Assembly (NCBI GenBank): GCA_003154775.1
Contig: PMES01000035.1
Span: forward strand, 1 to 64,000
Source: Acidobacteriota bacterium
GTDB taxonomy: Bacteria > Acidobacteriota > Terriglobia > Acidiferrales > UBA7541
Length of the DNA: 64,000 nucleotides
Reading direction: 5' to 3'
The position numbers were made by a program, and so were the translations under genes. Below are positions 1 through 64,000 of this stretch, piece after piece (the stretch's first letter is position 1; the number at the start of each line of letters is the position of its first letter). The notes beneath the pieces are model-generated. The model did not search any database. It saw only the letters and a list, made by a program, of their open reading frames with translations, and was not told where the DNA came from.

Positions 1-1
1 G

Positions 2-442
2 AAACGGGTGGGGCTTTCTGCGAATGAGGGAGCGACGGGCGGCGGAGTCAGCGAAGTTTTTGCGCTGCCCAGCTACCAGCAAGGCGCGAATGTGCCGAAG
101 GCGCCGAATGGCTTCGTTGGCCGCGGCGTACCCGACGTGGCGGGTGATGCCGATCCGGAGACGGGTTACAACGTTTTCGTGGATGGTCAGCAGACGGTGA
201 TTGGCGGCACAAGCGCGGTTGCTCCCTTGTGGGCCGGGCTGTTGGCACTCATCAACGAGTCGCTGGGGACAAATGTGGGCTACGTCAATGCGCTGTTGTA
301 TTCCGCTAAAGTCGAACCCACCTTTCACGACATCACTTCGGGAAGCAATGGAGATTATTCCGCGGGTAAAGGCTGGGACGCGTGCACGGGCCTCGGCAGC
401 CCGAATGGAGCCGCCCTCATGGCTGCTTTGCGGGGCGAATAG
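2..442 (+). CDS. S53 family peptidase (sedolisin/kumamolisin-like), C-terminal part, 5' truncated by window edge
   Basis: Protein ends ...[18 protein letters not shown]...[27 protein letters not shown], with the GTSxxxPxxAG nucleophile motif and the C-terminal Ca-binding type D(I/V)T.G.NG segment of sedolisins. Confidence 0.85.
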
Positions 443-691
443 GCGAGTTGGAAGATGTTCTGCCGCTGCGCAACTTGGCGAACTTCAGAGTCTTTGGTGC
501 TGGTACCCAGGTTGCCATGCACGGCCTGCTGCGCAAAGGCACGTAGGCGAAACGCGCCGAGAAAAACTTCCCGGGGCATCACGCCACGAATTCCGGTTCA
601 AAGGCTGTTCCAGAACCTCGAAGGTTACCTTTAGGACTGTGGACCAGTTGTTCGATAGGTGTATTACACGTCCGGTAACATAAAACTCAGT

Positions 692-1036
692 TCAGGCCTT
701 AGGGGCTCGATTGCATTCTCCACCTTTGCTTGTGGTTTTCGCGTCTATTGGCGTCACCGGCTGAGTCGGGCGTTTGATGTCGCTGTAGAGTAATCGTGAG
801 AAGAGCGCGATGAATGCTAGAAGGAATGCTCCAGCAGGGAGTGCCCGCTGCCACTCAGCGCTGCGGACATCAGGTGCCACCGCAGTCCTCGCCAAGATCT
901 CGCGATCATCCAAGCCTGAGACCGTGTAAGACGCAATCGCTTCTGGCATTGCTGCGTTTTGCAAACCCTTGGTTCTGAAAGGGATAGCGGCCGGCGGCAG
1001 GAGCGGCGGGAAAGGAAAATCAAAAAAAGCTTGCAC
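692..1036 (-). CDS. hypothetical protein with one predicted TM segment
   Basis: Open frame with a hydrophobic stretch (AGAFLLAFIALFSRLLY); no recognised family; start uncertain. Confidence 0.35.
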   Translation of the reverse strand: MQAFFDFPFPPLLPPAAIPFRTKGLQNAAMPEAIASYTVSGLDDREILARTAVAPDVRSAEWQRALPAGAFLLAFIALFSRLLYSDIKRPTQPVTPIDAKTTSKGGECNRAPKA

Positions 1037-1153
1037 GTGAGTTAGTGTTGTGCTTCACTATAACACTACCTGTCGACCAAAGGTGACCGCTCCACCTGAG
1101 TATGCGAGGGAAAACGGTGACCCAAAAGCAAAAAATCTCAAGGAGAATGAAAT

Positions 1154-1717
1154 ATGAAATCCGTTCGTTTTATGTTGTCCGTTGTTGTTCTGATGTCGCT
1201 CTCCAGCGTGGCGTTCGCCCAGGCTGATGCGCAAAAGCCCCCGTCCGACGCGCAAAAGGCCTTCGACAAATTGAAAACTCTGGCCGGTTCGTGGGAAGGC
1301 CACGTGACAACCCTCCCGCCGCAACCCGAGATGGGGGACGGGACGCTCATGCAGGTCTCGCTGCGCGTGACCTCCCGGGGAAACGCGCTGGTGCATGAGA
1401 TGAAGCAAGTGGGAACGCCGGACGATCCGACTCGTTACGACCATCCGGTCACCATGTTCTACCTGGACAGCGATCGCCTGCTCCTGACGCATTATTGCGA
1501 TGCCGGCAATCGGCCTCGCATGGCGGGCAAGATGTCGCCGGACGGAAAGACGGTGGAATTCGATTTTCTCGATGTCGCCGGCGGTACGCAGTACGGACAC
1601 ATGCACCATGCAGTCTTTACCGTGATCGACGCGAACCATCACACCGAGGACTGGACTTACATGATGCCTGGGGACAAGCCAGTCCACGCACACTTCGACC
1701 TGACGCGCACAAAATGA
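1154..1717 (+). CDS. secreted hypothetical protein (DUF1579-like heme-binding/beta-barrel type)
   Basis: N-terminal signal peptide MKSVRFMLSVVVLMSLSSVAFAQ; body LAGSWEGHVTTLP...MFYLDSDRLLLTHYCDAGNRPRM; RBS-like aaggag upstream. Confidence 0.75.
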   Translation: MKSVRFMLSVVVLMSLSSVAFAQADAQKPPSDAQKAFDKLKTLAGSWEGHVTTLPPQPEMGDGTLMQVSLRVTSRGNALVHEMKQVGTPDDPTRYDHPVTMFYLDSDRLLLTHYCDAGNRPRMAGKMSPDGKTVEFDFLDVAGGTQYGHMHHAVFTVIDANHHTEDWTYMMPGDKPVHAHFDLTRTK

Positions 1718-1752
1718 CGGGAAGATATCTCTCTTGAGGTTATCTGGAACAC

Positions 1753-2151
1753 ATGATGGATCGTGAGTGGAACGACAATCAGCCGATTTACCGCCAGATC
1801 CGCGACCGTGTCGTCGCGATGATCCTCGACGGCGTGCTGAAAGAAGGCGATCCGCTGCCGTCGGTGCGCAATGTCGCGGCCGACTATCGCGTCAATCCGC
1901 TCACGGTTCTGAAGGGCTATCAACAACTGGTCGACGAGCACCTTGTCGAGAGCAAGCGGGGTCGCGGCATGTTCATCAATACCGGCGCGCGCGATCTGCT
2001 GCTGCAGGGCGAACGCCACAAGTTCCTTGCCGAAGAATGGCCCAGGCTCTACGCAACCATTCAGCGGCTCGGCCTGACTCCGCAAGAGTTGCTGGATGCT
2101 GCCGCAACCCGCCCGTCGTCGAATCATGCAGAGAAGGAGCCGAAGCCATGA
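1753..2151 (+). CDS. GntR family transcriptional regulator (YtrA-type short form)
   Basis: PIYRQIRDRVVAMILDGVLKEGDPLPSVRNVAADYRVNPLTVLKGYQQL winged-helix signature; ATGA overlap with the following ABC ATPase. Confidence 0.92.
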   Translation: MMDREWNDNQPIYRQIRDRVVAMILDGVLKEGDPLPSVRNVAADYRVNPLTVLKGYQQLVDEHLVESKRGRGMFINTGARDLLLQGERHKFLAEEWPRLYATIQRLGLTPQELLDAAATRPSSNHAEKEPKP

Positions 2152-3023
2152 CAGTCATCGAAGCACGCGGCCTGCGCAAGGCCTACGGTACAACCATCGC
2201 CGTGGACGGCGTGGATTTGCGTGTCGCAGAGGGGCGCATCCTCGGGCTGATCGGTCCCAATGGCGCAGGCAAGACCACCGCGTTGAACGCGATTCTCGGC
2301 CTCACTCCGTATCAGGGAGAACTGAAGGTGCTCGGGCGCGACCCGTGGACCGAGCGCGATCAGCTCATGCGCGATGTGTGCTTCATTGCCGATGTCGCTG
2401 TGTTGCCGCGCTGGTTGCGGGTTTCGCAGGCGCTGGACTACCTCGCTGGCGTGCATCCGCGATTCGACCGCGCCAAGGCGGAAGGTTTTCTTGCGAAGAC
2501 GAACATCGTGCGCGCCAGCAAGGTCAGGGAATTGTCCAAAGGCATGGTGGCCCAACTGCACCTCGCTCTGGTCATGGCCATTGACGCGAAATTGCTGGTG
2601 CTGGACGAGCCAACGCTTGGCCTGGACATTCTGTATCGCAAGCAGTTCTACGATTCCCTGCTGAACGACTACTTCGATGGCAGCCGCACCATCCTCGTGA
2701 CGACACATCAAGTGGAAGAGGTCCAGAACGTCCTCACCGATCTCATGTTCATCAACCGCGGCCGCATCGTGCTCGATTGCAGCATGGAAGAATTCGAGCG
2801 GCGCTATCTGGAAGTGACGGTGCGTCCCGAGCAGGTGGCCGCGGCACGGGCGCTCAAGCCGCTTCACGAGCGCCAGGTGTTCGGCCGCAACATCCTGCTG
2901 TTCGATCATGTCGCTCGTGAGCAACTCGCCGGCCTTGGCGAAGTGCGCACGCCCAGCATCGCCGATGTGTTCGTTGCCGTGATGGTCAAACAGGCCGGCC
3001 AGGCACAAGGAGCAGCCAGATGA
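2148..3023 (+). CDS. ABC transporter ATP-binding protein
   Basis: Walker A GPNGAGKTTALN, Walker B LLVLDEPTLGLD, H-loop TTHQVEE; start at ATG 2148 overlapping the GntR stop. Confidence 0.93.
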   Translation: MTVIEARGLRKAYGTTIAVDGVDLRVAEGRILGLIGPNGAGKTTALNAILGLTPYQGELKVLGRDPWTERDQLMRDVCFIADVAVLPRWLRVSQALDYLAGVHPRFDRAKAEGFLAKTNIVRASKVRELSKGMVAQLHLALVMAIDAKLLVLDEPTLGLDILYRKQFYDSLLNDYFDGSRTILVTTHQVEEVQNVLTDLMFINRGRIVLDCSMEEFERRYLEVTVRPEQVAAARALKPLHERQVFGRNILLFDHVAREQLAGLGEVRTPSIADVFVAVMVKQAGQAQGAAR

Positions 3024-3952
3024 ATATGCCATCAAACGCCATGCCGGAGTCTCCCCGCGACACGCAGGACCGCGCGCCCGCCGTCATCTCGGCGGCTCGG
3101 CGCATGTACTGGTCGGTGCGGCGCGAATTGTGGGAGAGCCGTTCGATCTATATCGCGCCGCTGGCCGTCGCGGCGCTAATCCTGGCCGGATTCCTGATCA
3201 GTGCGATCCATCTGCCGGACAAGATGCGTGCCGCGTTGGCGCTCAACCCGATGCAGCGGCACGAGCTCATCGAGAAGCCGTACAACTTCGCCGCGCTTTT
3301 GATCATGGGGACCACTTTTATCGTCGCGGTGTTTTACTGTCTCGACGCGCTGCACGGCGAACGTCGCGATCGCAGCATCCTGTTCTGGAAGTCCCTGCCG
3401 GTTTCCGATCTCACCACGGTGCTCTCCAAGGCGAGCATTCCGCTGGTGGTTCTTCCGCTGCTTACTTTCGCGATCACCGTTGTCACGCACTGGATCATGC
3501 TGCTGCTGAGCACCGCGGTACTGCTGGGAAGCGGTCTGAGCGTCACGACGCTATGGACCCATTTGCCGTTGTGGCACATGTCGCTGATGTTGCTCTACCA
3601 CCTGCTGGCCATTCATGCGCTCTGGTACGCGCCAATCTTCGGCGGGCTCCTGCTGGTCTCAGGCTGGGCGCGGCGCGCGCCATTTCTATGGGCCGCGCTA
3701 CCCCTGCTCGCAATCGGCGTCGTCGAGAAGATTGCGTTCAACACTTCGCATTTCGCCGCCATGCTGGGGCACCGGATCAGTGGCGGGCCGGAAGGTGCCG
3801 CGTCCACGGTGGGTGGCATGTCAATGGATTCGCTGACGCAACTCACTCCCGGTCAATTCCTGATCAGTCCGGGTTTGTGGATCGGACTGGCAGTGACGGC
3901 GGTATTCCTCGCCGCAGCGGTGCGCCTGCGCCGCTATCGCGAGCCGATCTGA
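3020..3952 (+). CDS. ABC transporter permease (ABC-2 type)
   Basis: Multiple hydrophobic segments; overlaps the end of the ABC ATPase; DRSILFWKSLPVSDLTTVLSK is typical of ABC-2 permeases. Confidence 0.85.
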   Translation: MNMPSNAMPESPRDTQDRAPAVISAARRMYWSVRRELWESRSIYIAPLAVAALILAGFLISAIHLPDKMRAALALNPMQRHELIEKPYNFAALLIMGTTFIVAVFYCLDALHGERRDRSILFWKSLPVSDLTTVLSKASIPLVVLPLLTFAITVVTHWIMLLLSTAVLLGSGLSVTTLWTHLPLWHMSLMLLYHLLAIHALWYAPIFGGLLLVSGWARRAPFLWAALPLLAIGVVEKIAFNTSHFAAMLGHRISGGPEGAASTVGGMSMDSLTQLTPGQFLISPGLWIGLAVTAVFLAAAVRLRRYREPI

Positions 3953-3998
3953 TTCGCTTGCCGTCTTTATTCAATGCTTCGCATAAGGAGAAACGGAT

Positions 3999-4424
3999 AT
4001 GGGCACAGCGGTAATGATGGAACAGATTGCAGAGATATCGCCACGCCTGCGAATGAAGCGGATCATGATTGCTACGCTGTTCGGCTTGGTTGCGGGTGTG
4101 CTTTGCGCAAGCGCGGCATTCCATGGCGGCTTTCTGAAGTTTACGGCTGTCAATTTAGTGTGGGTCTTACTGAATAGGGCAGTGATGGGCTTCGCCATCG
4201 GCACGTCTGGGCTGAAACTGCGTTGGGCCTGGAACGGCATCGTCATGGGGCTGGTGGTCGGATCGATCTTCTCCTATTCCCTTTTCATGAACATGGGTCT
4301 GGGAACACTGCCGCTGGCCAACCTCCTCATCGGCAATCCAATATTCGGGTTGATGATCGAGTTCTTCACGACAGTGGTATTCAAGCAGCCGGCGCTCGCA
4401 GCATCTCGGGAAGGCCGCAAATGA
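3999..4424 (+). CDS. hypothetical membrane protein
   Basis: Several TM segments (IMIATLFGLVAGVLCAS, GIVMGLVVGSIFSYSLFM); RBS aaggag upstream. Confidence 0.65.
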   Translation: MGTAVMMEQIAEISPRLRMKRIMIATLFGLVAGVLCASAAFHGGFLKFTAVNLVWVLLNRAVMGFAIGTSGLKLRWAWNGIVMGLVVGSIFSYSLFMNMGLGTLPLANLLIGNPIFGLMIEFFTTVVFKQPALAASREGRK

Positions 4425-4589
4425 CCGAGTGCGCGAGACGGGGACATCCAATAAGGGAAGAATGAGCGGAAGACGCCCGCGGGTGGCACAAAGCGGGGCC
4501 AAATGGCGCTACGGGATGAAAAGCGACGGAAACGCTATTTGTAGATTGAGTACGGGGTAGCGGCGTAGCCCCCGCAGGTACAAAGCGCT

Positions 4590-5939
4590 GTGCTAAATTG
4601 CGAGGTTGGAGCAATCGCGGCACGGACTCCAGTGACAACGCAGACCCCTATCGAGCCACGGCGACCGACGTCGGCTCCCACGCCGCAGCAGGCGCCGAAA
4701 ATTCATCGCGTAGAGGTGTATTGGCACGCGGTGACGTACAAGACTGTCGCGGTCTACCTGCTGCTGTTGTTCGTGATCATCATCGCGGGGATGTACGTGG
4801 CCATCCCGGACTGGACCACCATCGCGACGACGAAAATCAACAAAGCGATAGGCAACGTTGACAACGACCCGCTGACGCTCACGCAGACGCAGGCGAAATT
4901 CGTGAACCTGGACGGCCGGGTGCAGGTAAAGAAAGTGAATTCGGTGACCTGGGTGGAGGCGGACTATCACACCGCGCTGGACAAAGGCGATTTGATTCAG
5001 ACGGGCTCGGACGGCGCGGCGCGCATCACGTTTGCGGACGGCACGGAATACACGGTGAAGGCGGAGACGCTGGTCACGGTGGAAGAGAACAACGTAACCA
5101 AGGACCGCGCGAACACCGCCGTGCGCATCAGCACGGGCGAAGTAAACCTGGCCACGCCGACTTGGTCTTCGCGCGACTCGCAGGCGGCCATCAGCGTGGA
5201 AGATGCCACGGCGTACGTGCAGCAGAACAGCCGGGCAACGGTAAAGAACGATCCCAACAAGAACGAGCACGAAATCGTGGTGGCCACGGGCGCGGCGGAA
5301 GTGAAGCGCGGAGATGAAAAGATCGAGCTGACGCAGTATGAGAAAGTGAGCTTCGCGAACGGCGGGCCGACGCAGAAATCGAACGTGCTGGCGCCGCCGG
5401 GACTGGTATCGCCGCTGAACCTGGCGCCGATTATTTCGGAGAATCCGAAGACAGCGCAAATCCGGTTTGAGTGGCAGCAGGTGGCGGACGCGGCAGGGTA
5501 CACGCTGCGCATCAGCCCGACGACGATGTTCACAAAGCTGGTGAAAGAAGTGAAAGTGAGCGGCACGAGCGCGGAAGTGAGCGGGCTGGAATCCGGCGAC
5601 TATTTCTGGAACGTGACCGCATCCGACGCCAAGAAGCAGACCAGCGAATTCAGCGAAACCTTCTCGTTCACACTGGTGGCCCAGGGCAAGACGCAGGAAA
5701 TGCTGCTGGACATCGAGAGCACGCAGATTCACGGGCGCGTCGCCGAACTGATTGGCAAGACGGAACCCGGCGCGGCGCTGATCATCAACGGGCAGGCGGT
5801 GGCAAATATTTCGCCCGATGGAACTTTCCGCCATTTCACGGAGCCGCTGGAACCGGGCCAGCACACCATCGTGGTGATCGGGTCCAACCGGCGCGGCGGA
5901 ACGGCGAAACAACAGGTTTCCATCGTAGTGCCGAAGTGA
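4590..5939 (+). CDS. FecR domain-containing membrane-anchored protein with C-terminal Ig/FN3-like segments
   Basis: TM near N-terminus (AVYLLLLFVIIIAGMYVAI), FecR-like GDLIQTGSDGAARITFADGTEYTV, later FEWQQVADAAGYTLRIS... Confidence 0.8.
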   Translation: MLNCEVGAIAARTPVTTQTPIEPRRPTSAPTPQQAPKIHRVEVYWHAVTYKTVAVYLLLLFVIIIAGMYVAIPDWTTIATTKINKAIGNVDNDPLTLTQTQAKFVNLDGRVQVKKVNSVTWVEADYHTALDKGDLIQTGSDGAARITFADGTEYTVKAETLVTVEENNVTKDRANTAVRISTGEVNLATPTWSSRDSQAAISVEDATAYVQQNSRATVKNDPNKNEHEIVVATGAAEVKRGDEKIELTQYEKVSFANGGPTQKSNVLAPPGLVSPLNLAPIISENPKTAQIRFEWQQVADAAGYTLRISPTTMFTKLVKEVKVSGTSAEVSGLESGDYFWNVTASDAKKQTSEFSETFSFTLVAQGKTQEMLLDIESTQIHGRVAELIGKTEPGAALIINGQAVANISPDGTFRHFTEPLEPGQHTIVVIGSNRRGGTAKQQVSIVVPK

Positions 5940-6069
5940 ATTGGGGGAACGGCGGGTTGCGCTTTTGCGTGCGGCAGCGAATCCGGCGACAATGGAAGGT
6001 TGAGCGGATTAGGGGCGGGCACGCAGAGATCCTACCTGGCAGGATCCTCTTCGCAGGGGGAAAGCAGTA

Positions 6070-7110
<1,041 letters not shown>

Positions 7111-7314
7111 GGCAGATTTAGGTTTTCAGTTATAAGTTTTAAGTAATGCGCTTGAATCGATCCTTCCCAGCCTGAAGTCATGATTGGAATTCGGTTGAGA
7201 TTGGCCTTGGATTGAGGCGGTAAATCCCGGAGAACCGGATTTGACGATGACGTTTCGGGATGCGCTGGTGGTTATTTCTGAAAGCGGATAGTGGACTGCT
7301 GAAAAAGCCCTGAC

Positions 7315-8229
7315 ATGGTTGCGATTCCTTCAAGACATCGGTCGCTGGCGCTGCTGGCGGGGGTGCTGCTTGCGCAGATCCTGATGCTGGCGGTACAGAT
7401 CAAGCGCGATTCGCGCGGGCGGCTGATCCGCGTGTGGGCGGTATCCACGGTGACGCCGTTTGAACGCGCGGGGGCCTGGGGCGTCGTGAAGGTGCGTGGA
7501 GTGTGGCGCCACTATTTCGCGTTGCAAGGCACTTCGCGGGAGAACGAAGCGCTACGGACTGAGAACGACGCGCTGAAGCTGTCCATCTCGCAACTGCAAA
7601 GCAAAGCGGCGGAAGCGGACCGACTGGGCGCGCTGCTGAACTTCAAGACTTCCAATGAAAAAGTGGCGATGGTGGGCGCACGGGTGATTGGAGCAAGCGC
7701 GGGAACGGCAAGCCGCACGATTGAAATTGATCGCGGCGAGCGCGACGGCATTCACCGCAACCAGCCGGTGATCACGCCGGATGGCGCGGTGGGCAAGGTG
7801 ATCGAGGTGTACCGCGATTCGGCGCAGGTGCTGCTGTTGACCGACAAGGACAGCGGCGTCGGCGCGATGCTGGTGGAGTCCCGGATCCAGGGCCCGGTGG
7901 GCGGTACTGGCGAGCCGATGCTGACGATGAAGTATGTGGCCGCCGACGACACGGTGAGCGTGGGCGAGAAGATCGTGACCAGCGGCATGGACAAGATTTT
8001 TCCGCGCGATGTGCCGGTGGGAACGGTGCTGGAAGTGAAACCGGGTACTCCGTTCAAGCAGATTCGCGTGAGGCCCGCGGCGAACCTCGACCGGCTCGAA
8101 GAAGTGTTTGTGCTGCTGACGCAGGAGCCGGTGGAATTCCAGAAAGAAGCGGAAGCGCAGAGCACGCAGGCGCAAAGTGCGCCGGCGGAGACTCCCGCGA
8201 CGGCGCCGCCAGCAGCGGTGAAACCATGA
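7315..8229 (+). CDS. mreC: rod shape-determining protein MreC
   Basis: ENEALRTENDALKLSISQLQ coiled coil, IDRGERDGIHRNQPVITPDGAVGKV, VGEKIVTSGMDKIFPRDVPVGTV; follows mreB. Confidence 0.95.
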   Translation: MVAIPSRHRSLALLAGVLLAQILMLAVQIKRDSRGRLIRVWAVSTVTPFERAGAWGVVKVRGVWRHYFALQGTSRENEALRTENDALKLSISQLQSKAAEADRLGALLNFKTSNEKVAMVGARVIGASAGTASRTIEIDRGERDGIHRNQPVITPDGAVGKVIEVYRDSAQVLLLTDKDSGVGAMLVESRIQGPVGGTGEPMLTMKYVAADDTVSVGEKIVTSGMDKIFPRDVPVGTVLEVKPGTPFKQIRVRPAANLDRLEEVFVLLTQEPVEFQKEAEAQSTQAQSAPAETPATAPPAAVKP

Positions 8230-8759
8230 ACGACACGTTTGAACTGCGCAGCGGCGACACGCACATTGAGGTGCACAAGTTCTTTCCAGGCTCGATCGCG
8301 GGAGTGACCATCCTGGCGCTGACGCTGCAAGCGACGTTTCCGGTGTATGTGCGCAGACTGGATTTTCTGGACCTGCCGCTGCTGATTACGATTTATTTCG
8401 GCTTGAGCCGCCGAAATCCTTCCACGGGTTTGCTGCTTGGCACGACGATTGGATTGCTGCAGGACAGCTTGAGCGGACCGACCGTACCGCTGGGACTCTA
8501 CGGGATTGCGAAAACGGTGGTGGGGTTTCTGGCATCGTCGATTGGCGCGCGGCTGGATACCGAGCATCCCGTGGCGCGCTTCGCGTTGACGGTGGGGTTT
8601 TTTGTGCTGCACCAGGCCGTGATGGTGCTGACGCGCCGGTTGCTGTTGGCGCAGCCGGAGCCGTGGTTCAACATGCACCTGGTGGTTGCCGCGGCGGCGA
8701 ATGCGGTGCTCGGCGTGCCGCTGTTCCTGCTGCTGGACCGGCTGCGGCGGTCTTCTTGA
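8226..8759 (+). CDS. mreD: rod shape-determining protein MreD
   Basis: Overlaps mreC end; polytopic membrane protein with GLLQDSLSGPTVPLGLYGIAKT. Confidence 0.9.
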   Translation: MNDTFELRSGDTHIEVHKFFPGSIAGVTILALTLQATFPVYVRRLDFLDLPLLITIYFGLSRRNPSTGLLLGTTIGLLQDSLSGPTVPLGLYGIAKTVVGFLASSIGARLDTEHPVARFALTVGFFVLHQAVMVLTRRLLLAQPEPWFNMHLVVAAAANAVLGVPLFLLLDRLRRSS

Positions 8760-8969
8760 AGCCGTATCCTCAAACCTAAGCCAACCCGAATTCCCAACCA
8801 GCACTAAGCAAGAGAAGAGCGGCAGGGTTCCCACCAGAAAACAGCGGGCCCTGCGCTGCACAAGCAGGAAAGGCGCCCGCCTCAGAAGGCGGCCGCTACA
8901 ACGGCAAGGACAAACCCAAGAGGAAAGCAGATTCCTCGCTGCGCTCGGAATGACAAATGTGTTTACGCC

Positions 8970-9006
8970 TTGCCGAGATGGGGTCGAGCGGTGCTCGACC
9001 CCTACA
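8970..9006. repeat. 37-bp palindromic repeat, intergenic copy between mreD and thrC
   Basis: TTGCCGAGATGGGGTCGAGC-GGT-GCTCGACCCCTACA; same flanks and spacing as 53341-53377 with compensatory stem changes. Confidence 0.85.
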
Positions 9007-9041
9007 AAGACAAACCTGAGAGAAGGGCCGCAGAGTTCGAC

Positions 9042-10343
9042 TCAGTGGGCGAGGAGGAACTGCTTGAAGTTGTCGTAGTTGGTGGACATGGGCAGGGAGA
9101 GTTTGGGGCGATTCAGGTATTCGGCTAGGCGCGAAGGGAGCGGCGGGGCAATGCCAATGCCCTTTTGGACGATTTCGGCGAATTTGGCGGGATGCGCTGT
9201 GGCCAACACCAGGCCTTGCGATGGTCCGGGATGCGCCTTGCGATAGGCTTCCCAGGCATGAATGCCCACCGCGGTGTGCGGGTCGCTGATATAGCGGAAA
9301 CGGTCCCACACGTTGTGCATCTGCTGCAGCGTCTCTTCGTCGGTGACGCTCTGTCCCCAAATTTCTTTGCGGACATTTTCGATGCGGTTGCGGCATAAAT
9401 CGAGCAGGCGCGGAAAATTGTTGGGATTGCCCACGTCCATCGCGTTCGAGTAGGTCGCAACAGCCTCATTTGGCCGGTATTCCCCGCTCAGGAGATAGCG
9501 CGGCACCGCGTCGTTGGCGTTCGTGGCGGCAATAAATCGCGACACCGGCAGCCCCAGGCGTTTCGCGAATAGCCCCGCCGTTAAGTTTCCGAAATTGCCG
9601 CTGGGCACCGAGACAATCAGGGGCACGCTCGCCACCGGCAACTGGCGATAAGCGGCGACGTGATAAAACATCTGCGGCAGCAGGCGCGCTACGTTGATGG
9701 AATTGGCGGAGGTGAGAAAAGCGCGGTGGTTCAGCGCTTCATCGGAGAAAGCCTGCTTCACCAGGCGCTGGCAATCGTCAAAGGTGCCGGAAACCTCGAG
9801 GGCGGTGATATTTTCGCCGAGCGTGGTGAACTGTTTTTCCTGGGCTTCGCTGATGCGCTTCGAGGGATACAGAATCACCACGCGGATGCCGGGCACGCGG
9901 AGAAAACCGTGGGCGACGGCGCTGCCGGTGTCACCCGAAGTGGCCACGAGCACGGTGAGCTGCCGCTCTTCGCCGCGCACGAAATAGCCCATGAGGCGGG
10001 CCATGAAGCGCGCGCCGAAGTCCTTGAAAGCCAGCGTGGGGCCGTGAAACAGCTCGAGGATATGCAGCGCCGGCGAAAGCGAAACGAGCTTCACGGGAAA
10101 ATTGATGGCTTCGGCGACAATCTGCCAGAGCACTTCTTCGGGCACATCCGGCGTGGCGAATGGCCGGACTACGCGAAAGCAAACTTCCGTGAAAGGCAGG
10201 CGGCGAAACTCCTCGAGTTCTTCGGGAGTGTGGCGCGCGATCTCCACGGGCAGGTAGAGGCCGCCATCGGGCGCGAGGCCGCGGAGGGTCGCGCCTCGCA
10301 AGGAGGTGAGCGGCGCTTTGCCAGAGGTGCTGCGGTATCTCAT
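9042..10343 (-). CDS. thrC: threonine synthase
   Basis: MRYRSTSGKAPLTSLRGATLRGLAPDGGLYLP; PLP lysine motif HGPTLAFKDFGARFM; ATSGDTGSAVAHGF; VPSGNFGNLTAG. Confidence 0.97.
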   Translation of the reverse strand: MRYRSTSGKAPLTSLRGATLRGLAPDGGLYLPVEIARHTPEELEEFRRLPFTEVCFRVVRPFATPDVPEEVLWQIVAEAINFPVKLVSLSPALHILELFHGPTLAFKDFGARFMARLMGYFVRGEERQLTVLVATSGDTGSAVAHGFLRVPGIRVVILYPSKRISEAQEKQFTTLGENITALEVSGTFDDCQRLVKQAFSDEALNHRAFLTSANSINVARLLPQMFYHVAAYRQLPVASVPLIVSVPSGNFGNLTAGLFAKRLGLPVSRFIAATNANDAVPRYLLSGEYRPNEAVATYSNAMDVGNPNNFPRLLDLCRNRIENVRKEIWGQSVTDEETLQQMHNVWDRFRYISDPHTAVGIHAWEAYRKAHPGPSQGLVLATAHPAKFAEIVQKGIGIAPPLPSRLAEYLNRPKLSLPMSTNYDNFKQFLLAH

Positions 10344-10364
10344 CGGCGTTTCGTCTGGACCTGG

Positions 10365-11051
10365 CTATTTCCGGGGCGAAAGTTGCTCCCTGATTCTTTC
10401 TAAAAATCGTTCACCGGCTGATGCAGTGGCGTTTTCGGATCCGAGCGACAATTCCCGCAAGCCGGCCACCGGCACGGTGCAGTGCGCCAGCGCTTCATAG
10501 CTTTGGCGGCGCGCAGCGATCAACGCCGGATAGCAACGCGCTACCGTATCGCGCGGTGATTCACCGGGTTTTGGCTGAAAGGCTCCGCGCCACAAAACGG
10601 GCTTGGGATCTTCCAGGTAGCGCCGAATCAAAAGCTGCTGCTCGTCCGCGGAAGCCGCGAGATACACAATGGCCACCAGCCGCCGCAGTCTATGCAACAA
10701 ATGGTTCCCGCAGTAAATCACGCTGCCGGTGGTATCCAAAATGAGTTCGTTGTGCGGATTTTTTTCCAGGCCGGTAAAGACTTCGTCGAGAATCGCGGTC
10801 TCCTCCGCCAGGTACTGCGCCTCGCGTTCGGGATACGTAGAGCGGTCTGGCCAGCCCATCCACGCGGCCACGCCGTTGATGCCGTTATAGCCGCCAGATT
10901 GCAGGACTGGAGCGAGGCGCGCTTCGATCTGATCGTCGCAAGAAATCGCGGGGAATCCGAGAGAAGCAAGACGTTTGGTCCAATAGGATTTGCCCGCGCC
11001 AGACATTCCAATGAGCGCGAGCCGCAACGGCTTATCTGAAAGAAAGGCCAT
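10365..11051 (-). CDS. shikimate kinase-like P-loop kinase
   Basis: ALIGMSGAGKSYWTKRLASLGFPAISCDDQIEARL Walker A and shikimate-kinase-like lid; not a canonical short AroK. Confidence 0.75.
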   Translation of the reverse strand: MAFLSDKPLRLALIGMSGAGKSYWTKRLASLGFPAISCDDQIEARLAPVLQSGGYNGINGVAAWMGWPDRSTYPEREAQYLAEETAILDEVFTGLEKNPHNELILDTTGSVIYCGNHLLHRLRRLVAIVYLAASADEQQLLIRRYLEDPKPVLWRGAFQPKPGESPRDTVARCYPALIAARRQSYEALAHCTVPVAGLRELSLGSENATASAGERFLERIREQLSPRK

Positions 11052-11112
11052 GGAGAACTAAGAATTGTAGTTGATTCGGCGGGAAGCGCGAAACGCCAAA
11101 AGTCTCCAAGTG

Positions 11113-11310
11113 AAACACTTCCTACCCGAAGCCTGCAGAGGAGGGATTGAGCAGGCGACACAGGGGGCATGGGTGCACGTCACACCAGTTGGGGTTAAAA
11201 GCCATGTTCTGACGAACAGCGCGGGTCACCCATCGAGACGCGCCTGCCGTTGTATGACGCGCTACCTGCCCTTTGGGACGGGTTGCGCCCCCCGTAGGCA
11301 AGTGCTACTT
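11113..11310 (+). ncRNA. candidate structured RNA of unknown family (strand tentative)
   Basis: Five mutually compatible helices by eye: 11116-11125/11294-11304, 11131-11136/11151-11156, 11163-11168/11287-11292, 11069+100 i.e. 11169-11175/11227-11233, 11205-11209/11214-11218; lies in a roughly 440-bp gap; short T run after closing arm. Confidence 0.45.
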
Positions 11311-11497
11311 TTGGATAGACTTCCGAACGATGGCGGTTTTGGAAGCCGCGCGGCGATGGGAGAGCTTGGTCGAGTCATCGGAGGCCGTGGGGGCCTCGTT
11401 GAACGGACTATACCAGCTTCTTCGCTGCAAATAGAGAGATTGCGCGAGCGGGCACCGCTCAGCCCTGAAGAAAAGAGCGCTCGCGCGCAGGTTCTGC

Positions 11498-13438
11498 GTG
11501 TCGTACTGGTTTCGCAACGACAATCGACTGCCGCAGGAACGTCTGGCGGCTGCCTCCTACGTGATCGTGGGCATGATCGCGCTGCTGCTCCTCGGCTTCT
11601 GGAAGCTCCAGGTCATTGATTCCGATAAGTATGGCCAACTGGCGGAGCGCAACCGGGTGCGCTCGATTCCCATTATTGCCCCACGGGGACGCATGCTGGA
11701 CCGCGATGGGCGCGTGCTGGTGGACAACTATCCCTCGTTCAGCGTGCTGTTGCTGCGTGACGATAGCGCGGCCGTGGACAAGAATCTTCCCGCGATTGCC
11801 GACGGGCTGGGGTTGTCGCTGGATGATCTGAAGGAGCAGTTGAATAACACGATAAACCTGCCGAAATTCCAGCCTATTGTGATCAAGCCGGAAGCGACGC
11901 CGGCGGACGTGGCGTTCATTGAATCGCACCGCGCGGATATTCCGCTGCTGGAAATGTTGATGGTGCACCGGCGAAGGTACCTGCCGGGCGGGTTCATGTC
12001 GCATGCCAGCGGGTATGTGGGGGAAGTGAGCGAGCAACAGATAGAAGCGAGCAACGGCAGGCTGCGGCCGGGCGACTTCGCGGGCAAGTCGGGACTGGAG
12101 CGGCAATATAACGATGTGCTGATGGGCACGGATGGGATGCGGCGCGTGGTCGTCAACAGCGTGGGCAAGGAAATGAAGGAAATGCGCCTGTCGCAGCAGG
12201 AAGCCATTCCCGGCAAGCAGATTCAATTGACGATCGATTACGACCTGCAAGAAGTGGCGGAAAAGGCGCTGGCGGACAAGAAGGGCGCGATCGTGGCGCT
12301 GGATCCGCGTAGCGGGGAAATACTGGCATTTGTGAGCCGCCCAGCGCCCGATCCGAACGACTTTGCCGTGCGCGTCTCCAAGGAAGAGTGGCAGCGGCTG
12401 AATGAGGATGAGGATCATCCACTGATGAACCGTGTGACGCAGGCGCAATTGGCTCCGGGTTCCGTATTCAAGATCGTGATGGCCACGGCGATGTTGGAAT
12501 CGAAGGTACCGGCAGAAAACTTCACGGCGTTTTGCCCGGGGTCGGCGACATTTTATGGGCGGCAATTCAAATGTTGGGTGTACGGCAAAGGGGGCCATGG
12601 CGTTGTGAATCTCCACGCCGCCATTGTGCATTCCTGCGACGTGTTTTTTTACAACGTGGGCATGCGCATGGGGATCGATCGGATTTCGAAATACGCGAAG
12701 ATGCTGGGGCTGGGATCAAAAACGGGGATTGATTTGCCTTCCGAAGAGCCAGGGCTGGTGCCCTCGGAGGAGTGGGTGCAGCGGGTATTTCATCATAAGT
12801 GGTATCCCGGATCTACAATTTCGGTTGCTATCGGGCAGGGCGCTGTTACCGTGACTCCGCTACAAATCGCCTACGCGATCGGCGGCATCGCCTCGGGCGG
12901 AGTTTTCAAACAACCTCACTTGCTGAAGGATGCGGCGCGCGTGGGTGAAATGCATGTGGATTTGGCTGAGGACACCGTCGAGCAAGTCACACAGGGAATG
13001 TATGGGGTAATAAACGAAGGAGGCACGGGGGGCGCTATCAAATTGCAAGGCATTGAATTTTGCGGCAAATCCGGGAGCGCGCAAGTTATGAGTAACACGG
13101 AAAGAAACCGTCTTGGGAAAGGCTTGAGCCAGAATAAGGACAATGCCTGGTTCGTAGGCTACGCTCCGAGAAGGAATCCCGAGATTGTGGTGAGCGTGCT
13201 GGTGGAAGGGGGCGAGCATGGAGCCGGCACCTCCGGTCCGATCGTCCGCGATATCGTTAAGGCATACTACGACAAGAAGGAAAAGAAGAATCAAGGGCAG
13301 GTGACAACCGCATTACGGAAGGACGAATTGGGCAACAGTGAGAATAGAGGGACTCCGGAAAGCGGGAAAGCGGCTGTCAAGCCGGAAGAATCGGCAGCCG
13401 TGCTCTCGACCAGCGAGAAGAAGAAGGCGCGGCCGTAA
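11498..13438 (+). CDS. mrdA: penicillin-binding protein 2
   Basis: PIIAPRGRMLDRDGRVLVDN; SxxK in QAQLAPGSVFKIVMATAM; KTG in FCGKSGSAQV; C-terminal GGEHGAGTSGPIVRDIV; followed by rodA. Confidence 0.95.
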   Translation: MSYWFRNDNRLPQERLAAASYVIVGMIALLLLGFWKLQVIDSDKYGQLAERNRVRSIPIIAPRGRMLDRDGRVLVDNYPSFSVLLLRDDSAAVDKNLPAIADGLGLSLDDLKEQLNNTINLPKFQPIVIKPEATPADVAFIESHRADIPLLEMLMVHRRRYLPGGFMSHASGYVGEVSEQQIEASNGRLRPGDFAGKSGLERQYNDVLMGTDGMRRVVVNSVGKEMKEMRLSQQEAIPGKQIQLTIDYDLQEVAEKALADKKGAIVALDPRSGEILAFVSRPAPDPNDFAVRVSKEEWQRLNEDEDHPLMNRVTQAQLAPGSVFKIVMATAMLESKVPAENFTAFCPGSATFYGRQFKCWVYGKGGHGVVNLHAAIVHSCDVFFYNVGMRMGIDRISKYAKMLGLGSKTGIDLPSEEPGLVPSEEWVQRVFHHKWYPGSTISVAIGQGAVTVTPLQIAYAIGGIASGGVFKQPHLLKDAARVGEMHVDLAEDTVEQVTQGMYGVINEGGTGGAIKLQGIEFCGKSGSAQVMSNTERNRLGKGLSQNKDNAWFVGYAPRRNPEIVVSVLVEGGEHGAGTSGPIVRDIVKAYYDKKEKKNQGQVTTALRKDELGNSENRGTPESGKAAVKPEESAAVLSTSEKKKARP

Positions 13439-13462
13439 GCGGAAAGTAGGAAAGCGGGCGGA

Positions 13463-14551
13463 ATGAAAGACGCACCGGGAACACGAGATTACGATTGGTG
13501 GCTGGTGGCCATCCTGGCGGTGATTTGCGCGCTGGGCGTGATCGAGATTTATTCGGCGACACACGGCAGCGCGCTGGCGGGGATGCATATGAAACAGATC
13601 CGCTGGCTGGTGGTGGGAGTGGTGCTGATGTTCGCGTTGTCCCGCGTGGACTATCACGTGATCATGGACCAGGCGCCCATTTTGTACATTATAGGAATTG
13701 CGGCGTTATTGGCGGTTTTATTGGTGGGTCACACGCGGTTTGGGGCCAAACGGTGGATTCCCGTGATGGGGGAATTTCTCCAGGTGTCAGAATTGGTCAA
13801 ATTGATTATAATCATAGTGTTGGCGCGCTTCTTCGCGGAGGTGCGCACGGATGAGCTCTCCCTGCAAGATTTGATCAAAGCAGGGTTAATGGTTGGTTTG
13901 CCGTTGGCGTTGATTTTGAAGCAGCCCGATTTGGGCACCGCTCTTGTACTGATGCCCATGTTGGTCGTCGGCGCATTTCTGGCGGGGCTGCAATGGAAAC
14001 ACGCCGCGGCTATCGTATTAATCGGCGTCTTGATGTTACCCGCCGGGTGGCATTTCTTGAAGCCGTACCAGAAGGAAAGGGTTACGTCGTTCTTGCATCC
14101 CGAGGAAGACGCGAGAGGCTCCGGCTACCAGGTTTTGCAGTCGAAGATAGCGGTGGGCTCGGGCGGTTTCTGGGGGAAAGGTTTCGGCAACGGCAGCCAG
14201 AATCAACTTGGGTACATTCCGGTCCGGTACTCCGACTTCATCATGTCGGCGTGGGCGGAAGAACAGGGATTCAAAGGCGTGCTGCTTGCTTTGGGGCTGT
14301 ACATGGCGTTGTTGTTGCGTTTAGTGCAGAATGCCCAGCGGGCGAAGGACCGCGCGGGAATGTTTCTGGTCATGGGCGTGGCAGCGGCGCTGGGGTTTCA
14401 CGTTTTGGTGAATGTGGCTATGGTCATCGGGGCAATGCCGGTAACGGGCATCCCTTTGCCGCTGATGTCCTACGGAGGTTCCGCCACGTTGTTTGTATTC
14501 CTGGCGATTGGCCTGGTAATGAATGTCCGGCTACGCCGATTCGTTAACTAA
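13463..14551 (+). CDS. rodA: rod shape-determining protein RodA (SEDS glycosyltransferase)
   Basis: LVVGVVLMFALSRVDYHVI...KQPDLGTALVLMPML...IPVRYSDFIMSAWAEEQGFKG...GIPLPLMSYGGSATL. Confidence 0.97.
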   Translation: MKDAPGTRDYDWWLVAILAVICALGVIEIYSATHGSALAGMHMKQIRWLVVGVVLMFALSRVDYHVIMDQAPILYIIGIAALLAVLLVGHTRFGAKRWIPVMGEFLQVSELVKLIIIIVLARFFAEVRTDELSLQDLIKAGLMVGLPLALILKQPDLGTALVLMPMLVVGAFLAGLQWKHAAAIVLIGVLMLPAGWHFLKPYQKERVTSFLHPEEDARGSGYQVLQSKIAVGSGGFWGKGFGNGSQNQLGYIPVRYSDFIMSAWAEEQGFKGVLLALGLYMALLLRLVQNAQRAKDRAGMFLVMGVAAALGFHVLVNVAMVIGAMPVTGIPLPLMSYGGSATLFVFLAIGLVMNVRLRRFVN

Positions 14552-14886
14552 GTCATAGCCAGTCCCGAGCGCATCATCTCAGTTCAGGGAGGCTGCGCCG
14601 GTTCGGCGGCCCCGATTGAAGCCGGGGTTGCTAATCAAGAAGGAATCTGAAGAGTGAGGATAGCATCGTCCGCCGTTACCCCGGGGAGATCCCGGCAACG
14701 GCCTAGCCTCGTTAGCAGAAGGATAAAGAAGTACGAGAGCCGCACTGCGGCCCTTCCCTCCGGCTACGAGCGCAATGCCGCAACAGCAAAGTTGTTGCCA
14801 GCGTGCCCCGACTTGCGTCTGGGCGGCGCCCTGCCTTGGACCCCCGAGCGAGAGGTTCCAGCGGCGATGCATCTTAAGGAGTTTTC
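14552..14886 (+). promoter_or_regulatory. long putative 5' leader of the RNase E/G gene
   Basis: 335 bp between rodA stop and the ribonuclease start with GC-rich hairpins (e.g. ccccg-attgaag-ccgggg near 14615) and no convincing ORF; RBS aaggag before 14887. Confidence 0.35.
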
Positions 14887-17800
14887 ATGTCGAAAGAATT
14901 GGTTATATCGGCGGGCTCGCACGAGCGACGCGTCGCCATTTTGGAAGAAGGACAGCTAGTCGAGATCTACATTGAGCGCGAGAAGGAGTTCGCGCTTGTC
15001 GGCAGCATCTACAAGGGAAGAGTCACGCGCGTTCTGCCGGGCATGCAATCCGCATTCGTGGATATCGGCCTGGATGGCGACGCGTTTCTGTATGTCAGCG
15101 ACGTTTTCGAAAACCTCGAGGACTACGATCACGGTCAGCCTCAGGAAGATGCGCCCGCGCCCGCGCTGGCGGCTCAGGGAGGACCGGCCATCGAAGTCCT
15201 GCCGGGGGAAACGCTGGCGGCAGCAGGTGTGCACGAAGAGGTGCACCTGGACGAAGAGACGGAAGACCGCGGAGGCCCCGAGGAGCGGGAAGGCCGCGAA
15301 GAGTATCGCGCCCACGAGCGGGATCACTCCGTAGAACCGGGCAACGCGATCAATGCGCCGCGCGGCGAAGAACCCGGCGGGGACTCGGAAATTTCAGAGA
15401 CCGAGGAGCGCCAGCCGGATTCCAATGCTTCCGCTCCGCAGAATTTTGCTCCCTCTTACAATCCCACACGGAATTATCCGCCGCGCATCGGAAACGATCG
15501 CGGCCCGGGTCAGGACCGTGGCGGGGATCGCGGAGACCGTGGCGATCGCGGCGGCGATCGCGGACGCGGGCGGGGAGGTCGCTGGGGACGCCGGCGCGGC
15601 GGAAGCAGCGATCGCGGCGGACGTCACCCCGGTCAGGGCGGGCGCAATTTGCCTCCCTCGAAATACGCTTCGCCGCAGGGCGAACGCGATTCGCGTGGCT
15701 TTGACAATCGCCGCCCTTCTGGTGATCGCGGTCCAAGCGCGCCGGTCGAACGGAAAGAGGACGACATCGTCCTGCCGGGCGAATCGCTCGCCAAGTATCG
15801 CGGGCGTCCGGCGCCACCGCCGGTCGAGCCGCTGGCGGACCACGAGCCCGACGAGCGTCAACCTGATTTTGAAGAGAAGCCCGCGCGCCCAGCAGTCGGC
15901 ATGCAGCCGAACTCGGGCGTGCCACGGCGTTTCTCCGGAAGCTTGCCACATTGGGTTCTAGCGGACACCGAAACGGAAGGCGAAGCGGCCGCTGGCGGTG
16001 AAACACGGAGGGAAGAAACTCCCGCTGCCGCCGAATCCGTCGAGCAGGAGACTGCGCGCGCGGAAGAACACCACGAGGAAGCTCACACCGAGGCGCACCA
16101 CAACGGAACCTCCGGCCTCAGCGAGGAAGAACTCTCCGCGCTCTCTTCGCGGCTGGTGGAGGCCAAGCATGAAGAGACCCAGGCGCGGGCCGAAGCGGAT
16201 TCGCACGTAGGCGGCCCGGTCTTTGAAGAAGAAGGCGAAGGGTCCCACGAGGAACACCACGAGGATTTTCACGAGGAAGCTCACGAAGACGCGCGTGACG
16301 CCGAGGACCACGTTTCCGAGGAGGAGCTTGCCGAGGAATCCGAGCAGGAGGCGCGGGAGCGCGGCGAAGAAGAATCCGAGGAAGAACAGGACGAACGAGA
16401 AGAGCGCGAAGATCGTCAAGAGCAGGAAGAACATCAGGAAGTGATCGAAGCGGCTAAAGCAGCCTTCGATCGCGAGGAAGGTGGGGGGCGCACCGAGGGG
16501 GGACAGTACGAGTCCATTCCGGCACAGGGCGCCACCAGCGAAACGAGCATCGAGGAAGATGTCGTGCTCCTTCCCGGCGAAACGCGCAGCCCGCGCAGTG
16601 CGAGCGCACCGCGCGAGGAATTTGTGCGGCGTGATTCAGCGCGTATCGGCAGCAACCCGCGCTCCCGCTTCCAGCGGCCGCAGCGCGGCCGGGATGACCG
16701 GGGGCCGCGTGGACGCCAGGACGGACGCCGCGATCGAGGTGATCGGGGCGACCGAGGAGATCGGGGTGACCGGGGAGGTGACCGGGGAGGTGACCGGGGA
16801 GATCGGGGCGACCGAGGTGGCGACCGGGGCCGCGGGCGCTTTGAGCGCCACGGACATGGTCCTCACCGCGGGCATCATAGCGGGCATGCGCCGCAGCGCC
16901 GCCCGCAGCTCATTTCCGAAATGCTGAAGTCGGGTCAGGATGTCGTCGTACAGATTGCCAAGGAACCTCTGGGCAAGAAGGGCGCGCGCATCACCAGCCA
17001 CGTGGCCTTGCCGGGACGCTTCCTGGTGTACATGCCGACGATTGACCACATCGGGGTTTCCCGCAAGATTGCCAGCGCGGAAAACCGCTCGCGCCTTCGC
17101 CGTCTGGTTGGCGAAGCGCGTGGCAGCTATCCGGGCGGCTTCATCGTGCGCACCGCCGCAGGCGACGCGACGGACGATGAAATCCGCACGGACATCGAGT
17201 TCCTGGGCAAGACCTGGAATGAGATCAAGCACAAGAACGACGATCGCAAAGCGCCCTCGCTGCTGCACCGCGACCTGAACCTGGTCGAGCGTATCCTGCG
17301 CGACTACGTCAGCGACGATTTCACGGGCATTTGGATTGACAACGAAGAGGAATACAGCAAGGTGGTGGAATTCGTCAGCCGCTTCCAGCCAAAACTCGTC
17401 ACCAAGGTCAAGCTCTACACCAAGGAGCAGCCGATCTTCGAGGAGTTCGGCATCCAGCACGAACTGGACAAAGCGCTGCGCGCCAAGGTGTGGCTGAAGT
17501 CCGGCGGCTACATCGTCATCAACCACACGGAAGCGCTGGTGGCCATCGACGTCAACACCGGGAAATTCGTGGGCAAGGGCTCCACGCGGTTAGAGGACAC
17601 CATCGTCAAGACCAACCTGGAAGCCGTGAACGAGATCGTGCGGCAGATTCGCTTGCGCGACCTCGGCGGCATCATCGTGGTGGACTTCATTGATATGGAA
17701 GAGCGGCGGAACCGCGAAAAGGTGCTGATGGCGCTGCAGTCGGCGCTGGAGCAGGACAAGGCGCCGTCGAAGGCGCTTTCGTTCAACGAATTTGGCCTGG

Positions 17801-18111
17801 TCTGCATCACGCGCAAGCGCACCAAACAGGCGCTGGAGCGCGTGCTTTGCCAGCCCTGCCCGTATTGCACGGGCTCGGGCATGGTCAAATCCATCCCCAC
17901 GCTATGCTACGAGATTCAGTCGGAAGCGCGAAAGATGGCCGTGGCCGATCATGAAGGGCCGAACCTCACGCTGCGCGTGCATCCGGAAATAGCCAAGGCG
18001 CTGAAGACGCGCGAGTCCATCCTGATCGATGAACTCGAGCAGAACGCGCACAAGCACATCATCATCCAGTCGGACGCGACGCTGCATTGGGAGCAGTACG
18101 ACATTTACTAG
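14887..18111 (+). CDS. Rne/Rng family ribonuclease with a very large low-complexity insertion in the S1 domain
   Basis: N-term VGSIYKGRVTRVLPGMQSAFVDIGLDGDAFLYVSDV, then about 590 aa of E/H/R/D/G-rich sequence, then S1 completion LKSGQDVVVQIAKEPLGKKGARIT and RNase E/G core DVNTGKFVGKGSTRLEDTIVKTNLEAVNEIVRQIRLRDLGGIIVVDFIDM and zinc-link CQPCPYCTGSG. Confidence 0.95.
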   Translation: MSKELVISAGSHERRVAILEEGQLVEIYIEREKEFALVGSIYKGRVTRVLPGMQSAFVDIGLDGDAFLYVSDVFENLEDYDHGQPQEDAPAPALAAQGGPAIEVLPGETLAAAGVHEEVHLDEETEDRGGPEEREGREEYRAHERDHSVEPGNAINAPRGEEPGGDSEISETEERQPDSNASAPQNFAPSYNPTRNYPPRIGNDRGPGQDRGGDRGDRGDRGGDRGRGRGGRWGRRRGGSSDRGGRHPGQGGRNLPPSKYASPQGERDSRGFDNRRPSGDRGPSAPVERKEDDIVLPGESLAKYRGRPAPPPVEPLADHEPDERQPDFEEKPARPAVGMQPNSGVPRRFSGSLPHWVLADTETEGEAAAGGETRREETPAAAESVEQETARAEEHHEEAHTEAHHNGTSGLSEEELSALSSRLVEAKHEETQARAEADSHVGGPVFEEEGEGSHEEHHEDFHEEAHEDARDAEDHVSEEELAEESEQEARERGEEESEEEQDEREEREDRQEQEEHQEVIEAAKAAFDREEGGGRTEGGQYESIPAQGATSETSIEEDVVLLPGETRSPRSASAPREEFVRRDSARIGSNPRSRFQRPQRGRDDRGPRGRQDGRRDRGDRGDRGDRGDRGGDRGGDRGDRGDRGGDRGRGRFERHGHGPHRGHHSGHAPQRRPQLISEMLKSGQDVVVQIAKEPLGKKGARITSHVALPGRFLVYMPTIDHIGVSRKIASAENRSRLRRLVGEARGSYPGGFIVRTAAGDATDDEIRTDIEFLGKTWNEIKHKNDDRKAPSLLHRDLNLVERILRDYVSDDFTGIWIDNEEEYSKVVEFVSRFQPKLVTKVKLYTKEQPIFEEFGIQHELDKALRAKVWLKSGGYIVINHTEALVAIDVNTGKFVGKGSTRLEDTIVKTNLEAVNEIVRQIRLRDLGGIIVVDFIDMEERRNREKVLMALQSALEQDKAPSKALSFNEFGLVCITRKRTKQALERVLCQPCPYCTGSGMVKSIPTLCYEIQSEARKMAVADHEGPNLTLRVHPEIAKALKTRESILIDELEQNAHKHIIIQSDATLHWEQYDIY
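16735..16832 (+). repeat. in-CDS degenerate tandem repeat encoding (R/G)GD units
   Basis: gatcggggcgaccgaggagatcggggtgaccggggaggtgaccggggagg... encoding DRGDRGDRGDRGDRGGDRGGDRGDRGDRGG. Confidence 0.9.
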
Positions 18112-18149
18112 TTTTCAGTTTTCAGCCATCAGTTTTCAGTAGGGCAAAG

Positions 18150-18179
18150 CGCCCGGGTCCATCGCCCGGGCGTTTTTTT
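18150..18179 (+). terminator. intrinsic terminator of the RNase E/G gene
   Basis: Perfect arms CGCCCGGG (18150-18157)/CCCGGGCG (18165-18172) followed by TTTTTTT. Confidence 0.85.
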
Positions 18180-18362
18180 GTGTGCGGCATGCGCGGGAGA
18201 ACCTCACCCCTGAACAGGTGAGCTACAGTTTGCAAAAAGGCCTGTAGCTCAGGTCTTCGAGGCCTGAGGGTTTTCGTTGGCGCTGGGAGGCGGGCGCGCC
18301 ATTTGCACTGCGATCCTTTGGTACCATACGGCTGAGATGATTCGGGCGAAAAGGAGGCAACG

Positions 18363-19346
18363 ATGCGCTGCCGTTTGTTGGGAAGAACCCCCTACAAAGT
18401 TTCGGAGGTGAGTTTTGGTGCATGGGCCATCGGGGGCTCGTGGGGCGCGGTATCGGATGAAGAGTCCTTGGCCGCGCTGCACAAGGCGATAGACTGCGGC
18501 GTCAACTTTATCGACACCGCCGACGTCTATGGAGATGGGCGAAGCGAGCGCCTGATCGCAAAACTCAAAAAGAGCAGGAAGGACGAAATCGTCGTTGCGA
18601 CAAAGGCTGGGCGGCGGCTGCCCCAGCAGACGGTCGAAGGATATAACCGGGAGAATTTGACGGCGTGGGTCGAGGAGAGTCTGCGGAATCTTTCGACTGA
18701 CGCATTGGACCTGTTGCAACTGCACTGCCCCCCTGGCGGGGTCTACGACAGGCCCGACATATTCGGCATCCTCGACGACATGGTGCGAGCGGGGAAAATT
18801 CGGTACTACGGTGTCAGCGTTGAAAAGGTAGAAGAGGCTCTGAAGGCCATTCAATATCCCAACGTGCAGACGGTGCAGATTATCTTTAATTGTTTTCGCC
18901 AGCGTCCGGCGGAAGTTTTCTTTGCCCAAGCGAAACAGAGGCAGGTGGGCATTCTTGCCCGCGTGCCGCTCGCCAGCGGCCTGCTGACGGGCAAGCTCGG
19001 TCGGGATTCCAGTTTCCCGAAGGACGACCACAGAAATTTCAACCGGCGCGGCGAAGCTTTCGATATCGGCGAAACCTTTTCCGGCGTGGATTACGATCTT
19101 GGCCTCGAGGCGGTGGAAGAAATTCGTAAACTTCTGCCTGCCGGCGTTTCGATGAGTCAGTTTGCACTGCGCTGGATCCTGATGTTCGATGCGGTGAGCT
19201 GCGCGATACCCGGAGGAAAACGGCCCGAGCAGGTTGCCGAAAACTGCCAGTCTTCGGAGCTGCCGCCGCTAACGGAAGAAGCGATGGCCGGCGTGCGCCG
19301 CATCTATGAAAGCAAGATTCGCCCGTTGGTGGGAGCGCGCTGGTGA
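18363..19346 (+). CDS. aldo/keto reductase
   Basis: VSEVSFGAWAIGG...GVNFIDTADVYGDGRSERLIAKLKK; LDLLQLHCPP; AIPGGKRPEQVAENCQS. Confidence 0.95.
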   Translation: MRCRLLGRTPYKVSEVSFGAWAIGGSWGAVSDEESLAALHKAIDCGVNFIDTADVYGDGRSERLIAKLKKSRKDEIVVATKAGRRLPQQTVEGYNRENLTAWVEESLRNLSTDALDLLQLHCPPGGVYDRPDIFGILDDMVRAGKIRYYGVSVEKVEEALKAIQYPNVQTVQIIFNCFRQRPAEVFFAQAKQRQVGILARVPLASGLLTGKLGRDSSFPKDDHRNFNRRGEAFDIGETFSGVDYDLGLEAVEEIRKLLPAGVSMSQFALRWILMFDAVSCAIPGGKRPEQVAENCQSSELPPLTEEAMAGVRRIYESKIRPLVGARW

Positions 19347-19499
19347 AGTAGTGTCTGGTGGGATAAGTTCGACGGGCGCACTTTTAACGCGTTGAAACAA
19401 CTTCGGGTAGCCATCCATTGGCATCCTTTAGCAGGCGCGACCCCAAAAATGATGTAACCTCGGAGCTTCCCGGACAGTAAGCGTAGATAGAGGCGGTGC

Positions 19500-20021
19500 A
19501 TGGAACTGCTGGAGCGATTCGCGGCGGGCGATGTGGATGCCTTCGAAGCGCTTTTCCGGCAGCACCAGGGCGAAATCTTTCGCTGGCTCATGCGCATCGT
19601 CCGCAACACCGCCGTTGCCGAGGATTTGACCGTGGAAACTTTCTGGCGCATGCACCGGGCCCACGTCCGCTTCGACCCGGCCATGGGAAATTGCGGGGCA
19701 TGGCTGCGGCGCATCGCCACGAACGCGGCCATCGATCACCTTCGTCATGCGGGCCGCGAAGTTCCCTTGCCAGACGAGCTGCCCGCCACGGCGCAGCAGC
19801 CGCCCGGAGAGCAACTCGAGCTTCGCCGCGAAATCCTTCGCGCGATGAACAAGCTTTCGCCGCGCCTGCGCGCCGTTGTGTTGCTGGCGCTGGTGGAAGA
19901 GGAACCCTACCAGAGCATCGCCGAGGCCCTGGGGATTTCGGAAAGCGCCGTGAAGTTACGCGTCTTTCGCGGCGTGCGCATTTTGAGAAAAACGCTATCG
20001 GAGGCAGGAGTCCACCCATGA
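19500..20021 (+). CDS. RNA polymerase sigma factor, ECF type
   Basis: DVDAFEALFRQHQGEIFRWLMRIVRNTAVAEDLTVETFWRMHR (region 2); LSPRLRAVVLLALVEEEPYQSIAEALGISESAVKLRVFRGVRILRK (region 4). Confidence 0.93.
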   Translation: MELLERFAAGDVDAFEALFRQHQGEIFRWLMRIVRNTAVAEDLTVETFWRMHRAHVRFDPAMGNCGAWLRRIATNAAIDHLRHAGREVPLPDELPATAQQPPGEQLELRREILRAMNKLSPRLRAVVLLALVEEEPYQSIAEALGISESAVKLRVFRGVRILRKTLSEAGVHP

Positions 20022-20239
20022 AGGAACCGGAAATTGACGATCTGAAGAAGCTGTTGAAGGATTCCCTGCCCCCCGCTCACGGCGTCGAACTCGGGCGCGA
20101 CCTGTGGCCGGCGATGCTTCAGCGGCTCGACCAGCGCACGTTACGCGTGCCCTGGTGGGATTGGGCCTTGCTCGCGACCCTTGCTGCCGTGCTTTGCTTT
20201 TTCCCGGGAATCATTCCCGCGTTGTTGTACCACCTGTAA
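20018..20239 (+). CDS. small single-TM protein coupled to the sigma factor (possible anti-sigma-like)
   Basis: ATGA-type overlap with sigma gene; MKEPEIDDLKKLLKDSLPPAHGVELGRDLWPAMLQRLD... with C-terminal TM. Confidence 0.7.
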   Translation: MKEPEIDDLKKLLKDSLPPAHGVELGRDLWPAMLQRLDQRTLRVPWWDWALLATLAAVLCFFPGIIPALLYHL

Positions 20240-20252
20240 GAAAGGAGTAGTC

Positions 20253-20666
20253 ATGAACAAGCATCCCTATTTGCGCGCTTATCTCGCTGGAATTGCGGTA
20301 CCGACTGTTTTTCTCCTCGTGATTATGACCAGCTACACGGTCATTCGTTATGTCTGGGATGTCCCCATCGCCATCGAACGCGTGATCGTGTTCCCGATGG
20401 CCGCGGTGCCCAATGCCTGGGGGTTGTGGAACGTGCTGTACCGTGCGTTCTTTGCAGGCCGGCGCGTTTCTCTGGGTGTGTTCGGCGGGGCGCTCCCGCT
20501 GCTGCTGGCCCCGGGCGGCTACGTCGTCGCGCGGCTGCTCGATTTCACGATACCTCACGAAGTGTTCGTTCTGGCTCCCTTTGGGTTGCCCGTGGCCCTG
20601 ATTATTTACTATCTCGCGTGGAAGTATTTCGTCGGCTTTCTCAATGCGGAGCTGGGTATCGCTTGA
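20253..20666 (+). CDS. hypothetical membrane protein
   Basis: MNKHPYLRAYLAGIAVPTVFLLVIMTSY, four hydrophobic stretches; RBS gaaaggag upstream. Confidence 0.75.
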   Translation: MNKHPYLRAYLAGIAVPTVFLLVIMTSYTVIRYVWDVPIAIERVIVFPMAAVPNAWGLWNVLYRAFFAGRRVSLGVFGGALPLLLAPGGYVVARLLDFTIPHEVFVLAPFGLPVALIIYYLAWKYFVGFLNAELGIA

Positions 20667-20724
20667 TCACGCCCAAGTAACAAAGAGAGCGTCGAAACAC
20701 GGCAGGCGGCTGGACGATAGACAC

Positions 20725-20761
20725 AAAAACGGGTGCCTCTCGACAAAAGCGAGGGGCACCC
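20725..20761 (-). terminator. intrinsic terminator (minus strand) downstream of the Spy/LTXXQ-like gene
   Basis: Arms 20731-20742/20750-20761 (GGGTGCCTCTCG/CGAGGGGCACCC, one G-T position) followed on the minus strand by GTTTTTGTGT. Confidence 0.8.
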
Positions 20762-20811
20762 GAAACATCCTATTGCGCGGTGAATTGTGCTGGGCCGCCG
20801 ATTGGGTTTGC

Positions 20812-21510
20812 TTAGTTCTTCGGCTGCGGCTGCGGCTGCCCCTGCGCATTAGGCGCCGGAGCCGGACCGTGCTGTCCCTTGTGTCCTTCCCCGCGCGGGC
20901 CGCCGGGGCGTGCCGGGCCACCCTCGTGCCGCCGGCGCTCACTCATCAATTGGTGAAGCTTCTCGCGTTGCTCGGGGGTAATCGCCTCGCGCATGGCCAA
21001 CCGATAGTGGACCGCGGATTTTTCCAGAGCCAGTCGAGCGGTGCTGATTTCCTGCAGCTTGCTGTCGATCGCGGCGCGATCCGGCTTGTCGGCTTCGAGC
21101 AGGTCCTTCAAGTCAACCCGCTTCACCTCAAGATCGGCACGCTCGCGAATTTCCGACTTGCGGAAGTCCGACTCCTGCTTGCGGATCGCGCCTACTTGTT
21201 CGGCGGTGATACCGAGTTTCTGCCGAATGGCCGGGTCTTTCAAAAGGCGTGCGAGTCCGAATTCCCCTTGCCCCCTGCCGAAACCGCGCTCGCCCATGCG
21301 TTCGCCTCCGCCGAAGCCATCTTGCCTATGGCCCCATTGGCCTCGCTCCTCACCGGGGCCCCCGGCTCGCATTTGATCGTGTCCCCCGAACCCACCCCGA
21401 GGTCCTTGCTGCTCGGGTGGTGGATCCTGCGGGTCGCCCTGCGCCAGGACCGGGGCGGAGCTAAGCGCCACAGCCAGAACAGCCAGAGCCGCTTTCGAGT
21501 AAATTTCCAT
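20812..21510 (-). CDS. periplasmic Spy/CpxP-like (LTXXQ-type) protein
   Basis: Start MEIYSKAALAVLAVALSSAPVLAQG (signal peptide); ITAEQVGAIRKQESDFRKSEIRERADLEVKRVDLKDLLEADKPDRAAIDSKLQEI. Confidence 0.8.
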   Translation of the reverse strand: MEIYSKAALAVLAVALSSAPVLAQGDPQDPPPEQQGPRGGFGGHDQMRAGGPGEERGQWGHRQDGFGGGERMGERGFGRGQGEFGLARLLKDPAIRQKLGITAEQVGAIRKQESDFRKSEIRERADLEVKRVDLKDLLEADKPDRAAIDSKLQEISTARLALEKSAVHYRLAMREAITPEQREKLHQLMSERRRHEGGPARPGGPRGEGHKGQHGPAPAPNAQGQPQPQPKN

Positions 21511-21928
21511 GATGTATTCTCCCGTATCGTGCTTTCCGTTGCCACTGTGTACAATTCCCTTCTGCCGACAAAAAGGTTCCCGAAGCACGCGGCCGGGTGC
21601 CCCCATGCCCGGCAGCATCATTTGGGCATTTGGTTCTTGCGCCGCGAAGACGCATCCGTAAAATACATTAAGTAGCCTATTTTCAAGCACTTGGGGAATG
21701 GAAATCTGGAGACCCTTGGAGCAGGTCCCGGCCAGCCATGTTCGGCGTGCGACCGCGGCGCAGGCTTCGCGTGCTGGGACGACTTTGCGTGTTCCTCGAT
21801 CCAAGCGAAGCCCACGCCAGCGCTGCCTTTATCGCTCCCGGTGAATTGCTGGAGTGGTATGCTGCCCTCGTGAATCCTGAATTTATCCGAAAGGCTGCGC
21901 CACGCGGCGATCAGAGAGGGAAAAAATA

Positions 21929-22468
21929 ATGAAGATACACCTGTTTACGATAAGCATTTTGCTGGTAGCGGTAATTGGCGCCGGCGAGGAACGCTTCGGG
22001 AAAGCTGCTTTCAACACTGAGGAGATCCGCGCGGTCAACGCCCCCGAGCAGGGCAGCGCGAAGAACTTCGATGCGTCGGCGGACGCGGCGCTGCTGGCGA
22101 TGAAGAAGCACGCCACGGAGCTCAAGATCGGGGGAGTTGCCGTGGTGGCCTATTTTGAAGGCGACACCCTTCAGTCCTGGAGTTCGAAGATGGTGGTGGT
22201 GGGCCGGATGAAAGATGCTCCCTCGACGGGCAACAACGGCTCCAATCTGCTGGGGATCGCTTACGCGAAGGCGGCGGAGATGGCAGACACGCTGCAGAAC
22301 AGCGGCAGCGGCACGCGCCCGCCGATGATTGGAGAATTCGGCTGGCAAGGTGGCGTGATTGCCCGCGCGAAGACCGGCTATGTGATCGCGGCATTCAGCG
22401 GAGGCAAGTCCGAGGACGATGTGGAGGTTTCCCGGGCCGGGCTTGAGGTGCTGAAGAGCGCTCTGTAG
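21929..22468 (+). CDS. GlcG/HbpS-like heme-binding-type protein
   Basis: Signal-like N-term; YAKAAEMADTLQNSG...GGVIARAKTGYVIAAFSGGKSEDDVEVSRAGLEVL resembles the GlcG fold end. Confidence 0.55.
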   Translation: MKIHLFTISILLVAVIGAGEERFGKAAFNTEEIRAVNAPEQGSAKNFDASADAALLAMKKHATELKIGGVAVVAYFEGDTLQSWSSKMVVVGRMKDAPSTGNNGSNLLGIAYAKAAEMADTLQNSGSGTRPPMIGEFGWQGGVIARAKTGYVIAAFSGGKSEDDVEVSRAGLEVLKSAL

Positions 22469-22587
22469 GCGGCTGGCCAGCGCGATAGATGCGCAGGCGA
22501 CTCAGAACACCCGCTGCACTTTGAGAGCAGATCTGGGGGAAGGGGCATCAGGTGCCGGAGTAGCGCTGCTCTTTCCACCTGAGGCGA

Positions 22588-22691
22588 TCCGATGAGGATC
22601 GCCGAAGGACCCCAACATCAAGATTGTGCAAGGTGTATTAATTGAGATCTTTCGGGGCGCAAACGGCGCGCCCCTCAAGATGACAGCGTGC
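22588..22691 (+). repeat. dispersed intergenic repeat, copy 1
   Basis: Shares TCNGATGAGGANCGCCGAAG...ATTGTGCAAGNTGTNTTANTTGAGATCTTTCGGGGCGC...GGCGCGCCCCTCAAGATGACAG with the minus-strand copy at 57453-57574. Confidence 0.85.
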
Positions 22692-22790
22692 TGCGTAGTT
22701 TGAATAACATCAGAATTGTAGCTCGTGAAAAAGTCCGACTAGCCGGCGGCTGGCCGCTGCCCGCAACTTTCCCTGTGCTATTCTCTGTGC

Positions 22791-23729
22791 ATGAGCGCAC
22801 GCCTCCTGGACGGCCTGAAAATCCGCGACCAGATCTTTGAGGAATTAAAGGAAGAGACCCGCAAACTCGCCGCGCAGGGTGTGCGCCCGGGACTGGCCGC
22901 GGTGCTGGTCGGCGAAAATCCCGCCTCGCAACTTTACGTCAAAAGCAAAATCGCGGCCTGCGAGCAACTGGCCCTGGCGAGCTGGCTGCACACGCCGCCC
23001 GCTTCCATTTCCACGGAGCAATTGTTGCAGTTGGTGCGCGACCTCAACGCCGACAACAACGTGGATGGCATTCTGGTGCAACTGCCTTTGCCCGCCCAGG
23101 TTGACGCGAAGCGCATCCTGGAAGCCGTCGATCCCGCGAAGGACGTGGACGGTTTCCATCCCGTGAACCTAGGCAAGCTGGTCAGCAATCGTCCGGGACT
23201 CGTGGCATGCACGCCGGCCGGCTGCATGGAAATTCTGCGCCGCTACCAGATTCCCGTGGAAGGCGCGAACGCCGTGGTGCTGGGCCGCAGCGACATTGTT
23301 GGCAAGCCCATGGCGCTTCTGCTGATGCACGCGAATGCCACGGTGACAATCTGCCATTCCAAAACGCGCGATTTGCCGGAGGTAGTTCGCCGCGCGGACA
23401 TCGTCGTCGCGGCGATGGGCAAAGCGGGTTACGTGCAGCCGGATTGGATTCGCCCGGGCGCCGCGGTGATTGACGTCGGCACCAACAAGGTCACCGATCC
23501 GGGGGAGGCTGTGCGGCTGCTGCGCAACTTTCCAGAGCGCCTGGAAAAATTCCGCGCGAAGGGGAATGTGCTGCTCGGCGACGTGCATCCCGACGCGCTG
23601 CAAATTGCGGGGGCGCTCACGCCGGTGCCGGGAGGCGTGGGACCGATGACCATCACAATGCTGATGAGCAACACGGTGAAAGCCGCGCGGCTACGGCGTC
23701 TTCCCAACGCCGCGGTTGCCGGGCATTAA
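22791..23729 (+). CDS. folD: bifunctional methylenetetrahydrofolate dehydrogenase/methenyltetrahydrofolate cyclohydrolase
   Basis: LAAVLVGENPASQLYVKSKIAACEQ...VDGILVQLPLPAQVD...KDVDGFHPVNLGKL...VLGRSDIVGKPMALLL...PGGVGPMTITMLMSNT. Confidence 0.98.
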   Translation: MSARLLDGLKIRDQIFEELKEETRKLAAQGVRPGLAAVLVGENPASQLYVKSKIAACEQLALASWLHTPPASISTEQLLQLVRDLNADNNVDGILVQLPLPAQVDAKRILEAVDPAKDVDGFHPVNLGKLVSNRPGLVACTPAGCMEILRRYQIPVEGANAVVLGRSDIVGKPMALLLMHANATVTICHSKTRDLPEVVRRADIVVAAMGKAGYVQPDWIRPGAAVIDVGTNKVTDPGEAVRLLRNFPERLEKFRAKGNVLLGDVHPDALQIAGALTPVPGGVGPMTITMLMSNTVKAARLRRLPNAAVAGH

Positions 23730-23815
23730 AAGATTCTGCTGCGCCGTACTCGCGATTTTGTGGCCACACTTTCCGAGGCGGGCTTTCTGATCTTCAGGGG
23801 AGAGTTCCGGAGTTT

Positions 23816-24421
23816 ATGCTGAAATTCGGCTTAACCGGCAGCATTGCCAGCGGAAAGAGCGCGGTGGCGGCGCTGCTGCACGAAATGGGTTTTCCGGTGC
23901 TCGACGCGGATTCCGTGGCCCACAAACTGATGGAGCCGGGGCAACCGGCGCGCGAGGAGATTCTGCGGGAGTTTGGCGCGGAGCTCGCCGGGGCCGACGG
24001 GCGAATTGACCGCGCAAAGTTGGCAGCGATCGTCTTCGCCGATCCCGCCAGGCTGGCGAAACTCAACGCGATCCTGCATCCGCGCGTCGAACAGATCATG
24101 CTCAACCAGTATGAGGAGTGGAAACGGAGCGGCGTGCGCGATGCCGCGTTTGTGGAGGCGGCGCTGCTGGTCGAAGCAGGCTTCGTGAGCAAACTCGACG
24201 GGCTGGTGGTGGCCTGGTGCGAGCCGGAGCAGCAACTCGAGCGGTTGAAAGCGCGCGGCATGAGCGAGTTGGATGCCAAGCGCCGCATCGCCGCGCAACT
24301 CCCGCTGGAGGAAAAGCTTCGCCTGGCCACATTTACCATCGATTGCTCGGGAACGATGGAATCCACGCGCGCGCAGGTACGGGCCCTCGCCGCGAAGCTC
24401 CGCAAATCCTCCGCTCTGTGA
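23816..24421 (+). CDS. coaE: dephospho-CoA kinase
   Basis: MLKFGLTGSIASGKSAVAALLHEMGFPVLDADSVAHKLM; HPRVEQ; RGMSELDAKRRIAAQ. Confidence 0.95.
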   Translation: MLKFGLTGSIASGKSAVAALLHEMGFPVLDADSVAHKLMEPGQPAREEILREFGAELAGADGRIDRAKLAAIVFADPARLAKLNAILHPRVEQIMLNQYEEWKRSGVRDAAFVEAALLVEAGFVSKLDGLVVAWCEPEQQLERLKARGMSELDAKRRIAAQLPLEEKLRLATFTIDCSGTMESTRAQVRALAAKLRKSSAL

Positions 24422-24512
24422 GGCCCGGGAGGAATTCGCCGGACGCCGCGTATTTTCCTATACTAGAGGGCTGAAACTCTGGAATTGCCGGGAAGGCGGA
24501 GGCATTACGCAA

Positions 24513-25691
24513 ATGACGCAAGGAACGAAGAACAACCGAGGACGCCTGATTCTGGTGGCCCTGATCCTGGTGCTGGGAGCCTTTTGGGTAGGGGCGCGCT
24601 ACGGCCCGAAGCAGGCGGAAAAGGTGGAAGCGCGACGCATCGCCGCCGTGCAACCGGGCCTGAGCGAGAAGCCTGTGGCCGGCAAGAATGAAGCGCTGAC
24701 CGAGGAAGAATCCATCAACGTGCGCATCTACCGCCAGGCATCGCCGGCTGTGGCCAATATTTTGACGAAGGCCACGGAGTACGATTTCTTCATGGATCCC
24801 GTGCCGGTGGAAGGCGCAGGCTCGGGATTTGTTATTGATCCGCGCGGCTATATCCTGACGAACTATCACGTGGTTGCGGGGGCGCAGACGATTGAAGTGA
24901 TCCTGGGCGATCAGAGCCATTATCCGGCGAAGTTCATCGGCGCGGACCAGCGCAATGACGTTGCGCTGGTGAAGATCGAGCCCAAAGGCAAGCAGCTTAG
25001 CGCGCTGCCGCTGGGCGATTCTTCGACGCTGCAGGTGGGGCAGAAGGTTCTGGCCATCGGCGATCCGTTCGGCTTCCAATCGACGCTCACTACGGGTGTG
25101 GTGAGCGCGCTGGGCCGCACAGTGCAGACCAGCCAAACCACGTTTATTGATGAAGCGATTCAGACCGACGCCTCCATCAACCGCGGCAACTCCGGAGGGC
25201 CGTTGATTAACACGCATGGCGAGGTGATCGGCATCAACTCCGCGATCTACACGCCCTCTGGAACGACGGCGGGCATCGGCTTCGCCATCCCGATTAACAC
25301 GGCAAAGCTCATCGCCAACGATTTGATGTCGGAAGGGCGCGTGCGGCGCGCGTATCTCGGCGTGCAGACGGTGCCGGTCGGCGGATGGCTCGCGGAGGCG
25401 CTCGATCTGCCGGTGCAGGATGGCTTGCTGGTGGAGCAGACCACCAAGGGCAGCCCGGCGGCGGCCGCGGGAATCCGCGGTGGCGATCGCGTGGCCGAAG
25501 CGGGCATGCGGCGCATCGTGATCGGCGGCGACGTGATCGTGGCGCTGGATGGGCAGAAGGTGGCGAATCAGTTTGACATGAATGTGCTGCTGAACCGCAA
25601 GCGCCCGGGCGACACCGTGACAATCACGGTGTATCGCGGGGCCAAGAAAGTGGATGTTCCCGTAAAACTCGGCGAACACGATGGCAACTGA
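24513..25691 (+). CDS. trypsin-like serine protease with PDZ domain (HtrA/DegP-like)
   Basis: GSGFVIDPRGYILTNYHVV; RNDVALVKIE; DASINRGNSGGPLINTHGEVIGINSAIYTP; PDZ GIRGGDRVAEAGMRRIVIGGDVIVALDGQKV. Confidence 0.95.
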   Translation: MTQGTKNNRGRLILVALILVLGAFWVGARYGPKQAEKVEARRIAAVQPGLSEKPVAGKNEALTEEESINVRIYRQASPAVANILTKATEYDFFMDPVPVEGAGSGFVIDPRGYILTNYHVVAGAQTIEVILGDQSHYPAKFIGADQRNDVALVKIEPKGKQLSALPLGDSSTLQVGQKVLAIGDPFGFQSTLTTGVVSALGRTVQTSQTTFIDEAIQTDASINRGNSGGPLINTHGEVIGINSAIYTPSGTTAGIGFAIPINTAKLIANDLMSEGRVRRAYLGVQTVPVGGWLAEALDLPVQDGLLVEQTTKGSPAAAAGIRGGDRVAEAGMRRIVIGGDVIVALDGQKVANQFDMNVLLNRKRPGDTVTITVYRGAKKVDVPVKLGEHDGN

Positions 25692-25752
25692 GCCGGACTC
25701 TGAATAACCGCGGCCACGAAAACGGGCACGTGCAGGTGACGGAAGTCTTTGC

Positions 25753-26529
25753 TTACGGGCCAAACTCGGCGCGGTAGCGGTTGCGTTCGTCTTCGCTCAT
25801 CGCATACCAGCCTTCCGCGATGTCGCGCACGCGTTCCAGGGCCTTCTGCATCTCTTCGTGCTTCGCTTTGATCATCTCCGAATCGGCATCTTGGGGCACG
25901 TAGATCGGTTTGTGGGCGATAATCACCGCGCGCGTGAACAATCCCGGCAACAGAAATTGATCCCAGGTCTTCAGAATGGTTTTGCCGCGTTCAGCGCCCA
26001 CGTGAAACACTTGAATGGGCACGCCGGTCATGCGCGCGAGCAGCACCGGCCCCACCTTGGCCACATAGCGGGGACCGCGCGGCCCGTCAATGGTGAAGGC
26101 GCAGTCGAGACCTTCTTCAATGCGCTTGGCCATGACTTGCAAGCCGCGTAAGCCGCCGCGCGAGGAGCTGCCCTGGGCGGTGCCGAAGCCCAGCCACTCG
26201 ATCACCTTGCGGGTCCACTGGCCGTCGAACGCGGTCGTGTTCATCACCACAATGCCGCGGTTCCGGGCGTACCAGGTTATCGGCAGAATCACGCGATGCC
26301 AGAAAGCCCAGATGCTCGGCTTCTTCGCTGCCCAGAAGGCCTCGTGCTGAGCGCCGCCCACCACTTCAAAGCGCAGAGTCGGCCCCACGGTTCGGATCAC
26401 GCTAAAGACCGCCGCGGCGATAATTGGAATTTGCACGCGCCGGTGCCAGGGCAGTTTGGGCAGGCGGATGTCGTAGTGCGGGCTGATCGCCTCGGGCGCC
26501 TCTTCCCTGCCGTTTTCCGGGTTTGCCAT
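25753..26529 (-). CDS. lysophospholipid acyltransferase family protein (DUF374-like)
   Basis: AFWHRVILPITWYARNRGIVVMNT...GSSSRGGLRGLQVMAKRIEEGLDCAFTIDGPRGPRYVAKVGPVLLARMTGVPIQ. Confidence 0.9.
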   Translation of the reverse strand: MANPENGREEAPEAISPHYDIRLPKLPWHRRVQIPIIAAAVFSVIRTVGPTLRFEVVGGAQHEAFWAAKKPSIWAFWHRVILPITWYARNRGIVVMNTTAFDGQWTRKVIEWLGFGTAQGSSSRGGLRGLQVMAKRIEEGLDCAFTIDGPRGPRYVAKVGPVLLARMTGVPIQVFHVGAERGKTILKTWDQFLLPGLFTRAVIIAHKPIYVPQDADSEMIKAKHEEMQKALERVRDIAEGWYAMSEDERNRYRAEFGP

Positions 26530-26584
26530 ATTCCTATAGTATAAGAGGGTTGCCGTGATGTTGCGTGCTTTGGAGTGAATTGAA

Positions 26585-27637
26585 TTGATGAACGGTCCCA
26601 ACCGGAGAGAGATGATGCGGAGAATCGGCCAGACTCTCTGCGCCGGCGTTTTAGTGTGGGGCGGTCTGGCGGTGCCGCTGCTGGTGCAAGGGGACAATCC
26701 GCCGCTCGGCGATTCCGTCGGAGCCATTGAGGGCGACTCCATCTCCATCGAAGGACCGATGAGCGTGGATGTGGTGCACGGGCAGGTGCGCACCGTTTTG
26801 CGCAGCGGCAGCGATGTGCGCGTGAAAGCCGGGCAGGCGCGCATCAAGCTGGTGGAAGGGGGAGAGATCCTCATCTGCGGCCCGGCACACTTTTCCGTGC
26901 TGAAATCGGGCGGCGCGCTTACGCTGGCGCTGGAGGGCGGCGTAATTCACGCGCACCTGGAGAATGATCTGGCGCTGACGGTCTATACCCCACAGATTCA
27001 GGCGCGGCCCATCTCGATCGGGAACGGTCCGGAGGATGTGCTGGTGGGCCTGGATTCCTCGGGTGCCATGTGCATTCGCGCGAACAAAGGGGCGGTGCGC
27101 ATCGAGCAGCAGTTGACCGGGCAGAGCGTGCTGGTGCCGCAAAACGGCGATGTTTCGTTGAGCAACGGACAGCTTGAAAGCTTGCGAACAGCGGCGGGAA
27201 GTTGCACCTGCGAAGAACAGGCAGCGGCAATTCCGGCGCAAACTGCCAGCGAAGTCAGCGTGCTGGCCTCACCGGAGGAGATCAAGAAAGCGGCTGAGGA
27301 GCGGAAAGTCGATCAGCCGCCGGCGACTGTGCCGCCCCCCGCGGAGAAGCAAGAACCTGTCTACCAGGTGTTTATGCCACCGCTGCGCTACGACGCGAAT
27401 GCCAAGGCGCAGCCCGACTATGACCCCAGCTTGATTGTGCTGGTGCGTCGGGTGCGCGTGAGGCCCACGCTGATTTTCCAGGGCAAAGTGGAGGGCGATC
27501 CGGTGGTCGCGCAAGCCACGCCACCTCCCGCGCCACCCGCGCGCCAGAAACCTGCCGCCGCGCAGAAGCCTGTCGATGATGGGACATGGAACCGCGTGAA
27601 GACCTACTGGCGCAAGCTTTGGTCGCCCAGCTCGTAA
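26585..27637 (+). CDS. FecR-like domain secreted protein with proline-rich tail
   Basis: N-term signal-like; DVVHGQVRTVLRSGSDVRVKAGQARIKLVEGGEILICGPAHFSVLKSGGALTLALEGG; PPAPPARQKP tail. Confidence 0.75.
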   Translation: MMNGPNRREMMRRIGQTLCAGVLVWGGLAVPLLVQGDNPPLGDSVGAIEGDSISIEGPMSVDVVHGQVRTVLRSGSDVRVKAGQARIKLVEGGEILICGPAHFSVLKSGGALTLALEGGVIHAHLENDLALTVYTPQIQARPISIGNGPEDVLVGLDSSGAMCIRANKGAVRIEQQLTGQSVLVPQNGDVSLSNGQLESLRTAAGSCTCEEQAAAIPAQTASEVSVLASPEEIKKAAEERKVDQPPATVPPPAEKQEPVYQVFMPPLRYDANAKAQPDYDPSLIVLVRRVRVRPTLIFQGKVEGDPVVAQATPPPAPPARQKPAAAQKPVDDGTWNRVKTYWRKLWSPSS

Positions 27638-27706
27638 GCCCGTCGGCCGGGTTGACAGCCATGACGATAGCAGGAAGCAATCAATGGACCACGGGAGCCA
27701 AATAAA

Positions 27707-28369
27707 ATGTGGCGCGGACTGATGATTTTGGGTGGCGTGATCGCCCTGTGGTTTCTTGTGTATCCGCAAAGCTTTGTGGCTCTGTGGACGGGGCGCCGGA
27801 TGCCGGCCTCCAAATGGGATGTTTTCTTTGCAAGGCTTGGCGGCGGAGTTTTCATTTGGATTGAGGTTTCGGCATTTATCAATCGGGTGAGCAGTAGGGC
27901 GACCCATGCCACTCTGGCCCCGGTCTGGGGCGTCATCGGGATCTGCGGAGTTGCCTTTCTTGGATACCAACTTGCCAGTCAGATAATGTCCAAGCGTGAT
28001 CAAGAAGTATTATCCGAGGAGCCAGCCCGAAGCATTTCCGAAACGGAAACGGCGGAAGAAGCAACAGCTCGCTACAGGGCCGCGTGGCGGAAATACCGAA
28101 GACTGCGTCTTGAGTTCCCCCTCAGCATTCCTGGCTGGTTTGTTTTTAGCGAGTTGCTCGGCGGCATATTCTGGTTTTTCGGGTGGAATCAGAAGGTCGC
28201 GATGGTTTTCATTCTCGCTTACATACCGTACATGTCGGTTGTGGGCTGGCAATGGGCCTATTGGCAATGCCCGCGCTGCAACAAAGCGTTCAGGGGGAGA
28301 TACCCCTTCTATCCGAAGCGCTGTTATTACTGCGGGCTGCCGAAGTGGGCGGAGTCGCCGGATGAATAG
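27707..28369 (+). CDS. hypothetical membrane protein with C-terminal zinc-ribbon
   Basis: Several TM segments; C-term WQCPRCNKAFRGRYPFYPKRCYYCGLPKWAES (CxxC...CxxC). Confidence 0.75.
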   Translation: MWRGLMILGGVIALWFLVYPQSFVALWTGRRMPASKWDVFFARLGGGVFIWIEVSAFINRVSSRATHATLAPVWGVIGICGVAFLGYQLASQIMSKRDQEVLSEEPARSISETETAEEATARYRAAWRKYRRLRLEFPLSIPGWFVFSELLGGIFWFFGWNQKVAMVFILAYIPYMSVVGWQWAYWQCPRCNKAFRGRYPFYPKRCYYCGLPKWAESPDE

Positions 28370-28496
28370 GTTTCGCAGTCAAAGTGTGAACACCTACGGC
28401 GCGTGAACCAGCCTTTTACAAACGATAGAATGACGGGCATAGCGCCTGACTTCTGATGAGCGCTGGTCGACTGGAAACCACCCGGCCTCTTGGCGT

Positions 28497-30176
28497 CTAC
28501 ATCCCTTCGTAGTTGGGCCCGCCGCCACCTTCGGGGACGACCCAATCGATGATCTGGTAGGGATCGGCGATGTCGCACGTTTTGCAATGGACGCAATTGG
28601 CGGCGTTGATCTTCAGCTTCAGCGCGCCGCCATCATTGGCCATTTCGTAAACCGCCGCGGGACAAAAATATTGGCAGGGATTGCCGTACTCTTCCACGCA
28701 GCGGGTGGCGCAGATATTCAGGTCGCGCACCTTCAGATGGCAGGGCTGGTCCTCGTCGTGGCGCGTTCCGGAATGATAAACGTCGGTCAGGCGGTCGAAG
28801 GTGAGCTTGCCATCGCCCTTGAAGCGCTCCGGCGCGGGCCGCCCGTGAATTTTGCCGTAGGCTTCGTGGCCGGCGTGCGCGCGCATCGGGTCAATCAGGC
28901 CGCGTCCACCGGTGATTTGTTGCAAACCGCTATGGAAGAAGCCGTCCAGCAAGCCGTTGCGGAAAGACTGGTGAAAATTCCGCACCTTCCACAGCTCCGT
29001 CTTGATGTAGCTGTGATCGATTTTCTCTTTGTAGGCTTGCAGCGTTTTGGCGGAGTAGTCTTCTTTCTTGAGCGCTTCAAAAATCGTTTCGGCGGCCAGC
29101 ATGCCGCTCTTCATGGCCAGGTGCACGCCCTTCAGGCGCTGCGAATCGAGGAAGCTGCCGGAATCGCCGACGATGAGGCCGCCGTCAACATAGTTGCGCG
29201 GCATGGCGTACCAGCCGCCGTAGGGCAGCGATTTTGCTCCGTAGCGCATCAACTGGCCGCCGTCCAGCAGATTGCGCACAAAAGGATGCGTCTTCCAGGT
29301 CTGAAACGCCGCGTGGGGATCGAATCGCGGGTCTTCGTACTCCAGCGCGATCACCAGACCAATGGAGACGCGATTGTTCTGCAAGCCGTAAATCCAGCCG
29401 CCGCCGTACATCTTTGAAGAAACGGGCCAGCCAAGCGTGTGGGCCACGAAACCCGGCTGGATTTTACCCGGCGGCACTTCCCACAATTCCTTGATGCCGA
29501 TGCCGTAGCTTTGCGGATTGATATTGTCGAGCTTCTTCTTCGTCACGAGTTGCTTCGTGAGCGAGCCGCGCGTGCCTTCCGCCAGCACGGTGACCTTGGC
29601 GCGCAATTCGTAGCCGGGCGTGTAGTTGTCCTTGGGTTTGCCGTTTTTGTCGAGGCCCTTGTCTTCCGTGATGACGCCCGCGATGCCATTGCCAGAGTAA
29701 ATCAACTCCGCGCCGCCAAATTCCTTGAACAGGTTTACGCCCGCGGATTCCACCAGCCCGCCCATCCACTTCACCAGCTTGCTGAGCGAGATGACGTAAT
29801 TCCCCGCGTTGTTGAAGGGCGGCGGTGTGATCGGGATGCGATAGGACGACTTTTGCGTGAAGATGAGCGCGGCGGAATCGGTCACCGGCGTGTCCAGCGG
29901 CGCGGTCTTCGCGAAGTCCGGCACGAGCTCCGCCAGCGCCGAGGGGTTCATGATCGCGCCGGAAAGCTGGTGCGCGCCGATCTCGCGGCCCTTTTCCAGC
30001 ACGTAAATATTTTCCGCGGAAAGTTCCGGCTTGCTTGCCCCGAGCGAAGCCGAGGGGGCGCCGCTGGCATTGTGCCGCTTGATGAGATTTGCCAGGTGCA
30101 GCGCGCAGGAGAGGCCGGCCGGCCCGGCGCCCACGATCAGTACGTCGGCTTCCAATTGTTCGCGTTGCATGGGCAT
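28497..30176 (-). CDS. electron transfer flavoprotein-ubiquinone oxidoreductase
   Basis: LEADVLIVGAGPAGLSCALHLA; C-term 4Fe-4S CVEEYGNPCQYFCPAAVYE...NAANCVHCKTCDIADPYQIIDWVVPEGGGGPNYEGM. Confidence 0.97.
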   Translation of the reverse strand: MPMQREQLEADVLIVGAGPAGLSCALHLANLIKRHNASGAPSASLGASKPELSAENIYVLEKGREIGAHQLSGAIMNPSALAELVPDFAKTAPLDTPVTDSAALIFTQKSSYRIPITPPPFNNAGNYVISLSKLVKWMGGLVESAGVNLFKEFGGAELIYSGNGIAGVITEDKGLDKNGKPKDNYTPGYELRAKVTVLAEGTRGSLTKQLVTKKKLDNINPQSYGIGIKELWEVPPGKIQPGFVAHTLGWPVSSKMYGGGWIYGLQNNRVSIGLVIALEYEDPRFDPHAAFQTWKTHPFVRNLLDGGQLMRYGAKSLPYGGWYAMPRNYVDGGLIVGDSGSFLDSQRLKGVHLAMKSGMLAAETIFEALKKEDYSAKTLQAYKEKIDHSYIKTELWKVRNFHQSFRNGLLDGFFHSGLQQITGGRGLIDPMRAHAGHEAYGKIHGRPAPERFKGDGKLTFDRLTDVYHSGTRHDEDQPCHLKVRDLNICATRCVEEYGNPCQYFCPAAVYEMANDGGALKLKINAANCVHCKTCDIADPYQIIDWVVPEGGGGPNYEGM

Positions 30177-30323
30177 GCCGCGATTCTAGCAAACTAGGAG
30201 AGATCCCTCGACTCCGGGCCGACAAACCCCGCCGGCCCTTCGCTCGGGATGACATCGTGGGTCATTTGTGTTTCGGCAAAAGAAGTGCCAGATTGTCAGC
30301 GCCGGAATATTTGTCAGGTCTAG

Positions 30324-30608
30324 ATGGTCTATCACGTTTACATTATGACGAGCGAGTCCGCCGCCCTTTACATCGGTGTCACGAATCTCCTTGAAAGGCG
30401 CGTCGCCGAACACAAAGCCGGGGTAATTTCGGGCTTCTCTGAAAAATATAAAACAAAGAAACTCGTGTATTTCGAACCATTCGGAGATAGCCGCAACGCC
30501 ATCGCGCGAGAGAAACAACTGAAGCGCTGGCGCAGGGAGAAAAAGGTTGTTCTCATCGAAAAGGTGAATCCCACCTGGCGAGATCTAAGCGAAGATTTCA
30601 ACCACTGA
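30324..30608 (+). CDS. GIY-YIG nuclease family protein
   Basis: MVYHVYIMTSESAALYIGVTNLLERRVAEHKAG...KLVYFEPFGDSRNAIAREKQLKRWRREKKVVLIEKVNPTWRDLSEDF. Confidence 0.95.
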   Translation: MVYHVYIMTSESAALYIGVTNLLERRVAEHKAGVISGFSEKYKTKKLVYFEPFGDSRNAIAREKQLKRWRREKKVVLIEKVNPTWRDLSEDFNH

Positions 30609-30743
30609 AAGAGGCAATCACATCGTCAGGGCTTGTTCCCAAATGGTCCCAACTCACTGTCATTCCGACCGGAGTCCCGGCGGTCTTTGCCGGGACGGAG
30701 TGGAGGAATCTCTCATTCTCTTCTGCGCAAGCCGGATTGCGTG

Positions 30744-30956
30744 TCAGGAAGAAGGGGCTTGGCCCTCTGTGTGACCCTCGTTCGCGATCATGATGAACAC
30801 CTGCGTCAATTCCGCAAGCGCGGAATCACGAGACTCCATCAAGGCGTAGCATCCAGGAATCGCGGGAATCTCCGCAACCCAGGAGCCATCTTCCTGGCGA
30901 TAGAGGACCGTCTTGTAGTCTTGGCTGGTCATGCCACTCGTCGAATTATACGACAC
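30744..30956 (-). CDS. HicB-like antitoxin/type II toxin-antitoxin HicB family protein (orphan)
   Basis: YKTVLYRQEDGSWVAEIPAIPGCYALMESRDSALAELTQVFIMIANEG; alternative start at 30932. Confidence 0.85.
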   Translation of the reverse strand: MSYNSTSGMTSQDYKTVLYRQEDGSWVAEIPAIPGCYALMESRDSALAELTQVFIMIANEGHTEGQAPSS

Positions 30957-30976
30957 TCCGGCGCGGCGGTCTCGCC

Positions 30977-31963
30977 TTACGCCTTCGTTTTGTGCAGTTC
31001 CTCGGTGAGGGCGGGCATGACTTCAAAGATATCTCCGACGATGCCATAGTCGGCGATTTCAAAGATGGGGGCGTTCTGGTCCTTGTTTACGGCGACGATG
31101 GTGCGCGAGCCCTTCATACCCACGACATGCTGGATGGCGCCGCTGATGCCCAGCGCCAGATACAATTTCGGCGCCACGGTTTGCCCGGAGCTGCCAATCT
31201 GCCGCTCCATCGGGAGCCAGCCTTCATCGCAGATCGGGCGAGAAGCGGCGATTTCCGCGCCTAGCGCCTTGGCTAGCGCTTCCGCTTGCGCGATATTCTC
31301 CGGCGCTTTGATGCCGCGGCCGATCGCGACGATCAGCGGGGCTTGCGTGAGGTCCACGGCCGACTTTGCTTCCTTGAACAGCTCCAGTGGCTTGGTGCGA
31401 ATGTCGCCGGCGTTCAATGCCACCTTCGCGGCGTTGACGGACGCTTTTCCGCCGGGATGAGCGGCGAGCAAATCGGCGCGAAACGCTCCCGACTGGAACG
31501 ATACAAACCAGGGCGCCGCTCCCGTGAAAGTAACGTCCGCCGCCGTTTTGCCCTGGAACATCTGGCGCACAAAGACCAGCTTGCCTCCTTCGCTGCGGAA
31601 GCCGACGCAATCGCCGATCATGCCCTTGCCGAGCGAGGCCGCCAGCTTCGGCGCAAAATCGCGCACTTGGTAGGTGTGCGGGAAGAGCACCAGGTCCGGC
31701 TTGGCTGCTTCGATCACCTGCTTCAGCGCCACGCAATAGCCGTCGGGCGTGTAGCTCTCCAGCAGATCGTGCTCAACGAGCATAACTTCCGCGACGTTCT
31801 TCAACGCCAATTCCTCCGCGAACGGCGCCACGCCTTTGCCAATCACGGCCGCGCTAACGGCCCCCGACGTCGCTGCGGCGATCTGCTGCGCCGCCACCAG
31901 CGTCTCGAAACTGGTGTTGTTCCACTTGCCTTGCCGCTGTTCGGTAATAACGAGGATCTTCAT
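30977..31963 (-). CDS. etfA: electron transfer flavoprotein subunit alpha
   Basis: MKILVITEQRQGKWNNTSFETLVAAQQIA; C-term ALGISGAIQHVVGMKGSRTIVAVNKDQNAPIFEIADYGIVGDIFEVMPAL. Confidence 0.97.
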   Translation of the reverse strand: MKILVITEQRQGKWNNTSFETLVAAQQIAAATSGAVSAAVIGKGVAPFAEELALKNVAEVMLVEHDLLESYTPDGYCVALKQVIEAAKPDLVLFPHTYQVRDFAPKLAASLGKGMIGDCVGFRSEGGKLVFVRQMFQGKTAADVTFTGAAPWFVSFQSGAFRADLLAAHPGGKASVNAAKVALNAGDIRTKPLELFKEAKSAVDLTQAPLIVAIGRGIKAPENIAQAEALAKALGAEIAASRPICDEGWLPMERQIGSSGQTVAPKLYLALGISGAIQHVVGMKGSRTIVAVNKDQNAPIFEIADYGIVGDIFEVMPALTEELHKTKA

Positions 31964-32115
31964 GGTTAACGTCTCCCGAACCTGCCACTAGCTGTCATCC
32001 TGAGCGAAGCGAAGGATCTCAACTGATCAATCACCTCGATTTCCCATTCGGCTGAGATTCTTCGGCGAACCTCACCGGTTTGCCTCAGAATGACACCCGT
32101 CAAACTGACCAGCCT

Positions 32116-32880
32116 TTAGATCACCCGCGCTTCGAACTTCAGCTTCTCAACCAATTTGGCGGCCATTTCCTTGGGCGTGCCGGTCAGGAATTCCGTCTTC
32201 TTGGTTTTCGTGGGCACATAAATTCTCTCGATCTTTTGCGTCGGCTCGATGACCACGCCGAGCGACTCTCGCGTCACGACTGCAATCTCCTTCTTCTTCG
32301 CGGCCATGATGCCCTTCAGCGTGGCGTAGCGCACCTTGTTGATGCCAGACTGAATGGAAAGCACGGCCGGCAGCGGGCACTCGATCCACTGGAACCAGCC
32401 AGCCTCCAATTCGCGTTTTAGCTTCAACCTGCCGTCCAGCACTTCAATCTGCATGATGAGCGTGGCGTGCGGAAGATTCAGGAGGCCCGCAAGCAGAACG
32501 CCAGTCTGGCCGAAGCCGTGGTCATCGCTCTGCAATCCGGTCAGCACCAGGTCGCATTTTTGACTGGCAATCGCCGCGGCTAGAACCTTTGCCGCGCCCA
32601 GCGGATCGAGCTGCGCGAAATTGTCGTCGGCGATGTGAATGCCGCGATCCGCGCCCTTCGCCAACGCTTCCTTGATAGTCTGCTTCACACGCTCCGGCCC
32701 CAGCGAAAGCGCGATCACTTCCCCGCCGTGCTTTTCTTTCAGCCGCAGCGCTTCTTCCAAAGCGTAGGTGTCCGGCTCATTCATCTCGAAGCCGATGTCC
32801 GACTCCTTGATCCAGTTCCCGGCAACGGCCAGCGGCGCATCCTTCGCTGGGACCTGCTTGATACAGACAATGATGTTCAT
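32116..32880 (-). CDS. etfB: electron transfer flavoprotein subunit beta
   Basis: MNIIVCIKQVPAKDAPL...MNEPDTYALEEALRLKEKHGGEVIALSLGPE...DLVLTGLQSDDHGFGQTGVLLAGLL. Confidence 0.97.
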   Translation of the reverse strand: MNIIVCIKQVPAKDAPLAVAGNWIKESDIGFEMNEPDTYALEEALRLKEKHGGEVIALSLGPERVKQTIKEALAKGADRGIHIADDNFAQLDPLGAAKVLAAAIASQKCDLVLTGLQSDDHGFGQTGVLLAGLLNLPHATLIMQIEVLDGRLKLKRELEAGWFQWIECPLPAVLSIQSGINKVRYATLKGIMAAKKKEIAVVTRESLGVVIEPTQKIERIYVPTKTKKTEFLTGTPKEMAAKLVEKLKFEARVI

Positions 32881-32994
32881 GGGATTTTCCTTCCACCCGT
32901 GCTTCCAGGGAGGGATAAGAATTATCCAGAGCGGAGCGAAGAACCTGCCCCGTTCAGTCCAGACTGAAAACCCGCATCTGGAGCGAACGAGAGA

Positions 32995-34245
32995 CTATTT
33001 TCCGGTCCAGCGCTTGAAAATCAGAGCGGCGTTTGTTCCGCCAAAGCCAAACGAATTGGAGAGCGCGTAATCCACGGTGGCTTTGCGCGCCACGTTGGGC
33101 ACATAGTCCAGATCGCAGGCGGGATCGGGCTTTTCCTGGTTGATCGTGGGAGGCAGTATCTGATCGCGCAGGGCCAGAACGCTGATGCCCGCTTCCAGGC
33201 CTCCGGCGCCGCCAAGGAGGTGACCGGTCATGGATTTTGTGGAGCTCACGGGCAGCTTCTTGCTTATGGCGCGTTCGCCAAAGAGCCGCTTCATCGCCGT
33301 CGTTTCGATGGCGTCGCCCAGCGGCGTGGAAGTGCCGTGGGCATTCACGTAACCGATATCGTCAGGCGAAAGCTTGGCGTCCTTCAGCGCCGCCCTCATC
33401 ACGCGATATGCGCCATCGCCATTTTCGGCGGGCTGCGTGATGTGATAGGCGTCGCCGCTCATGCCGTAACCTACAATTTCGGCAAAGATCGGGGCATTGC
33501 GCTTCTGCGCGTGCTCCAGCGATTCCAGAATCAGGATGCCCGCGCCTTCGCCAACGACGAAGCCGTCACGGTCCGCGTCAAACGGTCGGCTGGCCCTTTG
33601 GGGCTCGTCATTGCGCGTGGAAAGCGCGCGCATGGAAGCAAATCCGCCAACGCCCATCGGGGTGATGGTCGCTTCGGTGCCGCCGCAGATCATCATTTCC
33701 GCGGCGCCGCGTTCGATGATCTTGAAGGAATCGCCAATCGAGTGCGCCGAGGCCGAGCAGGCCGTCGCGGTCGCCGAATTCGGCCCGCGCGCGCCATAAC
33801 GAATGGAAATGTGGCCGGAGGCCAGGTTGATGATTGCCGAGGGAATGAAGAACGGCGAAATCTTGCCCGGGCCGCCTTGCATCAGCTTGATGTGTTCGCG
33901 CTCGATGATATCGAACCCGCCGATGCCAGAGGCGATGTACACGCCCACTTCATCCAGGTCCGATTGTTCCGGCTTCCACTCGGCCATGCGGACGGCAAAA
34001 TCCGCGCTGGCCAGGGCCAACTGGATGAAGCGTCCCATCTTTTTCAGCTCTTTTTTCTCAATCCAGATGAATGGGTCGAAGTTCTTTACTTCGCCCGCGA
34101 TCTTGCAGTCAAATTCCGTGGCATCAAAATGCGTGATGTAGTCAATGCCGCTTTGCCCCGCGACCAGGTTTTTCCAGCTTTCCTCGGTCCCGATGCCCAG
34201 TGCACAGACCAAACCAACGCCCGTAACAACAACCCGGCGAGTCAA
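32995..34245 (-). CDS. fabF: beta-ketoacyl-ACP synthase II
   Basis: RVVVTGVGLVCALGIGTEESWKNLVAGQSGID; ATACSASAHSIGDS nucleophile; NAHGTSTPLGDAIET; STKSMTGHLLGGAG. Confidence 0.98.
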   Translation of the reverse strand: MTRRVVVTGVGLVCALGIGTEESWKNLVAGQSGIDYITHFDATEFDCKIAGEVKNFDPFIWIEKKELKKMGRFIQLALASADFAVRMAEWKPEQSDLDEVGVYIASGIGGFDIIEREHIKLMQGGPGKISPFFIPSAIINLASGHISIRYGARGPNSATATACSASAHSIGDSFKIIERGAAEMMICGGTEATITPMGVGGFASMRALSTRNDEPQRASRPFDADRDGFVVGEGAGILILESLEHAQKRNAPIFAEIVGYGMSGDAYHITQPAENGDGAYRVMRAALKDAKLSPDDIGYVNAHGTSTPLGDAIETTAMKRLFGERAISKKLPVSSTKSMTGHLLGGAGGLEAGISVLALRDQILPPTINQEKPDPACDLDYVPNVARKATVDYALSNSFGFGGTNAALIFKRWTGK

Positions 34246-34281
34246 CTCGATGGCTCCTTCAAGCGGGGATTTGCGTGCGGC

Positions 34282-34530
34282 TTACTTGCCCTTGCTGTGC
34301 TTCTCAATGTACTCGACGGCGTCCTTCACGGTGGTCATCTTCTCGGCGTCCTCGTCTGGCACTTCGATGCCGAAGGCCTCTTCAAACGCCATGACCAATT
34401 CCACCTGGTCGAGCGAATCCGCGCCCAGGTCGTCCACGAACGACGCGGTCGGCGTGACCTCCGCTTCATCCACACCAAGCTGCTCGACGATGATCTGCTT
34501 TACGCGTTCTTCCACGCTGGCCATGCCCAT
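34282..34530 (-). CDS. acpP: acyl carrier protein
   Basis: [71 protein letters not shown]. Confidence 0.98.
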
Positions 34531-34674
34531 TCCTCCGCGACCCGATGTCGCATGTTCGTATTATTACTGCTTTGCACCGCATTCCGGCCCAGAGGCCGTC
34601 CTACAATCTCTTCTCGACTTGCCCAGGTAACCTGCCCATTCTAGTTACCCTATCGCGCAAGGTCAACTTGGGTT

Positions 34675-34995
34675 TCAGCTGTTGGCGAATTTCGCCAAGC
34701 CGCAGTGCACACATCGACGGGCAATGAGCGCTGTCTTTCTGTACCACCATTTGTTGCCGAAGTTCTCCCCACATCGGGGGCACTGCCACAAATTCAGTCG
34801 TGCCGAGGTAAACACGGCTGTGAAAAACCAAGCCAGCATAATCACCGCCATAACAAAACCCGTCACCCTCGATCTGCCAAAAAGGCTCTGGAGTAGCAGA
34901 CCGAGAAGTCCGAGCGGGATGATCCCAAAGACGGCAAGCAACGCCTCGTTTCTCACCCTGCGATAGTCCCGCCACTGTTCGCTGTAGTCCGCCAT
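34675..34995 (-). CDS. small membrane protein with C-terminal zinc-ribbon, coupled to fabG
   Basis: TM segments GIIPLGLLGLLLQSLF and FVMAVIMLAWFFTAVF; C-term WQCPRCGENFGNKWWYRKTALIARRCVHCGLAKFANS; ATG shares the A of the fabG TAA stop. Confidence 0.8.
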   Translation of the reverse strand: MADYSEQWRDYRRVRNEALLAVFGIIPLGLLGLLLQSLFGRSRVTGFVMAVIMLAWFFTAVFTSARLNLWQCPRCGENFGNKWWYRKTALIARRCVHCGLAKFANS

Positions 34996-35741
34996 TACGC
35001 TAAATACATCCCCCCGTTGACGTCGAGGACGTGGCCGGTGATGTAGCAGGCTTCGTCGCTTGCGAGAAATACGATGGCGGCGGCAACATCGCGGCCGCTG
35101 CCCATGCGCCCCAAGGGAATGCGCACTTTCAGCTCTTCCTTTACCTTGTCGGACAAAACGTCCGTCATCGGCGTTTCAATGAAACCCGGAGCCACTGCAT
35201 TTACCGTGATATTGCGTGAAGCAATTTCGATGGCCATGGCTTTCGTCAAGCCAATCAGGCCCGCCTTCGCGGCCACATAATTGGCTTGCCCGGCGTTTCC
35301 CATCCGCGCCACCACCGAAGCGATATTAATGATGCGCCCCGCGCGCGCCTTCATCATTCCCGAGAGGACTTGCTGGATGCAGAGATGCGCGCCGGTCAGA
35401 TTCGTACGCAGAACAGCGTCCCAGTCGTCGGCCTTCATGCGCATGGCCAAACCGTCGCGCGTGATGGCGGCGTTGTTGACCAGGATGTCCACTTTGCCAA
35501 ACTTTTCCAGGATGGTCCTGAAGGCGGCCTTGGTCTGTTCCGCGTCCGCCACATCGAGCTTCACGGCATACGCTTCGCCGCCCTTGCCGGCGATTTCCTG
35601 CACCAACGCCGCCAGCTTCTCTTCGTTGCGCGCGGCCACGACGACTTTGGCGCCGGCTTCGGCCAAGGTCAGCGCCGTCTCGCGGCCAATGCCCTGCGAG
35701 GCGCCGGTTACGACCGCGACTTTGTCTTTCAGACTGAACAT
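34995..35741 (-). CDS. fabG: 3-oxoacyl-ACP reductase
   Basis: MFSLKDKVAVVTGASQGIGRETALTLAEAGAKVVVAARN; NNAAITRDGLAMRMK; YVAAKAGLIGLTKAMA. Confidence 0.97.
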   Translation of the reverse strand: MFSLKDKVAVVTGASQGIGRETALTLAEAGAKVVVAARNEEKLAALVQEIAGKGGEAYAVKLDVADAEQTKAAFRTILEKFGKVDILVNNAAITRDGLAMRMKADDWDAVLRTNLTGAHLCIQQVLSGMMKARAGRIINIASVVARMGNAGQANYVAAKAGLIGLTKAMAIEIASRNITVNAVAPGFIETPMTDVLSDKVKEELKVRIPLGRMGSGRDVAAAIVFLASDEACYITGHVLDVNGGMYLA

Positions 35742-35876
35742 TCTTCGCACCTGGTAAAACACCAAGAGGGATTCCTCGCTTCGCTCGGAATGACGGTGGC
35801 AGCGGTTTGCGCTCCGATACTCCGCACCTCCGCTGCGGAAACCCTCAGGCCTTAAGGCCAGAGCTACAGATTCGCT

Positions 35877-36836
35877 TTACGCTGAATCGGTTTTTGCTCC
35901 GGCGATTTTTTCTACCGTGCTCTGCAAGCTTTTTTCGTCTTCCACGTTCAGCGAGGCCACGGAACGCTCGATCTGGCGCATCAAGCCGGTCAGCACGCGG
36001 CCCGGCCCCACTTCGACAAAGGTATTCACGCCTTCATCGAGAAGCAGGCGCATGGACTCTTGCCAGCGTACCGTCATGGATACCTGGCGAATCAAGGCTT
36101 CGCGGGCTTCATCGCCCTTGCGAATGGTGTCGGCGTCCACATTGGTGACCAGGGGCACTTGCAAATCGGCGAACTTCGTTGCGCGCAGATCCTTTGCCAG
36201 CTTTTCCTGCGCCGGCATCATCAAAGCCGAATGGAACGGCGCGGATACCGCCAGCATCATGGAGCGCTTCGCACCCAACTGCGAAGCAATCTCCACCGCG
36301 CGTTTCACCGCGCTGGCGTGTCCGGAAATGACCGTCTGCTCCGGCGAATTGAGGTTCGCAGGGGTGCAGATTTCGCCTGCCGCCGCACGCTTGCAGGCAT
36401 CCTGCACCACCGCCGGTGAAATACCCATGATCGCGGCCATGCCGCCCTGCCCCGCGGGCACGGCATCCTGCATATATTGACCGCGTTTGCGCACCAGGCG
36501 CACCGCATCCGCAAAGTTCAGCGCGCCAACCGCCACGAGCGCCGAATACTCACCCAGGCTGTGTCCGGCGACATAATCCGGCGCCAGCCCCTTCTCCGCC
36601 ACCACGCGATAGGCCGCCACCGATACGGTCAGGATGGCCGGTTGCGTGTTCGCCGTGAGTTTCAATTCCTCTTCGCTGCCCTCAAAGCACATTTTGGAGA
36701 TGGAGAAGCCCAGCGCTTTGTCCGCTTCCTCAAACACCGCGCGGGCCGCGGGATAATTTTCCGCCAGCTCTTTGCCCATGCCCGGGTATTGCGACGCTTG
36801 CCCGGGAAACACAAACGCTACTTTTCCCATACTCAA
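35877..36836 (-). CDS. fabD: malonyl-CoA ACP transacylase
   Basis: KVAFVFPGQASQYPGMGKELAENYPAARAVFEEAD; AGHSLGEYSALVAVGAL; SAPFHSALMMPA. Confidence 0.98.
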   Translation of the reverse strand: MSMGKVAFVFPGQASQYPGMGKELAENYPAARAVFEEADKALGFSISKMCFEGSEEELKLTANTQPAILTVSVAAYRVVAEKGLAPDYVAGHSLGEYSALVAVGALNFADAVRLVRKRGQYMQDAVPAGQGGMAAIMGISPAVVQDACKRAAAGEICTPANLNSPEQTVISGHASAVKRAVEIASQLGAKRSMMLAVSAPFHSALMMPAQEKLAKDLRATKFADLQVPLVTNVDADTIRKGDEAREALIRQVSMTVRWQESMRLLLDEGVNTFVEVGPGRVLTGLMRQIERSVASLNVEDEKSLQSTVEKIAGAKTDSA

Positions 36837-36851
36837 CTCCCTCTCCAGACG

Positions 36852-37859
36852 TTACGCCTTCACCTGCGTCAGGGATAGTTCCTGTTCGATTCGTTCATTG
36901 ATGCGCGCGCGCGCCAAGCCAGCGGCCACGCGGATGGCATTCTTCATTGCATTCGCGTTCGACCTTCCGTGACCAATCACGCACACGCCCCGGACGCCCA
37001 ATAGCGGCGCTCCGCCGTACTCCGAATAATCCATTTTCTGCTTGATGCCCTTCATCGCGCCTTTCGACAAAAGATAACCGACCTGCGAAGCAATCGAGCT
37101 CTTGTAGGTCTTCCGGAGAAATTTCACGATCTCCATGGCCAAACCTTCGCAGATCTTCAAGGCAATATTGCCCACGAACCCGTCACAAACAATCACGTCT
37201 ACCTTGCCGGAGAACAGGTCCCCGCCTTCCACGTTGCCGACAAAATGCACCGGCAAGGCTTTCAAGCGATCGTAGACGGCGCGGGTCAACTCATTCCCCT
37301 TGATCTCTTCCTCGCCGACAGAAAGCAAGCCCACGCGCGGCTTGCGGCTCCCGAAGGTCACCCGGTAATAGATCTCGCCCATCACCCCGAACTGCAGCAG
37401 GTGCTCGGGTTTCGAGTCCACGTTCGCGCCCACGTCCAGCAGCACCGAAACGCCGCCGCGCGCATTCGGAAAGGGCGCCGCGAGCGCCACACGATCCACC
37501 GAAGCGAGCGTTCCCATGATGAACTTGGCCGTGGTCATCACCGCGCCGGTATTCCCGGCGCTCACAAACCCATCGGCCACTCGATCCTTCACCAGCCGCG
37601 CAGCCACGTGAACCGAGCTGTCTTTCTTCCGGCGAAAGGCCTGCGCCGGGTGATCTTCCATGGTGATCACTTCGCTGGCCGGAACAATCTCAATGGGCAC
37701 TGTCACCCGCGAGTGCCTGGCCAATTCCGCGCGAATCACGTTCGGCTGGCCCACCAGGAGCACGCGAACGCCGTACTCCTGCGCCGCCAACACACTCCCC
37801 TCCACCTCCGGACGGGGTGCGTGGTCTCCCCCCATGGCATCCACGGCGATTGTGATCAT
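36852..37859 (-). CDS. plsX: phosphate acyltransferase PlsX
   Basis: MITIAVDAMGGDHAPRPEVEGSVLAAQEYGV; FVSAGNTGAVMTTAKFIMG; VDVIVCDGFVGNIALK. Confidence 0.98.
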   Translation of the reverse strand: MITIAVDAMGGDHAPRPEVEGSVLAAQEYGVRVLLVGQPNVIRAELARHSRVTVPIEIVPASEVITMEDHPAQAFRRKKDSSVHVAARLVKDRVADGFVSAGNTGAVMTTAKFIMGTLASVDRVALAAPFPNARGGVSVLLDVGANVDSKPEHLLQFGVMGEIYYRVTFGSRKPRVGLLSVGEEEIKGNELTRAVYDRLKALPVHFVGNVEGGDLFSGKVDVIVCDGFVGNIALKICEGLAMEIVKFLRKTYKSSIASQVGYLLSKGAMKGIKQKMDYSEYGGAPLLGVRGVCVIGHGRSNANAMKNAIRVAAGLARARINERIEQELSLTQVKA

Positions 37860-37985
37860 GGGATTCTTCTTCCGCAGACTCCGGGATCGCAAGGGAGGCA
37901 CGATGTTGGCCGTACCGGTCAGTTCCTGCTGGGTCCGAGCGATCGCCCCTGGGCTCAGCACCCCAATAGCGGCTGACGCCAATCC

Positions 37986-38162
37986 TCACTTCACGTCGTG
38001 AACCGGCCGCCCCCGGTAGTAGCCGCAATGGGAACACGCATGGTGCGGCTGTTTCATTTCGTGGCAGTTCGGGCATTTGGCCAGCGCGGGTGCGAACAGG
38101 TGATCGTGCGCCCTCCGCTTGTTCTTGCGCATCTTGGAATGTCGACGCTTTGGATTAGGCAT
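37986..38162 (-). CDS. rpmF: 50S ribosomal protein L32
   Basis: MPNPKRRHSKMRKNKRRAHDHLFAPALAKCPNCHEMKQPHHACSHCGYYRGRPV. Confidence 0.96.
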   Translation of the reverse strand: MPNPKRRHSKMRKNKRRAHDHLFAPALAKCPNCHEMKQPHHACSHCGYYRGRPVHDVK

Positions 38163-38255
38163 TACACTACTCCTCGTTCTCGCCTCGCTCGCAGTGGCAC
38201 ACAACGCCTCACCGAACAAGGTCGGATTCTATGGGCATTCCGCCCGGAAATCTAT

Positions 38256-38819
38256 CTATTGTTTCTTGAGCCAGTCCTGTTTCAGCCGCGCGAGGGGAGC
38301 GAGCCGCGGGTCGCTGGTGTGCCGCTCACACCGGCACTGCTCCTGATTGAGGTTCGCCCCGCAGTGCGGGCACAACCCCCGGCAATCGCTCTGGCAGATC
38401 ACTTTCATCGGCAAAGACAGTAACACCTGCTCCTTCAGCACGTCGGCCAGGAACAGGCCTTCTCCTTCGAAAAACCCGATCTCCGTGTCGTCATCTTTCA
38501 GCCGCTCCACATCGTTCGGCGTCCCCTTGAGGAGCGGTTGATAGAAGAGGTCAAAATCCCGGTGCACTTCCTCGATCACGGGTTCCAGGCAGCGCGCGCA
38601 GACCATCTCAATCCTGGTTTGCAGCTCGCCGGTGACCCGGATCTGGCCTTCCAGCAGTTCCGCCGTGGCATTTACTTCCAGCGGTTCCGACTGTTTCACT
38701 TCGCTCAGGCCGTAATCAATGCTTCCCGGAGCGTAACTCTTCCGGATGTGCACTTTGCGGACGGCAAGATCCTTGACGTCAAGGAACATTTCTTCTGCGC
38801 CTCCGGCGCGTACGCTCAT
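38256..38819 (-). CDS. DUF177 (YceD-like) protein
   Basis: ICARCLEPV...DFDLFYQPL...CQSDCRGLCPHCGANLNQEQCRC; immediately upstream of rpmF. Confidence 0.93.
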   Translation of the reverse strand: MSVRAGGAEEMFLDVKDLAVRKVHIRKSYAPGSIDYGLSEVKQSEPLEVNATAELLEGQIRVTGELQTRIEMVCARCLEPVIEEVHRDFDLFYQPLLKGTPNDVERLKDDDTEIGFFEGEGLFLADVLKEQVLLSLPMKVICQSDCRGLCPHCGANLNQEQCRCERHTSDPRLAPLARLKQDWLKKQ

Positions 38820-38933
38820 GCCTTTCCATTATTTCGGCACTTCTTGTCTAAGTCAAGAAAGCGTCCCCCCGCCGAGGTCGCGTTGCGTCCTCCCGGTCAC
38901 TGGCTCCTCCTAGTACTGGTCCCTTCCGCGCAT

Positions 38934-39842
38934 CTACTGAAAGTAGCCCCCGACGACCTTGGCATAGTCCGCGATGGCGATTTCCGGGTCCTCCAGGTCA
39001 GGATGCCAGGCCTTCTCCCACTCGAAGCAGAAGTAGCCCTTGTAGCCGGTTTTCTGGAGCGCCTGGACTTGCCGCTGGATGGGCACGTCGCCCCGGCCCG
39101 TGAGCACATATTTGCGCTCCTTGCCGGCCAGCACGGAGTCCTTCAAGTGCGTGTGGCGAATCGAGGAGCCCAGTTCGTGAACCGTGTACTCCGGCTGCTC
39201 GTGCCCATCGGCGTAGGTGTGGTGCGCATCCCAGAGCAGCGCGGCGTGCGGTGAATCGGCGCGCGTCAGGACCTCCTTGAGCGTGGGCGAATCGACGAAA
39301 TCGCCGTGCGATTCGATGATTACCGTTACACCGCGCGGCCCGGCGTATTCGCCCAGTTCATGCAAGCCCGCCGCCACGCGCGCCACCACTTCCTCCTTCG
39401 GTCCCTTGATCTCGTTGCCGAACACGCGCACATACGGCGAACCCAGCGCGGACGCCAGGTCGATAAAGCGCTTCGCATCCGCCAACTGTTGCGCATGCTT
39501 TGCGGGGTCGGCGTCATGCAGCGCGGAGGAGCTGCCGATGTTGGCGATCTTCAGGCCATGCGCGGCGACCTCTTTCTTGCTCTGCGCGATGCGCTCTGGC
39601 GCAAATTCCGGCCGCGAGGGCAAATCCATGCTGCCCATCAGGCCGCGGAGTTCGATGGCCGCGAACCCGTGCGATTCCGCGAACTCCAGAATCTTCGGCC
39701 ATTCCCAAGCCGGACATCCCAGAGTGGAAAAGGCCAGCGGCAATCGCTCTTTCGTGTCCGCAGCCCACGCAAGACGGAGCAGCGCCAGGCTGGCCGCGCC
39801 GCAGGCACTCGCGGCGACAAATTGCCTTCGCGTACTTCTCAT
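38934..39842 (-). CDS. sugar phosphate isomerase/epimerase family TIM barrel with Tat signal
   Basis: MRSTRRQFVAASACGAASLALL twin-arginine signal; FAAIELRGLMG, VTVIIESHGDFVDSPTLKEVL, LLWDAHHTYADGHE. Confidence 0.9.
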   Translation of the reverse strand: MRSTRRQFVAASACGAASLALLRLAWAADTKERLPLAFSTLGCPAWEWPKILEFAESHGFAAIELRGLMGSMDLPSRPEFAPERIAQSKKEVAAHGLKIANIGSSSALHDADPAKHAQQLADAKRFIDLASALGSPYVRVFGNEIKGPKEEVVARVAAGLHELGEYAGPRGVTVIIESHGDFVDSPTLKEVLTRADSPHAALLWDAHHTYADGHEQPEYTVHELGSSIRHTHLKDSVLAGKERKYVLTGRGDVPIQRQVQALQKTGYKGYFCFEWEKAWHPDLEDPEIAIADYAKVVGGYFQ

Positions 39843-40018
39843 CGTATGCCCCCTGTTCCCTTCACGGGATTTCTCACAACGGCGGTCCCTGAATCAAGTA
39901 TGATTTAGCCGCAGCGGGTTTCGGCGTCGCGAGGCACTTCTCCGCAGCGGGATTCTCCGCGCACAAAACGTATCATCATCATCCGCGAAAGAACACCGAT
40001 CCTTGCCGGAGGTGCTTC

Positions 40019-41359
40019 GTGACCATGCAAAACTCATCCCGCCGCAATTTCCTGAAGACCGGCGCCGCCGCGCTCGCCGCTGTGCCGCTGGCGCGCGCTT
40101 CCAGCTATGCGCGCATCTTTGGCGCAAATGACCGCGTGCGCGTGGGCGTGGTCGGCTTCTCCGATCGCTTCCGCTCCGCCTTGCTGCCCTCATTTCTGCA
40201 GCACGCGAAAGATCTCAACTTCGAGTTCGTGGCTGTCTCCGACATCTGGAACCAGCGCCGCGAAGAAGGCCGGGCGCACATCGAAAAACGCACCGGCGCA
40301 CACATTGATGCCGTGCGCAACAACGACGAGCTGTACGCGCGCAAAGACGTTGACGCCGTTATCATCGCCACTGCTGATTTCCAACACGCTCAGCATGGTG
40401 TGGAAGCGGTGCGCGCCGGCCGCGACGCTTACGTCGAAAAGCCGCTGGCGCACACGATGGAAGATGCGCGCGCGATTCGCGACGCCGTCCGCGAAACCGG
40501 CCGCATCGTGCAGGTCGGCACACAGCGCCGCAGCTCTCCGGTTTACCAGCAGGCCTACGATTTCGTCCGCAGCGGCAAATTCGGCGAAATCGTGTCCGTG
40601 CTGATGACCTGGAACGTCAACCAGCCCGGCCGCTGGCGCCGCCCGAAACTCGTCGCGGGCCTGCGCGAGGATCAAGTGGATTGGAAGCGTTACCTGATGA
40701 AGCTGCCCTACGAGCCGTTCGACCCGCGCAAATACGTCGAGTTCCGCCTCTTCTGGCCGTATTCATCGGGGATTCCGGATCAGTGGATGGTCCACCAGAT
40801 TGACACGGTCCATTGGTTCACTGGGTTGCCGCGGCCGCGCAGCGTGGTGGCAAATGGCGGCATCTATTTTTGGAAAGATGGACGCAAGAATTGGGACACC
40901 ATGACCGCGGTCTTCGATTACGGCCCGCTGAATGATCCCACCAAGGGATTTCAGGTGGTGTACAGCTCGCGCATGACGAATGAAGCCGGTGAAGTGAAGG
41001 AACTTTACTACTCGAATGGCGGCACGCTGGATCTCGACAAGAGAACTGTGTCGCCCGAAGGTGGGCTGACAAAACGCTTCGCGGACGAAATGAATATGCC
41101 GCCGAATCTGCTGCCCAAGATTTCGCTGCTGGATTCCGGCGGGCGCATCGTTACTTCCGCTGACACCGGCGGCGACGCGGACACTTCCGCCAACGTTCGC
41201 AACTGGATGGAATGCGTGCGCAGCCGCAAAACTCCCAACGCACATATTGAAGCGGGCTATTCGCACTCCGTGGCGCTGTGCATGACGATTGCGGCGATTC
41301 AGACCGGCCGCCGCATCACCTTCGACGATGCCAAGCAGGAAGTGGTCACGGGCGCGTAG
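40019..41359 (+). CDS. Gfo/Idh/MocA family oxidoreductase with Tat signal
   Basis: MQNSSRRNFLKTGAAALAAVPLARA; VRVGVVGFSDRF; DVDAVIIATADFQHAQHGVEAVRAGRDAYVEKPLAHTMEDARAIRDAV; start GTG 40019 or ATG 40025. Confidence 0.95.
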   Translation: MTMQNSSRRNFLKTGAAALAAVPLARASSYARIFGANDRVRVGVVGFSDRFRSALLPSFLQHAKDLNFEFVAVSDIWNQRREEGRAHIEKRTGAHIDAVRNNDELYARKDVDAVIIATADFQHAQHGVEAVRAGRDAYVEKPLAHTMEDARAIRDAVRETGRIVQVGTQRRSSPVYQQAYDFVRSGKFGEIVSVLMTWNVNQPGRWRRPKLVAGLREDQVDWKRYLMKLPYEPFDPRKYVEFRLFWPYSSGIPDQWMVHQIDTVHWFTGLPRPRSVVANGGIYFWKDGRKNWDTMTAVFDYGPLNDPTKGFQVVYSSRMTNEAGEVKELYYSNGGTLDLDKRTVSPEGGLTKRFADEMNMPPNLLPKISLLDSGGRIVTSADTGGDADTSANVRNWMECVRSRKTPNAHIEAGYSHSVALCMTIAAIQTGRRITFDDAKQEVVTGA

Positions 41360-41383
41360 CTCGTGCGAGCAAGCCGGGAGCCG

Positions 41384-42316
41384 TCAAACCTCGCGAATTA
41401 CTTTCAACAATCCGTCCATGGATTCGCGGCTCGACGCTTCTTTGTCCTTCGCCGCATTCAGGTAATGCGTTTCCAGCGACATCGTGCCTGTGAATCCATC
41501 TTTCAGGATGGCGCGGAATTGCCCGACGTAGTCAATCTTTCCGCCGCCAATGGGACGCCAGTTGGTTCCCGTGCCTTCCGCATCCTTCAAGTGCATGTGC
41601 CACAAGCGCTTTTTGTCCAGCGGAGCGTAGCCGTCGGGAAAGGGTCTCAGTTCGCCGGCGGCGTACGCGTTGCCCGGATCCCAGTTCAGGCCCAGAGCCG
41701 GCGCCTTCACCGCGTTCAGCATGGCCGCGCTCTCCGCGCCCGTGGCCACATTGCAGGCGAACTCATTCTCCAGCACCAGGCGGATGCCTTCGCGCTTGGC
41801 GATCTCCGCCGTCCTGTCCAGTTCCTTGGCAACGCGCTCGAAGACCGTCTTGGGATCCTCCACGCGCCAGAAGGAAAAGATGCGCACCTTGTCAGTTCCG
41901 AAATCCTTGGCGCGCGCGAAGGCCCGTTCGAGCAGCGCATCCTGCTTTTCGTGTTCATTGGCGGCGAAATCGCCTTTGCCTTCGTCGAATTTTGAAGTGG
42001 TGCCGGGGAGAGTGGTCTTGAAGTAGGCCGAATCCAGCACGGACACGCGAAGGCCGTATTTCGCGAGCAGGTCCTTGGCGCGCTTCACTTCGTCGGGTGT
42101 GAATTCGGTGATGTACTTTCCCCAGACGTTGCGAAACTCCACCCACTCCAGCCCGTAGCCCTTCGCCCACGCCAGCGCCTTCTCCAAATCCTGGGTCACT
42201 TCATCCGTGATCACGCCGAGCTTGAATTGCTTCACGTCCGCCGCCAGCGCGCGCATGGTGCTCATCATTACGAATGCTGTTGCTCCACCGGCCAGAAATT
42301 CGCGTCGTTTCATCAT
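41384..42316 (-). CDS. sugar phosphate isomerase/epimerase family TIM barrel with N-terminal export signal
   Basis: MMKRREFLAGGATAFVMMSTMRA; LEWVEFRNVWGKYITEFTPDEVKRAKDLLAKYGLRVSVLDSAYFKTTLPG; ALGLNWDPGNAYAAGE. Confidence 0.9.
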   Translation of the reverse strand: MMKRREFLAGGATAFVMMSTMRALAADVKQFKLGVITDEVTQDLEKALAWAKGYGLEWVEFRNVWGKYITEFTPDEVKRAKDLLAKYGLRVSVLDSAYFKTTLPGTTSKFDEGKGDFAANEHEKQDALLERAFARAKDFGTDKVRIFSFWRVEDPKTVFERVAKELDRTAEIAKREGIRLVLENEFACNVATGAESAAMLNAVKAPALGLNWDPGNAYAAGELRPFPDGYAPLDKKRLWHMHLKDAEGTGTNWRPIGGGKIDYVGQFRAILKDGFTGTMSLETHYLNAAKDKEASSRESMDGLLKVIREV

Positions 42317-42487
42317 CGTGAGGGCATCCTATTCTCCGGGCGCCACCGCGTCAATGTGCTACTGCTGATTCTAATTGTTCGCGCCGTTTTTCCTAACAAA
42401 TTCCTGACGAACACCTCCGGACTTTCTATACCCGGCCAACGTACTCTGCGATTGTCAACGGAACGCTTGTAAGAACGAGGATTCGCC

Positions 42488-42631
42488 GTGTCGCCCTTTG
42501 CCATTCTCGCTTTTTGCATGCTCAGCATCGATCTCACGCTGGTTTTGTTGTTCCACCTGGTCTATGGCGAAAAGCGTCACAAGTTTTCCCGCGAGAAACT
42601 GCTCCAAGGGAATCGGCGGACGGCGCGCTAA
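42488..42631 (+). CDS. possible 47-aa single-TM small protein
   Basis: GTG start; MSPFAILAFCMLSIDLTLVLLFHLVYGEKRHKFSREKLLQGNRRTAR*, TM helix then basic tail; below the supplied ORF length cutoff. Confidence 0.4.
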   Translation: MSPFAILAFCMLSIDLTLVLLFHLVYGEKRHKFSREKLLQGNRRTAR

Positions 42632-42739
42632 AAATCTCTGCATGCGTCCTGCAGTCCCGCCGGGCTCCTCCACTTTCCTGGGACCGCCAATCCGCGGCCA
42701 GCCTGCTACACTAGGTTGCATCGCTCCCAGGAGTTGCGC

Positions 42740-44155
42740 ATGTCTGAACCTACCTCGTTCGCCAAATCCGCTCCCACCCGCACCGAATCCGACAGCATGG
42801 GCAAGATTGAAGTTCCGGTAGACCGCTACTACGGCGCGCAAACAGCCCGTTCCCTGATTCACTTCGCTATCGGCAAGGACACCATGCCGCCGGAATTGAT
42901 CCGCGCGTTCGGGATACTCAAAAAGGCCGCAGCCCTCGTCAATCGCGATCTCGGCAAACTTCCCGAAGAGAAGGCCAACCTGATCGTGCAGGCCGCGGAT
43001 GAAGTCATCGCCGGAAAGCTGCAGGAACATTTTCCGTTGCGCATTTGGCAGACCGGCAGCGGCACGCAGACGAACATGAACGTCAACGAAGTGATCTCCA
43101 ACCGCGCCATCTCCATTGCCGGCGGCGTGATGGGCAGCAAGAAGCCGATTCATCCGAACGACGATGTGAATATGTCGCAGTCCTCGAACGACACGTTTCC
43201 CACGGCCATGCACATTGCCGCTGCCGCTGAGACTTCACGCCATTTGCTGCCCGCGGTGAAAAAGCTGCGCGATGCGCTCGATGCCAAAGCAAGGGCGTTT
43301 ATGGGCGTCGTCAAAATCGGCCGCACGCACTTGCAAGACGCTACGCCACTGACCGTGGGCCAGGAATTTTCCGGCTGGGTTAGCCTGCTCGATCGCGATG
43401 GCGCGCGCATCGCCATGGCGCTGGATGGCTTGCTGGATCTCGCCATCGGCGGCACGGCGGTGGGCACGGGCCTGAATGCGCATCCGGAATTCGCGGAGCG
43501 CGCCGCACGGAAAATCGCCGAACTCACCGGCCTGCCCTTCCGCTCGCACCCCAACAAATTCGCCAGCCTTTCCGCGCATGATGAAGTGGTCTTCGCCAGC
43601 GGCGCGTTGAAGACCCTGGCCGCTTCGCTGATGAAAATCGCGAATGATGTTCGCTGGCTGGCTTCCGGCCCGCGCTGCGGCCTGGGCGAGCTGACGCTGC
43701 CGGAAAACGAGCCCGGCTCCTCGATCATGCCGGGAAAAGTGAATCCCACGCAGTGCGAGGCGCTGACCATGGTGGCGGTGCAGGTGATGGGCAATGACAC
43801 GGCGATTGGCTTCGCCGGCTCGCAAGGCAATTTTGAATTGAATGTGTACAAGCCGGTGATGATCTTCAACTACCTGCACTCGGTGGAACTCCTCGCGGAT
43901 GCGTGCAACAGTTTCGTGGAGCACTGCGTGGTGGGCATTGAAATCAACCGCGACACAATTGATCGTTATGTGCGCAACTCCCTGATGCTAGTTACCGCGC
44001 TGGCCCCCAAAATCGGCTACGACAACGCCGCCAAGGTCGCCAAAACCGCCCACCACGAAAACACCAGCCTCCGCGAAGCCGCCACCAAACTTGGCTTCCT
44101 CTCCGCCGAAGAATTCGACCAACTCGTCAAACCTGAAGACATGACCCATCCATGA
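42740..44155 (+). CDS. fumC: class II fumarate hydratase
   Basis: [92 protein letters not shown]. Confidence 0.98.
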
Positions 44156-46338
44156 GCTACGATCTCGAAGTTTGGTCAGTTTACCCATTTGATCCATCTG
44201 CCCTCCGGGATCCGGAACAATGGGAACATCTTGCTGAGACTCAATGGGTTCGCTCCGCCGCTACTTGGCAAGTATCGATTTTCGGCTCAAGCAGACTTCT
44301 TCCGGAGGACGTGCCTGAAGAAATCGCCCAGCTCCTTCCCGGGATCACCTATTTGACTGAAATTGTCCTAGAAGGCCAGCGAACCAAAGTAGCAACACAA
44401 CTTCTTCAGTCAACTTCAAATCAAATCGGTAAGGTTCTTCACGGGGTCGTTTTCGACAAACAGGAAGACACGTTGCGGACACCTACAGGCGTGAAGCGAT
44501 TTGTGCCTCCATCGAAGCAGGAAACTTTTTCGGTCTTGCGCTTCTCTTGGTGGTTTCTGGAAAGTCCTTTACTCACTAGTGAGGGATGCCAGCGCTTTCT
44601 CGCGCTTCTCGAACGCTTCATCCCCGAAGCATTGCCCAAACGTTACGGCCTGTACGAGCCTCCACAACACATCTACGCGGAAACGGGAAAAGCACACCTG
44701 CTCCGATTCATGGAAGAGAACGTGCACGACTTCGTAGTCTGGTACCCCCACAGGCCGGTCACCTCTCTCTATCTGGGCCATCCCGAGCCGGTTGGTGCCA
44801 GCAAGTTGGGTTTTCGAACGAATCAACTGTCGATCGAAGTCGAGTCCGCAGTGCTAACGCAGCCTGGATGGGCTAACAGCTTACGGCAGTTCTGGAGAGA
44901 GGTTTCGCGGTTCATAAAGCCCGTCTATGGCGAAGTACGGACCCTTGGTGGCAGGCAACGCAGGGGAGCAACAGTGTTCGCCTCGTTTAAGGATGAAGCT
45001 GGCCTCGAGTTGACTAAGGGATGGTGGTGGAGGGGCATCCCGAAACAACTTGGCTGCGCCGTAGTGCTTGGCGAGACGTATCAGAAATTGTGGCCCGCGT
45101 TTATGTCGAAGGCACTGCTGGAAGAGCAACTAGCTTTTGCTTCCACTTCCGATTGGGCGGCCGCTAGGGATTTGTCAGAGAATGTGGGCACTCCCCCTGG
45201 CCCTGTCTCTATGCGACGTGAAGCCCAACGGCCGGGTGACCAGGAATATCCGGAAGCCTGGCCCTTCGGGGAACCCTTTGACCCGCCGAAGCCTTCTCCC
45301 CGGCCATCACTCTTGCGCAAGTTCCGTGGTCTATTCAACTCTCTTATTTTTGCCGTGGCGTTCTTGTTCGCGAATGATGCTTACCCTCAGGAAGCAAAAT
45401 CTCAGGCAATGCTTCTCTGCGCCCTTTGCGTGGTTCCCTCCGCGTCAAGTTTTTCTCTTCCTGCCTCCCAGCAAACTGAGACTCCCGACTGGTGCAAGCC
45501 ACTTCCTCGCCCGGAATACAAATCGCTCGAACGCGTGGCGATCAGCGATCCGTGGTTCGAGGTTTACAAAGTTGCGCCCGACACCTTCGCCATTTACGAA
45601 CCGCACCAAGCCGAGGAAGTCATCTCCTACCTCATCCTCGGCAAGGAGAAGGCTTTGCTCTTCGACACCGGCATGGGCATCAGCGACATCCGCAAGTTGG
45701 TCTCGGGACTCACGGCTCTCCCTGTCATCGTCCTGAATTCTCACACCCACAACGACCATGTGGGCGGTAACTGGCAGTTCGACACCATCTATTCCATGGA
45801 CACGGACTTCAGCCGCCAGAATGCTAAGGGTTCCACCGCCGACGCTCAGGATGAACTCGCGCCGGGTCAGATTTGCGGTGAATTGCCCAAGGGCTTTGAC
45901 GCGAAAGCGTATCGCACCAAAACCTGGGACATCACCAAGTATGTCCATGACGGCGACAAGCTCGACCTCGGCAGTCGAACGCTCGAAATCATCTCCACTC
46001 CCGGCCACACGCCCGACGCCATTTGCCTCTTCGACCTCGCGGGCGGCCTCCTCTTCACCGGCGATACCTACTATCCCGCCGCCATCTGGCTCTATCGCCC
46101 CGAAACCGACTTCGATGCCTACGCAAAATCCGTCGCCCGTTTGGCGGCCCTTGCGCCGCAAGTAAAAACGGTCCTGGGGGCGCACAATATTCCCGTCGCT
46201 CCCCCATCGGTCTTGACCAAACTACCCGTCGCCTTCGCCGACCTCCGCGCGGGCAAGGCCAACTGCAAGCCCGACAGCCCGGACAAAAAGCGCTGCACGA
46301 TTCGCGAATACACATTTCTTCTTGCTGCAGCCCCCTAA
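44152..46338 (+). CDS. in-frame fusion: N-terminal uncharacterised (possibly immunity-protein-like) domain plus C-terminal metallo-beta-lactamase fold hydrolase
   Basis: [15 protein letters not shown]... about 400 aa, a hydrophobic segment and internal signal-like [19 protein letters not shown], then [18 protein letters not shown]...[27 protein letters not shown]; alternative independent start ATG 45409. Confidence 0.75.
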
Positions 46339-46503
46339 CAAGCTGCTAGTGTGATGTTCCGAGAACAAGTTGTCGATGTTCGGAGCCTTCAGGGGCTAAA
46401 GCCCAAATCATTGCACAGAATTTACGCCGGGGCTGAAGCCCCGGCCTCCTAAAGAAAACTACAAGCAACTTCCGGGACGGTCCCCCAGGGGTTACACTCT
46501 TTT

Positions 46504-47160
46504 GTGTTGGAAACCCTTATGTTTCGCCGCCCTCCAGCATTCTTCTCCCTCGCAGCTCTTTTACTGCTCGCGGCCGCCGCGCCTGCCGCCTTCGCGCAGC
46601 CCAAGCAGGCGCAAGCCAAGCACGAAAAAACGGTCTGGAATTTCGACGGGGGCATCTCGCTCATCACCGACGGCTCGATCCCCGATGGACCGTGTTTCCG
46701 GCTGACCGGCAGGGTGTTCGCGCCAGAGTTCTTCGAGAATCTGAAGCGCGTGGACAGCGAACTCGGCACGATCTATCGCCGCGGCAACGACGTGGTTTCC
46801 GTATTCCCGGAAAAAATGCAGCTTCACTTCATGATGTACGACATGCCCTGCAGCGATCAGATCCAGGCGGCGGGCACGCGGGTTTACCTGACGCGCTCGC
46901 TGATGGAAACGCTGCGGCTGAGCTTTTTCTGGAAGCACGGCATGTATTTGCGTCCCGCAAAGGGCGTGACGCCCAAGCATCTGGAGGCGCGCCCGGTGCC
47001 GGCTTATGGCGCCGAGCACGCGACGGATCTGCCCGAAAAATACGAGTGGTGGTTTGAGTTCGAGGTTCCGAGCGAAAATGTGCCGGTGACGGACAGCCTG
47101 GTCATCCTCGTGCGCACGGCCGATGGCTATGTTGCCGCGCGTGTCGCCGCGCGCATGTAG
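46504..47160 (+). CDS. secreted hypothetical protein
   Basis: Signal peptide (PAFFSLAALLLLAAAAPAAFAQ), no recognised family; start 46504 or 46519. Confidence 0.7.
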   Translation: MLETLMFRRPPAFFSLAALLLLAAAAPAAFAQPKQAQAKHEKTVWNFDGGISLITDGSIPDGPCFRLTGRVFAPEFFENLKRVDSELGTIYRRGNDVVSVFPEKMQLHFMMYDMPCSDQIQAAGTRVYLTRSLMETLRLSFFWKHGMYLRPAKGVTPKHLEARPVPAYGAEHATDLPEKYEWWFEFEVPSENVPVTDSLVILVRTADGYVAARVAARM

Positions 47161-47258
47161 ACACTCTACTGGGAGTTAGCTCCCAATATCTTCGGTGAAG
47201 GCGCGGCTTCTTGCCCCGAGGGGAAACAAATAGCTGGGCTTGCGAATGAAGACAGAAA

Positions 47259-47358
47259 TGTCATTCCGAACCCCGTTGCTTTTTGAACGGGGTGAGGAAT
47301 CTGCTTTGTCCTTACTCCCCCGGAAGAAAGCAGATCCCTCGCTTCGCTCGGGATGACA
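47259..47358. repeat. imperfect long palindromic intergenic element (TGTCATTCCGA ... TCGGGATGACA)
   Basis: Outer arms TGTCATTCCGA/TCGGGATGACA, inner arms GAGGAATCTGCTTT/GAAAGCAGATCCCTC, internal hairpin CCCCGTT..AACGGGG; related fragments elsewhere in window. Confidence 0.75.
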
Positions 47359-47423
47359 ATGTACTGCAAGTTTGCCCAGACCCTTTATCAGATTGGCTCT
47401 GACCTCCCGCGCCCGCCGTCTTT

Positions 47424-48497
47424 CTATTCTTCACAGCCGGGTTGCGGCTCGGGACGCAGGTTGTAGAGAAATGTAAATCCGAAGTCGACCTGCGGCTTCC
47501 CCCAATCCGGCGGGATCGCGGGGAACGGAGCGGCTTCCCGCACGGCGCGCAACGCGGTTTCCGTCAGCTTGTTTCCGGCAAACACCTGCGTCAGAAATGT
47601 GTCGTCTTCCTCGGTCTTGCCATCGGCTTGAATCTTGATGCGCACGGTGACTACCGCTTTTTCCTCTTCGCCGAGCGATAAAGGCAGGCGCTTGTACCAC
47701 TGCTTGCGGACCTTGCTATAAACCCGCTGCGCGTAGTCCACGATCACGGGCGTGCTGCCCGAAGGCATATCCGGATTGGTCTTGTAGCAGAAGGGATGGC
47801 GCAACTCCACCACCAATTCCTCAAAGGGTTGCTTTTCCTGATTGGAGAGCGAGACGAGGCGATTCCTGTGCCACGCGATCGCGCCGGCCTCTTTGTGTTC
47901 GATCTCGAATTTCCCATCAGGCTCAAAAACGCTGACCTGCGCCGATGCAAACGGGATTTCCAGATACAGCGGGAATTGCACCTCTTCCGTCGTTTCCCTG
48001 GGCTCGAGGCGCATCCAGAAAATACGCGCGTGCTGGTTTTCGAGGACCAGGCGGAAATGCCGGGTGTCAAAATTGACCGGATCGCGCAAGGAACCCGGCA
48101 CTTGAATCTCGTCCACGGCGTAAGAGTCCTTGAACTCAATCACCAGGATGCGGGAAGGCTGGGGGCCGGTGTTACGTATGAAGTTTTCATCGTCCCTGCG
48201 GAGCCACGACACTTCGCCAAACCCCAGGCGAGACGTTTGCGCGCGATTGGCGGAGGACCAAACGTCCTGAGCGTCGCCATCCAGAATCACCAGCAGGCTG
48301 TCGTTTTTCAAGACGGGGAGCGAGACGATGCTCGATGGGAGAATGGCGTAGCGGACGGCCCGCACATTCTTGTTTTCCAGGAGCACTTCCCCGCCGGTTG
48401 CTTCCGGCGCGCGGATTCCTTGGGAAAAAACGGGAAGCGAAAGAAAGACGGAGAGAACGACTACGGCGCAAAGGGAGAGCGTCGAAAACGAGCACAT
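47424..48497 (-). CDS. secreted protein with cupin-like repeats and TonB-C-like terminal segment
   Basis: EVLLENKNVRAVRYAILPSSIVSLPVLKNDSLLVILDGD (cupin-like, second copy FRLVLENQHARIFWMRLEPRETTEEVQ); C-term VTVRIKIQADGKTEEDDTFLTQVFAGNKLTETALRAVREAAPFPAIP. Confidence 0.65.
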   Translation of the reverse strand: MCSFSTLSLCAVVVLSVFLSLPVFSQGIRAPEATGGEVLLENKNVRAVRYAILPSSIVSLPVLKNDSLLVILDGDAQDVWSSANRAQTSRLGFGEVSWLRRDDENFIRNTGPQPSRILVIEFKDSYAVDEIQVPGSLRDPVNFDTRHFRLVLENQHARIFWMRLEPRETTEEVQFPLYLEIPFASAQVSVFEPDGKFEIEHKEAGAIAWHRNRLVSLSNQEKQPFEELVVELRHPFCYKTNPDMPSGSTPVIVDYAQRVYSKVRKQWYKRLPLSLGEEEKAVVTVRIKIQADGKTEEDDTFLTQVFAGNKLTETALRAVREAAPFPAIPPDWGKPQVDFGFTFLYNLRPEPQPGCEE

Positions 48498-48559
48498 CGG
48501 AAAGAATCCACCCCTGATGAGGGCAGTTTAGCACGAATGAAACCTGCGTTCCTGCCCGC

Positions 48560-49234
48560 TCAGCCCAGATTGATTTCCGGCACGCGGCCGCGCACTTGCA
48601 ACTTCGCTTCGGTTTTCGCCTGAACTTCCTCGGGAGACCAGCCGGGCGCGGCTTCGCGCAGGACCAGGCCGTTTTTCGTGACGTCAATGACGGCGAGGTC
48701 CGTGATGATGGTGTTGACGCACTCGATGCCGGTCAAGGGATAGCTGCACTGCTTCACGATCTTCGGCGCGCCGTCTTTGGTGTTGTGCTCCATGCACACA
48801 ATCAGGTTTTTCGCGCCCGCGGAAATGTCCATCGCGCCGCCGATGTTGCCGATGCCTTTCGATCCGGGAATTTTCCAGTTGGCGAGATCCCCTTTTTCGG
48901 AAACCTGGAAGCCGCCGAGGACCGCAACGTCCAGATGCCCGCCGCGCGTCATCAGGTGCGCGTCGGCCTGATTGAAAAACGAAGCGCCCGGAATGAGCGT
49001 TACCGGAACTTTCATCGCGTCCACCAGGTCGTAATCCTCTTCACCAGGCTTGGCGCGCCGGCCCATCCCCAGGATTCCATTTTCGCTGTGGAAATAGACA
49101 GTGATACCCTTCGGCAAATAATCGGCGATGAGATTCGGAATCCCCCAGCCAAGATTCACGTAAGCGCCGTCACTCAATTCCCGGGCGGCGCGCTGGGCGA
49201 TCTGTTCACGGCTGAGACGCGGCTTATCCGGCAT
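48560..49234 (-). CDS. 3-oxoacid CoA-transferase subunit B
   Basis: MPDKPRLSREQIAQRAARELSDGAYVNLGWGIPNLIADYLPKGITVYFHSENGILGMG; GGHLDVAVLGGFQVSEKGDLANW. Confidence 0.95.
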   Translation of the reverse strand: MPDKPRLSREQIAQRAARELSDGAYVNLGWGIPNLIADYLPKGITVYFHSENGILGMGRRAKPGEEDYDLVDAMKVPVTLIPGASFFNQADAHLMTRGGHLDVAVLGGFQVSEKGDLANWKIPGSKGIGNIGGAMDISAGAKNLIVCMEHNTKDGAPKIVKQCSYPLTGIECVNTIITDLAVIDVTKNGLVLREAAPGWSPEEVQAKTEAKLQVRGRVPEINLG

Positions 49235-49901
49235 AACGCAATCCTTTCGCCTGCACGATGCGATGCACGAAGATGGCGGGTGTGATGACATTTTCGGGCT
49301 CGATGGAACCCACGGGAACGATTTCGTCCACTTCCACGATGGTGGTGCTTGCCGCCATGGCCATGATGGGATTGAAATTGCGCGCGGCCAGCCGATAGGT
49401 GAGGTTGCCAAGCTCATCGGCCTTCTCCGCCTTGATCAGAGCGAAATCCGCGTGCATGGGCTTTTCGAGGATGCAACGCTTGCCGTCGATCACGCGCTCT
49501 TCCTTGCCGTTGGCTACTTCCGTGCCCACGCCGACGGTTGTGTAGAAGCCGAGCAGGCCCGCCGCCGCCGCGCGCATCCGTTCGCAGAGAATCCCCTGCG
49601 GCACAAGTTCGCAGGTGACTTCCCCCTTCGCGTAGCGTTCCTGGAAGTAGTTGGAGTGCGGGCCGGGGAAAGCGGCGACGACGTGGCGCACCTGGCCATT
49701 CTTGAACATGATGCCGAGTTCGCCTTCGCGCGTGCCGCAATTATTGCTGATCGCCGTGATCTCTTTGATGCCCTTGCGGGACAACGCTTGAATCAGATTG
49801 TTGGGGAAACCGGCGCCGCCGAATCCGCCAAACATAATGCGCGCGCCATCGGGAATATCCGCAACTGCGGCGTCCAGGGAAGAGAAAATTTTCTGCTTCA
49901 T
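49224..49901 (-). CDS. 3-oxoacid CoA-transferase subunit A
   Basis: ARIMFGGFGGAGFPNNLIQALSRKGIKEITAISNNCG; ELVPQGILCERMRAAAAGLLGFYTTVGVGTEVANGKEE. Confidence 0.95.
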   Translation of the reverse strand: MKQKIFSSLDAAVADIPDGARIMFGGFGGAGFPNNLIQALSRKGIKEITAISNNCGTREGELGIMFKNGQVRHVVAAFPGPHSNYFQERYAKGEVTCELVPQGILCERMRAAAAGLLGFYTTVGVGTEVANGKEERVIDGKRCILEKPMHADFALIKAEKADELGNLTYRLAARNFNPIMAMAASTTIVEVDEIVPVGSIEPENVITPAIFVHRIVQAKGLRYAG

Positions 49902-49991
49902 GATTCGCTCGGTGAAAAGAAGAGTGCGTTGCTTTTGCCTATAGATTGTTCACGACCAGCGGCCAATGTGCAACCCCGCGAAGAAGAACAG

Positions 49992-50693
49992 TCAGGAATT
50001 GCGCAGGCCGTGCAGGATGAGGCGGAGAAAGATTTGTTTGACGTGCTCGGGGTCCGAGCCGGCCTGGCTGGAAGAGACCGGATCGTTGTCATACCACCGG
50101 TAAAGCCAATTGCACATCCCCAGGATCGCGTTGACGATGAGCCAGGGCTCGCCCTCCATTAGCTTTCCCTGTTCCTGGCCCTTGCGAACCAGTTCGACAA
50201 ATCGCTTGTTGTAGCGGGACATCACGGAGATGAGCTTGTGCTGCCGTTTGCCCGACAGCGAATCGAATTCGTGCAGGAATAATCCGAACGGCACGCGATT
50301 CTGGATGATGTAGTCAATCTGCGCGCGGATGGCCCGCTCGAGCTGCTCGACGGGATCGCCTTCGGGATCGATGTGGCGGGCGATGTACGCGTCGCCATCC
50401 TCGACGCCGGCGAGAAGCAGCCGGAACAGCAAGTCGTCCTTGGATTTGATGTAGTAGTAGAGCGAGCCCTTGAGGATGCCGACGTCCCTGGCTACATCTT
50501 CGATGGTCGTGGCATGAAATCCCTTGGCGAAAAAAATGTTCGCGGCGCTTTGCAGGACTTCCTCGAGGCGCGTGCCAGGTTTGGATTTGGCCGGAAGCTG
50601 CGGGGCATTGCGCGGGCGCAGCGGCTGGGGAACGGAATTACTCTTGGAGATTTTGCCGGGCACGGGCGTCCTCGCGGGAATCCTAGAAAGCAT
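49992..50693 (-). CDS. TetR/AcrR family transcriptional regulator
   Basis: LEEVLQSAANIFFAKGFHATTIEDVARDVGILKGSLYYYIKSKDDLL. Confidence 0.95.
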   Translation of the reverse strand: MLSRIPARTPVPGKISKSNSVPQPLRPRNAPQLPAKSKPGTRLEEVLQSAANIFFAKGFHATTIEDVARDVGILKGSLYYYIKSKDDLLFRLLLAGVEDGDAYIARHIDPEGDPVEQLERAIRAQIDYIIQNRVPFGLFLHEFDSLSGKRQHKLISVMSRYNKRFVELVRKGQEQGKLMEGEPWLIVNAILGMCNWLYRWYDNDPVSSSQAGSDPEHVKQIFLRLILHGLRNS

Positions 50694-50790
50694 AGTAACA
50701 GAGGGGCGCGGAGGGCAACGGAGAACACAGAGAAGCGGCGGAGAACTGGCGAGGGACGATGCGCCTTATGGTTTGGGCGCCATTTTATTT

Positions 50791-51885
50791 TTACGGTAGG
50801 ACGACGTGGCAGGAATGCGTCTTCAGCACGAGCCACACGCGCAGACCGGGGACGAGTTGCAGCGAACGAACCGCGCCGGGCGTGAGATGCACGATGAAGC
50901 GGGCCCCGGCGGTCACCTGCGCGACGACGAGTGACCCGCGCGGCTCCAGCGCATCGAGCGTGCCCGGCAAGACGTTGCGGGCGCTGAGGGCACGGGGCGC
51001 TTCGGTGGCAAGGAGAATGTCGCCGGCGCGGATGGCCACCTGAACCGCTGCGCCCGGCGGCACCGTACCGAGCGGAATTTCCAGTTCGCAGTTCGCGGAA
51101 GCGAGCACGACGCGCATGACGCCGTCCGCGGGACGCTGCTCGACGACATGCCCATCCAAGAAATTCTCGAAACCGGCGGCCTGGGCCAGGGCAACACTCC
51201 GCGGCGCATCGAGGACGGCGCGGGGAGCACCACTTTCCTGAACCCGGCCATTGACGAGCGCAACGACACGTTCGCCGATGGCGTCCACTTCTTCGCGATT
51301 GTGCGTCACATAAAGAATCGGGATGCGCTCGGCGGCGTTCCACGCGCGAAGATCCTGCAGAATCGCCTGCCGCAGCGCGGCGTCCAGCCCGGTCAGCGGC
51401 TCATCGAGCAGCAGCAATTGCGGCTGCGTCACCAGCGAGCGCGCCAGGGCCACCCGCTGCTTTTCTCCCCCGGAAAGTTCGCCGGGCTTGCGCCGGCGCA
51501 GCGCTTCAATGTGAAACGCCGGCAGAATGCGCTCGACGCGCTCTTGTCGCTCAGGCGAAGGGAAAGCGGAAAGACCATAGGCGACATTCTCTTCCACGGA
51601 CAGATGAGGGAAGAGCGCGAGCGACTGAAAAACGTAGGCAATGCGGCGCATTTGCGCAGGCAGCGAAAAACGGCGCGCGGCGTTGAAGAAATATTCGTCG
51701 TTGAATTTGATCACACCCGCATCCGGGCGGAGCAAGCCGGAGATGCAGTCGAGCAACGTGGACTTCCCCGCCCCGGAGGGGCCGAAGAGCACCGTGAAGC
51801 CCGGAGCGAACGTTTCGCGGACGTCCAGATGAAAAGGCGGCGAGCCCGCCGTGCGGAATTGTTTGCGAATGTCAACGAAGAGCAT
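50791..51885 (-). CDS. modC: molybdenum ABC transporter ATP-binding protein
   Basis: LFGPSGAGKSTLLDCISGLLRP; GELSGGEKQRVALARSLVTQPQLLLLDEPLTGLD; C-term TOBE; downstream of modB. Confidence 0.92.
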   Translation of the reverse strand: MLFVDIRKQFRTAGSPPFHLDVRETFAPGFTVLFGPSGAGKSTLLDCISGLLRPDAGVIKFNDEYFFNAARRFSLPAQMRRIAYVFQSLALFPHLSVEENVAYGLSAFPSPERQERVERILPAFHIEALRRRKPGELSGGEKQRVALARSLVTQPQLLLLDEPLTGLDAALRQAILQDLRAWNAAERIPILYVTHNREEVDAIGERVVALVNGRVQESGAPRAVLDAPRSVALAQAAGFENFLDGHVVEQRPADGVMRVVLASANCELEIPLGTVPPGAAVQVAIRAGDILLATEAPRALSARNVLPGTLDALEPRGSLVVAQVTAGARFIVHLTPGAVRSLQLVPGLRVWLVLKTHSCHVVLP

Positions 51886-51893
51886 TGGAAGAG

Positions 51894-52568
51894 TCACTTC
51901 GCGAGCCAAGGCGACCACACGCGGCGATTCATGCCGTAAACGACGGCCAGCACGATAAACGAGATGCCCAGTAGCAGTAGCGCCGTGTGGTTGGCGGCAG
52001 CGAAGTCCAGCGCCTGGACGCGATCGTAAATGTCAATGGAAACGGTGCGCGTGATGCCCGGAAGATTGCCGCCGACCATCAGCACAACGCCGAATTCGCC
52101 GAGCGTGTGCGCAAAGCTGAGGACCACGGCGGTGATGAGTCCGGGCCAGGAGAGCGGAACAATGATGCGGAAAAATGTGCGCAGGCGGCTGGCGCCGAGA
52201 ATAGAAGAAGCATCGAGGAGACGCCGGTCGAGCGATTCGAAGGAAGCGATCAGGGGCTGCACGGCAAAGGGCAGGCTGTAGACAAGTGAGGCGATGACGA
52301 GGCCGGCGAAGGTGAAGGCCAGCGTGTGGCCGAACAGGAATTGCCACAGGCGCCCAAGCGGGCCGCGCGGACCCAGTGCGATCAGGGCGTAGAACCCGAG
52401 AACCGTGGGAGGAAGAACCAGAGGGAGAGCGACAACGGACTCCAGCAGGAATTTCCCCCGCCAGTGCGTGAAAGCGAGCCAGTAGGCCAGCGGTAGCGCC
52501 AGCATGAGGAGGATGGCGGAGACCACGGCGGCCAACCGGAAGGATAGCAGGAGCGCATCGAGGTTCAT
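51894..52568 (-). CDS. modB: molybdate ABC transporter permease
   Basis: VVALPLVLPPTVLGFYAL; LGASRLRTFFRIIVPLSWPGLITAVVLSFAHTLGEFGVVLMVGGNLPG. Confidence 0.96.
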   Translation of the reverse strand: MNLDALLLSFRLAAVVSAILLMLALPLAYWLAFTHWRGKFLLESVVALPLVLPPTVLGFYALIALGPRGPLGRLWQFLFGHTLAFTFAGLVIASLVYSLPFAVQPLIASFESLDRRLLDASSILGASRLRTFFRIIVPLSWPGLITAVVLSFAHTLGEFGVVLMVGGNLPGITRTVSIDIYDRVQALDFAAANHTALLLLGISFIVLAVVYGMNRRVWSPWLAK

Positions 52569-53422
52569 GGCTTGGTGGTCTCGCGGGATTCGGAAGCAGC
52601 GGGCAGAGTGAAGCCATAGCGGGCCAGCGTGGCGCGCGCGGATTCAGTTTGCAGAAAGGCGAGGAAAGCGCGGGCGGCCGGCTTGTTGGGCGAGGATTTC
52701 AGGAGGACGACGGCTTGTTCGAGAGGCGGATAAAGATCACGCGGAATTTCCCAGTACTTGCCGGATTTCATGGCGGGAGCGGCTGCGAGCGAGAAAGCCA
52801 GGATGCCGGCTTGGGCGCTGCCGGAGAGCACGAATTGCGCGGCCTGCGAAATATTTTCGCCGTAAACCAGTTTGGATTTGAGTCGCTCGTAGAGGCCGGC
52901 CTTTTGCAAGGCGGCGACGGCGGCGCGGCCGTAGGGCGCGTGATCGGGATTGGCGATGGCAATTTTCTGAATGCGCGCATCCAGCAGCGTGTTCCATTGG
53001 AGATTTGCGGGAATCAATGGCGACTCGGGCGGCAGCCACAAAACGATGCGTCCGAACGCATAGGTGTAGCGCGAATCGGATTCGGCGAAGCCCGCATCGA
53101 TTAGCTTCTGCGGATAAGCGATATCGGCGGAAAAGAAAAGATCGAAGGGAGCGCCATTCTGGATTTGCGCGAAGAAGTTGCCGCTGGAGCCATAGCTGAT
53201 GGCGAGTTTCGCGGCAGATTGCTTTTCGTACTGCGCGGCAAGATCGCCGAGGGCGAATTGCAGGTCGGAGGCGGCGGCGATGCGAAGGGATTGGGCGTGA
53301 ACGCTCCGCGCGGCAGGAAAGAACAGCAAGGCGAGCAATATTGCCGAGATGGGGCGCAGCAATGCTGCGCCCCTACACTGACGGATTGTTGGGAGAATGT
53401 TCATGGGCACGCGCGCACGCAA
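52565..53422 (-). CDS. modA: molybdate ABC transporter substrate-binding protein
   Basis: LRIAAASDLQFALGDLAAQYEKQSAAKLAISYGSSGNFFAQIQNGAPFDLFFSADIAYPQKLIDAG. Confidence 0.95.
   Translation of the reverse strand: MRARVPMNILPTIRQCRGAALLRPISAILLALLFFPAARSVHAQSLRIAAASDLQFALGDLAAQYEKQSAAKLAISYGSSGNFFAQIQNGAPFDLFFSADIAYPQKLIDAGFAESDSRYTYAFGRIVLWLPPESPLIPANLQWNTLLDARIQKIAIANPDHAPYGRAAVAALQKAGLYERLKSKLVYGENISQAAQFVLSGSAQAGILAFSLAAAPAMKSGKYWEIPRDLYPPLEQAVVLLKSSPNKPAARAFLAFLQTESARATLARYGFTLPAASESRETTKP
53341..53377. repeat. 37-bp palindromic repeat, copy inside modA signal-peptide coding region
   Basis: TTGCCGAGATGGGGCGCAGC-AAT-GCTGCGCCCCTACA; counterpart at 8970-9006. Confidence 0.85.
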
Positions 53423-53427
53423 GGGGA

Positions 53428-53835
53428 TCAGACGCGGAGAATCATCACTTCGGTGGATTTGATGAGGGCGGCGGCGCGCTCGCCGGCCTTAAGGCGCATC
53501 TCTTTGGCGGCATCGGCGGTGATGATCGAGGTGATGTGCTGCTCGCCGATCGCGAGCGTAATTTGCGCCAGAAGTCCGCTGAATTTGATGGCGACGACGC
53601 GCCCGATGAGCTGGTTGCGCCCGCTGATTTTGCGGAAATTGCCGCGCCTCGTGGCGATATCCCCGCGCTCCAGCTTTTTTGGGATTAGGCGGTCGATTTC
53701 CGATTCAGGCACGCGATGGTGGCCTCCGGGCGTTTTGGCAGTCTTGATTTTGTCGTGGTAGATCCACTGCTTCAGCGTGGGATAGCTGATGCCAAGGATA
53801 TTGGCGGCTTCGCGCGGCGCTAAGAGTCTTTGCAT
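53428..53835 (-). CDS. helix-turn-helix (excisionase/MerR-type) plus TOBE domain regulator, ModE-like role
   Basis: LLAPREAANILGISYPTLKQWIYHDKIKTAKTPGGHHRVPESEIDRLI then NQLIGRVVAIKFSGLLAQITLAIGEQHITSIITADAAKEMRLKAGERAAALIKSTEVMI. Confidence 0.93.
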   Translation of the reverse strand: MQRLLAPREAANILGISYPTLKQWIYHDKIKTAKTPGGHHRVPESEIDRLIPKKLERGDIATRRGNFRKISGRNQLIGRVVAIKFSGLLAQITLAIGEQHITSIITADAAKEMRLKAGERAAALIKSTEVMILRV

Positions 53836-53860
53836 GGGTGCCTCAGGCCCGTGATGATAG

Positions 53861-53903
53861 ACGGTTTTATTTGCCAGAGCAATACGTTTTTATACGGTTT
53901 TGA
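53861..53903 (-). promoter_or_regulatory. candidate operator: three direct repeats ACG(G/T)TTTTAT-like upstream of the HTH-TOBE/modABC operon
   Basis: acggttttat at 53861, acgtttttat at 53884, acggttttga at 53894, 26-70 bp upstream of the regulator start codon. Confidence 0.45.
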
Positions 53904-53961
53904 GGGAAGAAAGTCACACGGTGGAAGCGAAAATGGCTCGGAATAACCCGCACTCGAAAAC

Positions 53962-56373
53962 CTAATTGCGGAGTGGCTTGCCGGTTTTCAGCGTGTGGGC
54001 AATGCGCGCCTGGGTTTTCTTCTCGCCGCAAAGAGAAACGAAGGCTTCGCGCTCCAGATCCAGAACATACTGTTCGCTGACCAACTGCGGCGCGGATAGC
54101 GCGCCCCCCGCAAGAATGTTGGCGAGCTGCCGCGCCACATGCGCATCGTAATCGGATGCGTAGCCGCCTCGCACCATCAGGTGGATGGCCATCTTTGCGG
54201 CAGCAAGGAACGATTCCCCCAGCACCTTGATCTGCGTCGTCTGCGCGCCTTCCTGCCAGGAGGAAGCCGCCGGCTTCCATCCGCCGCGGGCAAGAGCGAG
54301 CGCGGTCTGCTTGGCGTCGGCAACCAGTCGCTCGCGATTCATCGAGTACGAATCGTTGCGGCGCAGGTAGCCGAGCTCGCGGCATTCTTCCGCGCTGGTG
54401 CCCACTTTGGCGGTGGCGATATTCTCAAACACGGGCCTCAGCGTGTGGAATAAATCCAGGTCATCCCCTGACGCCGCATTCTCATTGGCGCGGATGAGCA
54501 TCTCCTTCGTGCCGCCACCGCCAGGAATCAGGCCGACGCCGGCTTCCACGAGGCCGATGTAAGCCTCAGCAGCCGCATGAATCTTCGCGGCGTGCAGCCC
54601 GATTTCGCAGCCGCCGCCGAGCGCCATACCCTGCGGCGCGGCGACGACCGGCTTCGGCGCGTATTTGATGGCCAGATTCACGTTCTGGAACTGCTTCACC
54701 GCCATGTGCAATTCATCCCACTCCTGCTCCTGTGCGCCGACAAGCACCAGCATCAAATTCGCGCCAACCGAAAAGTTGCTGGCCTGGTTGGCAATGACCA
54801 TGGCGTCGAAATCTCTCTCCAGGCGCTTCAGACCTTTGTGCATCATGGCGATCAGGTCCGCGCCAATGGCGTTCATCTTGGCATGAAATTCGCAGCAGAC
54901 CACGCCGTCGCCAAGATCGATCAGGCTGGCGCCAGAGTTGCGCTCAACTTCGCGGCCCGCCTCCTTGAGATTTTTCAAAATAAGGATGCCGGCGGGCTCC
55001 TCCACTTTTTTCACGGAAGCCGTGGCGAGATCGAAGACGGAGCTGACGCCCTTCTCCGATTCGTAAAAGCTTTTGCGCCCGCTGGCCAGCGCTTTTTCAA
55101 AAACAGGAGGGAGCGCACGGCCTTCTTTCCTGATCTGCTCCGCGAATGCCGGGAGCCCCAGAGCGTCAACAATCTCGAACGGGCCAAGTTCCCAGGCGAA
55201 GCCCCAGCGCATGGCGCGGTCCAAGTCCACGATGTGATCGGTGATTTCCGGCATGCGGCGTCCGGCGTAGAGGCACATCTCCGAAAGGCCGCCCCAGATG
55301 AATTGCTGGGCTTTGTCCGTCTTTTGTCCTTCAAAGAGCGGCGTCACGAGCGCGCGCAGACGCTCGCGCGTATCCTCGATGGTCTTGCCGGCTTCGATGG
55401 AAGCGAACCGCGCTTTTTGCCGCGCGCGATACTCCATCGTGTTGAGGTCGAGCGTCAGAATCTCCTTTTCGCCCTCGCGCTTCACGCGCTTGTAAAATCC
55501 CTGGCCAGTCTTGTCGCCGATCCAGCCGCGCCGCGCCATCTCTTCGACGAAGGGTGGCACTTTGTAGGCTTCGCGCGACTCGTCATTTGGCGCGGTCTCA
55601 TAAATGTTCTTCACCACGTGCATCAGAATATCGAGGCCGACGATATCCGCGGTACGAAACGTCGCGGACTTCGGCCAGCCCACGGCCGGGCCGGTGCACG
55701 CGTCCACCTCCTCCACCGTCAATCCGAGAGTGCTCATCAGCCGCAGCGCATTCAACATCGAATAGGTGCCGATGCGGTTGGCGATGAAGTTGGGCGTGTC
55801 CTTGGCAACAACCACGCCTTTGCCGAGGCGCCGGTCGCAAAAATCGCAAAGCGCCGCCACCACGTCGGGAGAAGTCTTCGGGCCGGGAATGAACTCCACG
55901 AGTTTCATGTAACGCGGCGGGTTGAAGAAGTGCGTGCCGGCCCAGTGCTGCTGAAATTCTTCGGGCAGTCCTTCCGCGATGAGGTGAACGGGAAGCCCGG
56001 AGGTATTGGTGGTCACGATCGCGCCGGGCTTGCGATATTGCGCAACCTTGGCCAGCAGGCCGCGCTTGATCTCCAGATTCTCCGCCACCACTTCGATGAT
56101 CCAGTCCGCTTCGGCGATGCGCGGCAGATCGTCCTCAAAATTGCCGATAGCGATTTTGGAGGCCAGCGCCGGCGTGAAAAAAGCGGCCGGGCGTGATTTT
56201 CTCGCAGCCTCCAGGCCGGCAAGCACAATTTTGTTGCGATCGGCGGGAGCGGCATCCTTCGGAACGATGTCCATGAGAAGGCAGGGGAGGCCGGCGTTGG
56301 CAAAATGCGCGGCGATGCGCGCGCCCATGGTGCCGGCGCCGAGAACAGCGGCTTTCTGAATTCGGTGAGTCAT
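53962..56373 (-). CDS. 3-hydroxyacyl-CoA dehydrogenase/enoyl-CoA hydratase (FadB/FadN-type fusion)
   Basis: KAAVLGAGTMGARIAAHFANAGLPCLLMD; GTHFFNPPRYMKLVEFIPG; later hydratase VVAAPQGMALGGGCEIGLHAAKIHAAAEAYIGLVEAGVGLIPGGGGTKEML. Confidence 0.96.
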   Translation of the reverse strand: MTHRIQKAAVLGAGTMGARIAAHFANAGLPCLLMDIVPKDAAPADRNKIVLAGLEAARKSRPAAFFTPALASKIAIGNFEDDLPRIAEADWIIEVVAENLEIKRGLLAKVAQYRKPGAIVTTNTSGLPVHLIAEGLPEEFQQHWAGTHFFNPPRYMKLVEFIPGPKTSPDVVAALCDFCDRRLGKGVVVAKDTPNFIANRIGTYSMLNALRLMSTLGLTVEEVDACTGPAVGWPKSATFRTADIVGLDILMHVVKNIYETAPNDESREAYKVPPFVEEMARRGWIGDKTGQGFYKRVKREGEKEILTLDLNTMEYRARQKARFASIEAGKTIEDTRERLRALVTPLFEGQKTDKAQQFIWGGLSEMCLYAGRRMPEITDHIVDLDRAMRWGFAWELGPFEIVDALGLPAFAEQIRKEGRALPPVFEKALASGRKSFYESEKGVSSVFDLATASVKKVEEPAGILILKNLKEAGREVERNSGASLIDLGDGVVCCEFHAKMNAIGADLIAMMHKGLKRLERDFDAMVIANQASNFSVGANLMLVLVGAQEQEWDELHMAVKQFQNVNLAIKYAPKPVVAAPQGMALGGGCEIGLHAAKIHAAAEAYIGLVEAGVGLIPGGGGTKEMLIRANENAASGDDLDLFHTLRPVFENIATAKVGTSAEECRELGYLRRNDSYSMNRERLVADAKQTALALARGGWKPAASSWQEGAQTTQIKVLGESFLAAAKMAIHLMVRGGYASDYDAHVARQLANILAGGALSAPQLVSEQYVLDLEREAFVSLCGEKKTQARIAHTLKTGKPLRN

Positions 56374-56490
56374 ACGCAAGCCTTGTGGAACGTGATTGGT
56401 ACGGCTAGACAGGTTACAAAACCGGCATGCGCTGGTCAAACACCTGTTTGGTAAGGCCCGAACGATTTAAAATGGCAGGCATATGCGTAA

Positions 56491-57354
56491 AGTAAAGACC
56501 GGGGAATCCGCGAGCTTGCGAAAGAGGTTTTCCGCGCGTTTGCCTACGGTGGCACCCCGCCGGGGACGCGCCGTCCGCGCGTAGGCCTGGCGCTGGCGGG
56601 CGGATTTGCGCGCGGCATCGCGCACATCGGCGTGCTGCGCGTTTTTCGCGAAGCGGCCATCCCGATCGACGTCGTATCCGGCACAAGCGTGGGCGCGCTG
56701 ATCGCCACGGGGTATTGCGCCGGCACGCCTCTCGAAGCCATGCAAGATCTGGCGCTGCAAACAAAATTCAGCGATTTCGGCAGGTGGGCGCCTTCCTGGC
56801 TGGGCCTGGCAACGAACTACCGCTTGGAACAATATCTTTCGCGGTTGACGCCGCTGAAAACATTTGAAGACCTGCAGAAGCCCCTGGCCATCGCCGCAAC
56901 CGACATCAACGAGGGCTTGGCGGTCTATTACCACAGCGGGCCAATCGCCCCGGCCTTGCGTGCTTCCTGCGCCTACCCCGGTTTGTTTGTGCCGATCCAA
57001 CACGAGGGCCGCACGCTGGTGGACGGCTTCCTGACCGCCTTGGTTCCCATCGAGGGGGTGCTGCTTCTGGGCGCGGAACTCGTCATCGCCGTTTACCTGG
57101 AATCCAAAACGATCGAAAGCCCTCGCACATTCACGGACGTGCTCAGCCGGTCGTTCACCATCATTCAGAAACATGCGGACCTGGAGTGGCGGCAGCACGC
57201 CGACGTGATCATCGAACCGGACGTCTCGCCCTATGCCTGGGATGACTTCACCAAAACAATGGAATTGGTGCGTGCGGGGGAAGAAGCGGCGCTGCGAGCC
57301 CTGCCCGCCATACGCGCGGCGATTGAGGGCAAGCGCATCGTGACCGGGAAGTAG
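56491..57354 (+). CDS. patatin-like phospholipase (true start unclear)
   Basis: RPRVGLALAGGFARGIAHIGVLRVFREAAIPIDVVSGTSVGALIATGYCAG, VDGFL dyad; no ATG/GTG/TTG in frame between stop TAA 56488-56490 and the glycine-rich motif. Confidence 0.85.
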   Translation, partial: SKDRGIRELAKEVFRAFAYGGTPPGTRRPRVGLALAGGFARGIAHIGVLRVFREAAIPIDVVSGTSVGALIATGYCAGTPLEAMQDLALQTKFSDFGRWAPSWLGLATNYRLEQYLSRLTPLKTFEDLQKPLAIAATDINEGLAVYYHSGPIAPALRASCAYPGLFVPIQHEGRTLVDGFLTALVPIEGVLLLGAELVIAVYLESKTIESPRTFTDVLSRSFTIIQKHADLEWRQHADVIIEPDVSPYAWDDFTKTMELVRAGEEAALRALPAIRAAIEGKRIVTGK

Positions 57355-57452
57355 CCAGCGAAAAAAACTGCCCCGACAATTTCCTTCCTGGCGAAATTCG
57401 CTCAGCTGGCCTTTCTCGCGAGATGCTGTTTTGATCCTATTCAGACCGCGAA

Positions 57453-57574
57453 GCACCCTGTCATCTTGAGGGGCGCGCCGAGCGTTTACCCCGGCCTGGT
57501 CGGGGCGCCCCGAAAGATCTCAACTAACACATCTTGCACAATTTTGTTGAGTTTCTTCGGCGCTCCTCATCAGA
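57453..57574 (-). repeat. dispersed intergenic repeat, copy 2 (inverted relative to 22588-22691)
   Basis: Reverse complement aligns along its length with copy 1, plus an extra hairpin CCCGACCAGGCCGGG. Confidence 0.85.
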
Positions 57575-57595
57575 AGGTGGCGGCCAAGTTTGCGC

Positions 57596-57856
57596 TCAGG
57601 CGCGAGTCACTTCCACCACCACCGGCTGGCCTTCGCCTTTGCCGCGCTGGTTGAGCCAGGCGCCGAGACCCTCGGCAAAGCGCTCCGGCGTAAGGCGAAG
57701 ACTCGCTTCCAGCCAGCCGTCGGCAACCGGCAGGGTGTCGTCGAAATCGGGCGAATTGGTGAAATTGCGCATGCAGAATTGATCCAGCCACTCGAGCGGG
57801 CAGGGCTTGCGTTCCCCGCGAATCAGAACATCCACCTGAAATTTCTGAGCGTACAT
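57596..57856 (-). CDS. hypothetical protein, 86 aa
   Basis: Coherent sequence MYAQKFQVDVLIRGERKPCPLEWLDQFCMRNFTNSPDFDDTLPVADGWLEASLRLTPERFAEGLGAWLN. Confidence 0.55.
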   Translation of the reverse strand: MYAQKFQVDVLIRGERKPCPLEWLDQFCMRNFTNSPDFDDTLPVADGWLEASLRLTPERFAEGLGAWLNQRGKGEGQPVVVEVTRA

Positions 57857-58142
57857 GGCGAAATCATATCATCGCGCGCGCGGGGTCCCGCGCCGCCGGC
57901 AATCCCCGTTGCACCAGCAACCTCAGCCGTGCGTGAAATGGCCGCATAAGTAAAGGCGTAGATGGTCATAAGCATAGCCTGAACTTGCGCAGGGCTCAGG
58001 GCTAACATACACTGTGCGGACACGAGACGGACTTGCACCATCCTGCCTCTCTGGGATGCTCCTCCTGGTATCGGAGACCGGCTGGTTTCGGCGCATCGCA
58101 TTGCTCTCGGATGCAGCGCACTTTAAATTCCGGGGGTAGAAC

Positions 58143-59897
58143 GTGGGAACGCCAATGGAAACCTGGGTTGACCAAGCCGCCCGGTTGACCAAGCCGGATA
58201 AAGTTGTTTTTTGCGACGGCTCCGAAGCGGAAAACAACGTCATCCTGCACGAAATGTTGAAGCATGCGGATTCCTTCCGGCTTAACGAAAAAACCTATCC
58301 CAATTGCTACCTGCACCGCAGCAGCCCCAGCGACGTGGCCCGCACGGAGCACCTCACGTTCATCTGCACTCCCGACAAGGACGATGTGGGCCCGACGAAT
58401 AACTGGATGGATCCCGGCGCGGCCAAAATCAAGGTAGGAGCGCTGCTGGACGGGGCCATGCGCGGGCGCACCATGTATGTCGTGCCCTACATCATGGGTC
58501 CCGCGAATTCGCCGATCAGCAAGGTGGGCTTGGAAGTGACGGACAGCCCCTACGTTGTGGCCAACATGCGCATCATGGCGCGCATCGGAAAAGTGGCCAC
58601 CGACCGCTTGGGAAATTCGGCGGATTTTGTGCCTGGCCTGCACTCGCTGGGCGATCTGGACCCGCTGCGCCGCTACATCGTGCATTTTCCCGAAGAGCGG
58701 CTCATCTGGAGCGTCGGTTCGGGCTATGGCGGAAACGCGCTGCTGGGCAAAAAGTGTTTTGCGCTGCGCATCGCCAGCTACATGGCGCGGCAACAGGGCT
58801 GGATGGCCGAGCACATGCTCATCCTCGGACTCGAATCGCCCGGCGGAAAAGTCACCTACATGGCCGCGGCGTTTCCCAGCGCTTGCGGAAAGACGAACCT
58901 GGCGATGATGGTCTCCGCGCTGGAGAGCCAGGGCTACAAGGTATGGACAGTCGGCGACGACATCGCGTGGATGCGGATTGCGTCGGACGGCTATCTGCAC
59001 GCCATCAATCCGGAAGCGGGATTCTTCGGCGTGGCCCCGGGCACGGGGATGAATACGAATCCCAACGTGATGCGGGCGCTGAACCGCAACACCATATTCA
59101 CCAATGTAGGCGTGACATCGGAAGACGAGCCGTGGTGGGAAGGCATCGGCGGCGGTCCGCCGGAAGGGCTGGTGACGTGGCGCGGCGAGAAGTGGGACCT
59201 CTCGAAGGGACCCGCGGCCCATCCCAACGCGCGCTATACCGTGCCCGCGCAGCAATCTCCCTGCATTTCGCCCAACTGGGAGGCGCCGGAGGGCGTGCCT
59301 ATCTCGGCGATTATTTTTGGCGGGCGGCGGGGTCGCCTGGCTCCGCTGGTATATGAATCTTTCGACTGGCAGCATGGCGTCTTCGTTGGCGCCACGATGG
59401 CCTCGGAAACAACCGCGGCCACCACGGGCGATGTGGGCATCATGCGGCGCGATCCCATGGCGATGCTGCCTTTCTGCGGCTACGACATGGCCGATTATTT
59501 CCGCCACTGGCTGGAAATGGGGAAACGCATCCCCAAGCCGCCCAAGATTTTCCACGTGAACTGGTTCCGCAGGGGCGCCAACGGCAAATTCCTCTGGCCC
59601 GGGTATGGGGAAAATGTGCGCGTGCTGAAGTGGATTCTGGAGCGCGTCGAGGGACGCGGAGAGGCGCGCGAAACAGAGATTGGCTATGTCCCGAAAAAAT
59701 CCGCTCTGACGCTGGACGGATTGCACATCGCGCGGGAAGCATTGAATGAACTCTTCCGCGTCGATGCCGATGATTGGGAGATCGACCTGGCCGACAGCCG
59801 CGAATTCTTCGCCAAATTCGGCCCCCGCCTGCCCGCGGAACTCCGCGAAGAACACCAGAAGCTTGCCCGCCGCCTCGAAAGATCCATCCCCGCCTGA
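58143..59897 (+). CDS. pckG: phosphoenolpyruvate carboxykinase (GTP)
   Basis: YVVPYIMGPANSPISKVGLEVTDSPYVVANMRIMARIG; FPSACGKTNLAMM; VGDDIAWMRIASDGYLHAINPEAGFFGVAPGT; NPNVMRAL. Confidence 0.98.
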   Translation: MGTPMETWVDQAARLTKPDKVVFCDGSEAENNVILHEMLKHADSFRLNEKTYPNCYLHRSSPSDVARTEHLTFICTPDKDDVGPTNNWMDPGAAKIKVGALLDGAMRGRTMYVVPYIMGPANSPISKVGLEVTDSPYVVANMRIMARIGKVATDRLGNSADFVPGLHSLGDLDPLRRYIVHFPEERLIWSVGSGYGGNALLGKKCFALRIASYMARQQGWMAEHMLILGLESPGGKVTYMAAAFPSACGKTNLAMMVSALESQGYKVWTVGDDIAWMRIASDGYLHAINPEAGFFGVAPGTGMNTNPNVMRALNRNTIFTNVGVTSEDEPWWEGIGGGPPEGLVTWRGEKWDLSKGPAAHPNARYTVPAQQSPCISPNWEAPEGVPISAIIFGGRRGRLAPLVYESFDWQHGVFVGATMASETTAATTGDVGIMRRDPMAMLPFCGYDMADYFRHWLEMGKRIPKPPKIFHVNWFRRGANGKFLWPGYGENVRVLKWILERVEGRGEARETEIGYVPKKSALTLDGLHIAREALNELFRVDADDWEIDLADSREFFAKFGPRLPAELREEHQKLARRLERSIPA

Positions 59898-59914
59898 GCG
59901 CCGGCCCCAATCCC

Positions 59915-60080
59915 GGGAACGCCATTCTCCTGAATGGCGCTTTTAAACACAGTGTCTCAACTGGATGCGCATCGATTCGAAAATGGACCTTCCTGGCGAG
60001 TATTGTGTTTCGAATCATGCGCAATTACTTATGGCGCTTTTAGTGATCTTTGAACCGCCAATCGGGAGATTGGCGTTCCC
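59915..60080. repeat. composite palindromic element bounded by GGGAACGCCATTC/GATTGGCGTTCCC
   Basis: Left hairpin CGCCATTC-TCCT-GAATGGCG, right hairpin CGCCAATC-GGGA-GATTGGCG, internal IR TGCGCATcGATTCGAAA (59966-59982)/TTTCGAATCATGCGCA (60008-60023). Confidence 0.75.
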
Positions 60081-60393
60081 GGCGGAAAACCATGAACGAA
60101 GCGGAAACCAGAGCCGAACTCATTGCCGCCGCGCTGGCAGCGGCGCCTCCCTGCTCGTTCTGTAGTGGCCGGTCTTCCGCGGTGTGTGCGTCCCGGTTCC
60201 TCACCGGGAAGACCGGTTCTTGGGGTTTTCTTGCCTTTCCCCGCCGTCATTCCGCCTGCCCGCCGCAGGAGGGAGCAACGCGAGGGATCTCTCTTCCCTC
60301 TTGGGGACCGGCGCGCTCCCTGTCTCGATTCGGGAAGGAACTGTTGGCGGCGGAGTAACCCCCCTCCCCCCGCCAGTTTTCGTGAACAATAAC

Positions 60394-60503
60394 AAAACAA
60401 AGGGTTTGCAGGCGCCACAGTGCGCAACAATGTGAAAACAGGGGACTTAAAAACTCACTGTTTTGATTTAGAAAGCCTTTGTTTTGATATGGATGCGCAC
60501 TGT
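60394..60503 (-). other. IR-dense non-coding segment with pseudoknot-compatible arms (candidate sRNA or regulatory array)
   Basis: AAAACAAAGG 60394-60403/CCTTTGTTTT 60476-60485; ACAGTGCGCA 60417-60426/TGCGCACTGT 60494-60503; AAAACAG 60435-60441/CTGTTTT 60458-60464. Confidence 0.5.
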
Positions 60504-60572
60504 TGGTGCAGAGAGTGAGTGTGCTTGGAATCTGCGGAGCGCGGGCGGGCTTGTGCCGAGTATTCACGATGC

Positions 60573-60607
60573 ATCCTACCACACTATTTACCAATTGTCA
60601 ATAGACA
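60573..60607 (-). promoter_or_regulatory. candidate sigma70-type promoter, minus strand, with palindrome over the -35
   Basis: Minus strand TTGACA (60601-60596), 17-nt spacer, TAGGAT (60578-60573); TGTC-TATT-GACA overlaps the -35 (60596-60607). Confidence 0.55.
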
Positions 60608-60862
60608 TTTTGAGGTACTAGCGTCGAATCTGGTACGAGGATCCGTGGAAGGAAGAGAGCAGAGCGAAGAGCGGACCTACCCTTTGCCAACCCTGCAAAG
60701 GGTAGGCCACCCGAGATTGCCTCTGCGGCTTAAGGCTGTGCCACCCTTCGCTCTTATTGCGCGGCGCCGAAATTCCGGAGACCAACCCGCGTCTTTGTCA
60801 CTCGCCAGGCTCCTGTCCTTGCCCGTTTTGCCTTTGCTGGGGAATGGCGTTAGTATCGGGGC

Positions 60863-61087
60863 ATGCCGGTGGATTGGAAACAATTTGTTGTGAGCGACCC
60901 GGAAATTCTTCGGGGCAAGCCGCGCCTGAAGGGAACCCGGATTCCCGTCAGCGTGGTGCTGGGTTATCTGGCCGCTGGCAGGACCTTTGAAGAAATTACG
61001 GCTGAGTTTCCCGATCTGACACGCGAGCAAATCGCCGCTTCCCTGGACTATGCCCGCGAACTGGCCGAATTCGAGGCCGTCGTCTGA
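60863..61087 (+). CDS. DUF433 domain protein (antitoxin-like)
   Basis: VVSDPEILRGKPRLKGTRIPVSVVLGYLAAGRTFEEITAEFPDLTREQIAASLDYARELAEFE. Confidence 0.93.
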   Translation: MPVDWKQFVVSDPEILRGKPRLKGTRIPVSVVLGYLAAGRTFEEITAEFPDLTREQIAASLDYARELAEFEAVV

Positions 61088-61267
61088 TGGCCGGTGGCCG
61101 ACAGATTAACGATTGAGCGATTTTGGGTGGCGCACCTCCGGCGCTGGAGGTTCTTTTCTTGCGGGGTCCCCGCGCTTACGCACGGGGCTAACTTGTGGCG
61201 CTCCTCCGGTGCTGGAAAGATGCCCTCTACAGACAGCGGAAGCGTTGTTCTTCCTTCTGCAAACCAA

Positions 61268-61513
61268 CTACAGCATGGACTGGATGCCGGAATCGAGGGA
61301 GAGGTGGGTGACGCTGGCGCCGCTGATGACGTAGGCCTTGCCCTCGATGTTGGAGAAATGCAGGAAGCGGCTGAGGTGGTAATCCTCGTCGAGGACGTTG
61401 AAGAGCGCCTGGATTTCCGTGGGGCTGAGCTGAAAGGCGGAGAGAGCAACGGGCTGGCCGAACTTACCCGCGACGGCGAGGTAGCGATCCACAACTTCGC
61501 GAAGGCTCAGCAT
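61268..61513 (-). CDS. small hypothetical protein, 81 aa, divergent from peroxiredoxin
   Basis: MLSLREVVDRYLAVAGKFGQPVALSAFQLSPTEIQALFNVLDEDYHLSRFLHFSNIEGKAYVISGASVTHLSLDSGIQSML, coherent amphipathic composition. Confidence 0.65.
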   Translation of the reverse strand: MLSLREVVDRYLAVAGKFGQPVALSAFQLSPTEIQALFNVLDEDYHLSRFLHFSNIEGKAYVISGASVTHLSLDSGIQSML

Positions 61514-61558
61514 GGGCGCACGGCGAGCGGCAATTCCAACGACGGAAAGGAACACACT

Positions 61559-62020
61559 ATGAGCTTGGCGGTCGGACACACTGCGCCGGATTTTACCCTG
61601 AAGGATCAGAACCAGAAGGAAGTGAAGCTTTCGGACTTTGCCGGAAAGAAAAAAGTCGTGCTGGTGTTTTATCCGCTCGACTGGAGCCCGGTCTGCACCA
61701 ACGAGCACGCCTGCTTCGTGAACGAGATGAAGCAGTTTGAAACGCTGGATGCCGAAGTGCTCGGCGTGAGCGTGGACAGCGTGTGGTCGCACAAGGCCTA
61801 CGCGGAAAAAATGGGCATCAAGTATTCGCTGCTGGCGGATTTTCATCCCAAGGGCGCGACGGGCGAAAAGTACGGCGTGTACCTGGGCGAAAAAGGCATC
61901 ACCGGCCGCGCCATTTTCATCGTGGACAAGCAGGGCAAAGTGGCCTGGGCAAAGAATTACGACATTCCGGTGGTGCCGGACGTGAAGGAAGTGGCAACGG
62001 CCTTGGGCGGAATAAAGTAG
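61559..62020 (+). CDS. peroxiredoxin (AhpC/TSA family)
   Basis: MSLAVGHTAPDFTLKDQNQKEVKLSDFAGKKKVVLVFYPLDWSPVCTNEHACF. Confidence 0.96.
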   Translation: MSLAVGHTAPDFTLKDQNQKEVKLSDFAGKKKVVLVFYPLDWSPVCTNEHACFVNEMKQFETLDAEVLGVSVDSVWSHKAYAEKMGIKYSLLADFHPKGATGEKYGVYLGEKGITGRAIFIVDKQGKVAWAKNYDIPVVPDVKEVATALGGIK

Positions 62021-62155
62021 AAAGGACGCGGAAGAGGAGCGAACAGCAGCTCCCTGTCCCGCTTTGCGGGATCGGGATGACGGCAAGGACAAGGGCGGAC
62101 CGCCGCACGGAGCGGTCGGGGCGAACGGTGGGGGGCAATTCCCACGAACTGACCT

Positions 62156-62225
62156 GGGAACGCCATTCTCCTGAATGGCGGTTTGAAGGACGGCAAGGAC
62201 GCCAATCGGGAGATTGGCGTTCCCG
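62156..62225. repeat. compact copy of the GGGAACGCCATTC/GATTGGCGTTCCC paired-hairpin element
   Basis: GGGAACGCCATTCTCCTGAATGGCGGTTTGAAGGACGGCAAGGACGCCAATCGGGAGATTGGCGTTCCC. Confidence 0.85.
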
Positions 62226-62252
62226 GGATTGGCGGGGGGCGCAGCGCGTGGT

Positions 62253-62666
62253 TCAATGTTTGGCCGGAGCGCTGGCGAACGAGCGCACCAGCAGGACGAG
62301 CTGCCAGCGCTGTTCCTCCGTCAGGCGCTTTTTGAACGAAGGCATGGGCTTGCGGCCCTGAGTGATCTGGTAGTAGATCTCCCCGTCGGTCAATTTGTTC
62401 ATGCGGGAGGCATCGGTCAGATCGGCGGGGCCGGGGTCGTACATCATGGCGTCGGAGCCGTCGCCCTTCCCGGTGTCACCGTGGCAATTAGCGCACTGGT
62501 CGGCATAGACCTGCTTCGCGGCGTTCAACGCGGCTGGCGACGGCGCGATGGGATTTTTGCGCTGCTTCTCTTCCTCGGGAATCGCCCAATTCGGTTTCTG
62601 GAACGCGGCGAACCCAATTGAGAGGCAAATCAAACCAAGCGTGCAGGCAAGAAGAAACTTGCGCAT
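62253..62666 (-). CDS. c-type cytochrome
   Basis: Signal MRKFLLACTLGLICLSIGFA; heme motif CANCHGDTGKGDG; distal Met in GRKPMPSFKKRL. Confidence 0.94.
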   Translation of the reverse strand: MRKFLLACTLGLICLSIGFAAFQKPNWAIPEEEKQRKNPIAPSPAALNAAKQVYADQCANCHGDTGKGDGSDAMMYDPGPADLTDASRMNKLTDGEIYYQITQGRKPMPSFKKRLTEEQRWQLVLLVRSFASAPAKH

Positions 62667-62874
62667 AGTGTGGCTCCGTGGCGAGGTGCTAGTCATGGGT
62701 ACGCAAAAAGTTTCGCACAACCGAGCCGTGGCGGGAAGCGCGCCATTTTTGGCGGGCGATTTCAGGAAAAGGCAACGTGAGGCCACGGCGCCAGGCCGGT
62801 CCCAAGCCGCGCGGCAAACCCATGAAGTGTTGGGGGCTGTGATACCTTGGAGAGGAACTTCCGGGAGAAACGCC

Positions 62875-63186
62875 ATGGACGAACAACAGGCACCGCCGCA
62901 GGGACAGGTTCAAATCAAGGCCGACGAGAAGGAACTCCAGGGCCAATACAGCAACCTGGTGATGATTCACCACCACGCCGAAGAGTTCACGCTGAATTTT
63001 GTGTACGTCTTCCCCAATGCGCTGCAGGGCAAGCTGCTGGCCAGCATGATCGTCAGCCCGGGCCACGCGAAACGCATCTGGCGGGCGCTGGGCGAAAACA
63101 TCTCGCGCTTTGAAGCGCAGTATGGACCGATCAAGGAAGGCCCGGAAGGCAACGTGCCCGCCGCGAACATCGGATTTGTGCAGTAA
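62875..63186 (+). CDS. DUF3467 family protein
   Basis: QYSNLVMIHHHAEEFTLNFVYVFPNALQGKLLASMIVSPGHAKRIWRALGENISRFEAQYGPI. Confidence 0.85.
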   Translation: MDEQQAPPQGQVQIKADEKELQGQYSNLVMIHHHAEEFTLNFVYVFPNALQGKLLASMIVSPGHAKRIWRALGENISRFEAQYGPIKEGPEGNVPAANIGFVQ

Positions 63187-63199
63187 GACGGAGAGGCAC

Positions 63200-63874
63200 G
63201 TGCGCTTTCGTGCGGCGAGCGACCAGGCGGTGCTCGTCTACCTCGGCGAGGAGATCGGGCTGGCGAGCCACGAGCGCGCCTGCAAGCTGCTGCGGCTGCT
63301 GCAGGAAGAACCGCTCGCCTGGGTGCGCAATCTCCAGCCGGCTTATTGTTCCCTGCTTGTGAGTTTCGATCCTTTTCAAGTTGAGCACCGCGAAGTTGAG
63401 GCTACGCTGCGTCACTACGAACAGCGCGCGGGGAAAATGGCGTTGCCGGAGCCGCGCACCGTGGAGATACCCGTTTGTTACGGCGGTGAGTTTGGCCCTG
63501 ATCTCGATGAATTGGCCGCGGCGCACAAGCTCTCGGCCTCGCGCGTGATTGAATTACATACATCGCGGCTCTACCGCGCCTATTTTCTTGGGTTCGCACC
63601 GGGCTTTGCTTATCTGGGCGATTTGGCGCCGGAGATCGCCACGCCGCGCCTGGCGACGCCGAGAAAGAAGGTTGCGGCCGGGAGTGTCGGAATCGCCGGA
63701 GCGCAGACCGCGGTGTATCCCTTCGCGACGCCCGGCGGGTGGCGGCTGATCGGGCGAACGCCGCTGGAAATGTTTCGCAAAGACCGCGAACCGCTGGGAA
63801 TGATCGCGGTGGGGGACGAAGTGCGTTTCCGCGCGATCACGCGCGAAGAGTTTTCCGCGTGGCCGTCGCGATGA
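63200..63874 (+). CDS. pxpB: 5-oxoprolinase subunit PxpB (KipI-like)
   Basis: IPVCYGGEFGPDLDELAAAHKLSASRVIELHTSRLYRAYFLGFAPGFAYLGDLAPEIATPRLATPRKKVAAGSVGIAGAQTAVYPFATPGGWRLIGRTP. Confidence 0.96.
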   Translation: MRFRAASDQAVLVYLGEEIGLASHERACKLLRLLQEEPLAWVRNLQPAYCSLLVSFDPFQVEHREVEATLRHYEQRAGKMALPEPRTVEIPVCYGGEFGPDLDELAAAHKLSASRVIELHTSRLYRAYFLGFAPGFAYLGDLAPEIATPRLATPRKKVAAGSVGIAGAQTAVYPFATPGGWRLIGRTPLEMFRKDREPLGMIAVGDEVRFRAITREEFSAWPSR

Positions 63875-64000
63875 GTTCCCTGCTGGTTGAAAATCCGGGG
63901 CTGCTGACGACGGTGCAGGATTTGGGCCGGCCCGGCTATGGTGCACTCGGCGTTTCGCCTTCGGGCGCGGCGGATGCGGTGGCGCTGCGGCTTGGAAATT
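63871..64000 (+). CDS. pxpC: 5-oxoprolinase subunit PxpC (KipA-like), truncated by window end
   Basis: MSSLLVENPGLLTTVQDLGRPGYGALGVSPSGAADAVALRLGN; ATGA overlap with pxpB. Confidence 0.93.
   Translation, partial: MSSLLVENPGLLTTVQDLGRPGYGALGVSPSGAADAVALRLGN

Follow-up and report, generated by a model that had tools for sequence, protein, structure and literature searches.

Defence-island hotspots carry variable defence cassettes between conserved neighbour genes, and how bacteria gain, lose and shuffle their defence systems is an open question, for which integrases, tRNAs and prophages are the usual markers. The pdif sites are short XerCD sites of about 28 bp. In Acinetobacter plasmids these small dif/pdif sites, often arranged as inverted pairs, bound swappable modules that include toxin-antitoxin genes (PMC13141974, PMC6449649). 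At the Neisseria pilE G4, a cis-acting non-coding transcript at a G-rich element is needed for the adjacent DNA to recombine (PMC3547852), and the REP/REPIN sequences associated with RAYT transposases are dispersed non-coding repeats, often located downstream of genes (PMC2817692, PMC3116915). The TAACTGA repeats of Beggiatoaceae differ in unit and in position from the element described here (PMC4679880). Literature searches for such an acidobacterial repeat returned nothing relevant, and no matching Rfam family was found.

The window analysed here is a stretch of 64,000 nucleotides from an Acidobacteriota contig. Its segment at 60394-60607, in which an earlier note saw a promoter driving a pseudoknot-capable non-coding stretch, perhaps a small RNA, belongs to a family of dispersed, ORF-less, promoter-bearing repeats and is not a unique pseudoknot RNA gene. 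When 59895-60860 was searched against the genome of origin (G000), about 16 places matched at 72-88% identity across much of 60282-60746; in total this genome holds about 17 core copies as well as a second subfamily (about 30 heads together), and the sister species, presumed to be Ca. Acidiferrum typicum UBA7541 (G050), holds about 20 copies. The shared core in the alignment spans about 60373-60641, and a profile built from 15 copies matches 60641-60373 on the minus strand with 300 bits. The dispersed nature of the segment was missed by the earlier note because other genomes were needed to see it.

The element is ordered as a head, consisting of a 22-bp palindrome and a conserved promoter, a variable body, and a tail of two direct repeats of about 38 bp followed by a G5NG5 tract; the second subfamily has head and tail in common with the core subfamily, with an unrelated body in between. 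In the window copy the head lies at 60641 and the tail at 60373. The head palindrome (60614-60636, minus strand; GTACCAGATTCGACGCTAGTACC) is degenerate here relative to the family consensus GTACCAGTTTCGAAACTAGTACC, and lies upstream of a smaller palindrome over the −35 hexamer. Matches to the head consensus GTACCAGTTTCGAAACTAGTAC number about 30 in the genome of origin and about 20 in the sister species, with one further instance, in a single genome, among the 399 genomes of the class that were searched. Across the loci scanned the promoter block follows nearly every head palindrome, the exceptions seen being truncated elements. A perfect 12-bp hairpin at 60676-60706 of the window (CCTACCCTTTGC/GCAAAGGGTAGG) belongs to another dispersed repeat, which often adjoins the element head.

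The minus-strand promoter comprises a −35 hexamer TTGACA (60596-60601), a 17-nucleotide spacer and a −10 hexamer TAGGAT (60573-60578) that is preceded by TG, giving an extended −10. It is the sole match to TTGACAN15-19TANNAT in the 64 kb window, for which 0.14 matches are expected. The promoter is conserved in the family: across 15 aligned copies TTGACA is identical in all 15 and four of the six −10 positions (TA..AT) are invariant, such that 10 of the 12 hexamer positions are unchanged compared with 32% of other positions (P about 4e-4). The palindrome TGTC-TATT-GACA over the −35 hexamer is indeed present (60596-60607), but its left arm is kept in only 4 of the 15 copies; an operator TGTCTATTGACA, which the family copies do not keep, was rejected.

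Downstream of the promoter lies the body (60450-60566, minus strand), the predicted 5′ part of the transcript, which is kept in the core subfamily and replaced by another body in the second, and which contains an inverted copy of a short motif at 60475-60503 (TTTGTTTTGATAT..TGCGCACTGT in plus-strand letters). Two tail direct repeats are evident in the alignment, at 60410-60449 (TAAGTCCCCTGTTTTCACATTGTTGCGCA..., minus strand), in a layout that recurs in relatives and the second subfamily, and at 60376-60409 (GCAAACCCTTTGTTTTGTTATTGTTCACGAAAAC, minus strand), matching the second-subfamily layout. In the family these repeats of about 38 nt start with TAAGTCC or TAACCCC and are followed on the promoter strand by a G-run, usually G5NG5; in the window copy this is GGGGGGAGGGGGG (60359-60371, minus strand), and a G-run, usually G5AG5, is present in all core tails listed. 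An outer extension, TTCGGGAAGGAACTGTTGGCG...GAGTAAC (60323-60358), is found in most of the 15 core copies and is missing from at least three. Three second-subfamily loci (L118, L124 and L127) have a perfect palindrome, TGTCGGCGCGCCGACA, within about 200 bp after the G-tract. The tail repeat motif varies among element variants and agrees within one copy; the earlier suggestion of an array of protein-binding sites fits the tail better. A strict tail pattern occurs in 12 of the 399 genomes and in six of the 136 genera of the class. Elements in another family of the class, which we take to be Acidobacteriaceae, have two or three direct repeats per tail in most cases, and are linked to those described here by tail motif and layout, not by full-length homology.

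The segment is non-coding and richer in AT than its surroundings, as had been noted (GC 0.485-0.52 versus about 0.60). No convincing ORF follows the promoter; a minus-strand coding gene, for which a GTG lies beside the expected start, was rejected since substitution rates are flat over the three codon positions (0.178, 0.156 and 0.151), and the synonymous share of the GTG frame is no higher than that of other frames. With respect to RNA structure, two crossing perfect 10-bp inverted-repeat pairs do lie in 60394-60607 where they had been described (0.03 expected; at least two in 6 of 2000 dinucleotide shuffles), a third claimed pair of that length is not clear, and longer imperfect inverted repeats are also present (37 nt at 73%, 19 nt at 89%). 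The proposed pseudoknot was not borne out: neither crossing helix has a compensatory change in 15 copies, no pair being changed on both sides, and the first helix is often broken (paired in 81% of cells). The arms all consist of a single short motif, in direct and inverted copies, and so represent alternative matches and not two dedicated helices. A nested hairpin, likewise without compensatory changes in the family copies, was rejected. The RNAalifold covariation term gave no support for a fold, and the window copy folds with z = −1.5, 14 of 200 shuffles folding as well or better. No Rfam 15 family exceeded its gathering score on the element or its relatives; the few sub-threshold matches, to microRNA families, were taken as chance.

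Head-side genes are often defence genes (restriction-modification, toxin-antitoxin and other systems), and tail-side genes are housekeeping genes. Among the matches listed in a PADLOC scan (threshold 1e-8), 204 families were matched on the head side versus 8 on the tail side of core copies (50 and 56 proteins), 128 versus 3 for the second subfamily (49 and 38 proteins, the head set including the cargo of two sister-species units), and 63 versus 2 around the tail elements of other genomes (32 and 31 proteins); these counts are of families, not of proteins or loci, and, because one methyltransferase matches many families, they show direction and not gene number. Pfam assignments on the head side include an Eco57I-type methylase with a PLD-like protein, XhoI with its methylase, type III Res/Mod, a type ISP enzyme, GmrSD_N with FRG, HigB, and PIN genes. 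Of the 16 core copies whose head-side DNA extends for 1 kb or more, 8 have a defence gene within 4 kb on that side, compared with 0 of 18 tail sides (P 7e-4; a hand count, in which tail sides were judged by PADLOC and protein reading, not all by Pfam). Genes were called with a home-made caller, and the genomes of G000 and its sister are drafts.

Where elements neighbour one another within about 7 kb, nine of 12 pairs are head-to-head, three run in the same direction and none is tail-to-tail (P 4e-4 against random orientation; pairs were counted by hand, and three of the nine, L106, L161 and L168, rest on a weak or partial partner). Head-to-head pairs enclose one defence system each. The cargo of the six units examined comprises a type III system, an Eco57I-type system, a PHP/ATPase (presumably resembling TrlF), a three-gene set with a Rad50-like ATPase (which we take to resemble ABC-3C), a Beta_protein-HTH/M78 set and a PIN_8/PIN_12 pair; PADLOC also reported parts of PD-Lambda-2 in the second-subfamily head set, which we infer belong to the Beta_protein unit. 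Many copies, including that in the window, have no partner element within 10 kb. At L151, in a genome of the other family, a pair of tails some 4 kb apart point toward each other, hence the head-to-head rule is established only for G000 and its sister. Except for RAYT remnants, the ORFs of these six units include no transposase or recombinase, nor did the element ends reveal a clean target-site duplication, only a TA occurring at the outer ends of several units; a TGT...ACA terminus with clean target duplication was not borne out. RAYT-like fragments, recognised by eye, abut element heads at L077:9471-9761 and L063:10035-10553; RAYT was rejected as the mover, being present as remnants only, beside two copies.

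Comparison of G000 with its sister at five orthologous loci, where the elements themselves are 81-91% identical, reveals that tail-side synteny is kept in all five; head-side identity is at random level (0.50-0.61) in four, one of these replaced flanks being measured over 277 bp only, and is kept in one (L099/L075). At L097/L073 the step in identity sits at the G-tract, where identity rises from about 0.83 to at least 0.90, and the tail flank is 0.90-0.96 identical. In the sister locus L096, the tail flank of one G000 copy (L068) is joined to the head flank of another (L069), the junction that recombination between copies would give. Two genomes, G194 and G141, termed isolate-type for their long contigs, have in common a locus in the order MFS gene, tail element, lepA, and carry different cassettes within it: ParA-like and HTH genes in G194, and an NgoMIV restriction-modification pair in G141. 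Homology between them ends about 200 bp inside of the G-tract and resumes at lepA. Beside the swapped cassette, G141 carries a 148-bp duplication of the lepA 3′ end (L153:9156-9303 and 9613 onward), such as integration at the end of a gene could produce. A Vsr-like frame, read by eye, lies beside the NgoMIV pair. Breakpoints vary, being at the G-tract at one locus and near the head at another, and certain rearrangements span long distances, as expected of simple recombination between repeats.

The window copy lies between PEPCK and an AhpC-like gene. On its head side is a DUF433 gene (60863-61087, plus strand; Pfam DUF433, 4e-23), likely the remnant of a DUF433-DUF5615 toxin-antitoxin cassette. 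The same place in the sister species, where a contig break falls, has DUF433 and DUF5615, and neither gene lies between PEPCK and the AhpC-like gene in two more distant relatives. The window copy thus fits the pattern, with a cassette that has decayed to a DUF433 antitoxin-like gene. No partner element was found in the following 19 kb. Intergenic DNA here is a patchwork built from several repeat families. Positions 61126-61323 match sequence that in the sister (L104) immediately precedes the DUF433-DUF5615 pair, which means that repeats and genes are arranged differently there; an Acido-Lenti-1 RNA (RF01687, 40.3 bits) is matched at 61168-61213, and short REP-like palindromes (GGAACGCCATTCTCCTGAATGGCG and relatives), with many copies in the genome and genus, lie at 59912-59946 and 60056-60085.

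A fixed orientation at the edge of species-variable defence cassettes looks like a border at which immune genes are swapped. We consider it probable, judging from sequence comparison, that the family consists of transcribed, ORF-less border elements between stable chromosome on the tail side and exchangeable defence cassettes on the head side. The data display a multi-copy family, constraint on the promoter, an orientation bias, head-to-head pairs and one-sided replacement, the last also at lepA in G194 and G141; counting against the border reading are the unpaired copies, the lack of a tied transposase or recombinase and of a clean target-site duplication, the variable breakpoints, the long-range rearrangements and the head flank kept at L099/L075. 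A passive origin, in which copies and defence genes both gather in gene-poor, rearranging regions without a causal link, would suit the mosaic character of these intergenic regions, but it is already disfavoured, and we regard it as improbable, as it explains neither why, in three data sets, placement is one-sided and depends on orientation, nor why the promoter is conserved. The two subfamilies could instead represent opposite ends of a non-autonomous transposon that is mobilised in trans, with the defence system as cargo, the tail direct repeats as transposase sites and TA-C5NC5-TGTTTTTG as the terminus. Core and second-subfamily ends do enclose cargo head-to-head, TA-C-tract-TGTTTTTG stands at the outer ends of several units, and tail motifs co-vary within an element, as they should if the sites co-evolve with one protein; nonetheless this account, at perhaps one chance in a handful or slightly better, seems unlikely to us, given that most copies are unpaired, the six paired units carry no transposase ORF other than RAYT remnants, no target duplication beyond TA was seen, and conserved sequence continues beyond the presumed terminus in most core copies.

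A dispersed family of small-RNA genes, with an RNA function of its own in regulation or defence and with defence neighbours reflecting merely where copies can settle, would account for the strongly conserved promoter, with its palindrome and 17-nt spacing, and for the conserved tail motifs. The lack of covariation, a fold equalled by so many of the shuffles, the unrelated bodies of the two subfamilies and the lack of an Rfam match leave this somewhat less probable again than the transposon. The single-locus pseudoknotted RNA of the earlier note is refuted as a unique locus by the multiple copies and finds no compensatory change in either helix, and we give it almost no credence; its strong promoter, its crossing inverted repeats and the non-coding nature of the segment are real.

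If the elements are borders, the copies would supply common homology, or recombinase sites, where cassettes get swapped, and the promoter might be retained because transcription toward the G-rich tail aids recombination there or yields a functional RNA. Two routes are compatible with the data: recombination between dispersed copies, perhaps aided by transcription into a G-rich non-template strand as at Neisseria pilE, which we would put at somewhat below even chances, and recognition of the ends by a trans-acting recombinase, which we consider less likely. That the border is transcription-dependent, the promoter firing into the G-rich tail and so starting exchange of the adjoining immune cassette, is a still more tentative proposal. 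A short, oriented DNA marking one cassette edge would let new defence genes be found beside it, and such a border sequence opens the mechanism of exchange to experiment in cultured acidobacteria. If the reading is true, there would be dozens of addressable defence swap sites per genome, in several genera of the class.

Of the known systems, pdif resembles the element in providing sequence-defined sites, often in inverted pairs, that bound swappable modules. However, pdif has no promoter, whereas the element is about 270 bp, chromosomal, and combines a promoter with direct repeats and a G-tract; by eye, the 22-bp head palindrome bears no resemblance to dif. The likeness to pilE, namely a promoter pointing toward a G-rich tract, is one of sequence layout, and pilE is one locus serving pilin gene conversion, whereas the element here occurs at many loci beside defence genes. 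As with REP/REPIN, these are dispersed non-coding repeats, and RAYT fragments adjoin two copies; membership of that class was rejected, because a REP is a palindrome of 20-40 bp and the element, at about 270 bp, is promoter-bearing and associated with defence genes. Unlike defence-island hotspots, a repeated, oriented border sequence here marks many sites in one genome.
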